Shown here: piece by piece, positions 1-41,777 of the stretch
Layout: every line of letters begins with the position of its first letter
Numbering within the stretch: position 1 is the first letter of the stretch
Virus record (IMG/VR): IMGVR_UViG_3300036864_000038
Location: 1 to 41,777 of that record
Reading direction: 5' to 3' (one strand)
Source: a virus
Length of the DNA stretch: 41,777 nucleotides
Notes under the pieces: model-generated
The model's input: only the letters and a program-made list of their open reading frames with translations
Database searches by the model: none
Told to the model about the DNA's origin: nothing
Translations under genes and position numbers: made by a program

Positions 1-1
1 A

Positions 2-163
2 CTCACAGAGTTTCAGCAGGCAACAATGATTGCACGTAAAGTGCTGGATGACCCGAATCGTGACCCAGATGATGATTTGGCGATAGTATGTCGTCAATTT
101 ATCAGAGCCGTCGAAAGACTACTCGACGACGCAAGAGATGAAGCACAACCAGCTAACCGTTAA
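2..163 (+). CDS. Small hypothetical phage protein, 5' end outside window
   Basis: The frame is open from the first complete codon at base 2 to a TAA at 161-163, giving 53 visible residues that begin [16 protein letters not shown]. The product is acidic and helical with a run of aspartates (DPDDDLA) and a C-terminal amphipathic helix. An in-frame ATG lies at 26, but the residues before it look like coding sequence, so the true start is probably beyond the window. The stop codon forms the first bases of the AAAGGCCC ribosome site of the next gene, which suggests coupled translation. I do not recognise a characterised function. Confidence 0.6.
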
Positions 164-169
164 AGGCCC
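153..169. repeat. 17-bp direct repeat, left copy (CTAACCGTTAAAGGCCC)
   Basis: The 17 bases here recur exactly at 929-945. The two copies sit immediately before and after the pentapeptide gene. Each contains the AAAGGCCC start-associated motif and a TAA stop, although the stop is used in different frames at the two sites. Confidence 0.9.
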
Positions 170-173
170 CGCT

Positions 174-932
174 GTGAAATTCTCCGTCAACAATCGCTTT
201 TCTGGTGCGGTTCAATTCACCGCTGAGATTGAATGCGCGGACGCTGCGTCAACTTCAATCAAACTTGGCCTAGCCGTACAATGGGCAATTAAAAGCCGGG
301 CCGACCTGAGAGGGGCCTACCTGAGCGGGGCCGACCTGAGCGGGGCCTACCTGAGCGGGGCCGACCTGAGCGGGGCCGACCTGAGCGGGGCCAACCTGAG
401 CCGGGCCAACCTGAGCGGGGCCAACCTGAGCCGGGCCAACCTGAGCGGGGCCAACCTGAGCGGGGCCGACCTGAGAGGGGCCTACCTGAGCGGGGCCTAC
501 CTGAGCGGGGCCGACCTGAGAGGGGCCTACCTGAGAGGGGCCAACCTGAGCGGGGCCGACCTGAGCGGGGCCGACCTGAGCGGGGCCGACCTGAGCGGGG
601 CCAAAGATGCAGACTACGCTATCGCCTGTACGCGCATCCTACCAGACGGCGACCTGATCGCATGGAAGAAATGCAAAGATGGTGTGATCGTGAAACTGCG
701 AATTCCAGAAGCCGCAAAGCGCAGTCACGCATTTGGGCGCAAGTGCCGCGCTGAGTATGCCGACGTTCTTGAAGTGATCGGCGCTGAAATTGGTATCGGT
801 CAACATGACAATAAAACAGAATACAAGGTGGGCCAGCGCGTCACTCCTGACAAGTGGGATGAAAATTGGATTGAAGAATGCTCGCACGGAATTCATTTCT
901 ACATCACCCGCGCCGAAGCTGAAGCGCACTAA
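174..932 (+). CDS. Pentapeptide-repeat protein with C-terminal DUF5758-like domain
   Basis: I prefer the GTG at 174 over the upstream in-frame ATG at 138. AAAGG lies 7 nt before the GTG, as in the neighbouring genes, and the resulting N-terminus ([20 protein letters not shown]) looks like the normal start of this family. Residues 1-42 form a leader domain. Residues 43-142 are 20 perfect pentapeptides of the form A(D/N/Y)L(S/R)(G/R), which fold as a right-handed quadrilateral beta-helix of about five coils. Residues 143-252 match the conserved domain found after such repeats, with motifs [16 protein letters not shown] and [17 protein letters not shown]. Some pentapeptide proteins (Qnr, MfpA) mimic DNA and bind gyrase; that role is only a possibility here. 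The gene sits in a run of small accessory genes. Confidence 0.85.
300..599 (+). repeat. 20 tandem copies of a 15-bp coding repeat
   Basis: Twenty consecutive 15-bp units follow GCC-(G/A/T)AC-CTG-AG(C/A)-(G/C)GG. Only three of the fifteen positions vary, and every variant changes an amino acid: Asp/Asn/Tyr, Ser/Arg and Gly/Arg. No synonymous difference occurs anywhere in the array, pointing to recent expansion or homogenisation. The array encodes the beta-helix of the pentapeptide protein. Confidence 0.95.
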
Positions 933-945
933 CCGTTAAAGGCCC
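929..945. repeat. 17-bp direct repeat, right copy
   Basis: This is an exact second copy of the 153-169 sequence. It starts at the last base of the final sense codon of the pentapeptide gene, runs over its stop, and supplies the AAAGG ribosome site for the gene beginning at 952. Confidence 0.9.
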
Positions 946-951
946 GCAGTT

Positions 952-1167
952 ATGGACGATACGCGCATTCTCATCGCCAAGGGTGGCAAAAAGCGGGAGA
1001 TAAGCTTCCCGTTTGAACTGTGTCTTTCGCGGGCGGCGGCAAGATGGTTACGCGATCAACTCAAACAGATGGACCACGATGAAAGCCCGTATGGCTGGAT
1101 TACAATAGCGCATCCAGTCGATATGCAAGGTCAACCCAACACCCAGCCCTCCCGCTGGGAGGATTAA
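952..1167 (+). CDS. Hypothetical small protein (71 aa)
   Basis: The gene starts at an ATG 9 nt after AAAGG of the 938-945 motif and ends in a TAA that overlaps the next AAAGGCCC motif. The protein is mixed alpha/beta with a basic N-terminal strand (RILIAKGGKKREISF), a central helix (LSRAAARWLRDQLKQMD) and a polar, proline-containing tail. No membrane segment, signal peptide or metal motif is visible. It belongs to the compact plus-strand run of short accessory genes. Function unknown. Confidence 0.65.
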   Translation: MDDTRILIAKGGKKREISFPFELCLSRAAARWLRDQLKQMDHDESPYGWITIAHPVDMQGQPNTQPSRWED

Positions 1168-1177
1168 AGGCCCGATC

Positions 1178-1372
1178 ATGACATACATGGAAGCCGACGA
1201 AGAACGAGAAATCAACGATGCGTTCGATAAAATTGACGCGCAGCGTGGGACGATCAAACGGCTGCGCGCGTTGCTTAAAAATGTGCGTCCGTATGTCGAG
1301 AGTTGCGCTGATGACACGCTGCCAAACCCAGCAGCAGACATGCTGAAAAAGATTGACGAAGCCCTAGCCTAG
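1178..1372 (+). CDS. Hypothetical small coiled-coil protein (64 aa)
   Basis: Translation starts at an ATG 7 nt after AAAGG (1166-1170), whose first bases include the stop codon of the upstream gene. The product is predominantly helical and charged. Residues 5-37 form a likely coiled coil (EADEEREINDAFDKIDAQRG and following), and a second short helix ends the protein. Similar short helical proteins are common among phage early genes, but no function can be assigned. Confidence 0.65.
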   Translation: MTYMEADEEREINDAFDKIDAQRGTIKRLRALLKNVRPYVESCADDTLPNPAADMLKKIDEALA

Positions 1373-1418
1373 AAATGCTCGGCATCATAAGAAATCGAAA
1401 ACCAGGACCAAAGCCAAA

Positions 1419-1601
1419 ATGAAAATCTCGGCCGGAAGCGCAAAGATCGGTGGCCCGCTATGTCTCTATGATGAGAATGGCGATGCCGTCGCGCTTATTT
1501 CTGAGAAGCGTGCGGATAAAGAGAAAATTGCGCTTGCGATCGTCAAGGCGGTTAACGACGCAGGCGGGATCGAAATTCAGCCGCTACAGCAACCCAATTA
1601 A
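1419..1601 (+). CDS. Hypothetical small protein (60 aa)
   Basis: The ATG at 1419 gives a 60-residue protein with alternating short strands (KISAGSAKIGGPLCLYDENG, AVALISEK) and a helix (KEKIALAIVKAVNDAG). The upstream spacer AGGACCAAAGCC is a weaker ribosome site than in its neighbours. Its TAA stop runs into another AAAGGCCC motif at 1601-1608, which is followed by a GTG opening only 13 codons; I do not count that as a gene. Function unknown. Confidence 0.6.
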   Translation: MKISAGSAKIGGPLCLYDENGDAVALISEKRADKEKIALAIVKAVNDAGGIEIQPLQQPN

Positions 1602-1661
1602 AAGGCCCGTGACTAAAGCCAAATCCACGTTACAATACGTTTCCACATGAGGAGGGACTTG

Positions 1662-2114
1662 ATGAAATTACTGATTGCGCTCGCTACCATCGTGCTTGTG
1701 AGCATACTATCGGCCCCGGCTCACAGCCATTTCGTTCCAGGCTGCTTTCAGGGCGTGCCAATGCTGATGAACCCGCACTGTCTGCCTGGGCACCCAGGCA
1801 ATGTGCCGCCGCCGTCTAATAATGGTAGCGGGTCTGGTGGGTCACCGACTGGCGACGGTGGCAATGTCAACTGGTTTCAGAACGGCGGTGGGGCAGCGTG
1901 GGGCGGAGGATGTTTTGTAAGCCAGCTCGCGCACTTCATTGCTGTTGGTATCGTCTACAATCGCGTCCGTACGGACAAGGAAGTTGAAGCCAACATGGCA
2001 TTTTGTTCGGTTGTCGGCATTCCGTTATGGGTAGCGCGCTGGGGTGATGGCACGCGCGTTCCGAAACCAATGCCGGATACGCCGATGCCTCGATATGAGG
2101 CTTGGTCGAAATAA
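1662..2114 (+). CDS. Secreted or periplasmic hypothetical protein with glycine-rich linker
   Basis: A strong AGGAGGG site at 1650-1656 supports the ATG at 1662 rather than the in-frame ATG at 1647. The N-terminus is a classical signal peptide: MKLL, a hydrophobic core, and a likely cleavage after APAHS. The mature part has a proline/glycine/serine-rich linker around residues 45-70, a more hydrophobic segment (SQLAHFIAVGIVYNRVRT) and four or five cysteines that could form disulfides outside the cytoplasm. It is the last plus-strand gene and converges directly on the lysis genes. It could act at the envelope, for example in exclusion of other phages, but this is inference from export alone. Confidence 0.7.
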   Translation: MKLLIALATIVLVSILSAPAHSHFVPGCFQGVPMLMNPHCLPGHPGNVPPPSNNGSGSGGSPTGDGGNVNWFQNGGGAAWGGGCFVSQLAHFIAVGIVYNRVRTDKEVEANMAFCSVVGIPLWVARWGDGTRVPKPMPDTPMPRYEAWSK

Positions 2115-2115
2115 C

Positions 2116-2547
2116 CTAACGCGAAGATGGTGTTCGCTGAATAGCTTCCAGAAGTCTTAAAATATCATCCCGCTCGCGCCTCATCTTATCGGATTGAGCG
2201 TTGAGCGGGACTTCTGCTGGGGTGCCGCGAACTTTGAACTTCTGAATATCGTTGTCCAATAGTTGTTTCTCTAGTTCGTTCAGCCGGCCGATTGCGAGTT
2301 GCGCCTTGATATCGGTGACGCCGTTTCGCAATGGCGCAGACTTGTCAAGGATTTCGTCGTCAACGTAGCCACGATGCGCGAGCAGGTAGCGCGTCAACCC
2401 AATATCGCCACCAAGTTTGACGAACGTGATGATGGCTGTGGCCCCAACTATGATACTGATAGTCCAGCGCAAACCCCAGCGGGTGCCGCCAAGCCACGCG
2501 CCAAAAGTTATCTGTTTGTCCTGTTTACGAGACTTACGGACAGCCAC
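2116..2547 (-). CDS. Single-span membrane protein with coiled coil, possible i-spanin
   Basis: The 143-residue product has a basic N-terminal cytoplasmic tail, one membrane segment at about residues 27-46 (TISIIVGATAIITFVKL) and a charged helical domain (residues 85-140) likely to form a coiled coil. This resembles inner-membrane spanins (Rz-like), which join inner and outer membranes in the last step of lysis. Its position directly after holin and endolysin supports the idea. No separate outer-membrane lipoprotein partner was found embedded or downstream, so the assignment is tentative. It is the last gene of the late block. Confidence 0.55.
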   Translation of the reverse strand: MAVRKSRKQDKQITFGAWLGGTRWGLRWTISIIVGATAIITFVKLGGDIGLTRYLLAHRGYVDDEILDKSAPLRNGVTDIKAQLAIGRLNELEKQLLDNDIQKFKVRGTPAEVPLNAQSDKMRRERDDILRLLEAIQRTPSSR

Positions 2548-2548
2548 A

Positions 2549-2797
2549 TCACCCCTGCTGAGAAATGCTTGGCGTTGTTGGAGGTAGAACGCCAGGGAGC
2601 ACGCTCGTTGCCGAGTTTCCGGTCATACCGTGACCCAGCCAATTGATAAGCGCGAGGACGGCCGGCGCGAAAATTGCGTACTTGCTACCGAGAAGGCCCG
2701 TGATGGTGTCGGGCGTAAGGAAAAAGCTCAAGATTGAGCCCCAAAACGCTGCGGCGTTCGCCCAAGTGAAAGCGTTGGTTCCTGTCGTCGCGTTCAT
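2549..2797 (-). CDS. Putative holin
   Basis: The start is the ATG at 2797, one base past the endolysin stop and preceded by an AGGGAG ribosome site; the longer open frame back to 2839 overlaps the endolysin and lacks such a site. The 82-residue protein has two hydrophobic segments (about residues 12-30 and 40-55) separated by a short polar turn (TPDTITG) and a proline/serine-rich tail. Small size, two spans and adjacency to the endolysin gene fit a class II-like holin that permeabilises the inner membrane. No homologue is recognised with certainty. Confidence 0.6.
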   Translation of the reverse strand: MNATTGTNAFTWANAAAFWGSILSFFLTPDTITGLLGSKYAIFAPAVLALINWLGHGMTGNSATSVLPGVLPPTTPSISQQG

Positions 2798-2798
2798 G

Positions 2799-3215
2799 TT
2801 AGCTCCCTGTTGTTGGTTCGATGTGCCAGGGCGCAACATCGTCGTACTTGGTGGACTCGGGCCCTACCGAGATATGAACATGATGATCGTGCGGATTTGC
2901 TCCACTATACGGTCGCCACACCCACGGCTGCACCAACGAGCTGCAAATCCGACGATCCGAAATAATATACTTGATGCGCGGGTCTTTGGATAGACGCAGG
3001 ATTTCGGCCAATATGTGCGAGGTCGGGCCGCCGATCGGATCATTGGTTATATCGAGAGCGCAGACGACGCCGGCATCGTTCGGATTATGATCGGACGTGC
3101 GCGCGGAGTGCGCAGTATCCCCGATCGTCCCGTCCCAATCCTTTTTGCGGCTAGGCCAGCGCGTGTTGACCTGCGAGCGCAAGACTTCCAGAGATTTAGC
3201 CAACCGCCAGCTCAT
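2799..3215 (-). CDS. Endolysin, M15-family peptidase
   Basis: The 138-residue protein carries the zinc peptidase signature of phage M15-type peptidoglycan endopeptidases: SDHNPNDAG with His43, ALDIT with Asp55, and NPHDHHVHIS with His114 as likely zinc ligands. The fold fills most of the protein and no wall-binding domain is present, as is usual for phages of Gram-negative hosts. There is no signal peptide, so access to the wall should depend on the adjacent holin. Its start overlaps the previous stop by one base (TAATG). Confidence 0.85.
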   Translation of the reverse strand: MSWRLAKSLEVLRSQVNTRWPSRKKDWDGTIGDTAHSARTSDHNPNDAGVVCALDITNDPIGGPTSHILAEILRLSKDPRIKYIISDRRICSSLVQPWVWRPYSGANPHDHHVHISVGPESTKYDDVAPWHIEPTTGS

Positions 3216-3496
3216 TACATAATCTTTGCGGCTTTAGCGGCAGCTTCCAGCGCGTCCAACCGTTCTAATACTGTCAGAGGCTTTGGTGCGGCTTTGATCG
3301 CCGCCGCGGCAATATCGTTTGCCGCCCACTCAGACTTCAAGCTGGCTGCGTCTTGCGCGCTCATGAGCAAATCATGGCCGCTGTCATTGTAAAACACGTT
3401 CTTTGCATCAGCGCGTAGATCAGCTTCCGCCTCGGCGGAATAGGCCACAAAAAGAACTGCGCCGTCCTCATCAGTCGCCTTTTGGTATAAGGTCAT
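3215..3496 (-). CDS. Hypothetical protein following fibre gene (93 aa)
   Basis: The gene overlaps the upstream fibre-like gene by ATGA and the endolysin start by one base, so it is certainly part of the late operon. The protein has an N-terminal strand-rich part (MTLYQKATDEDGAVLFVAYS), a central helix and an alanine-rich C-terminal helix that could be a coiled coil. Small proteins in this position often act as fibre assembly chaperones or virion components, but no motif establishes this here. Confidence 0.6.
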   Translation of the reverse strand: MTLYQKATDEDGAVLFVAYSAEAEADLRADAKNVFYNDSGHDLLMSAQDAASLKSEWAANDIAAAAIKAAPKPLTVLERLDALEAAAKAAKIM

Positions 3497-4545
3497 GATG
3501 TCTTGACCCCGTAAATGTTGATCGTCCCCGATGCGATGTTACCGCTCGACATGATAAACTGAACTGCGTTAACCGCCGTCGTCACACCATTGTACCCGCC
3601 GCCAAAGTATGCTCCAGCTCCGACGCTATTTGCATCGTCCAATACCAATACCCCCGTACAATATTTCACTGCCGCACTGTTTGGGTTCACAAATGTCAAA
3701 GTGCCATTACAGCCGCCGAGAGCGGTATTTTTAAGTGGGCCTGCTGTTACGCCGTCACCGGCAAGTGGATATCCTGTTGTAAACGCCGTCGCCGTATTGT
3801 TCGGAATATCAATATAGGTGCAAACATAGTCGGTATTTTTGTATGTCGAACCGCCATCGACAGAGACGCGCATGAAAAACTGCACAGTGTCCGTCGCTGG
3901 GATCACATTGGTTAACTCAAATTTGTAGATATCGTATGTGCTCGTGATGTGTGTGGTATCCACCAATGATGCGGACGACGAAGCAGTGAGCTTCGCGAGC
4001 CACACAACGGAGCTGCCGCTAGTGGCCGGCACGCTGTAGGCCCCGGTTCCGTCAAGAAACTTGGTCGCGTCGTTCGGCGCCTTCGGAGCGAAGCCGTGCG
4101 CGGTTATGGATACGTTGTCCGTCGTGTTGTCTGCGAGCGTGATAAATCTCTCACTGACTCCACCTAGCGGCGTAATCAGAAAACCGCCCGCCCCGCCACT
4201 GAGTGTGGACACGTAGGTCGCAAGATAAACTTGAGCTGCGATGAGATCGAGGTTCCCAATCTGCGTGGTGCCGTCAAGCTTATAACAATTCAATGCAGCG
4301 AGAGCGCCGACCTTCAAAGTTGTCGCGCCAGTCGTCGAATTGGCTGGCGTGAAAGAATACTGCACGTAATTTACATACGCCGGTCCGGTGTAGCCAAAGA
4401 GTGACGGGGTGAGCGTGATGACGTTGGTGCCCGACGCCGTGCAGGCGACAATACCCATCGCCGACAAATTGCTGGATTGAGCGTCCAGCGTCGTACTCGC
4501 CGGCTGGTTACCTCCTGAGAGCGCACTGAATACGACCCATGCCAT
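3493..4545 (-). CDS. Tail fibre / receptor-binding-type protein
   Basis: The 350-residue protein is rich in Ser, Thr, Gly, Asn and Ala, with almost no charged helices, as expected for beta-structured fibres. The middle carries an AHGFAPKAPNDATKFLDGTG-type segment that is common in phage fibres just before the tip. The C-terminal 170 residues look like a jelly-roll tip that ends in strands (ASGTINIYGVKTS). It lies directly after another fibre-like gene and before the lysis cassette, the usual place for host-recognition genes. The receptor cannot be inferred. Confidence 0.75.
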   Translation of the reverse strand: MAWVVFSALSGGNQPASTTLDAQSSNLSAMGIVACTASGTNVITLTPSLFGYTGPAYVNYVQYSFTPANSTTGATTLKVGALAALNCYKLDGTTQIGNLDLIAAQVYLATYVSTLSGGAGGFLITPLGGVSERFITLADNTTDNVSITAHGFAPKAPNDATKFLDGTGAYSVPATSGSSVVWLAKLTASSSASLVDTTHITSTYDIYKFELTNVIPATDTVQFFMRVSVDGGSTYKNTDYVCTYIDIPNNTATAFTTGYPLAGDGVTAGPLKNTALGGCNGTLTFVNPNSAAVKYCTGVLVLDDANSVGAGAYFGGGYNGVTTAVNAVQFIMSSGNIASGTINIYGVKTS

Positions 4546-4548
4546 CGG

Positions 4549-5163
4549 TTAGGCTCCGGCCTGGAACAAGAGATAGTTTGAGGGGTTGTAAGTAAATTGC
4601 GCGAACGTGATTGCGTCGGTGCCAACTGTCGTGACCGACGACGAAATCACCCATTGCGTTACCGCGTTGGCCGTACCGCTGATCACCGGGATGGCCCCCG
4701 TATCGTTGATGTCTGACGAGGCGTTGAAATCCACAGCGCGCGTCAAAATCCAAGCAAGCCCAACCGCCGCTAACTGAGATACCACGTACACGCCGTTTTT
4801 GGCGGCCCCCAGCCCCCCGCTATCGCCTTCGTTCTTGACTAAAATGCGCTGGCCGAGCGTCGGCGTCACGCCATCCACGACCAACGCCGTGTTCAGTGTT
4901 AACGTCGTGATGAACGCCCCCACGCCAGAAGCGCCGTTGTTGTAGGTCGGAGAGTTCGGCAGCTTGACCGCCGACGCGGCGGTCACCGCGACCGCGGGGT
5001 TAACGCCAGCAACGGCGTTGCTGATGGCGGTTGCAGCAAATGCGGTCGTGCTGATCTGAGTTGAGCTGTCGCCCACGCTAGCAGTTGGAGCCGTGGGCGT
5101 GCCGGTAAACGCCGGTGACGCCAGCGGCGCGTACACACCAACAATAGGCGGGTAATATGGCAT
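4549..5163 (-). CDS. Tail fibre-like protein (204 aa)
   Basis: The start at 5163 (MPYYPPIVGVYAPLASPAFT) is 2 nt past the preceding stop; the longer frame to 5214 has a shadow-like basic prefix. The motif APLASPAFTGTPTAPTA near residue 11 is a hallmark of phage tail fibres, where it forms part of a repeat on the shaft. The following region has strands and a segment (GQRILVKNEGDSGGLGAAKN, YVVSQL) resembling phage baseplate or fibre beta domains. It probably forms a proximal fibre segment that works with the 3493-4545 product. Confidence 0.75.
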   Translation of the reverse strand: MPYYPPIVGVYAPLASPAFTGTPTAPTASVGDSSTQISTTAFAATAISNAVAGVNPAVAVTAASAVKLPNSPTYNNGASGVGAFITTLTLNTALVVDGVTPTLGQRILVKNEGDSGGLGAAKNGVYVVSQLAAVGLAWILTRAVDFNASSDINDTGAIPVISGTANAVTQWVISSSVTTVGTDAITFAQFTYNPSNYLLFQAGA

Positions 5164-5165
5164 AT

Positions 5166-5465
5166 TCAAACCTTGAACTCCGTCACCCTTGCGTTTCCGT
5201 TCGCGCTTGCCCAAATTCCGTTGATCTCGCCGACATAGTTGTACGGGACTTCGTAATAGCTGGCAGCCGCCATCTGTACCGTGTAGGCCGAAGTGCTCGC
5301 CGTTGCGGCTGATAACAGGAGGTACAAAACCGCCGTCGAGTCGTTGTAGATCGACACACCCATGCGAGCGAAAGCGTCACTCGCGGCAATAATCTGGACT
5401 GACGAGGCGCTGGACGCCACGCTTGTTTGCGTGCCGGTACTTGACGTACCAAGTGCTTTGCTCAT
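5166..5465 (-). CDS. Small virion-type protein (99 aa)
   Basis: The sequence is a compact beta protein with a low-complexity Ser/Ala/Thr N-terminus followed by strands (SIYNDSTAVLYLLLSAATAS, YYEVPYNYVGEINGIWASAN). This pattern recurs in small structural proteins of many phages near fibre genes, but I know of no firm function. It lies immediately upstream of two fibre genes. No clear ribosome site is visible before the ATG. Confidence 0.6.
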   Translation of the reverse strand: MSKALGTSSTGTQTSVASSASSVQIIAASDAFARMGVSIYNDSTAVLYLLLSAATASTSAYTVQMAAASYYEVPYNYVGEINGIWASANGNARVTEFKV

Positions 5466-5507
5466 GGTGGGCCATGACTAGCAATGTAGGTGGGTAATGC
5501 CTAGGTG

Positions 5508-5762
5508 CTAACCCTTTCGATAATAAAGCACCACCAGTGGCAGCAGGATTCCCAAGGAGAACCCCGCGCCAGCGTAGAGGCGCAGAATGGACGGATCGAG
5601 CACGGCATATCCCCAGACCGCAACGCCGCCCAGCACTGCAATCAATGCAAGCATGCGGGCGGACGCAATCTCAATCACCATTTCCAGCATCTTCACGCCC
5701 GACTGACCGGGGTCTTTGGGTTGCTGGGTCGCGAACAGGGGCTTGACGTTTTCCTCGTTCAT
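5508..5762 (-). CDS. Small two-span membrane protein
   Basis: The 84-residue product has a polar N-terminal third, then hydrophobic segments at about residues 36-54 and 62-80 separated by DPSILRLY and ending in YYRKG. Membrane proteins of this size can be holins or superinfection proteins. Because a better holin candidate sits beside the endolysin, I leave the function open. It overlaps the upstream gene by ATGA. Confidence 0.6.
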   Translation of the reverse strand: MNEENVKPLFATQQPKDPGQSGVKMLEMVIEIASARMLALIAVLGGVAVWGYAVLDPSILRLYAGAGFSLGILLPLVVLYYRKG

Positions 5763-5938
5763 TCGAACATGTCCTTTGCTGACCGGGATTTCTTCGGGAC
5801 GGTAATTTCTAGCAAGGCGCGGCCCTCCGCAACGGCTTTGAGCTTTTCCGCGATCGTCGCCTCCTTGTCATCCAAGATGGCGCGCACAGTTTCTTCCAGC
5901 ATGGTCTGAAACTTCTGTTCAGCGTTGGGGCGCGGCAT
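5759..5938 (-). CDS. Hypothetical helical protein (59 aa)
   Basis: The frame starts inside the end of the giant upstream gene. ATG at 5938 is my choice, with a second possible ATG at 5950. The product MPRPNAEQKFQTMLEETVRA continues as one charged helical segment ending in SAKDMFE. The reading frame upstream of 5950 is arginine-rich and looks like a shadow of the giant gene. It overlaps the next gene by ATGA, which supports real translation. Function unknown. Confidence 0.55.
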   Translation of the reverse strand: MPRPNAEQKFQTMLEETVRAILDDKEATIAEKLKAVAEGRALLEITVPKKSRSAKDMFE

Positions 5939-8900
5939 TTGGAGTTCCATAGAGTTGATCAAATCGCTTCTGCCATTCCGGGTCGAGCGGCGGCAGCGGT
6001 GACGGTTTGATGAAGATGTTCGGTCCCTTCCTCTGGTCGCCGTACTTCTGGTCGAAATAATCCTGCATCGCCTTGGGCGGCGGCGCAGAACGAGGACCCG
6101 CACCCTTTGGGTAGTCCGGCGGCCGGGTGCCCCACGCCGGTTTTTCGGGCTGCGGTGCACGCGGTGTGCGCAGGCTTGGCGGGCTTAAAGATATTCCAGA
6201 GTAGTTGTACTTCTTCTGCACTTCCGGGTGGCTGTACGGCATCCACCATTGCTGCGTGTTTTGGTCGGTCAACTCCAGCACGGTGTCCTGCTGCACGGCA
6301 TCAAGATTGTGCCACCAGATGATGAATTTTCCCTTGGTGTCAGCGTGAGCGTAAGGCGCGAATTTCATCTGCTCGGGCAACTCCATCTGCGAGAGCATGT
6401 AGGATTGTGTTTTGTTGTCCTGCACCGCTCCGAAGCGTTCCATACGCAAGTCGCTTTCGTATTGCTGCTGCGGCTCGCGCGGTTCCGGCTTTGGCTTTGC
6501 CTTGTCCGCCCGCATGATCTGCAACCCCTGTTGCGAGGCAGCGATCATACGAAAAATGTGCTGGTCGATGAGATTGCGCTTGTCCTTTTCGTTCATGTCT
6601 GGATTTCGCATGATGTCATTGACCATCTGCGCGTTGGCTCGTAGCGCCCCATAGTATTCCCGCACCTTGGTAATGTTTTTAGTCGCTCGCAGAATTTCTT
6701 GATCCTCGGTCTTGTCAGGTCGTCTGCCCAACTCGCGAATCGAGCGCGTTAGCTGCTCTTGTTTGAAGTAAGCGGAATAGAAATCGCTGATCGACTGCGA
6801 GAGCGTAGACGGGTATCGCGTGGTGAATGCGCGGATGACAGGCCAATCAGCGGTGGTCCATTCCGGGCCAACAGATTGCGGCAGCACTCCTGCTTTTCGC
6901 AGGCCCCAATCGGTCAGTTGGAGGACATTGTATCCCATCGTTCCGGTCCAGTTGCGCACCCAATGCTCAACCGCGATCGGCGTGAGTTCCGGGTCATCGA
7001 CCAAAGGTTCAAGCTTGCGGTCGAACACCTTGGCGAGTTGCTTGGCGAGTTCCGTGGTGTATTCCGTGTAGCGCAACTCGGGAACAAGTTGTTCGAGTGA
7101 CCTTGATACGATCGGCCGATCAAAATAAAAGCTATAGTTCGACTGGATTTCGAGTTGCGGGCTCATGAACGTCGGCATGAGGTTCGGTAACAGTGCGCGC
7201 GTGAGTGATTTGACAAAATCCTTGGTCGCGTTCGGGTTGTCGTCAAGGAATTTTTCCGCCATGCGCTCGGGCAATGAACCATAGATCACGCCAAGCTCGA
7301 AGGGTTTTGGGACAAGGATCGGTTTACCGTAGTCTGCCTGTATGCGACCGGATGGCAACGTGCGAATGGGTAACGAGTGTTTGAGTGTCGCCGCCTCTCG
7401 CTCCGTGATGTCGCGCCAGTCGGGATTGACCCACATCGGCCAGTAGATATCCTTCTGCCAGCGCGGCATTTCCTTGTAGCGCGGATCATTGTGATTGATC
7501 GCCCAGAGCGCCAGCGACGGCATCGTAATTCCACCGACCAGCGCGGTCGTCACTGCTCCTGGTCGTGCTGCTAAAGCCCTCACAAAACGGTCAGGCCCCT
7601 CCATCTGCGCGTTCGAAAAGGCGGCCACGCGATTAAGATGCTGGACAACCGAACCCATGCGCGCGAAGTCGATCGTCATTTCGCGCGCGACGAACGCGGC
7701 ATCCATCGGATCGTAGCCCATTTGACGCGCGCGCATGTAGCCGCCTACGCGCGTTGCGTTTTCGCCAAGATTGGAAAGTGCGCGCAACGCTTCAATCGGG
7801 TGCCGAACAACTCCCGGTAGCTGTAGCTTGTCAGATGTCGTTTTGACCAACCTGTTCCGTAAAATTTTGAGATATTGCTGGTCGATCGACACCATCGAGG
7901 AGTTGGCGCCACCCGCGCGCATCCACTCTAAGTACATTGGACCGTTATGCAGAATTTGGCTTAATCCCAACTGCGCGTCATAGAATGGCCGGTAGACGCC
8001 CGGCATGGTCGCGAGCGGCATAAATTGATCGCGGATCAAGTTACGGATCGAAAATCCAGGATCGAGCGTCACGCCCGCTCGCAACAGGCGAGCCGGCGCA
8101 CCGAGCCATTGCTCTATCGCGTTGGCCGAGAACCCGTCGAGCTGCTGCCATGCCTTGGCGATTTCCGGGTCCACCAGCATGGCGCGGCGCTTGCCGTTGA
8201 TGCGAAACTCGATCGTGTTACCGCCTTGTGAACTGGTCGGGCGGAAGATCGTGAACGCGCCGGGTTGGGTGGTTTCGATGTCGTACTGCTTGAGAAAATT
8301 CTGTGTCTCGGCTTCGGCCAGCTGAATGGCTTTCACTGGCTGCTGCACCACCTCGCCGACCGTTTTTGTCTCGTCCATTTCAACAAGGCGGTAGAGCGCC
8401 TGAGCTGCGCGGTTGCGTTCGGCAATATGGATGAAGGCGTACGTATTGCGGATCACACTTTCCAAAGGGTCGAGGATTTCTAGGTCTGAACCGAGCATTT
8501 TCTTGACGGGATTTTGACTACCCTTGCCCGGAGCGGCGCCGCCCAATCTGTCGTCTATCAATCGGTAAAACGGCAGATAATCCTGGTTCGCGGCCTTGAT
8601 CGCCTCGAACTCTTCCGGCGTGAGCATGCCCGAGTCGCGGATCATCTTAAGAAGCGCTTCGTTGTAGGTTGTCAAATCTTTCTGGAACTTCATGACATTT
8701 TGCGCGAGAGGCGTGCCAGCCGTTTCAACGTCGGCCACGACCTTCTGCGCTGCGGCAAGGTCGATACCAGTTTCTTTACCCTGTGCGGCCTTCTCAATCG
8801 CCCGTTTGGCGAGCGCGTAGCGCATCGCGCCTTTCATGTCCTGCTCGACGGGCTCAACAATGGCCTTCAAGCTCGGGCCAGTTATCTTGCCCGTGCCAAA

Positions 8901-9635
8901 ATCATACGTGCCGTGTTCCAGAAAATGTTCGGCGCGGCCGGGATTGCCCTGCATCAGGCGGACAAGTTTGAACGGACTTTCCTCGGCCAGCAGCGCCGGT
9001 TCGTTGGCACCCGCCCATTCTCCGGTCACGAACTTTTCCGCACGGTTGAGCGCGTGGAACTTGTCTTTGACCATTGAATAGAAGCGGTCAAAGCCGGTCG
9101 TCAGTTCACCGGGCGTACGTTTAGGATGAGGCACGATGCGCGAGTACACTGGATCGTTGGGCGGCACATTGCGAATAATGTCGTCCACGCCCTTGGGCAC
9201 AGGCGTCCGGCCCGCGGCCGGTGCTCCACCAAACGCGCGCCCTCGCGCCATCGGGCTCATCCAACCGGCAGCCTCCGTTGAGCGCTCTATGAGTTCTTGG
9301 CTGGTGCGGCCGGTCTGCGGGTCCGTTACCGGCACCTCGCCCTGGTACACTTGGCCGTACAGTTTCAACGCGCGACCGGCGGATTGGGCCAGCTCGCCAA
9401 AAATGGAACGAGCGCCCAGGCTGGATGACACATCGGCGCCTGATACTTCCTTGGGCGGACTTTGTTGCGCGCGGAACCCAAGTAGATTGTCCGGGTCGCG
9501 CAGCAGTTTACCGACAAACTCCTCACGCGGTACTTCAACGCCGCTGGTCTGATAGAGTTCGTCGATCAGCTTTTGGCGGTCTTGGCCGCGGAGATCGGGA
9601 TTATCGCGTAGATACGCCTCAAGCGGAGAGGTCAT
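5919..9635 (-). CDS. Large LPD38-type polyvalent protein, probable ejected internal virion protein
   Basis: At 1238 residues this is the largest gene. Residues about 715-960 resemble the phage domain LPD38 (motifs KPFELGVIYGSLPERMAEKF, HWVRNWTGTMGYNVLQLTDW, RYPSTLSQSISDFYSAYF), found in very large phage proteins thought to be carried in the virion and delivered with DNA. A hydrophobic stretch at about 690-712 could insert into membrane. The rest is helical and charged, with a proline-rich C-terminus after residue 1150. It follows two other internal-type proteins and precedes the fibres, the position of the large ejection proteins of podoviruses. No protease or lytic motif is visible. Confidence 0.75.
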   Translation of the reverse strand: MTSPLEAYLRDNPDLRGQDRQKLIDELYQTSGVEVPREEFVGKLLRDPDNLLGFRAQQSPPKEVSGADVSSSLGARSIFGELAQSAGRALKLYGQVYQGEVPVTDPQTGRTSQELIERSTEAAGWMSPMARGRAFGGAPAAGRTPVPKGVDDIIRNVPPNDPVYSRIVPHPKRTPGELTTGFDRFYSMVKDKFHALNRAEKFVTGEWAGANEPALLAEESPFKLVRLMQGNPGRAEHFLEHGTYDFGTGKITGPSLKAIVEPVEQDMKGAMRYALAKRAIEKAAQGKETGIDLAAAQKVVADVETAGTPLAQNVMKFQKDLTTYNEALLKMIRDSGMLTPEEFEAIKAANQDYLPFYRLIDDRLGGAAPGKGSQNPVKKMLGSDLEILDPLESVIRNTYAFIHIAERNRAAQALYRLVEMDETKTVGEVVQQPVKAIQLAEAETQNFLKQYDIETTQPGAFTIFRPTSSQGGNTIEFRINGKRRAMLVDPEIAKAWQQLDGFSANAIEQWLGAPARLLRAGVTLDPGFSIRNLIRDQFMPLATMPGVYRPFYDAQLGLSQILHNGPMYLEWMRAGGANSSMVSIDQQYLKILRNRLVKTTSDKLQLPGVVRHPIEALRALSNLGENATRVGGYMRARQMGYDPMDAAFVAREMTIDFARMGSVVQHLNRVAAFSNAQMEGPDRFVRALAARPGAVTTALVGGITMPSLALWAINHNDPRYKEMPRWQKDIYWPMWVNPDWRDITEREAATLKHSLPIRTLPSGRIQADYGKPILVPKPFELGVIYGSLPERMAEKFLDDNPNATKDFVKSLTRALLPNLMPTFMSPQLEIQSNYSFYFDRPIVSRSLEQLVPELRYTEYTTELAKQLAKVFDRKLEPLVDDPELTPIAVEHWVRNWTGTMGYNVLQLTDWGLRKAGVLPQSVGPEWTTADWPVIRAFTTRYPSTLSQSISDFYSAYFKQEQLTRSIRELGRRPDKTEDQEILRATKNITKVREYYGALRANAQMVNDIMRNPDMNEKDKRNLIDQHIFRMIAASQQGLQIMRADKAKPKPEPREPQQQYESDLRMERFGAVQDNKTQSYMLSQMELPEQMKFAPYAHADTKGKFIIWWHNLDAVQQDTVLELTDQNTQQWWMPYSHPEVQKKYNYSGISLSPPSLRTPRAPQPEKPAWGTRPPDYPKGAGPRSAPPPKAMQDYFDQKYGDQRKGPNIFIKPSPLPPLDPEWQKRFDQLYGTPNAAPQR

Positions 9636-10294
9636 TGCATATACGGTTTGATCGGCGGCACGCCGCCTTGAGAGCTTGCGGGATCGTGCGGTCCGCCAGC
9701 TTCGTCAAATCCCTCATTGCTTAAGCCTGGCTGCACGACCCCAGATTGGGGCTGCTTCGGCATCCTGGCCTCAATCTGCTTGATCTGGCCGTCGAGCGTA
9801 GCGGTGGCCTTTTCCGCCTCGGCCTGCTGTTTGGTCATCTGGTCGTAGATTTGGCCGAACGTGGTGAACTGCTGCGGGTCCATCGCCATGTTGGAAATCG
9901 TCTGATCGCCCCACTCGGACGCCGCCTGTTGAATTTCCGCCATCTTCTGATCAATCGGTGCCTTGGGGTTCGACCAGATGGCCCCGTAGGTTTGCAGACG
10001 CAGCGCATTATCGCGCAACGCCTCACGGGTGGCCTGTTCCCACATCTTGCGGGCTTTCATGCCCGAGCCGTCCGCCTTCTTGTTCATCGCCCCGGTGATC
10101 ATGCCGCCGAAACTTAGCTGCGCCTGCGACATGACGCTTCGTATTTGCTGCGGTGCGAGAGCGGCGATCATGTGCGAGTGTCGCAGCCAGTCGGTCAGCG
10201 AGGCTTGGATGGCGCCGCCCTGTTGCTTGGGTTGCGCGGGCTGTTGCTCGCCGCCGCCGTTGAGCACGGACATGGCATTATCGGAAATCGGCAT
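9632..10294 (-). CDS. Probable internal virion protein (220 aa)
   Basis: The protein is glutamine-, methionine- and alanine-rich and almost wholly helical, with a coiled-coil segment around residues 150-176 (QMTKQQAEAEKATATLDGQI) and a disordered Gly/Pro tail. It overlaps the giant LPD38 gene by ATGA, and GGAGGG precedes its start. In podoviruses, three consecutive genes of this kind encode proteins ejected into the host. By position this would be the middle member. Confidence 0.6.
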   Translation of the reverse strand: MPISDNAMSVLNGGGEQQPAQPKQQGGAIQASLTDWLRHSHMIAALAPQQIRSVMSQAQLSFGGMITGAMNKKADGSGMKARKMWEQATREALRDNALRLQTYGAIWSNPKAPIDQKMAEIQQAASEWGDQTISNMAMDPQQFTTFGQIYDQMTKQQAEAEKATATLDGQIKQIEARMPKQPQSGVVQPGLSNEGFDEAGGPHDPASSQGGVPPIKPYMQ

Positions 10295-11563
10295 TTAACC
10301 CTCCAGTGACACCGGGAAATCGCCGCCGTAGTCGCCACCACCATAGTCATATTGCTGCTGGCTGGCATAATCGGCCTCGGACGGCTGTTGCTGACCGGGG
10401 AACCCGCTGTTGCCGCTTAAACCACCGCCGCTGAATGGCATTTTCAGGATCGAGCCGAGTGCCTGGCTGAGTGAATTGCGGTAGGACGTGTCCGCCTGCA
10501 ACTCGATCTGCGCCTGCTGGTTGAACAAACTGCCAGCCTGACCAAGGGCTTGCAGTCCAGAAGTCAATTCTTGGTTCAGCGCCTGCGCCATCGAGGCGGT
10601 GGCTTGTGTATAGGCCAGATTTTCGGCCTGGATACGGTCGGTCGAATTATAGCGCCCGGACGAGGCGTACATCTGACGTATTTTGTTAAGAGTTCCCTGT
10701 AAGCCCAACTGTATCTGAGCCATCATGGGCGCGTTGAGGATACCCTGATTGTAGTTTGAGAGCAGTAGATTGCCCTGATCGAGCAATCCTTGCGCCGCGG
10801 CCCCACCACGAGCCAAAGAGGGCGGGCTGGGCTTGCCCATCCCCATCTGCATGAGACTATTGAGCAGTTGACCCGGATTAAACTGTCCCATGCCTCCCTT
10901 GCCAGCCGCGGCGGCCTGCTGTGCGGCCCCGCGCCCGCCACCAAGGCCCTGTTGCTGTTGGCCCGCCGGCCCGCCCTGCATGGCCTCGGATACGGGGTCG
11001 GTGCCGGTCTGAGAGGGCTGCGCAACCTGCTGCTCGCCGAACTGACCGGATTGCATGTCCGCGATGTCGCTTGAATTCTCCGGCGTCAACGTCGATTGCG
11101 ACCAGTCCCCGCTGACCGGGTAATCCGCCTGGTAGCCCCCAAACTCTCCGCTGACCGGGCTGAACTCGGAGCCCACTTGGTCGAACGCGACTTGTGAGAA
11201 CTCGCTCGATCCCGTGAGGTCGCTGCCTTGGAAGCTATCGCCGATCGCGGCCTGATCGAACGCCCCCGATGTAAGGTCAGACCCGCCGAACGCCGCATCG
11301 GCCCCGGCACCCTCAAAGCCGCCGCCGAAAGTCAATGCCGCGTCGGCGCCCAAAGCCTCGGCCGCGCCCAGTCCACTGAATACCGCCTCGCTGCCGAACA
11401 GGCCGGCCTCGGCCGCGCCCAAGCCCCCAAACACAGCCTCACCGCCAAGAGCGCCCGCCGCCGCGGCGCCGCCCTCAAACGCGATCCCGGCGCCAATGCC
11501 TTCGGCGATGCCGGCGCCGATGCCAGCTTCAACTCCTAACCCGATGCCAGCGGAAATGCCCAT
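10295..11563 (-). CDS. Gly/Ala-rich probable internal virion protein
   Basis: The first 90 residues are a hydrophobic Gly/Ala array (GIGLGVEAGIGAGIAEGIGA and similar) with regular glycine spacing typical of glycine-zipper, membrane-active segments. Residues about 90-230 are low-complexity Ser/Gln/Gly. Residues 230-380 are helical (GNLLLSNYNQGILNAPMMAQ, YTQATASMAQALNQELTSGL), and the tail is Gly/Tyr-rich. It probably forms part of an ejected channel with the two following genes. The role is inferred from composition and position only. Confidence 0.6.
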   Translation of the reverse strand: MGISAGIGLGVEAGIGAGIAEGIGAGIAFEGGAAAAGALGGEAVFGGLGAAEAGLFGSEAVFSGLGAAEALGADAALTFGGGFEGAGADAAFGGSDLTSGAFDQAAIGDSFQGSDLTGSSEFSQVAFDQVGSEFSPVSGEFGGYQADYPVSGDWSQSTLTPENSSDIADMQSGQFGEQQVAQPSQTGTDPVSEAMQGGPAGQQQQGLGGGRGAAQQAAAAGKGGMGQFNPGQLLNSLMQMGMGKPSPPSLARGGAAAQGLLDQGNLLLSNYNQGILNAPMMAQIQLGLQGTLNKIRQMYASSGRYNSTDRIQAENLAYTQATASMAQALNQELTSGLQALGQAGSLFNQQAQIELQADTSYRNSLSQALGSILKMPFSGGGLSGNSGFPGQQQPSEADYASQQQYDYGGGDYGGDFPVSLEG

Positions 11564-11569
11564 TGCGGC

Positions 11570-12079
11570 CTAACCCAATCGCTTCATGTAGATGGCCTCT
11601 ATAGGAACATACCCGAGTTCTTCAAACAAGGCACCATGATCGGACTTGAACTTGGTCCGCAGCGTTGAGAACTTAACGCCCATGCCTGTGAGCACTTGTT
11701 CGGCGGTTCGCAAAATCTCCTTAAAAATTCCCCGCCCGCGATATTCCGGCAAAACGTAGTGAATGTCCTCCAACGCAAACAGCACGGTTTGGTAGTGCAT
11801 GTGGGGCGAGACAAAAATGATGATGTAGCCCACGAGCTTTTCTCCTTCGCGGGCGCTCACGACCACGATTTTCTTATGTTCCAACAAATAAAAATACCGC
11901 TTAATATCGGGATCGAGCTTGAGGATGTCCTTGTGATCGGCAATTTCTGTCCAGTGATCCGCAAATGCGTCGTGGATTTCCTTGTTGTTTTCGGCCTGCT
12001 GTTTCACATCGGTGAAAAATTCGATGATGCGCTCGGGCGGCACTTGCCGGTAGGTGATAGTGTCTGTTTTCGCGTCCAT
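11570..12079 (-). CDS. GNAT-family N-acetyltransferase
   Basis: The 169-residue protein shows the GNAT fold: a strand ending VVSAREGEKLVGYIIIFVSP, the strand EDIHYVLPEY, and the acetyl-CoA pyrophosphate loop YRGRGIFKEIL matching R/Q-x-x-G-x-G/A at about residues 114-119. It ends with the usual FEELGYVPIEAIYMKRL. AAAAGGA lies 7 nt before the ATG. Acetyltransferases of this type are common in podovirus tail regions; the substrate is unknown, and it could modify a host or virion protein. It is not an antibiotic-resistance family that I recognise. Confidence 0.85.
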   Translation of the reverse strand: MDAKTDTITYRQVPPERIIEFFTDVKQQAENNKEIHDAFADHWTEIADHKDILKLDPDIKRYFYLLEHKKIVVVSAREGEKLVGYIIIFVSPHMHYQTVLFALEDIHYVLPEYRGRGIFKEILRTAEQVLTGMGVKFSTLRTKFKSDHGALFEELGYVPIEAIYMKRLG

Positions 12080-12201
12080 TGAATTGTCCTTTTCATGCTG
12101 CGCAGAAATATCACATACCAGTCCAAGATCGGATCGATCCGGCTTGGAACTGGCGGCTCCAACGCACGCTCACAAAATTTCTGATATTGCTGTGGTGTCA
12201 T
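12004..12201 (-). CDS. Small hypothetical protein overlapping the acetyltransferase start
   Basis: The ATG at 12201 overlaps the stop of the upstream gene (TGATG). The first 40 residues (MTPQQYQKFCERALEPPVPS and on) have normal protein composition and fill a 121-bp gap that would otherwise be non-coding. The last 25 residues overlap the acetyltransferase start and look like an out-of-frame shadow. The 76-base overlap is unusual, so either a short real protein runs into its neighbour or the annotated end is wrong. Function unknown. Confidence 0.45.
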   Translation of the reverse strand: MTPQQYQKFCERALEPPVPSRIDPILDWYVIFLRSMKRTIQWTRKQTLSPTGKCRPSASSNFSPM

Positions 12202-12551
12202 CAGACGCCCAACACTTGGTCGAGAATTTCATGCTCGGCTGAGTGGTTTTCCAACCAACTGAACAATTCCTTCGGGTCGTCCCAATTGACTTGCGTGAGG
12301 TCGACGCCCGTGATGCCCGTGGCATCGCGCAGCGCCAGGTGCATATCGTAGTGACCGGCCAGCCAAAGACTGCGTTGGTACGGTGCCTCGTCCCAACTCG
12401 TGATGTCGTATTCCGGGACAATCACTGGACTGGAAAGATTGCGCGCCTTGAGATTGAGTGCGACGTGATCGTAATAATGCTCGCTCCTCCACAGCCCGAA
12501 CCCTTCCTGGTCGCCTGGGATAAAGTCGGTGTGGACAAACAGCGTGGTCAT
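12201..12551 (-). CDS. Hypothetical protein (116 aa)
   Basis: The protein is acidic, soluble and rich in aromatic residues (FGLWRSEHYYDHVALNLKAR, VNWDDPKELFSWLENHSAEH). It has mixed alpha/beta character, no signal peptide and no recognisable motif. It is coupled to both neighbours (ATGA upstream, TGATG downstream) in the interval between the tail tube-like gene and the acetyltransferase. Function unknown. Confidence 0.65.
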   Translation of the reverse strand: MTTLFVHTDFIPGDQEGFGLWRSEHYYDHVALNLKARNLSSPVIVPEYDITSWDEAPYQRSLWLAGHYDMHLALRDATGITGVDLTQVNWDDPKELFSWLENHSAEHEILDQVLGV

Positions 12552-12955
12552 TCCGGCTCCCGCTGCATGCCAGCGTAATCCATGCTCTCGTCGCCAAGGT
12601 GAACTTGCATTTCTCGCGCGCGCTTGCCTGCGATGTCGCGCGACATTTCCTTGTTCTTACCCTGTTGCTCGTGCCACCCGGCAATCTGCTTCTCTCGGTT
12701 CTGCATCGCTGGCCGGTTTTTGCGCCAGTCCATGTAAACATCCCACATGTGCGAGAAGAATTTGCGTGCCGCCACCATGTCCTCCTCTGACGGGTCGTAC
12801 TCCTCTTGCTTCTTTTCGCCGCCCGCGACCATCTTGCGGGCGTTTTGCGGATTGAACCCTAAGCCGCGCGCCTTTTCGTTTGCCTCCTTGATCCACGCTG
12901 GTATCTCGTCGGCCGATGGCGGCGGCGGCAAATCTACTTCTGGGTCATCACTCAT
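12548..12955 (-). CDS. Hypothetical acidic helical protein (135 aa)
   Basis: The N-terminus is acidic and proline-rich (DDPEVDLPPPPSADEIPAW). The remainder is charged helix with a tryptophan-rich centre (FFSHMWDVYMDWRKNRPAMQ) and a long basic/acidic helix after it. It overlaps the upstream 682-residue virion gene by ATGA. The composition suggests a virion-associated or assembly protein, but nothing more specific can be said. Confidence 0.65.
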   Translation of the reverse strand: MSDDPEVDLPPPPSADEIPAWIKEANEKARGLGFNPQNARKMVAGGEKKQEEYDPSEEDMVAARKFFSHMWDVYMDWRKNRPAMQNREKQIAGWHEQQGKNKEMSRDIAGKRAREMQVHLGDESMDYAGMQREPE

Positions 12956-15000
12956 GCCGCGTTCCTCGATTTCATCAGCGGACCGTGCTCATATTGTAGA
13001 ATAAGATTGTTGAAATGATAACCCTTGAACGAGCCATGCACACTCGCCCCGAGATAGAGCCCGGACTGGTCGCTGAGCGCGGTTTCATAAGAAATATATC
13101 CGCCCACCAACCAACTGATAATATCGCCCAGCGCGTTGGTGAAGTTAATGGCCTGGTTGAGACTGTTGACGAACTGAATGGTTTGCCCGGCCTGGAACGA
13201 GAAAGCACGCGATCCGTTCTCTGAATCGACCGTAACATTGACGGTATTTGGCTCCGAGGAGGACTGGCCGATCAGCATCCTCATGAGGCGCTTGTTGATC
13301 TGCGGCTCGCCGTTGTGCGCGAGCGCCGTGCGGATCAGCACGTCCACCTCTACGCTGGTGTCAGCAATGATTTCCTTGATCGTCGCCCCGTCGTCGGAAA
13401 ATATTTTTTCTCGTCCGGCCAAATGTGCGGACACGATACCCGTAATCGTGTCGCCCGCCGAGATCACTGTCCAACGCTTGTTGTAGAACGCCATGATAAG
13501 CGAGCGAGCGCCTTCATCCGGGTCGAGATAGCGCACCAATGTGAGCAATGTATGCTCGCCGTAGAAGTCAAACACATCGCTGACTGGAGGGAGACTAAAA
13601 TCCGCCTTCTCGATGATGCCGGTCATCGGGCCTGAAAGCTTCACGACCGAGGCGCCAAAGATGCCGTAGACGCCGACCTGGTTGGTGAGCACCACGGTGC
13701 GGTCATAGCTTCGAACCGACGCGGGGTAGATCGTCCCCTGATCGGAGAAAAGCGACGTAATGTTGAACTGAGTCGTGGTCCCGTTGACGGAAATCGTGCC
13801 GATCTGCTTGACCGACTGATCGCAGATGATGAACAGGAAGTTGTTGGCCGACTTTAGTTTTGTGATGTAATGCACGACGTCGGAATCGGAGAGGATTTGA
13901 CTGCCCGCGGCATTGGCTGAGTCCACATCGTCGTAGCCAGTCAACCCGGTGTAGGCCAGCTCACGCCCCGCCGACATCCACACGCGGCCCTGAAACACGT
14001 CGAGCGTGGTGGGTTTGATGGTGAACGGCCAGATCACGACGGTGGCGCTGGCGGTGGTGTCCATGACAGGGGTCAAAATCGCGGCGCGCGAGGGCGTGTC
14101 CCCGCCCGTGGGCGTGATCGTAATGGCTGGGGTTTCCTTATAACCCGAGCCCGCGTTGGTCACCGTGACGCCGACTATGCGGCCAAGCGAAACCACGGCG
14201 GTGGCAAGCGCGGTCGTCCCGCCGCCGGCCGGCGCGGCAATCGCAAGGGTCGGAACATGCAGATAGCCGTAGCCACCGTGGAGCACGGTGATGGCCAGCA
14301 CGCCGCCGCCGGTCGGTGTGCCGCCGGTAAACGAGACGGTGAGAATGTCGCTGAAAATATACCCCGTTCCAGCATTGGTCAGCGTGATCGAGGTTACGGT
14401 GTCGTCGGTCAACACGGCCGTGGCGGTGGCCCCCGAGCCCGTCCCGCCGTTGATGGACACGGTTGGCGCCGAGGCGTACCCCACCCCGCCCTGCTGGATG
14501 ACGAAGTTGGGCGAGACATTGCCCTCCTTGATGAACAGCGTTCCGTCGTAGGTGCAATATCCGGCCTGTGAGTCGGCGATCAGGATGCGCTGATCCTGCC
14601 ATTGTGTCAGATCGGGCGTTGCCGTGAACGTTCCGGCCGCCGCGAAATTGACCTTCGTGCCGTTGTTGACCTCAACCGTGTAGGCCGCGCCGGAATTGCA
14701 GAAGTAAACCAGATAGTCCTTGGCGTTGAAGTAGGCGTAGAACCGCGCGGTGATGGTCTCTCCGGTCAGCGTGGCGAGCGTTGAGCCCACCCCAGGGACC
14801 GCACGCAGGTCGTTGTTGGCGACAATGACGACGTTTTCCGCCCAAGCCAGGCGCTTGGGGTCGAGCGCGATGCGCGCGGGCTCGGTATCCATCGTCTGGA
14901 AGTCGCCGAACACCAGCCATTTTTGACGCTCGGCCTGCATGCCCTGCCGGCCGCCCTGCGATTGTGATCGATCGGTTTGTTCTTCGTCGCGCGGGGGCAT
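12952..15000 (-). CDS. Large tail protein with inserted beta-repeats, candidate tail hub/tubular protein
   Basis: The 682-residue protein begins with the kind of segment seen in podovirus tail tube/hub proteins (MDTEPARIALDPKRLAWAEN, then NDLRAVPGVGS) and has a long beta-rich C-terminal part with propeller-like strands. Residues about 168-310 are four degenerate beta-repeats of about 35 residues with the pattern GYxSAPTVSINGG...GATATAV...ITLTNAGTGY. The same repeat occurs in the two other virion genes at 15712-16593 and 16994-18205. Its place after the adaptor gene supports a tail-tube or stabilisation role comparable to T7 gp12, by position rather than by clear homology. Confidence 0.65.
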   Translation of the reverse strand: MPPRDEEQTDRSQSQGGRQGMQAERQKWLVFGDFQTMDTEPARIALDPKRLAWAENVVIVANNDLRAVPGVGSTLATLTGETITARFYAYFNAKDYLVYFCNSGAAYTVEVNNGTKVNFAAAGTFTATPDLTQWQDQRILIADSQAGYCTYDGTLFIKEGNVSPNFVIQQGGVGYASAPTVSINGGTGSGATATAVLTDDTVTSITLTNAGTGYIFSDILTVSFTGGTPTGGGVLAITVLHGGYGYLHVPTLAIAAPAGGGTTALATAVVSLGRIVGVTVTNAGSGYKETPAITITPTGGDTPSRAAILTPVMDTTASATVVIWPFTIKPTTLDVFQGRVWMSAGRELAYTGLTGYDDVDSANAAGSQILSDSDVVHYITKLKSANNFLFIICDQSVKQIGTISVNGTTTQFNITSLFSDQGTIYPASVRSYDRTVVLTNQVGVYGIFGASVVKLSGPMTGIIEKADFSLPPVSDVFDFYGEHTLLTLVRYLDPDEGARSLIMAFYNKRWTVISAGDTITGIVSAHLAGREKIFSDDGATIKEIIADTSVEVDVLIRTALAHNGEPQINKRLMRMLIGQSSSEPNTVNVTVDSENGSRAFSFQAGQTIQFVNSLNQAINFTNALGDIISWLVGGYISYETALSDQSGLYLGASVHGSFKGYHFNNLILQYEHGPLMKSRNAA

Positions 15001-15006
15001 TAGAGA

Positions 15007-15708
15007 CTATCTCCAGCCCAGGAGATAAACGGCATCAACTGACAGTCCGTTCTCCAGGAGGTTATCGACCTCGCGGCTTAGGTCCTTAACTTTCACCGTA
15101 TATTGTGATGAGCTTTTCCCACCCGACGTGCCTTCTGTGTAGCGGATAGTTGCATCGGCCATGCGCCAATCGGAATGTTCAGCCAACGCCTCCCATTCCC
15201 CTTGTGTCATCTTACCGTCGTTAGCCTTGATCCTAGCGAGCGCGGGTCGCACTTTTTGATCAGGGGTGATTTGACGACTGCCACCAGATTGGCTCTCCAT
15301 TTCAGATTTTGAGACATCAAGAATGTTTTTGTTTTTTGATTGCGACAACGGCTTTGCAAGATCGTCAATGCGGTGCTGAACGTCATCTGGGTGTTGTGGC
15401 CACTCTTTCGGAAACTGATTTTTAGGATCAGTTGCAATTTCTCCTTTCCATCGAGAATAGAGATTGGGCGGCTTTGCTGCCTCTTGCCGTTTGTTTGTAC
15501 TGGCAAGCAGTTCGTTAATTTCTTTATCGACGGCAGGATCGACTCTGCCTCCCAATCTGCGGGCACTTTTCGGACCTAACCGACCGCCTAACAGCATCGG
15601 AGCCCAAGTTAGAGGGTCAGGCGCGGTGGCCTCGCGAAACTCGCGTAGATAATCCCGCCACCCTTTTTCAGCACCGATCTGCTTTCCAGCTTCGTCGTCG
15701 ATCGGCAT
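15007..15708 (-). CDS. Hypothetical protein between adaptor and tail genes (233 aa)
   Basis: A strong GGGAGGTGA site lies just before the ATG. The protein is highly charged and mostly helical, with a predicted disordered middle (QSKNKNILDVSKSEMESQSG) and no hydrophobic segment. The coding sequence has more A+T-rich stretches in its middle third than the flanking virion genes, a possible sign of recent acquisition. The location suggests a virion or assembly role. No family recognised. Confidence 0.6.
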   Translation of the reverse strand: MPIDDEAGKQIGAEKGWRDYLREFREATAPDPLTWAPMLLGGRLGPKSARRLGGRVDPAVDKEINELLASTNKRQEAAKPPNLYSRWKGEIATDPKNQFPKEWPQHPDDVQHRIDDLAKPLSQSKNKNILDVSKSEMESQSGGSRQITPDQKVRPALARIKANDGKMTQGEWEALAEHSDWRMADATIRYTEGTSGGKSSSQYTVKVKDLSREVDNLLENGLSVDAVYLLGWR

Positions 15709-15711
15709 GTG

Positions 15712-16593
15712 TCACCTCCCGAACATGCCGTAGTAGGCCCGATAAGCGTCCTGGATGCGCGCGGTCTGCCGCGTCATGGCGATCTGTTTGACGCGGGATT
15801 TGTAGCGGTTGAGGAACACATACGCCTGATCCATGTTTTGCAATTTCGTCAGCGCCAAATACGAGGCGTAATACTGCACGGCGTCCGCATATGGCATGGT
15901 GATCTGGGTATCGCTGTCGGTCGTCGCCGCCAACGCATTTGGCAGCACCACGACGTCGAGTTCGAGCTTATAGGTGTTGGACGAATCCGGGATCGGATAG
16001 AGATAGAACAGGTTCTGTTCGGTGTAATTCGTCCAGAACGCTGGTATGGTCCTCAAAAGCGGGTCAGCGCGGCAAAACGCCTGGAACGCGCCGAACGGAC
16101 GCCAGCGCAGCGGTCCGCGCCAGTTGGTATACAAAAGCGAGAGCCCGCCGATGTCGAGCACGTTAATCAGCGTGGTCGCGGTGGCGGTGGCGCCTGAACC
16201 GCCACCACCCGTAAAACCGATCGCTGGTGCGCTGGAATACCCCGCCCCCCATGATGTCATATAGACCGCAGAGACAGCCCCACTGGTGACCACGGCCGTA
16301 GCAGTCGCGGCGGTCGTAGGAGAGCCACCCGTGAACGTCACCGTGGGAGCGCTGGTGTAGAGCGTGCCGCCAGCGGTGACGACAATGCCGCCGACCCCGC
16401 CGCTGATGGGATAAGTTTCCTGATTGGCGATGGCATCGAGCCCGGTTGCGAACTGCCGGACGCAATGGGTGTCGAGCGCGATGCAGGTGCGCGAGTTGTT
16501 GATGTGGCCGATCAGCTCGGCGTCGGTCCAATCCTGCGCGGAAACGTCATGAACGAGCAGGCGTACTTGCGTGATATAGTCGGAGAGCAGCAC
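15712..16593 (-). CDS. Head-tail adaptor (gp4-like) with beta-repeat insertion
   Basis: The start is a GTG at 16593. Residues 1-64 (LLSDYITQVRLLVHDVS, WTDAELIGHINNSRTCIALD) and about 145-293 (helical, ending YKSRVKQIAMTRQTARIQDA) match the pattern of phage head-tail adaptor proteins. Between them, residues about 65-143 are two copies of the repeat TSAPTVTFTGG...ATATAVVTSGAVSAVYMTSW, followed by GYSSAPAIGFTGG. So a surface-type beta module interrupts an otherwise ordinary helical adaptor. It sits between the capsid genes and the tail genes, as expected. Confidence 0.7.
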   Translation of the reverse strand: MLLSDYITQVRLLVHDVSAQDWTDAELIGHINNSRTCIALDTHCVRQFATGLDAIANQETYPISGGVGGIVVTAGGTLYTSAPTVTFTGGSPTTAATATAVVTSGAVSAVYMTSWGAGYSSAPAIGFTGGGGSGATATATTLINVLDIGGLSLLYTNWRGPLRWRPFGAFQAFCRADPLLRTIPAFWTNYTEQNLFYLYPIPDSSNTYKLELDVVVLPNALAATTDSDTQITMPYADAVQYYASYLALTKLQNMDQAYVFLNRYKSRVKQIAMTRQTARIQDAYRAYYGMFGR

Positions 16594-16596
16594 AAA

Positions 16597-16992
16597 TTAC
16601 GCTTCTTTCTGCTTGATCACTTTCAGTTCATACCGCACCGGTTCGATCACGATGTTATCGAAATACTGCCGATCGAGTTTGGCATCCTGGTTTTTCGTGC
16701 TGTTCCAGCCGTGCCGCATGGAGCAGTAGCGCAGCATGGCCTCGTACAGCGCATCCGGGTCGTCGCCGGCCTCCGGGTAAGGCTTAAACCCGAAGATGTG
16801 CGCGGCGACTTCCGGCAGCACGTCAACGTGCGAATAAACCGTCTTGCCGTCAACGACTTGCGCACCCTTGAACACGAAAGTTACAGAGTTGTAACCGTCC
16901 TTGATCGTGAAGTCGTTCTTGTTGGTGATGCGCAGCTTGGTGATTGGCTGCTCAACCTGCATCAGGTCCGGGTCTTGGCGTTGGAACTCCAT
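16597..16992 (-). CDS. Hypothetical virion-region protein (131 aa)
   Basis: A GGGGTGAG ribosome site precedes the ATG. The protein has N-terminal strands (ITKLRITNKNDFTIKDGYNS, VTFVFKGAQVVDGKTVYSHV), then a helical part with aromatic residues, and a basic strand at the end. It lies between the decoration-like gene and the adaptor. The position and small beta fold would fit a capsid-vertex or completion protein, but this is not demonstrable. Confidence 0.6.
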   Translation of the reverse strand: MEFQRQDPDLMQVEQPITKLRITNKNDFTIKDGYNSVTFVFKGAQVVDGKTVYSHVDVLPEVAAHIFGFKPYPEAGDDPDALYEAMLRYCSMRHGWNSTKNQDAKLDRQYFDNIVIEPVRYELKVIKQKEA

Positions 16993-16993
16993 G

Positions 16994-18205
16994 TTAGCTC
17001 ACCCCAGGTTGGATGATGTTGGTATCGGCAAGACCGCCGCACACCGCGGTGCCGCCCGGATTGGTGGTGGGCGCAACGCCGGGGACGGCGCCGACGATAA
17101 CGCCGGGGACTTTCTGCAAGCCGAAGCCGGGGTCCTCGACCGTGAACGAGGTCAGGATGGTGGTGGTCGTCGAGGATAGCGTGGTGATGCCGTTCGCCGG
17201 CTTGATGCAGTAATAGCCGTTGTTTCCGTCATGCGCCTGAACAAGACCGCTTGTGGTGGTCCAGCCCGAAGCATTGCCGGACAAGGCAACGCCAGCGTTG
17301 GCAACGCTCACCGACGTGACCGAGAACGACATGATGGCGGTCGCGGCGGCCGAGGTCGGCCCGCCCGTAAAGGTGATGGTCGGGATCGTGGTCCCGGTAT
17401 AGTTCGAACCGTAGTCCGTGATGACGATGCCGGTGGTCGTGCCGGACCCGCCGAGCGTCGAATTGACGGTCAGCACCGCGCCGGAGCCCGCGCCGACGAT
17501 ATCGCCCTGCATATTTTGCAGGGTCGGATTGATGCCGGAAGCCGACAGGCCATAGCCGGTCGGGGCCGTGAACACGTTGGTCGGCACGGCCGGATCGGCC
17601 GGCGGGTTCGACGTCGTGTAGGACGCAAACTGCGGAATGGCGTAGCAAAGCGGAACGGACGTATAGCCCGCGCCCGCGTTGGTCACGACGATCGAGCCGA
17701 TCGTCGTGCCGGAGAGCACGGCGTAGCCGGTGGCCCGGATGCCGCCTTGCGGGGGCGGATCAAAAACGATGGTCGGCGGTACGAGATACCCGGTGCCCGC
17801 CGCCGTCACCGTGACGGTCGTATTGATCGAGCCGCCGACGATCACGTAGCCGGTCGCCGCGCGCCCGCTGGAGGGCGCCGAACCGAAAGAAATCGAGCAT
17901 GCCGTTTGCGTAGGCCCGATGCCGTTGGTGCCGGACGTCCCCGCGGTCGTGATGGCAGCGCCGGTCACGACGCCGGACATGTTCACGATACGGAAATTGC
18001 TGCCGTCCGAGTTGGTCACCAGCACGCGGGAACCGGGACCGTAGAAATGCCGCCAGCAATAGGTCACGTAGTCGAAGATTTGCAGGACGCAAACACGGCC
18101 AAGCGTGATCTGGAAGTTGCCCGGAGGCACCAACCAGGTGTGCCCCGAGAACAGATGCAGCGGGAAAGCGTTTTGGCCGAAGGGAGTTCCGGTGCCGAAT
18201 CTCAT
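16994..18205 (-). CDS. Beta-repeat virion protein, possible capsid decoration or head fibre
   Basis: The 403-residue protein directly follows the major capsid gene. The first 70 residues form a compact domain (PFGQNAFPLHLFSGHTWLVP, DYVTYCWRHFYGPGSRVLVT). The rest is Gly/Thr/Ser/Ala-rich with several copies of the beta-repeat also found in the adaptor and tail proteins (VTVTAAGTGYLVPPTIVF, IVVTNAGAGYTSVPLCYAIP, GSNYTGTTIPTITFTGG). Proteins next to the capsid gene with exposed Ig-like or similar repeats often decorate the head. That role is inferred. Confidence 0.6.
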   Translation of the reverse strand: MRFGTGTPFGQNAFPLHLFSGHTWLVPPGNFQITLGRVCVLQIFDYVTYCWRHFYGPGSRVLVTNSDGSNFRIVNMSGVVTGAAITTAGTSGTNGIGPTQTACSISFGSAPSSGRAATGYVIVGGSINTTVTVTAAGTGYLVPPTIVFDPPPQGGIRATGYAVLSGTTIGSIVVTNAGAGYTSVPLCYAIPQFASYTTSNPPADPAVPTNVFTAPTGYGLSASGINPTLQNMQGDIVGAGSGAVLTVNSTLGGSGTTTGIVITDYGSNYTGTTIPTITFTGGPTSAAATAIMSFSVTSVSVANAGVALSGNASGWTTTSGLVQAHDGNNGYYCIKPANGITTLSSTTTTILTSFTVEDPGFGLQKVPGVIVGAVPGVAPTTNPGGTAVCGGLADTNIIQPGVS

Positions 18206-18214
18206 GGCGCTACC

Positions 18215-19216
18215 TCAAATGCTCAGATACGTCAGGCCGGTCACCTTCATGTGAGCGGCGGGCTTGACGTTGACGAGTTGCAGGACGGTGAACACGCCAC
18301 CGATGTAGCCCAACTGGCCCACGGCGAAGCGTGACTCGAAGGGGAGAACCTGGAAGCCCGCCCGTTCATGGATGTAGAGCGAGAGATAATCCGGGTTGAG
18401 CAGGTAGAGTGTGCCTTCCGGGCACTGCGGGTCAGCGTAGATCGGCACACCCGCCACCTCGATGGCGCGGAATTTGGCGCCCGCGGTGCCGGTGCCGAAG
18501 TCCGACGACGGCGTGATGTTGTAGCGCTCAAGCGATGTGAAATCTTCCGCCAGTTTCCCCCAGGTGCCCATGCCGCAGACGCCGAGTTTTGGCATCTCGT
18601 TGGCCTTCTGCACCTGCAAGATGTACTTGTTGAGCAGATCGCGGGTGAGCGGATTCGAACCGGCTGCGACGAAGTTCGATTTCCACCAGGTATTGGTGGT
18701 GCGGTTGATGCCGCCGTAGGTGGTCGCCACCGTGCCGTCGTCCACTGCGGCGTTGATGCCGATCAATCCCTGCAAGTTGGCGAAGTTGGTGTAGAGGTCG
18801 GTCGAGAGCCGCTGCCGGTACTGATTGGCGCAATCGTTCATGCGCGCTTCGATGATCGGCACCACGGCGTAATTGAGCTGCACCATGCCTTCCATGCCGG
18901 GGAAGGGGATGACCGAGAGGTAGGCGGCGGGATTGAACTCCGCGACTTGCAGGCCGGGCGTCACGCCGGGCTGGTTGAATGATCCATCGTAGCCGATGTT
19001 CTGGATCGTCACCATCGGCACGCCCTGCACCGGCACCGTGATCGGCGACACGCCGCCCGACATGCTCTGCGCGTTGTTGAGCAGCGCCGCGATCAGGGGA
19101 GCCGAGTTGTAGATTTGCACGTAAACGTGCGTGTTGTACCCGCGGCGCGTCACTGCCGTTAGCTCGTTAGCTATGGGTCCAGCTTGTGGAAGAATTCCGG
19201 TGCCGAAGACGGGCAT
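18215..19216 (-). CDS. Major capsid protein
   Basis: The 333-residue product follows a scaffold-like gene and precedes decoration and connector genes, and it has the length and composition of a phage coat protein. Typical features are the N-terminal arm with PVQGVPMVTIQNIGYDGSFN, the central TTNTWWKSNF and the closing strand pattern GGVFTVLQLVNVKPAAHMKV. GAGGAG precedes the ATG. I recognise the coat-protein pattern but cannot name the subfamily; an HK97-type fold is expected for tailed phages. Confidence 0.8.
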   Translation of the reverse strand: MPVFGTGILPQAGPIANELTAVTRRGYNTHVYVQIYNSAPLIAALLNNAQSMSGGVSPITVPVQGVPMVTIQNIGYDGSFNQPGVTPGLQVAEFNPAAYLSVIPFPGMEGMVQLNYAVVPIIEARMNDCANQYRQRLSTDLYTNFANLQGLIGINAAVDDGTVATTYGGINRTTNTWWKSNFVAAGSNPLTRDLLNKYILQVQKANEMPKLGVCGMGTWGKLAEDFTSLERYNITPSSDFGTGTAGAKFRAIEVAGVPIYADPQCPEGTLYLLNPDYLSLYIHERAGFQVLPFESRFAVGQLGYIGGVFTVLQLVNVKPAAHMKVTGLTYLSI

Positions 19217-19236
19217 TCTCTTTACTCCTCAATGAC

Positions 19237-19752
19237 TTAGCGCTGTTTTGCGTCGTTGATTTCTTTGATTGCCTTGTTAGCTTCGTTGCGCGCCCAAGCG
19301 ATCGGGTTTTCGAATAGTCCCTTGGTATCGGGTGCCTGCCATTGCTGGCCCATGAACGGCTCCGGCCGCGGCTCGGGCTTGGGCTGTTCGTAGGCGTAGA
19401 TTTTGGCCGCCTCCTCGTAGTCGATCAGGCCGGTGCGCTCGATGACCTCCTCGACACCGGCGAGATGCCGAGACTGGATTTCCGGGTCCTCGCCGAAGGA
19501 TTGCGCAACACGGCGGCGGCCGGCCGCGATCTTGCGCAGGGCGGCATCGCGTTCGCGCTCGTTCTTGAGTTCGTCGATCTGCCCCATGAGTTCGCGGCGC
19601 AAGTCCTCGGTTTCCACGTCCGGGAACTTGATGGTGGGGTCGACCTCGTTGATCAGGCGCGCGACCTTGTTCGACGTTTTGGGATTTTTGCGCAGACGCA
19701 CCAGCAGGTCGGCAAGTTCCTTGGTGGTCTGGTCAGAGAGTTGCTGGGCCAT
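19237..19752 (-). CDS. Scaffolding protein (probable)
   Basis: This is a 171-residue, very hydrophilic, almost all-helical protein immediately upstream of the capsid gene. It has a long Arg/Glu-rich coiled-coil stretch (ETEDLRRELMGQIDELKNER), a Pro/Glu linker (PKPEPRPEPF) and a C-terminal basic helix, which in other phages binds coat protein. Position and composition are characteristic of capsid scaffolds. No protease gene was seen nearby, so the scaffold may exit intact rather than being cleaved. Confidence 0.7.
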   Translation of the reverse strand: MAQQLSDQTTKELADLLVRLRKNPKTSNKVARLINEVDPTIKFPDVETEDLRRELMGQIDELKNERERDAALRKIAAGRRRVAQSFGEDPEIQSRHLAGVEEVIERTGLIDYEEAAKIYAYEQPKPEPRPEPFMGQQWQAPDTKGLFENPIAWARNEANKAIKEINDAKQR

Positions 19753-19925
19753 CAGTAAACCCTCGGTGTTTGGAATTTCCCGGTCGGGCTGACGTACTGC
19801 ACATGCCAGTACGGAAACTTATTGAGGCGTGTAAAGATCAGGCCGCCCAGATACCAATTCGCGAGTATGTAGGTGTCGCGACCAATCGGGTCTTTTGCGA
19901 CATACCGACAAATTGTCGAACTCAT
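19752..19925 (-). CDS. Small hypothetical protein (57 aa)
   Basis: This short frame fills the gap between two late genes and is tied to both by overlaps: ATGA at its start and TGATG at its end. The product (MSSTICRYVAKDPIGRDTYI, then WYLGGLIFTRLNKFPYWHVQ and YVSPTGKFQTPRVY) is aromatic-rich and looks like a small beta protein. It is probably a virion or assembly component in view of its place before the scaffold gene. No family recognised. Confidence 0.7.
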   Translation of the reverse strand: MSSTICRYVAKDPIGRDTYILANWYLGGLIFTRLNKFPYWHVQYVSPTGKFQTPRVY

Positions 19926-20125
19926 ATCGGCTTGCCTTTCTGCGCGGACGGTCCACCCTTCTCAAGCGCGAGCGACGGATTGGGCTTGGGGCCCCACTTC
20001 GACTCGGCTGTGAAGCCGCCGATGTCGGGCATGGAGCCCACGTTCACGAATTGACTGTTGACGCGCTTGACCTTGCCTTTGTCGCCAAAGCCCACTTTCG
20101 GGCTCAAATACTGCTTGTCTGCCAT
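19922..20125 (-). CDS. Small basic hypothetical protein (67 aa)
   Basis: An AGGAGG site lies 7 nt before the ATG at 20125; the much longer frame reaching 20707 is an arginine-rich shadow. The protein is rich in Lys, Gly and Pro (KVGFGDKGKVKRVNSQFVNV, WGPKPNPSLALEKGG) and probably largely extended or disordered. It may bind nucleic acid or another virion protein, but no motif confirms this. Confidence 0.65.
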   Translation of the reverse strand: MADKQYLSPKVGFGDKGKVKRVNSQFVNVGSMPDIGGFTAESKWGPKPNPSLALEKGGPSAQKGKPI

Positions 20126-20127
20126 GA

Positions 20128-20574
20128 TTAACCTCCTGGGATTGGGGACGGCGGCATGCCGGGCATCCCTCCGCCCGGCGGTTTCGGCGGCTGCATGCCG
20201 GCGGGCTGCGCGCCCTGGAACGGCTTGCCGGCCTGATTGGCCTGCACCATGTTTTGGATCGCGGCCGGCACCAAATCTTCCTTCGATTGTTTGCCGAAGG
20301 TGGACGTACCGGAGCGCAGCATTTCGGCGATGGCCTTGTACTCGTCGGAATAAACGTCGAACGCCTGCTGGATCGCGTGCAGTCCGGTGAGGATGGCTTT
20401 GATCTGCGCGCGCGCGGCTTCTTGATTTCCTTTTCCCGCGCCCGGCGACATGGCGGGCGATGAGCCCGGACCTGACGGACCGCCAGCCGGATTTTTCGGC
20501 ATCATCGGAGGCGGCATGCCGGGCGCACCGCCACCTGGCGGTCCACCTGCTCCCGGCATCGGCATTGGAGGCAT
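20128..20574 (-). CDS. Pro/Gly-rich hypothetical protein (148 aa)
   Basis: I place the start at the ATG at 20574, preceded by AAGGA at 9 nt; codons upstream to 20685 run through a terminator hairpin and are not expected to be translated. The N-terminal 45 residues are Met/Pro/Gly-rich (MPPMPMPGAGGPPGGGAPGM), the middle is helical (EAARAQIKAILTGLHAIQQA, FDVYSDEYKAIAEMLRSG) and the C-terminus is again Pro/Gly-rich. It is the first gene after the internal terminator. Its architecture resembles small assembly proteins near portal and scaffold genes. Confidence 0.6.
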   Translation of the reverse strand: MPPMPMPGAGGPPGGGAPGMPPPMMPKNPAGGPSGPGSSPAMSPGAGKGNQEAARAQIKAILTGLHAIQQAFDVYSDEYKAIAEMLRSGTSTFGKQSKEDLVPAAIQNMVQANQAGKPFQGAQPAGMQPPKPPGGGMPGMPPSPIPGG

Positions 20575-20638
20575 CGGCAATTCCTTCAATCTTTCGCAAA
20601 ATGACGCCCGCGCAACGCATTGCATAGGCCAATGTTTG

Positions 20639-20671
20639 AAAAAAAGTGGGGCCGGTGTAGGGACCGGCCCC
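20639..20671 (-). terminator. Intrinsic terminator inside the late block
   Basis: Read on the minus strand, GGGGCCGGT and ACCGGCCCC (20671-20663 and 20656-20648) form a 9-bp GC stem with a 6-nt loop, followed by AC and seven T residues (20645-20639). It lies between the 21-residue minigene and the Pro/Gly-rich gene, within an otherwise continuous operon, so it should reduce or separate expression of capsid genes from terminase/portal genes. Confidence 0.85.
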
Positions 20672-20735
20672 AAGGTGGTAATCATAGGAGAGTGTCAGAT
20701 GTAGCAATCCAATGTAGTGCGCGTGTGGCGCTGGC

Positions 20736-20801
20736 TTACCGGCGACCGCGGCGCTTACCTTTGCGTCGACGATTGGCGGAAAGCACGTCGTTGATGATCA
20801 T
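20736..20801 (-). CDS. Possible Arg/Lys-rich minigene (21 aa)
   Basis: An ACGGAG site sits 8 nt before an ATG that opens 21 codons (MIINDVLSANRRRKGKRRGR and a final R). Eleven of the last twelve residues are Arg, Lys or Gly. It occupies the otherwise empty 230 bp between the hydrolase gene and the terminator. It could be a DNA- or RNA-binding peptide, or translation of the frame may be fortuitous. I see nothing else in the stretch 20672-20902. Confidence 0.35.
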   Translation of the reverse strand: MIINDVLSANRRRKGKRRGRR

Positions 20802-20902
20802 GCTCGTACTCCGTTCATGCCGGAACAGCCCGCCCGGCACTCGGGCTATCGGCGACGTGCCGACCTTACGACGCAATTTGTGCGCTGAAACTTTTCTACT
20901 GC

Positions 20903-21715
20903 CTAGGGACTTTTCGGTACAGGCGGACGACGAATTCTTTCAGTCAGAGTTATATACCGCTCATACTCCGAAACCCCGTCATCATGATTGCCCTCAAGCG
21001 TCCGCACCGTGTCCGGCTTAGAGCCAACCCCCAGCACAATAGCGGTATGACCGCTCGAAGTCCACAAATCACCCGGTTGCGGGTCATCCGACACATCGGT
21101 GCCGAATTTCTGATAAGCCTTAGCCGCGCCTGGGTCGTTGTCCACGAACGGCTTGCCGGTAGATTTTAACAGCGACGAAACAAAATAGGTACACCATGCA
21201 ACACGTCGCGGATCGATATTCTTGCCCATCGCCTTACTGAGAAAATTACCGATCACATCGGCGTTCACGTACTCGTTCGCTCCGATAAATTGGCTCCCCA
21301 ACTCTATTGGAGATTTTGCTTTGCTGGGATCAATCTTAAATTGGCTTGACGGCACAAAATCTCTGTCCGCATACTCCCCCTCTTGCCAAACATCTAATTC
21401 ATGTTTGCTCGGCTTGAGTCCGGCGTTCTTCATGCCTTTCATCAGCCTTCTATCTCGCTCGGCCCACATACGTCGTCGCACCTGATTAAGCTCTTCTCCC
21501 GTAACCCCGAAATCCTCTACGGAACCGTATTTGTAAACATCGTCAGACGTTGGTTTAAAGTTCTGCCGAAACCAATCTAGCCGCTTCAAATCCTCCCGAA
21601 GTTTAGGCGCTACGTTAATTTTACGATCCGAGATTTGTCTAATATCTTCCTCTGCACCAGCGTAGCCTTCGAGCGCCCTGTTCAATTCCAGATCAAACGG
21701 ACTGCCCGGCATCAC
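20903..21715 (-). CDS. NlpC/P60-like cysteine hydrolase (TIGR02594-type), virion-associated
   Basis: The C-terminal half carries the motifs of papain-like wall amidases of the TIGR02594 type: RVAWCTYFVSSLLKSTGKP with Cys175, PQPGDLWTSSGHTAIVLGV with His223, and LEGNHDDGVSEY with Asn243. The N-terminal 120 residues are charged and helical and probably anchor the enzyme to a partner. It overlaps the portal gene by ATGA and is far from the lysis cassette, so it more likely opens peptidoglycan during DNA entry than during lysis. The coding sequence is visibly A+T-richer than that of the portal, a sign of separate origin. Confidence 0.7.
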   Translation of the reverse strand: MMPGSPFDLELNRALEGYAGAEEDIRQISDRKINVAPKLREDLKRLDWFRQNFKPTSDDVYKYGSVEDFGVTGEELNQVRRRMWAERDRRLMKGMKNAGLKPSKHELDVWQEGEYADRDFVPSSQFKIDPSKAKSPIELGSQFIGANEYVNADVIGNFLSKAMGKNIDPRRVAWCTYFVSSLLKSTGKPFVDNDPGAAKAYQKFGTDVSDDPQPGDLWTSSGHTAIVLGVGSKPDTVRTLEGNHDDGVSEYERYITLTERIRRPPVPKSP

Positions 21716-23430
21716 ACAGCCTTGAGTTTCGGCTTGCCCTTGCCCTCGTCCGGGTTGATGCCGGCGGCCATCATCGCCTTGGCCTGCTCGGCCTTGGCCT
21801 TGATGCGTTTGCGCAGTTTGTATTTCAGTTCAAGCGCGTTCGCCGGATTGAGAATATCGATCAACGCTTCCTGATCGATGGCTTGGGCCTTGAGCATCAC
21901 GATCGCGTCATCCTTGGTTTCATCGCGGAACAAGGGTGAGTGCGAGTGTCCGGCGATGCGGATTTTATACTCGCCGCCGACCTGCGCTGGAACAAACGCC
22001 TGTTTCTTCTCGGTCAGCAATTTATCCTCGGAATTACGCATCAAAAGCCTCAGTCCGATGTCGCCTAGTTTAGATAACGACCGCTCCAAACCCACAGCAA
22101 CTTTTCGTATTCGGCCTGATCCAGTGCCTTGGAGTTGCTTGGCATGGCCGCGACCTCTAACGCCCTGCTCGCCGCGGCCTTGCAAGGTTTCGGTAAGTCC
22201 AGAAGCTTCGAGGAAGATAGCGCCGATCTCTTTAAGTTCGGCGAAACAGTCCTCGGGAATTTCGGGTTTGAGTTCATCGACTTTTGCTCCCGGTATCTGA
22301 TCCATGACCCATGTACCGGGTCCGCCCAATGCCGCCGCCTTCTCATCGAGAAGCCCTGAAAAGCCGGAAAATACTTTCGCAGGGTCAACTTGACGCGCCA
22401 GCAGTGTTTGGATTTCTCCCATGCGCTTGTCGCTCCACTGCTGGAGCGGGATCAGCTTTTCGATGTGCGCAAGACCCCACGCATAATCGTAAATCTGATA
22501 GGGCTGGATTTCGATGAACGGATGATCTCCCGGCAGGAAGATGTTGCTCTCGGAAGGCAATTCTTGAGATACGCCGCGCTTGGCGTTCTTGAGTGCCGCG
22601 ATGGTTTCTCTTGAGTCGGATATCACCATGTCCGGGGTTGCGACGGTGAATTGCGCGTAGTCCTCGAACTGGTCGTCCCACACCGTTACTTCATGCCATT
22701 TCACCAGCGGCACGTCGGTCTGTGCGCGATACGTTGGTGTTGGTTCGGCGGCGCTGTTGACGACACCCGTGAGCGGATCGGTGATTGAGGGTCCGAACGG
22801 ACCGCCGAGCAGAAGATTATGCAGGACCGGAGGCATGTCCTCCTCGTCGCGCCCGAAGTTCACCTCCATGCGTTTGATCTCGGAGGCGAGCCCCGCGCGA
22901 TAGAGCCGCTGCACCGCCTCGTCGTAATCGAGAACGTAGGAGTGAACAAACGCCTGCTGGTTATCGATGCCGGGCTTCGTTTCGTTCCACATTCCCATCG
23001 CGTAGGGCGGGACGATTTCGCCATAGAGTTCCTTGGTGGCGTTGTTCCAGCCCATCTTGATGTACATCGTGTCGTACACGGTGGCCCAGGTGAGCGCGTC
23101 CGAGTACTGATAGGCCAACTCGCTATCGCGGAACGTGTCGTTCCAATAATCGCCGAGTGCGATCAACTGCTCGACCAGCGCATCGTCGGAATGTTCCGGT
23201 GGCGCGATGGCATATTTGGCGTGGTCGGGCGTGTAGAGAAACGACGAGACAAGATCGAGGTGCGCGTACAGCCGATTGTGCAGCGTGCCGGCGCCCTGAT
23301 TCGAGCCGTAGAGGAAGTAGTTGCGCCGCCGCGCGTACAGCGCCATGCGATCATTGCGCGACTGCGAGCAGACATCGATGATGAACTTGAGCTGCTTGTC
23401 GCGGTCCTTGCCGCCCTTGGGGATGATCAC
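21712..23430 (-). CDS. Portal protein
   Basis: The 572-residue protein lies two genes after the terminase and shows the usual portal pattern: a helical N-terminus (IDVCSQSRNDRMALYARRRN), a wing with FVHSYVLDYDEAVQRLYRAG, a central EIQPYQIYDYAWGLAHIEKL followed by the stem and crown helices, and a helical, Lys-rich C-terminus. It would form the dodecameric ring for DNA packaging and tail attachment. The length is in the range of podovirus portals. Confidence 0.8.
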   Translation of the reverse strand: MIIPKGGKDRDKQLKFIIDVCSQSRNDRMALYARRRNYFLYGSNQGAGTLHNRLYAHLDLVSSFLYTPDHAKYAIAPPEHSDDALVEQLIALGDYWNDTFRDSELAYQYSDALTWATVYDTMYIKMGWNNATKELYGEIVPPYAMGMWNETKPGIDNQQAFVHSYVLDYDEAVQRLYRAGLASEIKRMEVNFGRDEEDMPPVLHNLLLGGPFGPSITDPLTGVVNSAAEPTPTYRAQTDVPLVKWHEVTVWDDQFEDYAQFTVATPDMVISDSRETIAALKNAKRGVSQELPSESNIFLPGDHPFIEIQPYQIYDYAWGLAHIEKLIPLQQWSDKRMGEIQTLLARQVDPAKVFSGFSGLLDEKAAALGGPGTWVMDQIPGAKVDELKPEIPEDCFAELKEIGAIFLEASGLTETLQGRGEQGVRGRGHAKQLQGTGSGRIRKVAVGLERSLSKLGDIGLRLLMRNSEDKLLTEKKQAFVPAQVGGEYKIRIAGHSHSPLFRDETKDDAIVMLKAQAIDQEALIDILNPANALELKYKLRKRIKAKAEQAKAMMAAGINPDEGKGKPKLKAV

Positions 23431-23897
23431 GCTGCACTCTCGCCCTTATCCCGTGACCAACGCGCTTCGATCTTGGTGTTTTGCGAAATATGCGGCAGCC
23501 GCGGCTGTGGCCCGCCGAGCATCGGCAGTTCGGTTCCTTTGGGCAAGGCCACCGGCATGCAGGAAGCAAGCAGATTGCCGTTGACATCCATGTTGATCGG
23601 CATGTTGGTGCCGGGCAGACCGTTGTAAGTGCCGGCTTGGGCGTGGACGGGCGCGGGCGGATTTGGCATCACCGACTCGCCCGGCCGCGCCGACTTCATG
23701 TTGGACAGACCGTAGGTTTCGGCGAGAGAACGCATGATGTTGTCGCTTCGTTTGAGCGACACCTGCGGATGCCCGCCGCCCGGTATCCACATCAGTTTAT
23801 AGCAGCCGCACGCCTTGCACTGCGGAACGTCACCGTCGTCCAAAAGGTGTTCGGCTTCCCGACGGCAACGGCGGCAAAGATAGGTTTTGACGATCAT
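23427..23897 (-). CDS. Zinc-ribbon protein (156 aa)
   Basis: The N-terminus contains CRRC at residues 8-11 and CKAC at 27-30, a four-cysteine zinc ribbon. The rest is Pro/Gly/Asn-rich and probably disordered, with an ending that overlaps the portal start by ATGA. The start ATG lies 68 bases inside the end of the upstream gene and lacks a clear ribosome site. A zinc-ribbon protein between terminase and portal might help in packaging or DNA binding; this is inference. Confidence 0.6.
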   Translation of the reverse strand: MIVKTYLCRRCRREAEHLLDDGDVPQCKACGCYKLMWIPGGGHPQVSLKRSDNIMRSLAETYGLSNMKSARPGESVMPNPPAPVHAQAGTYNGLPGTNMPINMDVNGNLLASCMPVALPKGTELPMLGGPQPRLPHISQNTKIEARWSRDKGESAA

Positions 23898-24246
23898 GCG
23901 GGCCGGCTTTCAATTGATCCATCAGCCGCGCAGCGTAGGCGATGTTCTGCGCTTTGCCAATGTCGGGCTTGTCCTCGCGGAAATGCGCGACTTGACGTTG
24001 ACGGCCTTGCACGCCGGGGTGCTCGCCCTCGGCGCCCGCGAAATACACCTTGCCGGCGTCCAACATGCGGAAGCCTTTCGTCAGCTTCTCCCGCATGGCC
24101 GGTGAAATTTTGTAGGTTTTTCTGCGGATTTCTCCGCCCATGAAGGTGCCGATCCCGCACATGTGCAGGAACGCCTTGTAGTGGCCGGTGCCGCGCAGCT
24201 CCATGCAGCGCCGCCAGATTTCGTCATCGTCTAAAAGGTCTTGCAA
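23830..24246 (-). CDS. Hypothetical protein downstream of terminase (138 aa)
   Basis: The frame opens with TTG at 24246 inside the terminase end, with an alternative ATG at 24204. The first 110 residues look like a real soluble protein (DDDEIWRRCMELRGTGHYKA, YKISPAMREKLTKGFRMLDA). The last 25, overlapping the zinc-ribbon gene, are low complexity. Either the genes truly overlap by 68 bases or an indel has extended this frame. Function unknown. Confidence 0.55.
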   Translation of the reverse strand: MQDLLDDDEIWRRCMELRGTGHYKAFLHMCGIGTFMGGEIRRKTYKISPAMREKLTKGFRMLDAGKVYFAGAEGEHPGVQGRQRQVAHFREDKPDIGKAQNIAYAARLMDQLKAGPHDRQNLSLPPLPSGSRTPFGRR

Positions 24247-26062
24247 ACGGCACCACCTGCTGACCGGACTGCGACTGCATTTTCATGTTTTCCAGATAAT
24301 TTGCAACCATACGATCCTGCACGATGCCTTGCGTACCGGCTTTCTTCATCTCCTCCGCGCGTAGCATGGTCATACCGTTCTGCCGCAGCGGCCCCTGCTC
24401 CCATTGCAGCCAGGCGTGGTTGGCCATGCCGAGTGCGATCACGCGATCATCCTTCTCGCCGGTTTCCGCTTCGATGTAGCCCGCATCGCGAATGATGGTC
24501 TTGCACTCGTTGAGCGCCTCCAGCGAATTGATGACCAGCCGATCCAGCTCAACGCTGTCCTTGAGCTGGTTCATCATGCGGTGCTTCTGCTCGTTGTTCA
24601 TTTTCCACTGGTACTGCACCGAACCGCTCATCGAGTCGCCGCGGCGGTAGAGATAATATTGGATACCTGAGAGACAGTTTCGCAACTGCGTATCGTCCCC
24701 GGAAAACATCTGCGGCATCTGGTTGCGCAAATTTTTGAGTTCACCATCCACCGCCTGCCCCGGCCCCGCGATTTCCAGCATCATACGGACGTTGCGGTAA
24801 TAGCCGCACAGATGCGCGAGCACCCAGGCGCACTGATGGGTGGAGGTCCACACCGAGCAAAACTCGGCCACCTGTACCAGCCGGTCGGCGTAGGCGCGGC
24901 ACACCTGGATGCAGGTGCGGTCGGCATCTTCGCTTGAGCCGTAGGCCGGGTCGCACGACACGATATAGCGGCCCATCGGGTCGGCTTCCTCCCAGATTTT
25001 CAGATCAGCCCGCTTGGCCTGACCGATCGGCGTCAATCGCGTTTCGCGCCAGTCGTAGCCTAACTGATACTTGAACGGTTGCAGCAGTTGATTGCGGGCG
25101 CGCCGCATCTGGTCGGTAATCGACTGGTTGGTGAAGAAGCGTGAACCCGTGGTGATGAACGCCATTTCTGGCGTGAACGGGAAATCCTCGTCCATCTTGT
25201 CCTGGTCGCCCGAGTACGGCGGCTCGTTCACGCGCGCGAGATACCAGGCCATCTGTTCGGGCGCGATATCGAAGTCGTAGAGTTCCTTCACCTCGCGGAT
25301 GCGCTTGCGGTACAGCACGTCGATCTTGGACAGATCGCCCGCGCCGACATAGGCTTGGAAGCGCGGGTCGTCACGCTCGAAGCGGAACAATTCGTTGCGC
25401 CACCAGCCTACGAAAATGATGCGATAGGACGGCGATTTGGCCGCGTACTCCCATGTCTTTTCGAAATGGTTGAACCCGCGCGCGGTTGTCTCGTTGATGT
25501 AAAGCCTATGCGGATAATGCGAGGAGCAGGCGGCTTCCAGGTTCTTCAAATCTTCTGGATTTCCGTAGGCGCTTTCCTCGGATTTATGCAGATAGTTGAA
25601 CGAGGCACCTGTACCCATCTGGCCTTTGGAGGTGTCCTTGGTGCCGGCGACGAGGTATTGGAAGATCGAGCCGTTATCGAATTGCAACTGCGTGCGCGAG
25701 TGGCGGGTTGCGGTTTTCTTCGCCCACGGCGGCAGGTTCTGCAAATAGATCGTGAGCATTGAGCGAAACTGATCGCGCAATTGTTCGTTGTGCGTGATGA
25801 TCGCGCCCGACACGCCCTTGAAATTGAACGCCCAAAACAGATCGAGCGCCATGAAGAAGGTCGAACTTCCAAGCTGGCGTGATTTCAGCGCGACGAAATT
25901 TGCAACGCCCTCGTCCATGCCCTTGCAGATTTCGTCGAGCATGTACTGCTGCGAGCCCAGCAGCTTGAACTTGATCAGCCCAAAATCCTTGGTGAGAATT
26001 TTGAGGTAAGAGCAGAATTTCAGGAACTTCTCGCGCGGGAACGGCTCAAGTTTTCCTGACAT
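24224..26062 (-). CDS. terL: Terminase large subunit
   Basis: The 612-residue protein carries a packaging-ATPase Walker A variant KSRQLGSST (residues 60-68), a Walker B region ending in SFNYLHKSEES (about 154-164), and a C-terminal RNase H-like nuclease with YIVSCDPAYG (Asp371), MMLEIAGPG (Glu430) and EKDDRVIALGMANHAW (Asp539). It pumps DNA into the prohead through the portal ring and cuts the concatemer. It is the strongest single family assignment in the window. A small overlapping frame upstream could be its partner subunit. Confidence 0.92.
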   Translation of the reverse strand: MSGKLEPFPREKFLKFCSYLKILTKDFGLIKFKLLGSQQYMLDEICKGMDEGVANFVALKSRQLGSSTFFMALDLFWAFNFKGVSGAIITHNEQLRDQFRSMLTIYLQNLPPWAKKTATRHSRTQLQFDNGSIFQYLVAGTKDTSKGQMGTGASFNYLHKSEESAYGNPEDLKNLEAACSSHYPHRLYINETTARGFNHFEKTWEYAAKSPSYRIIFVGWWRNELFRFERDDPRFQAYVGAGDLSKIDVLYRKRIREVKELYDFDIAPEQMAWYLARVNEPPYSGDQDKMDEDFPFTPEMAFITTGSRFFTNQSITDQMRRARNQLLQPFKYQLGYDWRETRLTPIGQAKRADLKIWEEADPMGRYIVSCDPAYGSSEDADRTCIQVCRAYADRLVQVAEFCSVWTSTHQCAWVLAHLCGYYRNVRMMLEIAGPGQAVDGELKNLRNQMPQMFSGDDTQLRNCLSGIQYYLYRRGDSMSGSVQYQWKMNNEQKHRMMNQLKDSVELDRLVINSLEALNECKTIIRDAGYIEAETGEKDDRVIALGMANHAWLQWEQGPLRQNGMTMLRAEEMKKAGTQGIVQDRMVANYLENMKMQSQSGQQVVPFARPFRR

Positions 26063-26252
26063 GGCCTGCGCCTAACGCGGAATATTCGGGCGGCGGGTCG
26101 CCTAAAAATGTTTGCAGGGCCGAGCGATTGGAGAATGCCTCAACACGTTTGCGCGCCTCGTCGAGCATTTCCTTGGCGACTTCCTTGCGCTCCCAAGTAT
26201 CGAAATGCACCTTGCCGGTGCGGAACTTCGGCCGTGGCTTGCGCCGCTGCAA
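26046..26252 (-). CDS. Small hypothetical protein before terL (68 aa)
   Basis: The frame uses a TTG start at 26252, three bases after the previous stop, and overlaps terL by 17 bases. The product has a basic N-terminus (QRRKPRPKFRTGKVHFDTWE), then a helical part (KEVAKEMLDEARKRVEAFSN). Its position would suit a small terminase subunit, but it is much shorter than usual and has no obvious helix-turn-helix. Without a decisive start or motif it remains tentative. Confidence 0.45.
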   Translation of the reverse strand: MQRRKPRPKFRTGKVHFDTWERKEVAKEMLDEARKRVEAFSNRSALQTFLGDPPPEYSALGAGHVRKT

Positions 26253-26254
26253 GG

Positions 26255-26689
26255 TCAGCGTCCAGTTCCAGGGTTGCCTGGGTTTGAGTCGCGCTTAGAG
26301 AATGGATTTCCTTCGTTTTGGAAATCCTCCTCCATCGCGTCCCACATCGGCTGCTGATCGTATGACGGTTTACCCGCGCGGTCGCCGCGGAACAGGGGCT
26401 TGGGGCCGGCGTGCAATTCGTCCCGGTTATCAATATCGTCCAGTTCGCTTTCTTTCGCACTACGATCTGGCACTGGACCTTCTGGTGGGCCATTCGCCCC
26501 GCCGCCGCCGTGTGCCTTGGTGGCGTTGGTCATGATGACGTCAATCTCTTGGTCGTTCAAACCCTTTGATTGAAAGAATTTTCTCACCTGATCTTCTGTT
26601 ACGTCACCTATCGGGGCGCCGCTTTCCACATACATGTCCCCGCCCTTGCCTTCCCATGACGGGATAAAATCGAACGCATCACGCGGCAT
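26255..26689 (-). CDS. Acidic, disordered hypothetical protein (144 aa)
   Basis: The N-terminal 55 residues have a helical segment with GDVTEDQVRKFFQSKGLNDQ. The remainder is Gly/Pro/Asp-rich and likely disordered, with a short motif repeated loosely in neighbouring proteins (KPSYDQQPMWDAMEEDFQNE). It overlaps the upstream gene by 11 bases. No enzymatic motif is visible. It is one of several hydrophilic linker-like proteins packed between terminase and the nuclease gene. Confidence 0.55.
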   Translation of the reverse strand: MPRDAFDFIPSWEGKGGDMYVESGAPIGDVTEDQVRKFFQSKGLNDQEIDVIMTNATKAHGGGGANGPPEGPVPDRSAKESELDDIDNRDELHAGPKPLFRGDRAGKPSYDQQPMWDAMEEDFQNEGNPFSKRDSNPGNPGTGR

Positions 26690-27284
26690 CTTCGTCCTCC
26701 ATCATGCGGCCGCCGAGCGCGGACACGGCTCCGGGCACGTCCTGCAATTCGGATTTCTTGCCGGGCGGGACGAACTCGTCGGACTTCGGGTCGTTCGGTG
26801 TTGACTCTCCCGGCTTGCGATGGATTTTGCCTTTGCCAGAGCGATACCAATGCGGCGCGGTCTGGATCATCAGATCGCGCACGGCTTTCTGTTCCTTCTC
26901 GCCGAGCTTGGGGTCCATGATACCGGTGAAGCCGCGGCCTTGCAGCCATTTGTCGAGTTCCGTGGCCCACTGGTAATGTTTGATGTTGAGCGATTTCGCC
27001 CAGCTTTTGTACTCATCGGGCGTGTGCGGAAAATCCACATTCTCGCCGACCTCGCGGTCGGTCCGCATGGTATCTTTTCGGCGTTGTGTCGCCTGTGCCT
27101 TTTCCTCCGGCGAGAGCGTCTTGCGATGTTTCTCGGGGATATCGTCGAACAGACCGCCACCGGCGGGCGGCAGCGCGTTCGGCGTCTTGTTCATCGGCGA
27201 GGGTGGAGGCGGCGGCATCGGCGCATCGCCGGGGCGCGGGCGCGTGAGATAGTTCTGCGCGGTCTGGAATTCTTCGTCGGCCAT
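26679..27284 (-). CDS. Proline-rich hypothetical protein with SDEFxPPG motif (201 aa)
   Basis: The first 50 residues are proline-rich (GDAPMPPPPPSPMNK). The middle (residues 85-145) is a compact helical segment with EYKSWAKSLNIKHYQWATEL and DKWLQGRGFTGIMDPKLGEK. Near the C-terminus, at about 168-177, is SDEFVPPGKK. A close copy, SDEFTPPGRR, occurs in the next protein just before its nuclease domain. The shared linear motif suggests that both proteins bind one partner or are processed in the same way. Confidence 0.6.
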   Translation of the reverse strand: MADEEFQTAQNYLTRPRPGDAPMPPPPPSPMNKTPNALPPAGGGLFDDIPEKHRKTLSPEEKAQATQRRKDTMRTDREVGENVDFPHTPDEYKSWAKSLNIKHYQWATELDKWLQGRGFTGIMDPKLGEKEQKAVRDLMIQTAPHWYRSGKGKIHRKPGESTPNDPKSDEFVPPGKKSELQDVPGAVSALGGRMMEDEDAA

Positions 27285-27324
27285 AGCAAATCCTTGGGCA
27301 CGAGGATTTTTATGGCTAGCACCG

Positions 27325-28578
27325 TCAGACCGTTGCGCCTAGTGCCTCCGAAGTATCTTCCGAAACTCTGCTCCTGCGCCTGCGACCACCACCGCGGGAG
27401 GGTGGAGGCGGCATGGCGCGCCAGCGGGTGGTGGTCTTGTCGATCAATTCCTCCAGCCACCTCTGCGCCTGGACGAACTGCGGCGCCTCGAAATACTCCC
27501 GCCGGCTGGCCGATGGTGCCGCCAGTTTGTATTTCTCGATGAAGCCTTTCAGGCGGTAGTACAGCGCCTTTTCCTTGGGGTTGAGGGTTTTCTCCCAGGC
27601 CGCGAACTCGTGCCGGCCGTGCGGCGCGTCCTTGGGCTCATACGCCTCGACGGTCTTGGGCTCCTGCCGGGTCGGCACCTCGGGGCGCGCGCCGATCGCG
27701 CCGAACGTGTCGTCGAAATACTTCTGCAAGGCGGCGGGCGCCGGACCTTTCGGGTTCGACGACTCGCGGTGCTTTTGCAGCAGCGGGCCATACTTTTGCA
27801 TGAACTCGTTCTGGAGATTTTTGAACGCCTCATACGCAGGCCCGCGCTGCATGGAAGGGTAGCGACCGTAGGCTTGCGACCAATGCGCGAGGTCCTTGTA
27901 TTTGGCGTAATCCTGCGCCGGAATTTGTTTCCACAGCCAGCGCCATTCGTTCGATGCCGGCCAGCCGGCGGGCGCGTTCTTGGAGTGCTGCGGCTTGGCG
28001 TAGCCGTTTTGCAGCATGTAGGCCCCGACATCGGGGATACCCTCGACCGAGACTTGCGCGTTGTAGCGACCGGTGCGCGGGTCGAGTTTGGCGTTGCTGA
28101 TCTGGATATTTCCGCGCTTGAGAATTTGGCTCAACGCCGCGCGCTCGCGCTCGCCCAATCCGCCGACGCCAAGCTCGGGCGCATCAATTCCCGTAATACG
28201 AATTTTCCGCTCCTCGCCGGACGGCGTGCGGATGGTGAAGGTGTCGCCGTCGTAGACGGATGCGACTTGCACGCCGGCCATATCGACCGCGCCGCGGCGG
28301 CCGGGCGGGGTGAACTCGTCGCTGTCGGATTTCCATTCCGGCTTGACGACAAATTCGTCGGGGTCCTTGACCGGCTCAGTAGACGGCGGTGCGAAGGCCT
28401 GCACCGGCTCGTCGGTCAGCACGGGGCCCTTGGGCAGCGGGCGGTGATATTTCAGGGGGTCTTGCTGAGTGGGTTTCCAGCCTTTGAGCGCGTACTGTTC
28501 CTCATCGGTCATCATGTCGGGAGTCAAGCCCCGCGCCATGACATCGCGCATGATCGGCTGGCTGTACGGATTGGGCAT
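27325..28578 (-). CDS. Staphylococcal-nuclease-like (SNase) domain protein in virion block
   Basis: Residues about 102-198 form a thermonuclease-type domain: ASVYDGDTFTIRTPSG with Asp110, Asp112 and Thr113, then RKIRITGIDAPELG (Arg127, Asp132, Glu135) and a later Arg171 in RTGRYNAQVSV. These correspond to the metal- and phosphate-binding residues of staphylococcal nuclease, so catalytic activity is expected. The N-terminal 100 residues are Pro/Asp-rich with an SDEFTPPGRR motif. Residues 200-417 are helical, with further proline-rich parts. There is no signal peptide. It could degrade host DNA, process phage DNA or travel in the virion. Confidence 0.8.
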   Translation of the reverse strand: MPNPYSQPIMRDVMARGLTPDMMTDEEQYALKGWKPTQQDPLKYHRPLPKGPVLTDEPVQAFAPPSTEPVKDPDEFVVKPEWKSDSDEFTPPGRRGAVDMAGVQVASVYDGDTFTIRTPSGEERKIRITGIDAPELGVGGLGERERAALSQILKRGNIQISNAKLDPRTGRYNAQVSVEGIPDVGAYMLQNGYAKPQHSKNAPAGWPASNEWRWLWKQIPAQDYAKYKDLAHWSQAYGRYPSMQRGPAYEAFKNLQNEFMQKYGPLLQKHRESSNPKGPAPAALQKYFDDTFGAIGARPEVPTRQEPKTVEAYEPKDAPHGRHEFAAWEKTLNPKEKALYYRLKGFIEKYKLAAPSASRREYFEAPQFVQAQRWLEELIDKTTTRWRAMPPPPSRGGGRRRRSRVSEDTSEALGATV

Positions 28579-29069
28579 TATTTTTGCCTATCCTGGAAAT
28601 CCTGCTGATACTGCTCAAGCTCGTTGCGGCGCTGCTGCTGCATCGGATTGGGCTCGAACGCGACGTCCTCCTCGCCGGAATGCTGCTCGGCTTCCATGTT
28701 GAGCGAGCGGTGTTTGATGGCGTACATGTCGGTGTGGAACTGCACCATCTTCTCAATCTCGGCGCGGTCGGCGTCATCGGGCTCCGATTTGTATTGCAGC
28801 TTGAACAGCGCGTTGAGCACGCGGCGGATGTTCTCGGAATACTCAGCCGCCGAGCTTGAGTTTTTTTCGACCTCGGGCAGAAGTTTCTTGAACTGTTCGA
28901 AATTTCCGATCAGGCGAGGGTCGGTCGGATTGGGCGGCATGGGGAGCTTGCGACGTGGTTGCTCGCCCATGCCGCCCATCATTTGTTTGACACGGGACAA
29001 ATCTTCATCGCGAGCCTCCGGCAGCTCGTCGGTGTAGTCGCGTTCGATCTCGCCGGTGGTCCGCGCCAT
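28578..29069 (-). CDS. Hypothetical acidic helical protein (163 aa)
   Basis: I choose the ATG at 29069 (MARTTGEIERDYTDELPEAR); the frame upstream to 29216 is a basic/hydrophobic shadow of the neighbouring gene. The protein is strongly charged and helical, with DLSRVKQMMGGMGEQPRRKL, a middle KNSSSAAEYSENIRRVLNAL and a Gln-rich C-terminal helix. It overlaps the nuclease gene by one base. It is possibly an assembly factor; no family recognised. Confidence 0.55.
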   Translation of the reverse strand: MARTTGEIERDYTDELPEARDEDLSRVKQMMGGMGEQPRRKLPMPPNPTDPRLIGNFEQFKKLLPEVEKNSSSAAEYSENIRRVLNALFKLQYKSEPDDADRAEIEKMVQFHTDMYAIKHRSLNMEAEQHSGEEDVAFEPNPMQQQRRNELEQYQQDFQDRQK

Positions 29070-29076
29070 CAATCGT

Positions 29077-29397
29077 TCATGGGGTAGGAGTAGGAGCGGG
29101 AGGAGGAGCAGACAGAGCATCGAGAGCCGCCTTGTTGGCGACACTCTTGGCCAACAAGGCGTCAACCTGCGCTTGCACTGCCGGCGGCAGATTGGCCCCG
29201 GAGAGGATATCGGCAATCTGCTGGCGGAGGTTTGTAATGATCTGCTGAATAACCGCGATCTGGGTCGCTTCGCTTTCTTCGTTGTCGAGAACGTCTTGCA
29301 GGGTTGCCATGATAGCCTCCAGCTTCTCGAACATGAGGCGGAATTGCCGCATGATCATTTCATCAAAGTGGTGGTAGTGATGAACTTCAAAACGCAT
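29077..29397 (-). CDS. Small coiled-coil phage protein (106 aa)
   Basis: The N-terminus has an aromatic/histidine cluster (MRFEVHHYHHFDEMIM). A long helical segment with a coiled-coil pattern follows (ATLQDVLDNEESEATQIAVI and QQIITNLRQQIADILSG), then a Pro/Thr tail (APPPAPTPTP). Proteins of this shape, with a His-rich start and coil, are frequent in phages and often trimerise. The function is not established. It is coupled downstream to the acidic protein gene. Confidence 0.65.
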   Translation of the reverse strand: MRFEVHHYHHFDEMIMRQFRLMFEKLEAIMATLQDVLDNEESEATQIAVIQQIITNLRQQIADILSGANLPPAVQAQVDALLAKSVANKAALDALSAPPPAPTPTP

Positions 29398-29403
29398 GCT
29401 CGG

Positions 29404-30087
29404 CTACTTAACAGGTTTTTGTGGCACTGAGAAGTAGCGCGGATCATCCAGAAACCGCGCGCCGTAGCGGAATGTCCCGCAATGATACACCGCCTGATCA
29501 ACGATCACAAAAGGCTTGGCAATTGATCTGGCACGTTCACAAAACGAGGTATCCTCCGACAACACCTCGCCATTGACTTCGATCCGATCGAACCAGGCTT
29601 CACCCATGCGCTCCAACAATTCACGCGTCAGCAACACGCAGCCGAAGCCGGTGCGGCGCACCGGCATAAAACCATCCACAACTTCCTGCATGCCGTCCTC
29701 CAAGTCGAGGCACCAGGTGAGTGAGGACGCCAGCGATCCCTCTAGAGAATGGTTGCTTTTCAATCGAAATTGTAATTCCTTGAGATTGATGTCCCGCTTG
29801 CAAAACGGCAGCGCCGTGAACAGGTGCTTTGATGCGAGCAACTTATCCATCGCCTTAAGGCCCACCTCACTATCGCTGTCGACCATCAGCAGGTGCGTGC
29901 GGTCGGAATATTTGAGAAACTGCATCACCAGCATGTTGCGCGCCGTCACGATGTCGGAGGAATCGACGCCGATCTTGAACAAGTTGATGCCGCGCACTTG
30001 GGCTACGCGCGCGATCGACACCAAGGTTTCGGCGTAACCGACGTTGACCTGGGAATACATCGTGGGCGTTGCGATGCACAGGTTCAT
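29404..30087 (-). CDS. Glycosyltransferase-like protein (GT-A fold)
   Basis: Residues 1-120 follow the GT-A pattern: a first strand MNLCIATPTMYSQVN, then DIVTARNMLVMQFL and the nucleotide-sugar/metal motif HLLMVDSDSEV (Asp70-Ser-Asp72). C-terminal motifs LSEDTSFCERA and AVYHCGTFRYG fit the acceptor side and a second acidic residue. It has no signal peptide or membrane segment. It could add sugars to phage DNA bases, a virion protein or host surface glycan. It is one of two such genes here, separated by a 64-codon gene. Confidence 0.7.
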   Translation of the reverse strand: MNLCIATPTMYSQVNVGYAETLVSIARVAQVRGINLFKIGVDSSDIVTARNMLVMQFLKYSDRTHLLMVDSDSEVGLKAMDKLLASKHLFTALPFCKRDINLKELQFRLKSNHSLEGSLASSLTWCLDLEDGMQEVVDGFMPVRRTGFGCVLLTRELLERMGEAWFDRIEVNGEVLSEDTSFCERARSIAKPFVIVDQAVYHCGTFRYGARFLDDPRYFSVPQKPVK

Positions 30088-30278
30088 GATTTTTTTTCAT
30101 CATCATAAAAACGAACGCCTGGATCACGTATCTGAATTGCGCGCTTAATCAGATCACGAGTTCTCGGATCATACGCGAGAAGAAAAAAATGTAGCCCCAG
30201 CTCTCGCTGAACTGCTGCGGTTGGAAATTTTTTAACATTCCACTGGCTTAAAATTTCTGTAGCTTCTTGCAAATTCAT
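30084..30278 (-). CDS. Hypothetical protein between two glycosyltransferase-like genes (64 aa)
   Basis: The gene starts at ATG 30278 (MNLQEATEILSQWNVKKFPT) and overlaps both neighbours by ATGA, so it is firmly part of this operon; the longer frame to 30584 is a shadow. The protein is helical, with an Arg/Lys-rich middle and a closing segment VRFYDDEKKS. It may assist one of the glycosyltransferases or form a small complex with them. No family recognised. Confidence 0.65.
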   Translation of the reverse strand: MNLQEATEILSQWNVKKFPTAAVQRELGLHFFLLAYDPRTRDLIKRAIQIRDPGVRFYDDEKKS

Positions 30279-30952
30279 GATTTCAGAAACTCCGCGATGC
30301 GCTCGTACATCGCCGCCTTCTCCGGACCCTTCATCCAAGTGTCGTAAATCTCGGCGTCCCGCTCGAAGTCTGCCGACCCGCGCGCATAGGTCATGTCCGG
30401 CTTGGCGGTTCCCTTGGTCCAGTGCCGATGCTCCACGCGATGCTCCGGCATCGGTCGCAGCAATTTGAAATCCGCCGCGATCTGGTCCCACAAATTGTCC
30501 TCGAAGTTGTGTTTCACAGGTACAGGGACAAGAGAACCCATAGCGCGTACAAGACCACCGCCAAGACAGACAGCAGTTCTGCAAAGCGGGAACGACGCTT
30601 CACCTTGCGGCGTGACCACATAGCGATCCTCCGCGGCATTCTCCATCGACCACCACCACTCCGGCGTTACCGGCCACTGATCATCGCACAGCAACCCGTA
30701 AAACTTCTCGTTCGGCCAACGTTGCAAAATCAATCTGTGCGCATCGGCGCAGCGCGCGCCGGACGGGATTTCCACCATCATCCATTGCACGCGGGCGCCC
30801 TCGAACCACGCCGCGCGCCCGATCACATGGTAATCCTCGTGCCTTGGGTCGTCCTCGTTGATCAGCACCAGGATCGTATCGGGCAACCCGCCAGGACATT
30901 TCCTCATTCGCTCGATCGATTGTGGGCGGCCGTAACTCGGAAGAAACCACAT
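30275..30952 (-). CDS. Second glycosyltransferase-like protein
   Basis: I choose ATG 30952, which overlaps the previous stop (TGATG) and yields an N-terminus (MWFLPSYGRPQSIERMRKCP) typical of a GT-A first strand. Further pattern elements are ILVLINEDDPRHEDYHVIGR and FYGLLCDDQWPVTPEWWW, with Asp90-Asp91 in the metal-binding place. Later segments include PLCRTAVCLGGGLVRAMGSL and NLWDQIAADFK. It is distinct in sequence from the 29404-30087 enzyme but of the same fold class. A pair acting in sequence on one target is plausible. Confidence 0.65.
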   Translation of the reverse strand: MWFLPSYGRPQSIERMRKCPGGLPDTILVLINEDDPRHEDYHVIGRAAWFEGARVQWMMVEIPSGARCADAHRLILQRWPNEKFYGLLCDDQWPVTPEWWWSMENAAEDRYVVTPQGEASFPLCRTAVCLGGGLVRAMGSLVPVPVKHNFEDNLWDQIAADFKLLRPMPEHRVEHRHWTKGTAKPDMTYARGSADFERDAEIYDTWMKGPEKAAMYERIAEFLKS

Positions 30953-31155
30953 CAGGTCGTCGTCCGCCCGGATACATAGTCCTCGAATTTCTTCGCAGCG
31001 TTCACCACACCGACCGGATCGATCGTCCACACCCCACCCGCTTGCGCCAACGGCGCGGAAGCCGTCTTGACCGCCTGCTCAAGCGCCCACCGGCAACGGT
31101 CCTCATCGGATTTTGTTCGTTTGTTCAACGACGCAATCGCGCGGGTGTCAGGCAT
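30952..31155 (-). CDS. Small hypothetical protein, first gene of late block (67 aa)
   Basis: AAGGAT precedes the ATG at 31155. The protein is helical and soluble, with NKRTKSDEDRCRWALEQAVK in the middle and a C-terminal helix ending in DYVSGRTTT. It is directly downstream of the promoter-like sequence at 31191-31219 and is thus probably the first gene of the long minus-strand transcript. Function unknown. Confidence 0.65.
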   Translation of the reverse strand: MPDTRAIASLNKRTKSDEDRCRWALEQAVKTASAPLAQAGGVWTIDPVGVVNAAKKFEDYVSGRTTT

Positions 31156-31190
31156 GGGGGTTAATCCTTCATCCGGCGGACACTGTATTG

Positions 31191-31219
31191 AATATCATAA
31201 CCGTCAATCGCACAGTCAA
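31191..31219 (-). promoter_or_regulatory. Sigma70-like promoter for the late minus-strand block
   Basis: Read on the minus strand, TTGACT (31219-31214) and GATATT (31196-31191) are separated by 17 bp. The site is about 35 bp before the first late gene. A second TTGACG lies within the spacer. It is the only clear promoter candidate before the 29-kb block of virion genes. Confidence 0.55.
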
Positions 31220-31235
31220 TGGAAGAACGCAAGCC

Positions 31236-31442
31236 CTACCGCAGCAGGTGTCCACCGCTCAACACACCGCCGAACGTGCGCCACAGCAGCAGCAGCACAA
31301 CCAACACCACAATCACCCAGAAAATCTGAATGACACGCTCGGGCAGCCCAACACCCAGCATCCCCAACACCCAGATCACCAGCCAGCAAACGCCAACCAC
31401 AATGCAAATCTGGATCAGCAGCAAGATTACGGATTCAACCAT
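31236..31442 (-). CDS. Two-span membrane protein (68 aa)
   Basis: Almost the whole protein is hydrophobic: residues about 5-30 (ILLLIQICIVVGVCWLVIWV) and 38-58 (VIQIFWVIVVLVVLLLLW) with an LPERV turn between, and a basic C-terminus. Small proteins like this are common in phage genomes outside the lysis cassette and may alter membrane properties. It directly follows an HNH endonuclease gene. Function unknown. Confidence 0.7.
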   Translation of the reverse strand: MVESVILLLIQICIVVGVCWLVIWVLGMLGVGLPERVIQIFWVIVVLVVLLLLWRTFGGVLSGGHLLR

Positions 31443-31443
31443 G

Positions 31444-32040
31444 TCAGCCTCCCTTGGAATACGACCTAACAGGAACGGTCAGGGCGTCCGCTAAGTTCCA
31501 GCCGTTTTTCAGCCTGCCATAAACAATATCTCGGCTCAAGCCTAACTGCTCGGTGAGGTCAACAAGCAGAACTCGCTTCCCATTGTGTTCGACGTAGACG
31601 TTATCTCGGCTGTTCCGCCGCTGCTCCGATTTCGTCGCCCAGCGACAATTGTTCGGCTCGTAATTCCCGTTGCCATCCTTACGGTCAATCGTGTGCTGCG
31701 GCGTCGGCTTCTGCCCCATATCCGCAAGAAAATCTCGGAAACTCGCCCGCCACCGCGCACACACGGCAATCCCACGACCACCATAGTTTGCGTACTTGTC
31801 GTGGTTCTTGTTGTAGCAGCGCTCAATCATTTTCTCCCAACTCGAATACTCTGGTTTTTTGGAAACAGGATCGTGGAAGCATCGCTCCACAGGACGCCGT
31901 ATTTTCGATCCGCGCAATTTGTAAACCTTGCCGCACTGGCATTTCACCTCCCAAATCACCTCGCGATTGCGATGAACGCCCACGCGGCGCTGAACAGTCA
32001 GAACTCCAAACGTCTTGCGGGTGAGGTCAATCATATCCAT
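31444..32040 (-). CDS. HNH homing-type endonuclease
   Basis: The core region contains EYSSWEKMIERCYNKNHDKY, then the HNH core with QHTIDRKDGNGNYEPNNCRW, where His, Asp/Asn and the following residues make the beta-beta-alpha metal motif. A C-terminal helix-turn-helix-like part (VDLTEQLGLSRDIVYGRLKN) probably binds DNA. The N-terminal 60 residues have four cysteines (CQCGK and others) that may form a zinc site. It is a free-standing gene rather than intron-encoded as far as I can see, and probably spreads by cutting related phages. Confidence 0.85.
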   Translation of the reverse strand: MDMIDLTRKTFGVLTVQRRVGVHRNREVIWEVKCQCGKVYKLRGSKIRRPVERCFHDPVSKKPEYSSWEKMIERCYNKNHDKYANYGGRGIAVCARWRASFRDFLADMGQKPTPQHTIDRKDGNGNYEPNNCRWATKSEQRRNSRDNVYVEHNGKRVLLVDLTEQLGLSRDIVYGRLKNGWNLADALTVPVRSYSKGG

Positions 32041-32287
32041 TCCACAATGCTACCCTAGCCAAGTACTGTTGTCTATACTTTATGATAAGCATATGTGCCT
32101 CGTATGGGGGGGAAATGCTAACGTGGCATTTTATTTTCTTCCCCTGCACCCCGGGCCCCTGACAGAGCGGCGCGCGCGCCAGGTTCTCGACGCAGGCCAT
32201 CACGCCTTTGTGAATTGCTTTTGCAGTCAACCTGTGTAGTCTAGTCACGCGGTCAACAACGACCGCTTTCGAAAGGAGAACTATCAC
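32041..32287. promoter_or_regulatory. Divergent intergenic region with 5'-UTR hairpin
   Basis: These 247 bp separate the minus-strand HNH gene from a plus-strand exported-protein gene. A possible plus promoter is TTGCTT (32215-32220), 16 bp, TAGTCT (32237-32242), of modest quality. GCGGTC and GACCGC (32249-32254 and 32261-32266) form a perfect 6-bp inverted repeat just before the AAAGGAG ribosome site, where it could be an operator or a UTR hairpin. An open frame on the minus strand across this region has no ribosome site and I do not count it. Confidence 0.4.
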
Positions 32288-32527
32288 ATGATGAAAACAC
32301 TATTAGTTGCCGCTACGATGGCAACACTGATCGCCGGGCACCCTTCGCGGGCCCAAACGGTCACACTCGATGGCTCCAGCAAGATGGGCCGATCGATCAT
32401 CTGCAACGCCCAATGGAAGGCGATCAAGGATGACCCGACCAAAATCGAGCTGACGAAGTACCGGCGAGACTTCTTCGTGTTCAACTGCAAGAAGGACCTG
32501 GAGAAGAAGGCCGCCGGAGTGCGGTAA
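32288..32527 (+). CDS. Small exported protein (79 aa)
   Basis: AAAGGAG lies before an ATGATG pair (32288 or 32291). The N-terminus is a signal peptide (MMKTLLVAATMATLIAGH, cleavage likely near SRAQT). The mature 55 residues include two cysteines (ICNAQ and FNCKK) that may form a disulfide, and a basic C-terminus. It is a monocistronic gene with its own control region and a strong terminator, unlike its operon-bound neighbours. A periplasmic role such as superinfection exclusion is possible; this is inference. Confidence 0.7.
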   Translation: MMKTLLVAATMATLIAGHPSRAQTVTLDGSSKMGRSIICNAQWKAIKDDPTKIELTKYRRDFFVFNCKKDLEKKAAGVR

Positions 32528-32539
32528 CAAAAACGGGAG

Positions 32540-32566
32540 GAGGGGGCTTCGGCCCCCTCTTTTTTT
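32540..32566 (+). terminator. Strong intrinsic terminator with TTCG loop
   Basis: GAGGGGGC and GCCCCCTC form a perfect 8-bp stem closed by the extra-stable TTCG loop, followed by seven T residues. It ends the exported-protein gene 12 bases after its stop. An A-rich 5' side makes weaker termination on the opposite strand possible. Confidence 0.95.
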
Positions 32567-32782
32567 GCGCCAAGCGCCGGCCGCGCGCCTTTTGAAATTC
32601 CGTGGTATTTCACCGGAAACCGCCGCCCGCGGCTCGACTAGGCCCCCTCCCCCGGTGGGGTTTCTCAATCGGATCAATGGCTTGCGCGTACAAGGGGGAT
32701 GAATTTTGCGAAATCACCGTTCGCATAAGGCTATTTATGGAACATTCGGCCGGTTGTCTAATGATTTCAACACGATAGCGGA
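32567..32782. other. Non-coding stretch, possible control or origin region
   Basis: No convincing gene lies in these 216 bp. The visible structure is TGCGAA/TTCGCA (32707-32712 and 32720-32725) as a perfect 6-bp inverted repeat around 7 bp, and a GC-rich start followed by a more A+T-rich second half. It is adjacent to the 3' side of the replication-type gene, so an origin is conceivable, but iterated sites are not evident. Confidence 0.3.
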
Positions 32783-32908
32783 CTACAGATAGGCACGCTG
32801 CATGTGGTGTAGCATTGATTTACCTACCATATTTGGTGCAATCGTTTCGGGTCCGTAACGAAATCGCATGAGAGAGGGCACGCTAACGCGTTTCTCGTGG
32901 TCATTCAA
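32783..32908 (-). CDS. Possible small protein coupled to DUF1376 gene (41 aa)
   Basis: A TTG at 32908 overlaps the DUF1376 stop codon as TTGA, like the ATGA overlaps elsewhere, with GGAGGA upstream. It opens 41 codons (NDHEKRVSVPSLMRFRYGPE and TIAPNMVGKSMLHHMQRAYL). The composition looks like real protein. An ATG at 32869 would give 28 residues. It is too short for confident assignment, and no family is recognised. Confidence 0.4.
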   Translation of the reverse strand: MNDHEKRVSVPSLMRFRYGPETIAPNMVGKSMLHHMQRAYL

Positions 32909-33696
32909 AACGGTATTTCGTCCTCCTCCATCTGTTTGACGACAATTTGTGACAATTGTTTCAGCGTGTCAGCGTTTTTCGTAGCCGTTGTTTGTTCTTG
33001 TGGCACGTAGTTTGGTGGATATTCGCTGTCGAAGTACCATCCACCTAAAGCGTTGATCTTAGGCCACGTTCCCATGTGCTTCCACCATGCTGAGTAAGCT
33101 TCTGTTCCCTCTTTGACGAGTACACCTTTCGGCTTGGGCTGCTCCGGTGGTTGGCTGCTTGGCGCGAATGGAAACTGGTGCCCCGGCGAGGGAGGGAGCG
33201 CCTCGAGCGAACGACCGACTGAGCCGGGAGACACGGGTAGTCTAGAAGTATTATTAGGATTGGATAGGATAGGAGGCATTGCGGTTGCATGTCCGTTCGC
33301 ATATGCGGTCTTACTGGTTATCTCATTGTTTTTGTTTGATTTGGCATCTGACTTCGACCACCTGCTAAGCGCTGCCTGTCGATTAGCTATCGACGACTTC
33401 GCGACGACTTCGCGGACACTTCGCTGCTTCTTCTGCCTCCAAGTCACCCCGTCGCCGTCGTCCGCCAGCGTCCAAAACTGCTCGAGCACGCGCGGCCGCA
33501 GCCGCTTCCAAGTGCGGGTGTCGATGCCTAGCCTAGCCGCGATCCACTTGTCGTCGACTGGCAGGTCGCAGTTCGGCCGCAACCACGCGAAGCAGATCAA
33601 GAGCCAATAGGCGCCCTGCTCCTCGAGCGTCAGATCGGGGTGTGTGTCCGCGACCCAGGTGTCAGGGAACACGGGCATGGAAGGGTATTTTGACAT
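32905..33696 (-). CDS. DUF1376-domain protein, replication-initiator-like
   Basis: The N-terminal 90 residues match DUF1376 (YPSMPVFPDTWVADTHPDLT, LEEQGAYWLLICFAWLRPNC, then DDKWIAARLGIDTRTWKRLR), a domain found in phage proteins in place of a replication initiator. A basic linker follows with NRQAALSRWSKSDAKSNKNN. The C-terminal part has a motif also found in alphaproteobacterial phage relatives (AYSAWWKHMGTWPKINALGG). It probably recruits the host helicase or primase to the origin, as no other replication gene is present. Confidence 0.75.
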   Translation of the reverse strand: MSKYPSMPVFPDTWVADTHPDLTLEEQGAYWLLICFAWLRPNCDLPVDDKWIAARLGIDTRTWKRLRPRVLEQFWTLADDGDGVTWRQKKQRSVREVVAKSSIANRQAALSRWSKSDAKSNKNNEITSKTAYANGHATAMPPILSNPNNTSRLPVSPGSVGRSLEALPPSPGHQFPFAPSSQPPEQPKPKGVLVKEGTEAYSAWWKHMGTWPKINALGGWYFDSEYPPNYVPQEQTTATKNADTLKQLSQIVVKQMEEDEIPF

Positions 33697-33758
33697 CGGC
33701 GTGCGCCCCCCGGCGCGTGAGTTGATGGCTGGTAAGCTCCTCGCGGGGGCGAGGGCAA

Positions 33759-33770
33759 CCGCTCGAGCGG
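33759..33770. promoter_or_regulatory. 12-bp perfect palindrome CCGCTCGAGCGG
   Basis: A perfect palindrome lies in the 234-bp region between the divergent DUF1376 gene and the 33931 gene. It lies between the DUF1376 start and the plus-strand promoter, where it could be an operator for one or both. No second copy was seen nearby, so it may be chance in GC-rich sequence. Confidence 0.3.
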
Positions 33771-33857
33771 CTGTCCCAGCTCACCCCCAATCCGCCACCT
33801 GTTTGCGCGCTGTGTCAAGCCGTAATCACAAGCGCGTGAGTGTGTTGACCATGAAGG

Positions 33858-33886
33858 TTGACTTGCGCGTTGGCGCGTGCGATACA
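33858..33886 (+). promoter_or_regulatory. Sigma70-like promoter
   Basis: TTGACT (33858-33863) and GATACA (33881-33886) are separated by exactly 17 bp, about 45 bp upstream of the ATG at 33931, which has an AAAGGAG ribosome site. A second TTGACC lies 14 bp upstream of this -35. On the minus strand, TTGACA at 33818-33813 could serve the DUF1376 gene but lacks a good -10. Confidence 0.6.
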
Positions 33887-33930
33887 GATTGCGGCCGCAG
33901 GGGTGCGGCTTTATCGAAAGGAGAAGGTAA

Positions 33931-34389
33931 ATGTCTGCATTCATCGTAGAGCATGCCCATATTGACGCGCTAGTGAGCTGGGCCGCTCATAATCGCGTGT
34001 CTGTTTACCTGCAAACGACCGGCAACCGCGTTGATGTTGCCGGCAATGAAACGCAAATCGGCAAGTGGTTGATGGAGGAAAACGAAAAATCCGTCCTTTC
34101 CAGATATCCACAGGACACGCTAGATAGCGCGCCAGGCTGCATCGGAGAGCGATCGACAAACTACAAGTTCCGTGAATTTCTGCCGGCGCTGAAACCCGTC
34201 GAAGTGCTCAAAGCCTGCCATTGCTTGGACTACCAATCGTGTGAGCATGACGAGTGGCCGCAATCATTGGCCTACGGCATCCTGCAAAGCATCGAACGGG
34301 CGGCAATGCGCCAGTTGCCCGGCTATGAGAACGCGCCGTGGGGCGTACCCAAGAGAGTCAATGATCGGCACTTGCGTCGAGTTATCTAA
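33931..34389 (+). CDS. Hypothetical early protein (152 aa)
   Basis: AAAGGAG precedes the ATG, and its own promoter lies just upstream. The N-terminus (SAFIVEHAHIDALVSWAAHN) and a later segment (CLDYQSCEHDEWPQSLAYGI) resemble small uncharacterised proteins of phages and of their alphaproteobacterial hosts, but I know of no function. A mixed alpha/beta, soluble protein with five cysteines is expected. Its stop overlaps the convergent GcrA gene stop by 4 bases. Confidence 0.65.
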   Translation: MSAFIVEHAHIDALVSWAAHNRVSVYLQTTGNRVDVAGNETQIGKWLMEENEKSVLSRYPQDTLDSAPGCIGERSTNYKFREFLPALKPVEVLKACHCLDYQSCEHDEWPQSLAYGILQSIERAAMRQLPGYENAPWGVPKRVNDRHLRRVI

Positions 34390-34901
34390 CCCCTCCCACC
34401 TGGATGCCACGGTCGCGGGGCAGGCGTATCGGCCCCGCGGCGGTACACGATGCCAAGGTGATACGGGCACCATGATCCTTCCCCACATGGCGCCGCGCAG
34501 TAGAGTGCATGCCGGCCGCCGTCGTTGACGATGAACCGGCATTCGCCATAGCCGATCGTCCAGATGTCCTTGGGCGCGCAAACAGGCGGTCTGTCCACAA
34601 CGACCGGACGCGGCTTCAATATCAACGGCTTCCATGTTGCCTGCCGCAAGCGCCGCCGGGCCGCCCGTTCCTCTGGAGGGCGCGATGGGCGGCCCCCACT
34701 GCGCGGCCTAGACGCCAATCCCATGCGATCAGCCTTCCCCAGCACCGCGTTGCGGGTTGTGGAAAACCCGATCCGATCAAGCCTCAATTTGATTTCTGAC
34801 GCCGCGTAGCCTGCCGCCCAGAGCTGGGCGAGCGCGCTTTCCGCCTCCTCGGTCCATCGCTGATTGAAGTGGCGCCGACCTCCTCCTTCGGTATCTTCCA
34901 T
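34386..34901 (-). CDS. gcrA: GcrA-like cell-cycle regulator
   Basis: The N-terminal helix-turn-helix matches GcrA: RWTEEAESALAQLWAAGYAA, then SEIKLRLDRIGFSTTRNAVL and GKADRMGLASR. The C-terminal part has the conserved GECRFIVNDG and CGEGSWCPYHLGIVYRRG segment with paired cysteines and a histidine. In Alphaproteobacteria, GcrA recruits RNA polymerase to promoters methylated by CcrM. A phage copy could redirect or imitate cell-cycle transcription. GGGAGG precedes the ATG. It starts inside the Cro-like gene. Confidence 0.8.
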   Translation of the reverse strand: MEDTEGGGRRHFNQRWTEEAESALAQLWAAGYAASEIKLRLDRIGFSTTRNAVLGKADRMGLASRPRSGGRPSRPPEERAARRRLRQATWKPLILKPRPVVVDRPPVCAPKDIWTIGYGECRFIVNDGGRHALYCAAPCGEGSWCPYHLGIVYRRGADTPAPRPWHPGGRG

Positions 34902-35113
34902 GCCGCCTCCCGCTCGCGCCGCCGATCGTCGTCCGCCCGCTCATGCTCGGCCTTGAGAGCGGCCGCCGGCAATCCCGTCACATCCGCAACCACTTTGATA
35001 TGGTCGAGCGGAACACGTTTCCACTTGTTCACAGCTTGCTTGGATACCTCGCAGCGCCGCGCAATCTCGGACTGTAGCCCCTCACGCTTGCGAATTGCCG
35101 CCATCACGCTCAT
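34784..35113 (-). CDS. Cro/YdaS-like helix-turn-helix regulator
   Basis: I use the ATG at 35113 (a GTG at 35125 is the alternative). Residues 10-50 form a helix-turn-helix of the Cro/YdaS type (LQSEIARRCEVSKQAVNKWK, then DHIKVVADVTGLPAAALKAE). The rest is a charged, Arg-rich helical tail. Its C-terminal 39 codons overlap the GcrA gene in another frame. It is divergent to the early operon with an operator-like inverted repeat between them, so it probably controls the early switch. Confidence 0.75.
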   Translation of the reverse strand: MSVMAAIRKREGLQSEIARRCEVSKQAVNKWKRVPLDHIKVVADVTGLPAAALKAEHERADDDRRREREAAWKIPKEEVGATSISDGPRRRKARSPSSGRQATRRQKSN

Positions 35114-35140
35114 GTGTTTATCCACTGGTTGTCTTGTGCT

Positions 35141-35173
35141 ATTGACTACCGCATTATAAGGGTGCTAGTCAAT
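35141..35173. promoter_or_regulatory. Operator-like inverted repeat in divergent promoter region
   Basis: ATTGACTA (35141-35148) and TAGTCAAT (35166-35173) form a perfect 8-bp inverted repeat around 17 bp. A TATAAT (minus strand, 35158-35153) lies in the middle, and TATAAG (plus, 35155-35160) overlaps it. The arrangement between the HTH gene and the 35211 operon is that expected of a repressor operator over a divergent promoter pair. Confidence 0.55.
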
Positions 35174-35210
35174 GCTTCGTTACGGTTTCACACAATCGGA
35201 AGGATACACA

Positions 35211-35348
35211 ATGAACGAAGTCTTAACCCACACTGGCGAGTCGGCAGCGTTCTTCACGGATGCCACCTACATTGTGCTGGTTATCGGTGCCTGCGTGCTG
35301 ATCACGCTCGCGTTTACCGCCGGCGCCGTCAGGTGGCTCGGGCGGTGA
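35211..35348 (+). CDS. Single-span membrane microprotein (45 aa)
   Basis: AAGGA lies 7 nt before the ATG. The product (MNEVLTHTGESAAFFTDATY) has one hydrophobic segment, residues about 20-40 (IVLVIGACVLITLAFTAG), and a basic end (RWLGR). It opens the plus-strand early operon directly after the operator. Its stop overlaps the next gene, with GTG inside the stop as GTGA. Function unknown. Confidence 0.65.
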   Translation: MNEVLTHTGESAAFFTDATYIVLVIGACVLITLAFTAGAVRWLGR

Positions 35349-35524
35349 ACCACGAAGTCAAATTCTTCACCAACGAACGCACCGGGCTGGCCGCCGCGCA
35401 ATGTTCTTGCGGCCAGTACTGGAGCGGCACACTGGAGGCCGTGCAGGCATGTGCCGCCGCGCATGACCTCGACGAGAAGCCACAAGGAGGCAAACCAAAT
35501 GGCAAAGTCAAAGATATTGAGTGA
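35345..35524 (+). CDS. Hypothetical small protein (59 aa)
   Basis: The start is a GTG overlapping the upstream TGA (GTGA). The product (VNHEVKFFTNERTGLAAAQC, then SCGQYWSGTLEAVQACAAAH) has three cysteines, including a CSC, and a short charged tail. The downstream gene begins inside it at 35499. The CxC could bind metal, but there are too few ligands for a full zinc finger. Function unknown. Confidence 0.55.
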   Translation: MNHEVKFFTNERTGLAAAQCSCGQYWSGTLEAVQACAAAHDLDEKPQGGKPNGKVKDIE

Positions 35525-35723
35525 TGCGGAGGCGTTGGAGCGTCATGTCGCCAAACTGCGGCAGGACATGGGCGAGGATCGCGGTGGATGGCTTTCCGAT
35601 CGTCGCCTCGATTGGCCCACATTCTACCTCGCCGTGATCGGTGCCATTGTCTGCATCGTGGTGGGCGCCCTCGCATGGTGGCCGCTCGGGCTGGCGTCGT
35701 GGAAATACTGGTTCCCGTCATGA
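35499..35723 (+). CDS. Membrane-anchored helical protein (74 aa)
   Basis: AAGGAGG lies 8 nt before the ATG at 35499. The N-terminal half is a charged helix (KILSDAEALERHVAKLRQDM) and the C-terminal part has a hydrophobic span (WPTFYLAVIGAIVCIVVGAL). The long leader of the open frame before 35499 is a shadow. It overlaps the next gene by ATGA. Its topology is that of a single-span anchor with a cytoplasmic coil. Confidence 0.65.
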   Translation: MAKSKILSDAEALERHVAKLRQDMGEDRGGWLSDRRLDWPTFYLAVIGAIVCIVVGALAWWPLGLASWKYWFPS

Positions 35724-35947
35724 CCGCGATGGGCTTCGACGAGCGCAAATACACCAAGCGCCGAGGATTGCCGATCACCGGCTACCTCGACCCGGAAAGC
35801 CGCTTGCTGAAAGTGGCTGTGCGCTGGACGCGGCCGCAGTTCGACGCCATCAACCACCGCGTCGTGCGCAATAACTCGACGTTCGCCAAGGAAGCGCGGC
35901 GGTTGATGGAAATCGGGCTGCGCATGGATCATATCGGTGACGCATGA
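35720..35947 (+). CDS. Ribbon-helix-helix-like DNA-binding protein (75 aa)
   Basis: The start ATG overlaps the previous stop (ATGA). After a basic arm (MGFDERKYTKRRGLPITGYL), the pattern strand KVAVRWT, helix RPQFDAINHRVVRNN and helix FAKEARRLMEIGL fits an Arc/MetJ-type fold. Such a dimer binds DNA through the strand and could be a second early regulator. The fold assignment rests on pattern only. It overlaps the HNH gene by ATGA. Confidence 0.55.
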   Translation: MTAMGFDERKYTKRRGLPITGYLDPESRLLKVAVRWTRPQFDAINHRVVRNNSTFAKEARRLMEIGLRMDHIGDA

Positions 35948-36408
35948 CGAAATATTCCCGCTGGCAACCAAAACCTCAAATGGCGACATTTCTCTCTAAG
36001 ATGCGAGGGAAGCGCGGCTGCTGGATTTATCCAGGAACAATAGATACTGGCGGTTACAAAAGCGTAAAGCACAACGGCAAAAAAATAGGCGCTCACCGAG
36101 TGGCGTACATGGTCGGGGCTGGAAAAATACCGAAAGGGAAATATGTTTGCCATCATTGCGATACGCCCGCATGCGTTCGTCCTTCTCATTTGTTCGTCGG
36201 GAGCGCAAAAGACAATTATTTGGACGCTAAAGCCAAGCGTCGGCACACGCACGGGGATAAATGTTGGCGCGTAAGACTGACCGAACGAGCAGTGAAGTAT
36301 ATCAAGCGCAGCAAAAAAACGCAGACAGAATTGGGCCGTCAATTCGGCGTCAGAAATACAACCATTTGGCAAATAATCCACGGCAGGAATTGGAAACATG
36401 TCGCTTAA
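35944..36408 (+). CDS. HNH endonuclease (HNH_3-like)
   Basis: The core contains KGKYVCHHCDTPACVRPSHL and FVGSAKDNYLDAKAKRR, where CHHCD and the following CVRP and HLF provide the beta-beta-alpha metal site with paired cysteines. A helix-turn-helix-like C-terminus (KKTQTELGRQFGVRNTTIWQ) probably binds DNA. Unlike the copy at 31444-32040 it is embedded in an operon by ATGA overlap, and its coding sequence is more A+T-rich than its neighbours, suggesting recent entry. Confidence 0.85.
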   Translation: MTKYSRWQPKPQMATFLSKMRGKRGCWIYPGTIDTGGYKSVKHNGKKIGAHRVAYMVGAGKIPKGKYVCHHCDTPACVRPSHLFVGSAKDNYLDAKAKRRHTHGDKCWRVRLTERAVKYIKRSKKTQTELGRQFGVRNTTIWQIIHGRNWKHVA

Positions 36409-37339
36409 ACAGGGGATTTTTTATGACATCGAGCCGCGTATCTACTTCCAAGACCCGGCACCGGACCCCTCGCTCACGCAAACGCTCGTCAAAATCCTGC
36501 TCGATAAGTCCCCGCGCCATGCTGCGCGCAAACACCCGCGCCTATGGACGGCTAGTGTCGAAGATGGCGGACTTGAGAAATATGATCGGCGTTTTGCAGT
36601 CGCAAATGCAGCTCACGCAATCCTTATTGGCCGAGGTCGGGAGGTCGCAGAAGCGCCCTTCGACGCGTTCCGCAGCAAGGACGCTAAAGCGTTTCTCGAT
36701 GAACAAACTCGTGCTGGACACACTGTAATCCTAGCCGACCACATGCCGATCGCGCTGGCGATGGCAAAATCCGCCCGCGAGCAGATCGAGATACACGAGG
36801 CCAAGGACTTCATACAGAATGGTCAAGGCGAAGTGATGCTACTGTGGGAGGAAGATGGTGTCTGGCTACGCTCTCTTGTTGATTGGCTACACGATGATCT
36901 TTGTCTTGTGGACGATCTTAAGACTACGCAGGGATCGGCTGCACCACATGCAATCGCGGGCCTTATGGCGGATAGCGGCTGGTGCATACAAGCTGCGATG
37001 CAAGAACGCGGGCTTAACGCGCTCGACCCCGCCAACGTCGGCCGGCGCCGGTTCCGTTTCGGTGTCCTTGAACAATACCCGCCGCATGCACTCTCGATCG
37101 CCGAACTCTCGGAAGCCTGCATGACCATCGGTCGCAAGCAGTTGCAGGTGGGGATAGACATTTGGAAAAGATGTATCCGAGAGAACCGTTTCCCAGGCTA
37201 TGATCCGCGCGTGTTGGTGCCAGAATATCCATACTACAAGGCCGCGGCGTGGGAGGAACGGGAATTGACGGAGTTTGATAAAATCAAGCAAACGTTCCTA
37301 GACGCGTCGGCCCAAGTAACCGTGTTGGGGTCAGGATGA
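36398..37339 (+). CDS. RecE-like exonuclease, PD-(D/E)XK fold
   Basis: The 313-residue protein has the layout of exonuclease VIII/DUF3799 enzymes: KSPRHAARKHPRLW at residues about 37-50, NAAHAILIGRGREVAEAPFD at 69-88, and an active site with WLHDDLCLVDDLKTTQGSAA around 163-182 that contains the D...DLKT signature. It should resect double-stranded DNA ends for strand annealing. The next gene is a RecA-fold ATPase and overlaps by ATGA, so the two probably form a recombination pair. Confidence 0.75.
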   Translation: MSLKQGIFYDIEPRIYFQDPAPDPSLTQTLVKILLDKSPRHAARKHPRLWTASVEDGGLEKYDRRFAVANAAHAILIGRGREVAEAPFDAFRSKDAKAFLDEQTRAGHTVILADHMPIALAMAKSAREQIEIHEAKDFIQNGQGEVMLLWEEDGVWLRSLVDWLHDDLCLVDDLKTTQGSAAPHAIAGLMADSGWCIQAAMQERGLNALDPANVGRRRFRFGVLEQYPPHALSIAELSEACMTIGRKQLQVGIDIWKRCIRENRFPGYDPRVLVPEYPYYKAAAWEERELTEFDKIKQTFLDASAQVTVLGSG

Positions 37340-38328
37340 GCTATAGTTGTCGACCCGCCCGCCGGTCGGAAGCCAAGCCGCTGATCGGGCTGTATGCCGA
37401 GTCGGGCTGCGGAAAGACCTATTCCGCGCTGCTGCTCGCGCGCGGGTTCGCGGGCGCGGGCAAAATCGGCATGATCGAAACGGAGGCCGGACGTGGCGAG
37501 GCATACGCTGATCTCATACAGGGCGGGTATGATGTCATATCGCTGCGGGATGAATTTTCCCCGAAAGCGTATGGTGAAGCCCTCGCTGTTGCGGAAAAGG
37601 CCAGCCTCCGAGCGCTTATCATTGATAGTGCAAGTCATGAGTGGGAAAACGTGGGCGGCGTCCTCGATATGGCCGCGATCAATCAAGCCAACGGAAAGAA
37701 GGGGCCGATCGTTTGGCAGCGCCCCAAGATGGAACATAGTCGGCATTTCATGTTGCCCCTCATGTCAACGCCGATCCCTTTGGTTGTCGTTTGCATGCGC
37801 GCTCACTACCCAATGCGGCAGCAGAAGCGTGACGGGAAAGACGAGTGGATCAAATCGGACGAGTTGAAGCCAAAGCAGGCTGACGATATCCTCCACGAAA
37901 TGTTCGTCCACGGCTGGATCGATCGCGAGCACCGCCTGCACGTCACCAAGCTCACGCGCCCGGACCTTTCGACCGTATTCCTGGACAAGCAGCCGATTAC
38001 GCTGGATACTGGTAAACGCCTTAGTGCTTGGGCCAAGGGCGACCAACAGCCTGCCGCCGCCTCACCGCATACTCCCCAAGCGGCGGGCCAGCCGGCGACC
38101 TCCCCTGAGAAGCCTTTCGACTCAGGGCCCGAGGTCGCCGGCAACCAATCACGCGAAGGCTTTACCGCCGAGGAGTTGCGATGGGATGATCACTTGGAAA
38201 TTGCGGCTGAGCAGGGCGCCGATACATTGCGCGAGCAATGGAAGCGTGTGCCGCGGGGAATACAGCCCAAGCTCAAGCCTCGACTCGACAACATCCACAA
38301 GCCCGCCGCAGCAAAGGCGCCAGCATGA
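37336..38328 (+). CDS. RecA-fold ATPase (AAA_24), Sak4-like candidate
   Basis: Walker A is IGLYAESGCGKTYSALL (residues about 17-33). Walker B is ALIIDSASHEWENVGG at about 92-107. These are typical of phage AAA_24 nucleotide-binding proteins, some of which (Sak4) act as single-strand annealing or RecA-like recombinases. Residues 235-290 are a disordered Pro/Ala/Gln-rich linker, followed by a C-terminal helical end. Its pairing with the RecE-like nuclease supports a recombination role. Confidence 0.7.
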   Translation: MSYSCRPARRSEAKPLIGLYAESGCGKTYSALLLARGFAGAGKIGMIETEAGRGEAYADLIQGGYDVISLRDEFSPKAYGEALAVAEKASLRALIIDSASHEWENVGGVLDMAAINQANGKKGPIVWQRPKMEHSRHFMLPLMSTPIPLVVVCMRAHYPMRQQKRDGKDEWIKSDELKPKQADDILHEMFVHGWIDREHRLHVTKLTRPDLSTVFLDKQPITLDTGKRLSAWAKGDQQPAAASPHTPQAAGQPATSPEKPFDSGPEVAGNQSREGFTAEELRWDDHLEIAAEQGADTLREQWKRVPRGIQPKLKPRLDNIHKPAAAKAPA

Positions 38329-38531
38329 ACGACGAACGCCCCAGCGCCTCAGACCTGCGCACCGACAACGCGCGGCAGGTCATCGCCAAGGCCAACAAAA
38401 TCCAGGCCGCACAATGGGCCCTGCAAGTCGGCATACGCACAACGGCACCGCCGAAGATCGAGGAAATCGAACGGCTTACAAAGTTTTTCCATGAGTTTTT
38501 GAGCGGGGAGAAATCGAAGGAGTCGGAATAG
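38325..38531 (+). CDS. Small hypothetical protein (68 aa)
   Basis: The ATG overlaps the ATPase stop (ATGA). The product is a soluble helical protein (SASDLRTDNARQVIAKANKI, QAAQWALQVGIRTTAPP, then a Lys/Glu-rich helix). It is the last gene of this plus-strand operon and converges on the minus-strand cluster. It may be an accessory to the recombination genes. No family recognised. Confidence 0.6.
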   Translation: MNDERPSASDLRTDNARQVIAKANKIQAAQWALQVGIRTTAPPKIEEIERLTKFFHEFLSGEKSKESE

Positions 38532-38540
38532 GTGCGATCC

Positions 38541-38681
38541 TTAATTCTGAGTTTCAGATTGTGCTAGCTTTTCTACACGTCTTATTTCTCGATCTAGCAA
38601 CTTGCGCCGCTTCTTCAAAACCGCGATTGCTGCCTGAATAGCAAACTGTCCTAGCGTCATCCGCTCAAGATCAATCTTCAT
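38541..38681 (-). CDS. Small helical basic protein (46 aa)
   Basis: AAGGAG lies 6 nt before the ATG at 38681. The product (MKIDLERMTLGQFAIQAAIA, VLKKRRKLLDREIRRVEKLA) is a single long amphipathic helix with a basic middle. It is the last gene of the minus-strand cluster. The 94 bases between it and the next gene upstream contain no convincing gene. Function unknown. Confidence 0.6.
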   Translation of the reverse strand: MKIDLERMTLGQFAIQAAIAVLKKRRKLLDREIRRVEKLAQSETQN

Positions 38682-38775
38682 GCTCGGCTCCTTACTCGGC
38701 TTCAGCCGATTGGGATGAATTCAAACATTCCAAATCGTATCGCAGATTTTTGATCTGATCTTCATCGCTCGACTC

Positions 38776-38943
38776 CTACTCGTGAAACTCATACTCAACG
38801 ACCTCGGTAAAATTGTAAGTGATCCTTCTGTCTTTTTGATCGGCCTTCATAGCCCGTTCAGCCATCTCCTGGGTTGCATAAACCCCAAGAGGCTTGGCAT
38901 ATCCCTCGTTGTCCCACCCGCCGACTGCAACAAAAACGATCAC
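38776..38943 (-). CDS. Small hypothetical protein (55 aa)
   Basis: The start is a GTG at 38943, preceded by AAAGGGAG within the second start-associated motif. The product (VIVFVAVGGWDNEGYAKPLG, VYATQEMAERAMKADQKDRR) is a short alpha/beta protein with a C-terminal strand (TEVVEYEFHE). The pattern of a strand, a loop and a helix is that of small uncharacterised phage proteins. Function unknown. Confidence 0.6.
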   Translation of the reverse strand: MIVFVAVGGWDNEGYAKPLGVYATQEMAERAMKADQKDRRITYNFTEVVEYEFHE

Positions 38944-38958
38944 GCGGCGCTCCCTTTC

Positions 38959-39150
38959 CTAATTAGTCCGCCAATGCGGATATTTTATATCAAGCAAACT
39001 TTCAATCTGCGGGTTGCGTTCAACCGAAATGAAGTCGCTATGTGCGCCGAAGGCTCCGACTGCTGCCGCGTGTTCTAAGTGGGCCAGATAGCGGCACACA
39101 TCGCATTCACCGCACCCGTCACCATTGCAGTCTGTAATCTTCTTTGCCAT
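38959..39150 (-). CDS. Cysteine-rich small protein (63 aa)
   Basis: The ATG at 39150 is preceded by AGGAAAGGGACGCAG; the frame upstream to 39384 is a shadow. The N-terminus contains CNGDGCGECDVC, four cysteines spaced for a zinc or iron-sulfur site. The rest is helical (YLAHLEHAAAVGAFGAHSDF, ISVERNPQIESLLDIKYP). It is one of three neighbouring Cys-rich microproteins in this cluster. Function unknown. Confidence 0.6.
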   Translation of the reverse strand: MAKKITDCNGDGCGECDVCRYLAHLEHAAAVGAFGAHSDFISVERNPQIESLLDIKYPHWRTN

Positions 39151-39163
39151 CTGCGTCCCTTTC

Positions 39164-39352
39164 CTATGGCTTGCTGCCGTAGCATTTGCGTTCGTGTGTA
39201 TCCCTGCACGATGGCTTTCGGCAGACGTACACCGTCGCATGAAAATTGATCTGGCAGTCGGCACACGCCAGCAAAGTTTGGTCGCCGCAGACATGGCAGA
39301 CTTTCTTTGCGTCGCACACTGTGCAGCATCTTTTCTCGGCAACCAACTGCAT
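39164..39352 (-). CDS. Cysteine/histidine-rich small protein (62 aa)
   Basis: The 62 residues hold ten cysteines: an N-terminal pair in KRCCTVCDAKK, then CHVCGDQTLLACADCQ, and a C-terminal CRKPSCRDTHERKC with nearby His. The spacing fits two or three zinc sites, like a small zinc-ribbon or treble-clef protein. A ribosome site of the AAGGGACCGCG type lies just before the ATG. It may bind nucleic acid or host protein. No family recognised. Confidence 0.6.
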   Translation of the reverse strand: MQLVAEKRCCTVCDAKKVCHVCGDQTLLACADCQINFHATVYVCRKPSCRDTHERKCYGSKP

Positions 39353-39362
39353 CGCGGTCCCT

Positions 39363-39479
39363 TCAATCTACGTCCCAGAACCAAAGCGGGCTAATCATCC
39401 AGCCCCAGATTTCTTCGCCCCAAAAATTGATGGCGGTAGTTCCGTCCTCTCGCTTTAGCCTTCGACGCATGTACATCAT
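39363..39479 (-). CDS. Tryptophan-rich microprotein (38 aa)
   Basis: The start is at the first of two nearby ATGs (39479), after AGGAAAGGGACCGCGCC, the clearest copy of the second start-associated motif. The product begins MMYMRRRLKREDGTTAINFW and ends with a Trp-rich segment (GWMISPLWFWDVD). It might associate with membrane or bind a protein surface. It is too short for any fold statement. Confidence 0.5.
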   Translation of the reverse strand: MMYMRRRLKREDGTTAINFWGEEIWGWMISPLWFWDVD

Positions 39480-39498
39480 GGCGCGGTCCCTTTCCTAA

Positions 39499-39720
39499 TT
39501 AATCCCCGGCACACGATGCTGGGAATCGCGGCTCTCGTTGTTCCGCCGCAACTTTGACAATTCGCAGCGCATCAATCACGCCTTGCTTGCCGTTGACGTA
39601 AGTGAGGCTGCTCAACTTTTCAACAATCTCCCGAACCGTTTCCGGTGTCTCCGGTGTCATCGGCATGTTGTGAAACAGCCGATCAAGCAAGACCCGGAAC
39701 TTTGCTGCCTCAATGTCCAT
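39499..39720 (-). CDS. Hypothetical helical protein (73 aa)
   Basis: The ATG is preceded by AGAGGGACGCAG. The protein is helical (DIEAAKFRVLLDRLFHNMPM, ETVREIVEKLSSLTYVNGKQ, GVIDALRIVKVAAEQREPRF). The TPETPETV turn and two amphipathic helices would fit a small four-helix dimer. No family recognised. Confidence 0.6.
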   Translation of the reverse strand: MDIEAAKFRVLLDRLFHNMPMTPETPETVREIVEKLSSLTYVNGKQGVIDALRIVKVAAEQREPRFPASCAGD

Positions 39721-39730
39721 CTGCGTCCCT

Positions 39731-39916
39731 CTATTTTGAATACTGCTTCAGCGCGTCAGCCAAAATCTGATGCAGTTCGTCACTGACATCAATGACCTTG
39801 CACTCGTCACATCCCTCATCGGTGTCTGTCCAACACGCCTCGCACTCGCAATCATTGCAACCGCACCCGCTAAACTCGTCGGAAGCACAACAAAGAAAGC
39901 CGCAGGCGTTGCACAT
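39731..39916 (-). CDS. Cysteine-rich small protein (61 aa)
   Basis: I place the start at ATG 39916, after AAAGGGACCGAGCC; the frame to 39961 is a shadow. The first 40 residues contain eleven cysteines (MCNACGFLCCASDEF, GCGCNDCECEACWTD, GCDECK) with many acidic residues, enough for several metal sites. The C-terminus is a helix (DVSDELHQILADALKQYSK). The composition resembles metal-binding microproteins, but no defined family is apparent. Confidence 0.6.
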   Translation of the reverse strand: MCNACGFLCCASDEFSGCGCNDCECEACWTDTDEGCDECKVIDVSDELHQILADALKQYSK

Positions 39917-39929
39917 GGCTCGGTCCCTT

Positions 39930-40022
39930 TCAAAACGGCGGCCCTGGATGCCACCAAACATCCCAGTTCAATGCGATGACCATGCCGATCACAGCCGTAA
40001 CGAGAATGACAACGCCGATCAT
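39930..40022 (-). CDS. Single-span membrane peptide (30 aa)
   Basis: ATG 40022 overlaps the stop of the next upstream gene (ATGA). The peptide (MIGVVILVTAVIGMVIALNW, then DVWWHPGPPF) is almost entirely one membrane span with an aromatic end. The overlap makes translation credible despite the length. It could be a small regulator of a membrane enzyme; this is inference. Confidence 0.5.
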   Translation of the reverse strand: MIGVVILVTAVIGMVIALNWDVWWHPGPPF

Positions 40023-40255
40023 CGCATCCTCCAGACGCGCACGCCCTTCTCGACAGTGCGCGTTATAAACTTCCATTCAGGCTCATTCTTGCGCGCCCAG
40101 TTTGCTGCTATGGATGCATATATAGCGCTGGCCCTCTTGTACTTCTTTGGCAACAGGACCGAATCCCCTACCTTCATTTGCTGCCACGGGAACTTGGTGC
40201 GCCTACCTCGCACTGCCTCCGAAATCGGGATATCCTTCTCGATCTTGAAAGTCAT
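40019..40255 (-). CDS. Conserved-type small phage protein (78 aa)
   Basis: The protein (FKIEKDIPISEAVRGRRTKF, MKVGDSVLLPKKYKRASAIY, then FITRTVEKGVRVWRMR) follows a pattern seen in many phages: a short strand, MxVGDS, a helix, and a C-terminal GVRVWR strand. Its function is not established, but a small nucleic-acid-binding or regulatory role is often assumed. It overlaps the serine recombinase stop by ATGA. Confidence 0.65.
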   Translation of the reverse strand: MTFKIEKDIPISEAVRGRRTKFPWQQMKVGDSVLLPKKYKRASAIYASIAANWARKNEPEWKFITRTVEKGVRVWRMR

Positions 40256-40848
40256 CGTTCAATGGCCTGCCTGCCGCCCGGGAAGTGGTATCCGAGGAGT
40301 TGCTTGCTGATGCCGTGTTTCTTACAAATCGCCACCACGGACAGTTTGTAGGCCAAAAGATCACGTTTAATGGCCTGCTTTTTCTTCCGGTCTAACTGAG
40401 CTGGCCTGCCAATCAGGAGGCCCGCCTTACGCCGTGCAGCAATACCAGCAATTGTCCGCTCAATCGTCACATCGCGTTCAAACTGGGCTAGCGCTGCTCG
40501 CATATTGAAGATCAGTTTTCCGTCTGCGGTGCTGGTGTCGATTGGCTCAGTAAGGGACTTAAGCGCGATCCCTCGACTAAGCAGGTCTTTGTTGATGGCG
40601 ATAAGTTGGTCCACGCTACGGGCGAGCCTTGAAAGTGAGTAGACAACCAAGGTGTCGCCGCCTCTGAGGTATCGGCGGCAATCTCCCCAGCCTTCACGAC
40701 GCATGGAACTCGCAGAAAGTTTATCTTCGAAGATGCGGGCACACGGATAGTCACGGAGCGCCCGCAACTGCATGTCCAAGTTTTGCTCAGCGGTGCTGAC
40801 TCTTGCGTATCCGACAAATTCGCCATTTTTGCCATTCTTCTTTCTCAT
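40252..40848 (-). CDS. Small serine recombinase (resolvase/invertase family)
   Basis: The N-terminal catalytic domain shows VGYARVSTAEQNLDMQL with the active-site serine, the RGGDTLVVYSLSRLARSVDQ segment, and a long E helix. The C-terminus ends in a helix-turn-helix (VVAICKKHGISKQLLGYHFP). The length of 198 residues is typical for resolvases and invertases and far too short for a large serine integrase. It might resolve genome multimers or flip a segment. A promoter reads directly into it, with transcription probably starting within a few bases of the ATG. Confidence 0.85.
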   Translation of the reverse strand: MRKKNGKNGEFVGYARVSTAEQNLDMQLRALRDYPCARIFEDKLSASSMRREGWGDCRRYLRGGDTLVVYSLSRLARSVDQLIAINKDLLSRGIALKSLTEPIDTSTADGKLIFNMRAALAQFERDVTIERTIAGIAARRKAGLLIGRPAQLDRKKKQAIKRDLLAYKLSVVAICKKHGISKQLLGYHFPGGRQAIER

Positions 40849-40856
40849 GCCATAAA

Positions 40857-40885
40857 TCTGTAGGCTGTTGGTACACTTTTAGCAA
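40857..40885 (-). promoter_or_regulatory. Sigma70-like promoter for serine recombinase
   Basis: On the minus strand, TTGCTA (40885-40880) and TACAGA (40862-40857) are 17 bp apart. The start site would fall around 40850, only a couple of bases before the ATG at 40848, so the transcript is probably leaderless. Confidence 0.6.
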
Positions 40886-40908
40886 GCACTTTTTTGACCA
40901 TTTCTCTA

Positions 40909-40937
40909 TTGACATTTGAAAATAAGGGGTTTATCTC
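40909..40937 (+). promoter_or_regulatory. Sigma70-like promoter for right-end operon
   Basis: A consensus TTGACA (40909-40914) and TATCTC (40932-40937) are 17 bp apart. The promoter is divergent from the recombinase promoter and about 40 bp before the ATG at 40976. It should drive all plus-strand genes to the window end and, if the ends join, those at 1-2114. Confidence 0.7.
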
Positions 40938-40975
40938 AGTAGCCAGAAACCCGAAAGGCCCAAAGGAGAACCGCC

Positions 40976-41197
40976 ATGCAATTTCAGCAAGTCGTAATGC
41001 CCGATGGAACCGCCAAAGGCCGCAAAATGTGGCGTGCCGTAGCTGGTGAAGCCTACGCGGCTTTCTACCCTGTCGGCCGCAAGGGCGAGTTCTATGTGAC
41101 GTGGGGGTATCCCGGCCGCGATGGCGGAATGCGCGTCTTGTCTCGCGCCGACGCCGAGAACAAGGCCACGCAAATCCTACTCGACCACGCAGCCTGA
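40976..41197 (+). CDS. Hypothetical small protein (73 aa)
   Basis: Two ribosome-site candidates precede the ATG in tandem: AAAGGCCC (40954-40961) and AAAGGAG (40962-40968). The latter has the better spacing. The protein (MQFQQVVMPDGTAKGRKMWR, EFYVTWGYPGRDGGMRVLSR) is a compact beta-rich domain with a C-terminal helix. It is the first gene of the right-end operon, likely expressed early. Function unknown. Confidence 0.65.
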   Translation: MQFQQVVMPDGTAKGRKMWRAVAGEAYAAFYPVGRKGEFYVTWGYPGRDGGMRVLSRADAENKATQILLDHAA

Positions 41198-41207
41198 AAG
41201 GCCCAAC

Positions 41208-41339
41208 ATGCCGCTTACTCTCATCAACCGGCTTGGTATCTGGCTAATGAAACGCGGAATGCGGCTCGCAAATGTTCACTACGCTGATATCAGCCGCCAT
41301 CTAAAAAATGGCACAATTTCAACCGGCCTCTGGCCGTAA
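41208..41339 (+). CDS. Hypothetical microprotein (43 aa)
   Basis: AAAGGCCC (41197-41204) overlaps the previous stop TGA and places AAAGG 6 nt before the ATG. The product (MPLTLINRLGIWLMKRGMRL, ANVHYADISRHLKNG) has an amphipathic basic helix with hydrophobic spots, possibly membrane-associated. The longer frame reaching 41121 is a shadow. Function unknown. Confidence 0.55.
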   Translation: MPLTLINRLGIWLMKRGMRLANVHYADISRHLKNGTISTGLWP

Positions 41340-41360
41340 CTGGAAAGGCCAACCTCAAAA

Positions 41361-41390
41361 GTGAGTAAGAAACTACTCAATTCTGAGTAA
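41361..41390 (+). promoter_or_regulatory. Nine-codon leader-like frame with alternative hairpins
   Basis: A GTG at 41361 opens nine codons (VSKKLLNSE) ending in TAA at 41388-41390. It overlies TGAGTA (41362-41367), TACTCA (41374-41379) and TGAGTA (41384-41389). The middle arm can pair with either outer arm but not both. It lies between two genes, about 20 bp before the next start. The arms are only 6 bp and A+T-rich, so stability is modest. Confidence 0.4.
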
Positions 41391-41411
41391 CCCCCCGAAA
41401 GGCCCGACGCC

Positions 41412-41585
41412 ATGACAAACCAGCAAGCCAGAGAAATCTTTACCCGAGCCGCCGAAGCCCACCGCGCCGCAGGCAACCACGATCAAGCAGCCAGCGCAGA
41501 GTTGATGCGGGAATACTTCACAAACCCGCAGTTCCGTAAAGGGTTAGAGGATCACGTTTGGGGCGCAACCAATGCTGCTTCCTGA
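41412..41585 (+). CDS. Hypothetical small helical protein (57 aa)
   Basis: AAAGGCCC (41398-41405) precedes the ATG, with 9 nt from AAAGG to the start. The product (MTNQQAREIFTRAAEAHRAA, GNHDQAASAELMREYFTNPQ) is helical and resembles a TPR-like helix pair in composition, though one repeat is not enough to be certain. It overlaps the next start by 14 bases. Function unknown. Confidence 0.6.
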   Translation: MTNQQAREIFTRAAEAHRAAGNHDQAASAELMREYFTNPQFRKGLEDHVWGATNAAS

Positions 41586-41777
41586 CTGCATGGCCCCTGA
41601 TGGGGCCGAGCCATGCAAGGGCTACCGCGAAACCCATGACAAGATGGAACTCATGAGCCGCGCGCTATCGAAAATTACGCAGTCCAAGGCCAGCATTAGC
41701 GGCGGTTGGAATTGGGTTCACTCTCAGTCCGCAATGGCGCAGATCGCCAGCGACGCCTTACAAGGCAAGGAAGCTTA
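41572..41777 (+). CDS. Small hypothetical protein, runs to window end
   Basis: The ATG at 41572 lies inside the end of the previous gene; a second in-frame ATG is at 41590. The visible 68 residues (MLLPDCMAPDGAEPCKGYRE, SRALSKITQSKASISGGWNW, VHSQSAMAQIASDALQGKEA) show a soluble protein with two cysteines near the start. The last two bases are TA. If base 1 of the window follows directly, the stop codon is completed exactly there. Function unknown. Confidence 0.5.
   Translation, partial: MLLPDCMAPDGAEPCKGYRETHDKMELMSRALSKITQSKASISGGWNWVHSQSAMAQIASDALQGKEA

Follow-up and report, generated by a model that had tools for sequence, protein, structure and literature searches.

A GcrA-type gene preceded by a Cro-like regulator gene and a symmetrical operator candidate in a GANTC-poor phage genome

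Organization of the gcrA locus

The window, that is, the whole stretch of DNA analysed here, is an IMG/VR virus record of 41,777 bases with a G+C content of 57%. It contains major head protein, terminase-type and baseplate-type genes, an exonuclease VIII-like gene and a serine recombinase gene. A gcrA-like gene (34386–34901, minus strand) starts at an ATG at 34901 and encodes a protein of 171 residues. It is preceded on the same strand by a gene for a helix-turn-helix (HTH) regulator of the XRE or Cro type (34784–35113, minus strand), which is assigned from weak HTH profiles and an AF2 model. The HTH gene encodes 109 residues from an ATG at 35113 or 113 residues from an alternative GTG start (34784–35125). 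The two genes overlap by 118 bp (34784–34901, minus strand), and this segment encodes the predicted disordered tail of the HTH protein in one frame and the N-terminus and first DNA-binding-domain helix of GcrA in the other. In the sequence, a Shine-Dalgarno-like GGGAGG (34906–34911, minus strand) lies within the HTH gene, 4 nt 5′ of the gcrA ATG.

The HTH gene is the first gene beside a symmetrical operator candidate at 35141–35173, ATTGACTA-N17-TAGTCAAT, which has the form TTGAC-N21-GTCAA. The candidate is located between the HTH gene and a divergent, rightward early operon that includes the exonuclease VIII-like gene (36398–37339, plus strand; phrog_412, E 3.7e-43). After gcrA, the next called minus-strand gene (32905–33696) encodes a primosomal or replication-initiation-type protein (phrog_9327, E 1.1e-13; DUF1376, E 6e-9). 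A 152-residue gene from the open reading frame (ORF) list (33931–34389, plus strand) is convergent with gcrA, the two ends overlapping by 4 bp, and Pfam and PHROG searches up to E 1 gave no match for its product. Consensus sigma70 promoters had no match in 33600–36500, a terminator search gave one terminator-like site, fewer than in shuffled sequences, and the methylase-partner profile PF01555 had no match in the window. By analogy, the layout suggests a Cro-type gene followed by an activator gene. The locus very probably represents a real two-domain GcrA gene among the early control genes of an alphaproteobacterial phage.

Predicted structure of the phage GcrA protein

GcrA is a switch of the bacterial cell cycle whose usual substrate is methylated DNA. 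The first-pass annotation had identified the product as a phage GcrA homologue, and both domains of GcrA are indeed recognized by sequence and by predicted fold. The protein scores 54.3 bits against PF07750 (cut-off 26.9; E 2.6e-14), with residues 15–158 aligned to positions 2–150 of the 155-position profile. In a PDB sequence search up to E 1, only three Caulobacter crescentus GcrA sequences match, and the closest solved protein is 7ye1_G (E 7.8e-10). The AF2 model, for which 98 phage sequences were aligned, has a mean pLDDT of 82.

The DNA-binding domain (residues 15–62; 34716–34859, minus strand) and the sigma70-interacting domain (residues 108–154, with a C..C..C..H pattern; 34440–34580, minus strand) occupy the N- and C-terminal parts of the model. 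The DNA-binding domain (model residues 10–62) matches 5yiu (Z 8.4, rmsd 1.4 over 49 positions) and 5yiv (Z 7.8, rmsd 0.8 over 45), and unrelated Myb-type chains reach Z 6.8 against it. Its recognition helix, TTRNAVLGKADRMGL, has the pattern T-R-N-A-V-x-G-K in common with that of C. crescentus GcrA and is preceded by four extra residues. The sigma70-interacting domain matches 5yix_B with Z 5.6 and rmsd 2.1 over 47 of 48 positions (Foldseek probability 0.99, E 0.16, TMt 0.75). This match of the predicted fold is moderate, and less firm than that of the DNA-binding domain, because a Z value under 8 can reflect a common arrangement.

The window GcrA shares 24–39% identity with the 97 other phage GcrAs in the alignment, and a tblastn search of the phage collection gave no match at E 1e-5. 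Since both domains are kept, sigma70 binding and DNA reading would be the natural expectation for this protein. The persistence of the sigma70-interacting fold at such divergence would also suit a competitor that occupies sigma70 domain 2, blocks host GcrA and shuts down host cell-cycle transcription. However, the DNA-binding domain, superfluous for a pure competitor, is kept too, and we consider this role quite unlikely.

The HTH gene and its overlap with gcrA

The HTH ORF matches YdaS (E 0.0011; 19.2 bits, cut-off 30), P22_Cro (E 0.0047; 17.1 bits, cut-off 30.2) and HTH_3 (E 0.012; 16.1 bits, cut-off 23), all under the curated cut-offs, and the PHROG repressor family phrog_35 at 1e-5. The AF2 model, derived from an alignment of three sequences, has five helices with residues 1–71 ordered, and its predicted fold may be broadly lambda-repressor-like. 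Structure comparison ranks HigA (Z 7.6) above Xfaso1 Cro (Z 5.1) and P22 Cro (Z 4.9), and the best Foldseek E value for this three-sequence model is 0.30. The earlier description of the regulator as Cro-like thus fits its position and, loosely, its predicted fold, but does not extend to membership in the Cro family, as every curated cut-off is missed. A homologue (E 1.3e-11) is found in G001, a 20.9-kb record with no GcrA match, and another (29% identity; P22_Cro 2.6e-5) lies directly upstream of a gcrA in locus L105.

The ORF list bears out the reported overlap of the two regulator ORFs by 118 bases in different frames. The further claim that the overlap constrains both proteins is not borne out. 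The predicted order of the HTH protein ends at approximately residue 71, the overlap starts at codon 71, and the GC content by codon position in the overlap follows the GcrA frame (0.67/0.51/0.67, versus 0.51/0.67/0.67 in the HTH frame), a weak test because it spans 39 codons only. Early in the overlap, the HTH-frame stretch AWKIPKEEV resembles RWAIPLREV of G001 (WxIPxxEV) and sits over the low-confidence N-terminus of GcrA. Given where the HTH order ends and where this stretch is placed, each part of the overlap is mostly constrained for one product.

Shifted frames that stay open for at least 39 codons are found at 33.5% of sampled positions in the window genes (560 of 1670, non-independent). 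A dual-coding curiosity was rejected on account of these common open shifted frames, the predicted disorder of the HTH tail and the GcrA-frame GC pattern, and the overlap looks like ordinary translational packing. Of the 69 same-strand upstream neighbours at 95 other phage gcrA loci, 29 overlap gcrA by 4 bp, the most frequent arrangement, and three (L081, L108 and L138) overlap it by at least 60 bp. Of these three, only the neighbour in L138 is HTH-like, as judged by eye, with no Pfam or PHROG match.

Recurrence of the gene pair and its candidate operator

A capsid search in viral contigs identified 13 related records, five of which (G003, G008, G010, G011 and G013) exceed the PF07750 cut-off. 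The eight capsid relatives without PF07750 comprise G012, with a length of 44 kb, and seven records of 5–30 kb. The relatives' GcrAs are 24–32% identical to the window GcrA. In tblastn searches, the G011 protein matches CcrRogue-type phages and two Manatee Spring phages (E 0.001–0.008).

All five gcrA-bearing relatives have a small same-strand ORF directly upstream of gcrA. The two genes overlap by 4 bp in L015, L017 and L018 (the loci of G008, G010 and G013) and by 23 bp in L016 (G003), and are separated by 27 bp in L020 (G011). The small ORFs comprise four distinct ones, of which three have weak HTH Pfam matches (E 0.0014 in L015, 0.00037 in L018 and 0.025 in L020), and the L016 ORF matches only the PHROG family phrog_8, at 0.011.

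TTGAC-N21-GTCAA is present in the divergent regions of the window, L015, L016, L017 and L018, those of L017 and L018 being identical, and is absent from that of L020. When four divergent regions were shuffled 5000 times each, the pattern appeared 1, 0, 1 and 0 times. It also occurs elsewhere in seven other loci, three of which are near-identical copies. A YqaJ recombinase gene lies just beyond the operator region, on the opposite strand, in G003, G008, G010 and G013. YqaJ was not detected in G011, G001 or the window, where the gene at this place is the phrog_412 exonuclease VIII family member; G012 has a YqaJ gene without gcrA. For the divergent gene of L016, a search of PDB sequences gave no match. 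The same-strand genes downstream of gcrA are primosomal in the window and L016, RusA-like in L020 and from an unknown-function family in L015.

The recurrence bears on whether the pair has a phage function at all. A rough codon-score gene caller gave the HTH ORF a low score (4.6) and the gcrA ORF a lower one that left it out of the calls, so the codon usage of gcrA is atypical for the phage genome. Such scores would fit a passing host gene or one spurious ORF. Nevertheless, the pair keeps its gene order in relatives with such diverged GcrAs, the HTH protein has homologues in G001 and L105 and both GcrA domains are intact; a pair devoid of phage function is very improbable.

Phage GcrA proteins in viral contigs and the host clade

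A motif scan of viral contigs with the pattern TRNAVIGK, which all scanned phage proteins share by construction, found at least 120 loci. Among the matches listed, 108 loci have an ORF and 95 are non-redundant: 12 of the 120 were dropped for lack of a motif ORF of at least 90 residues and 13 as near-duplicates. PF07750 recognizes 98 of 98 proteins checked (the window, three relatives and 94 scanned proteins; L044 was excluded as a relative's copy). The phage GcrA family is common in the viral contigs of IMG/VR, with at least 95 non-redundant proteins.

The upstream neighbours of gcrA, 74 ORFs from the window, 69 loci and four relatives, include HTH_3 (five), RusA (three), DUF1064 (three), YdaS (three) and the Holliday junction resolvase family phrog_190 (three). 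The largest single family thus accounts for 5 of 74, and at least two of the five HTH_3 ORFs come from the relatives. The 63 downstream neighbours (window and 62 loci) include the phosphofructokinase-labelled phrog_474 (five), the primosomal phrog_3992 (four) and methyltransferases. PF01555 matches 16 of the 50 records searched (the window and 49 of the 95 gcrA loci). In L100, the gene after gcrA, which overlaps it by 4 bp, encodes an N6/N4-methylase whose best PDB match is 2zie (E 4.2e-20), followed by CcrMI (1.3e-16). GcrA was detected in 4 of 50 searched records of the 120 control loci.

These gene orders have a bearing on what GcrA might activate. The window, L016 and L020 have gcrA between an HTH gene and a replication-type gene, and early-operon genes (RusA, phrog_190 and HTH_3) are often its neighbours. 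In a slot like that of CII, GcrA could be a methylation-independent or relaxed activator of phage delayed-early or late promoters that acts through sigma70 with no need for GANTC. The lambda CII slot is a positional analogy only, however, and the zero consensus sigma70 matches at 33600–36500 leave this activator with no promoter identified there.

PF07750 is found in 36 of 58 genomes from the class of G116 (titled Alphaproteobacteria) and in 0 of 56 from the class of G115 (titled Paludibacterium). An Acidobacteriaceae-titled metagenome-assembled genome (MAG) and Sulfolobus acidocaldarius, a control, match as well. The distribution over the two classes and the avoidance of GANTC fit an alphaproteobacterial host, which we take as the likeliest. 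The capsid search of genome contigs gave eight matches, all but one titled MAG and scattered over phyla, and was rejected as a basis for a host call.

GANTC content

The first-pass annotation had failed to see a GANTC cluster, and rightly so. The window has 39 GANTC sites versus 118.6 expected from a Markov model and 175.5 in dinucleotide shuffles. The ratio of 0.33 is the lowest of the 16 palindromes of that form and varies between 0.26 and 0.37 in the quarters of the window. Synonymous-codon shuffling of 29 genes gave 67.5 sites (sd 6.8; minimum 48 in 300 shuffles) versus 27 observed, a ratio of 0.40, and the next lowest of the ten motifs so treated is TANTA at 0.63.

The comparison of promoter regions with the genome average that the annotation had proposed goes against its model: 2 of the 39 sites are intergenic, in a window of which approximately 9.6% is non-coding. 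These gene calls come from a rough codon-score script into which gcrA was forced before GANTC counting, and the calls for the 95 loci are likewise rough. GANTC is absent from the divergent operator regions of the window, L015, L016, L017 and L018. GACTA, which had been proposed as a CcrM-related operator sequence, is contained in the operator arms (ATTGACTA and TAGTCAAT) but is not a CcrM site.

At the 95 phage loci, GANTC density shows no visible rise near gcrA. The intergenic enrichment of GANTC is 1.17-fold, compared with 1.44-fold at control loci and 1.01- to 1.20-fold for six other motifs at the gcrA loci. Clustering of GANTC near gcrA or between genes was not found at these loci. A published scan of alphaproteobacterial phages describes GcrA sites without positional asymmetry (PMC9437464). 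These results weigh on the earlier proposal that phage GcrA brings host RNA polymerase to CcrM-methylated GANTC phage promoters and so couples phage transcription to the host cycle. Both GcrA domains that this would require are present, a single well-placed site among the remaining 39 would be enough, and the site at position 55 lies 83 bp before a called gene (138–932). However, the genome-wide avoidance, the two intergenic sites, the five divergent regions without GANTC and the pattern at the 95 loci all speak against methylated phage promoters, which are unlikely and the least supported among the three activator models.

The depletion extends to other phages. The observed-to-expected GANTC counts are 1176/2257 (0.52) at the 95 gcrA loci and 2436/3003 (0.81) at 120 control loci, which are GC-richer (0.64 versus 0.59). 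Among loci with at least 10 expected sites, the median ratios are 0.52 (82 of 95 gcrA loci) and 0.86 (104 of 120 controls; Mann–Whitney p 1e-13). Over 35 kb of each genome, the ratio is 0.49 in the gcrA-bearing CcrRogue, 0.82 in CcrColossus, 0.60 in Rhizobium phage 16-3 and 0.97 in lambda, and the first 35 kb of Caulobacter phage Cd1 contain 0 GANTC sites versus 61 expected. The whole records of Cd1, 16-3, CcrColossus and lambda have no GcrA match. Among the capsid relatives, the gcrA-bearing records have ratios of 0.56–0.71, and G012 and G001 have 0.88–0.89, with G003, G011 and G012 counted from overlapping pieces in which some sites are doubled; the two Manatee Spring records among these relatives have 0.88 and 1.07. 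The partial records G005, G006 and G007, with no gcrA match, have 0.69, 0.77 and 0.06.

Carriage of gcrA is not established as the cause of GANTC avoidance, given that Cd1, 16-3 and G005–G007 avoid GANTC with no gcrA match. Because the avoidance also occurs in phages without GcrA, it says little about the GcrA target and marks, at most, the host. In alphaproteobacterial genomes outside Rickettsiales, GANTC is described as at least 2-fold rarer than expected and more than 1.5-fold enriched intergenically, a bias that, according to the authors, may have origins other than CcrM (PMC3973325).

Operators devoid of GANTC and the scarcity of intergenic sites would also suit a GANTC-independent activator of phage promoters. 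A Brevundimonas prophage has a structural operon of 26 genes that is reported to depend on host GcrA (PMC7987155), and C. crescentus GcrA in vivo is reported to bind some regions without GANTC (PMC3667746). The recognition helix of the window protein, however, matches that of a methyl-DNA-reading GcrA, and we regard the GANTC-independent activator as possible but not probable. A combined version is doubtful: in phages of CcrM-bearing Alphaproteobacteria, GcrA, a sigma70 cofactor of the host cell cycle, would have become a standard phage control protein, in a post-Cro, CII-type or resolvase-adjacent slot, that activates lytic genes at GANTC-less phage promoters, and GANTC would have been purged against host methylation and the host GcrA clock.

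Proposed function of the phage GcrA

The reading that we tentatively prefer, at somewhat short of an even chance for the whole mechanism, places the GcrA target in the host. The HTH repressor gene and then gcrA would form an early leftward operon expressed from the divergent operator that it has in common with the rightward recombination operon, and the HTH protein would most likely autoregulate at this operator. GcrA would be translated from its own ATG and Shine-Dalgarno sequence within the 3′-terminal part of the HTH gene. As in Caulobacter, where GcrA is described as a sigma2-domain activator at m6A promoters (PMC7403470), the C-terminal domain would bind domain 2 of host sigma70 and the N-terminal domain would bind DNA.

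We infer that the likeliest targets are GANTC-bearing host promoters, because the phage genome is purged of GANTC and has almost none between genes; alphaproteobacterial GANTC is enriched between genes, so host promoters are where the sites lie. Phage GcrA may thereby push the cell into, or hold it in, a replicative state during phage replication. Against a host target, a single site suffices for an activator, so scarce GANTC is compatible with a phage promoter, and the GcrA-dependent Brevundimonas operon points to phage genes.

Should phage GcrAs act on phage promoters or on host replication genes, they could be used directly to study how a phage senses the stage of the host cycle. GANTC loss, which is complete in the 35 kb of Cd1 examined, would itself be a testable hint at a role of CcrM methylation for such phages.

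Comparison with known systems

The order of genes in the lambda PR operon is cro–cII–O. The window resembles it in having a Cro-type gene, a transcription factor gene and an initiator-type gene, together with a divergent recombination operon that bears an exonuclease gene. Unlike lambda, the window lacks a CI gene between the two divergent operons, its GcrA falls outside the CII family, and the opposite-strand gene at 33931–34389 separates gcrA from the initiator-type gene. The HTH gene is comparable to those of the P22 Cro, YdaS and XRE repressors in position and, possibly, in predicted fold, which matches loosely, but falls below the family cut-offs, and HigA ranks higher by structure (Z 7.6 versus 4.9–5.1).

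The window GcrA has two domain folds that match those of C. crescentus GcrA (5yiu, 5yiv, 5yix and 7ye1) and the same T-R-N-A-V-x-G-K recognition helix. It differs in being phage-borne, with 171 residues, a loop four residues longer and a place in an HTH operon. In CcrRogue, gcrA is flanked by an ORF without a name and a gene annotated as DNA polymerase; the slot of phage gcrA genes therefore varies.

The window GcrA is new, and phage GcrAs as a kind are already in print. Host takeover or raised host replication was proposed for gp222 of phiCbK (PMC3556154) and raised host replication for gp5 of Agrobacterium phage Atu_ph08 (PMC6630229), and a regulatory role was suggested for the brucellaphage Y17 GcrAs ORF4 and ORF5 (PMC11836647). 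GcrA is also listed in one table row for phiLM21-like prophages (PMC12429752) and reported in a phage tied to a coral-associated Rhizobiales MAG (PMC11309003); GANTC methylases encoded by phages have also been described (PMC5537653). The GcrAs of phiCbK, Atu_ph08, Y17 and the phiLM21-like prophages are phage-encoded like that of the window, but the relevant passages of those papers describe no Cro-type neighbour or operator. Among the mostly non-subscription papers listed on GcrA with prophages, Cro, late genes or phage genomes, no repressor–gcrA cassette was seen, and within this coverage the cassette and its operator appear undescribed. Earlier phage GcrAs were noted singly, sometimes with a push into S phase suggested; here, gcrA belongs to a recurrent cassette with an operator of fixed spacing.

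Site avoidance

Across the 41,777-nt record, at least eight six-base palindromes are missing, including CTGCAG (16.7 occurrences expected) and CCATGG (11.6 expected), and because these sites are absent from the window, avoidance of sites beyond GANTC, the CcrM methylation site, is suggested. In Caulobacter phage Cd1 (L297, positions 1–35000), the CcrM site is completely avoided within the 35 kb counted, where 61 occurrences are expected. The Cd1 record contains no GcrA match, and Cd1 encodes its own RNA polymerase. A capsid relative (L008; 18550 bases from a 22778-base IMG/VR record) contains two GANTC sites against 30.9 expected, and a search of the record for GcrA gave no match. GANTC is also almost absent from the phage gcrA loci L080, L092 and L138, and similarly from L084, L102 and L103, but the expected counts in the latter three are low.

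Other genes of the window

The left end of the record encodes a pentapeptide-repeat protein with a DUF5758 domain (138–932; domain match). Of the two GANTC sites that lie between genes, one is 83 bp before the start of this gene. A protein of unknown function (29404–30087) belongs by PHROG match to phrog_1574, a family that is matched by four of the 74 ORFs located immediately upstream of phage gcrA genes. Toward the right end, a serine recombinase (40252–40848) contains a Resolvase N-terminal domain and is DNA invertase-like. Neither a tyrosine integrase nor a CI repressor was found among the scanned subset of window ORFs.

Neighbors of gcrA in other phages

In the phage locus L100 (2248–4067), a DNA methylase gene overlaps the end of gcrA. 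Among PDB entries, the methylase resembles 2zie, followed by CcrMI (6pbd, E = 1.3e-16), and judging from these matches and the gene arrangement, gcrA and the methylase gene may constitute a reader–writer pair within one phage operon. In L138 (9749–10395), a small ORF that appears Cro-like by eye, with no family matched in Pfam or PHROG, overlaps gcrA by 97 bp, and the pair is followed by an apparent RusA N-terminus, also recognized by eye. The geometry of this overlap between the small ORF and gcrA is similar to that in the window.
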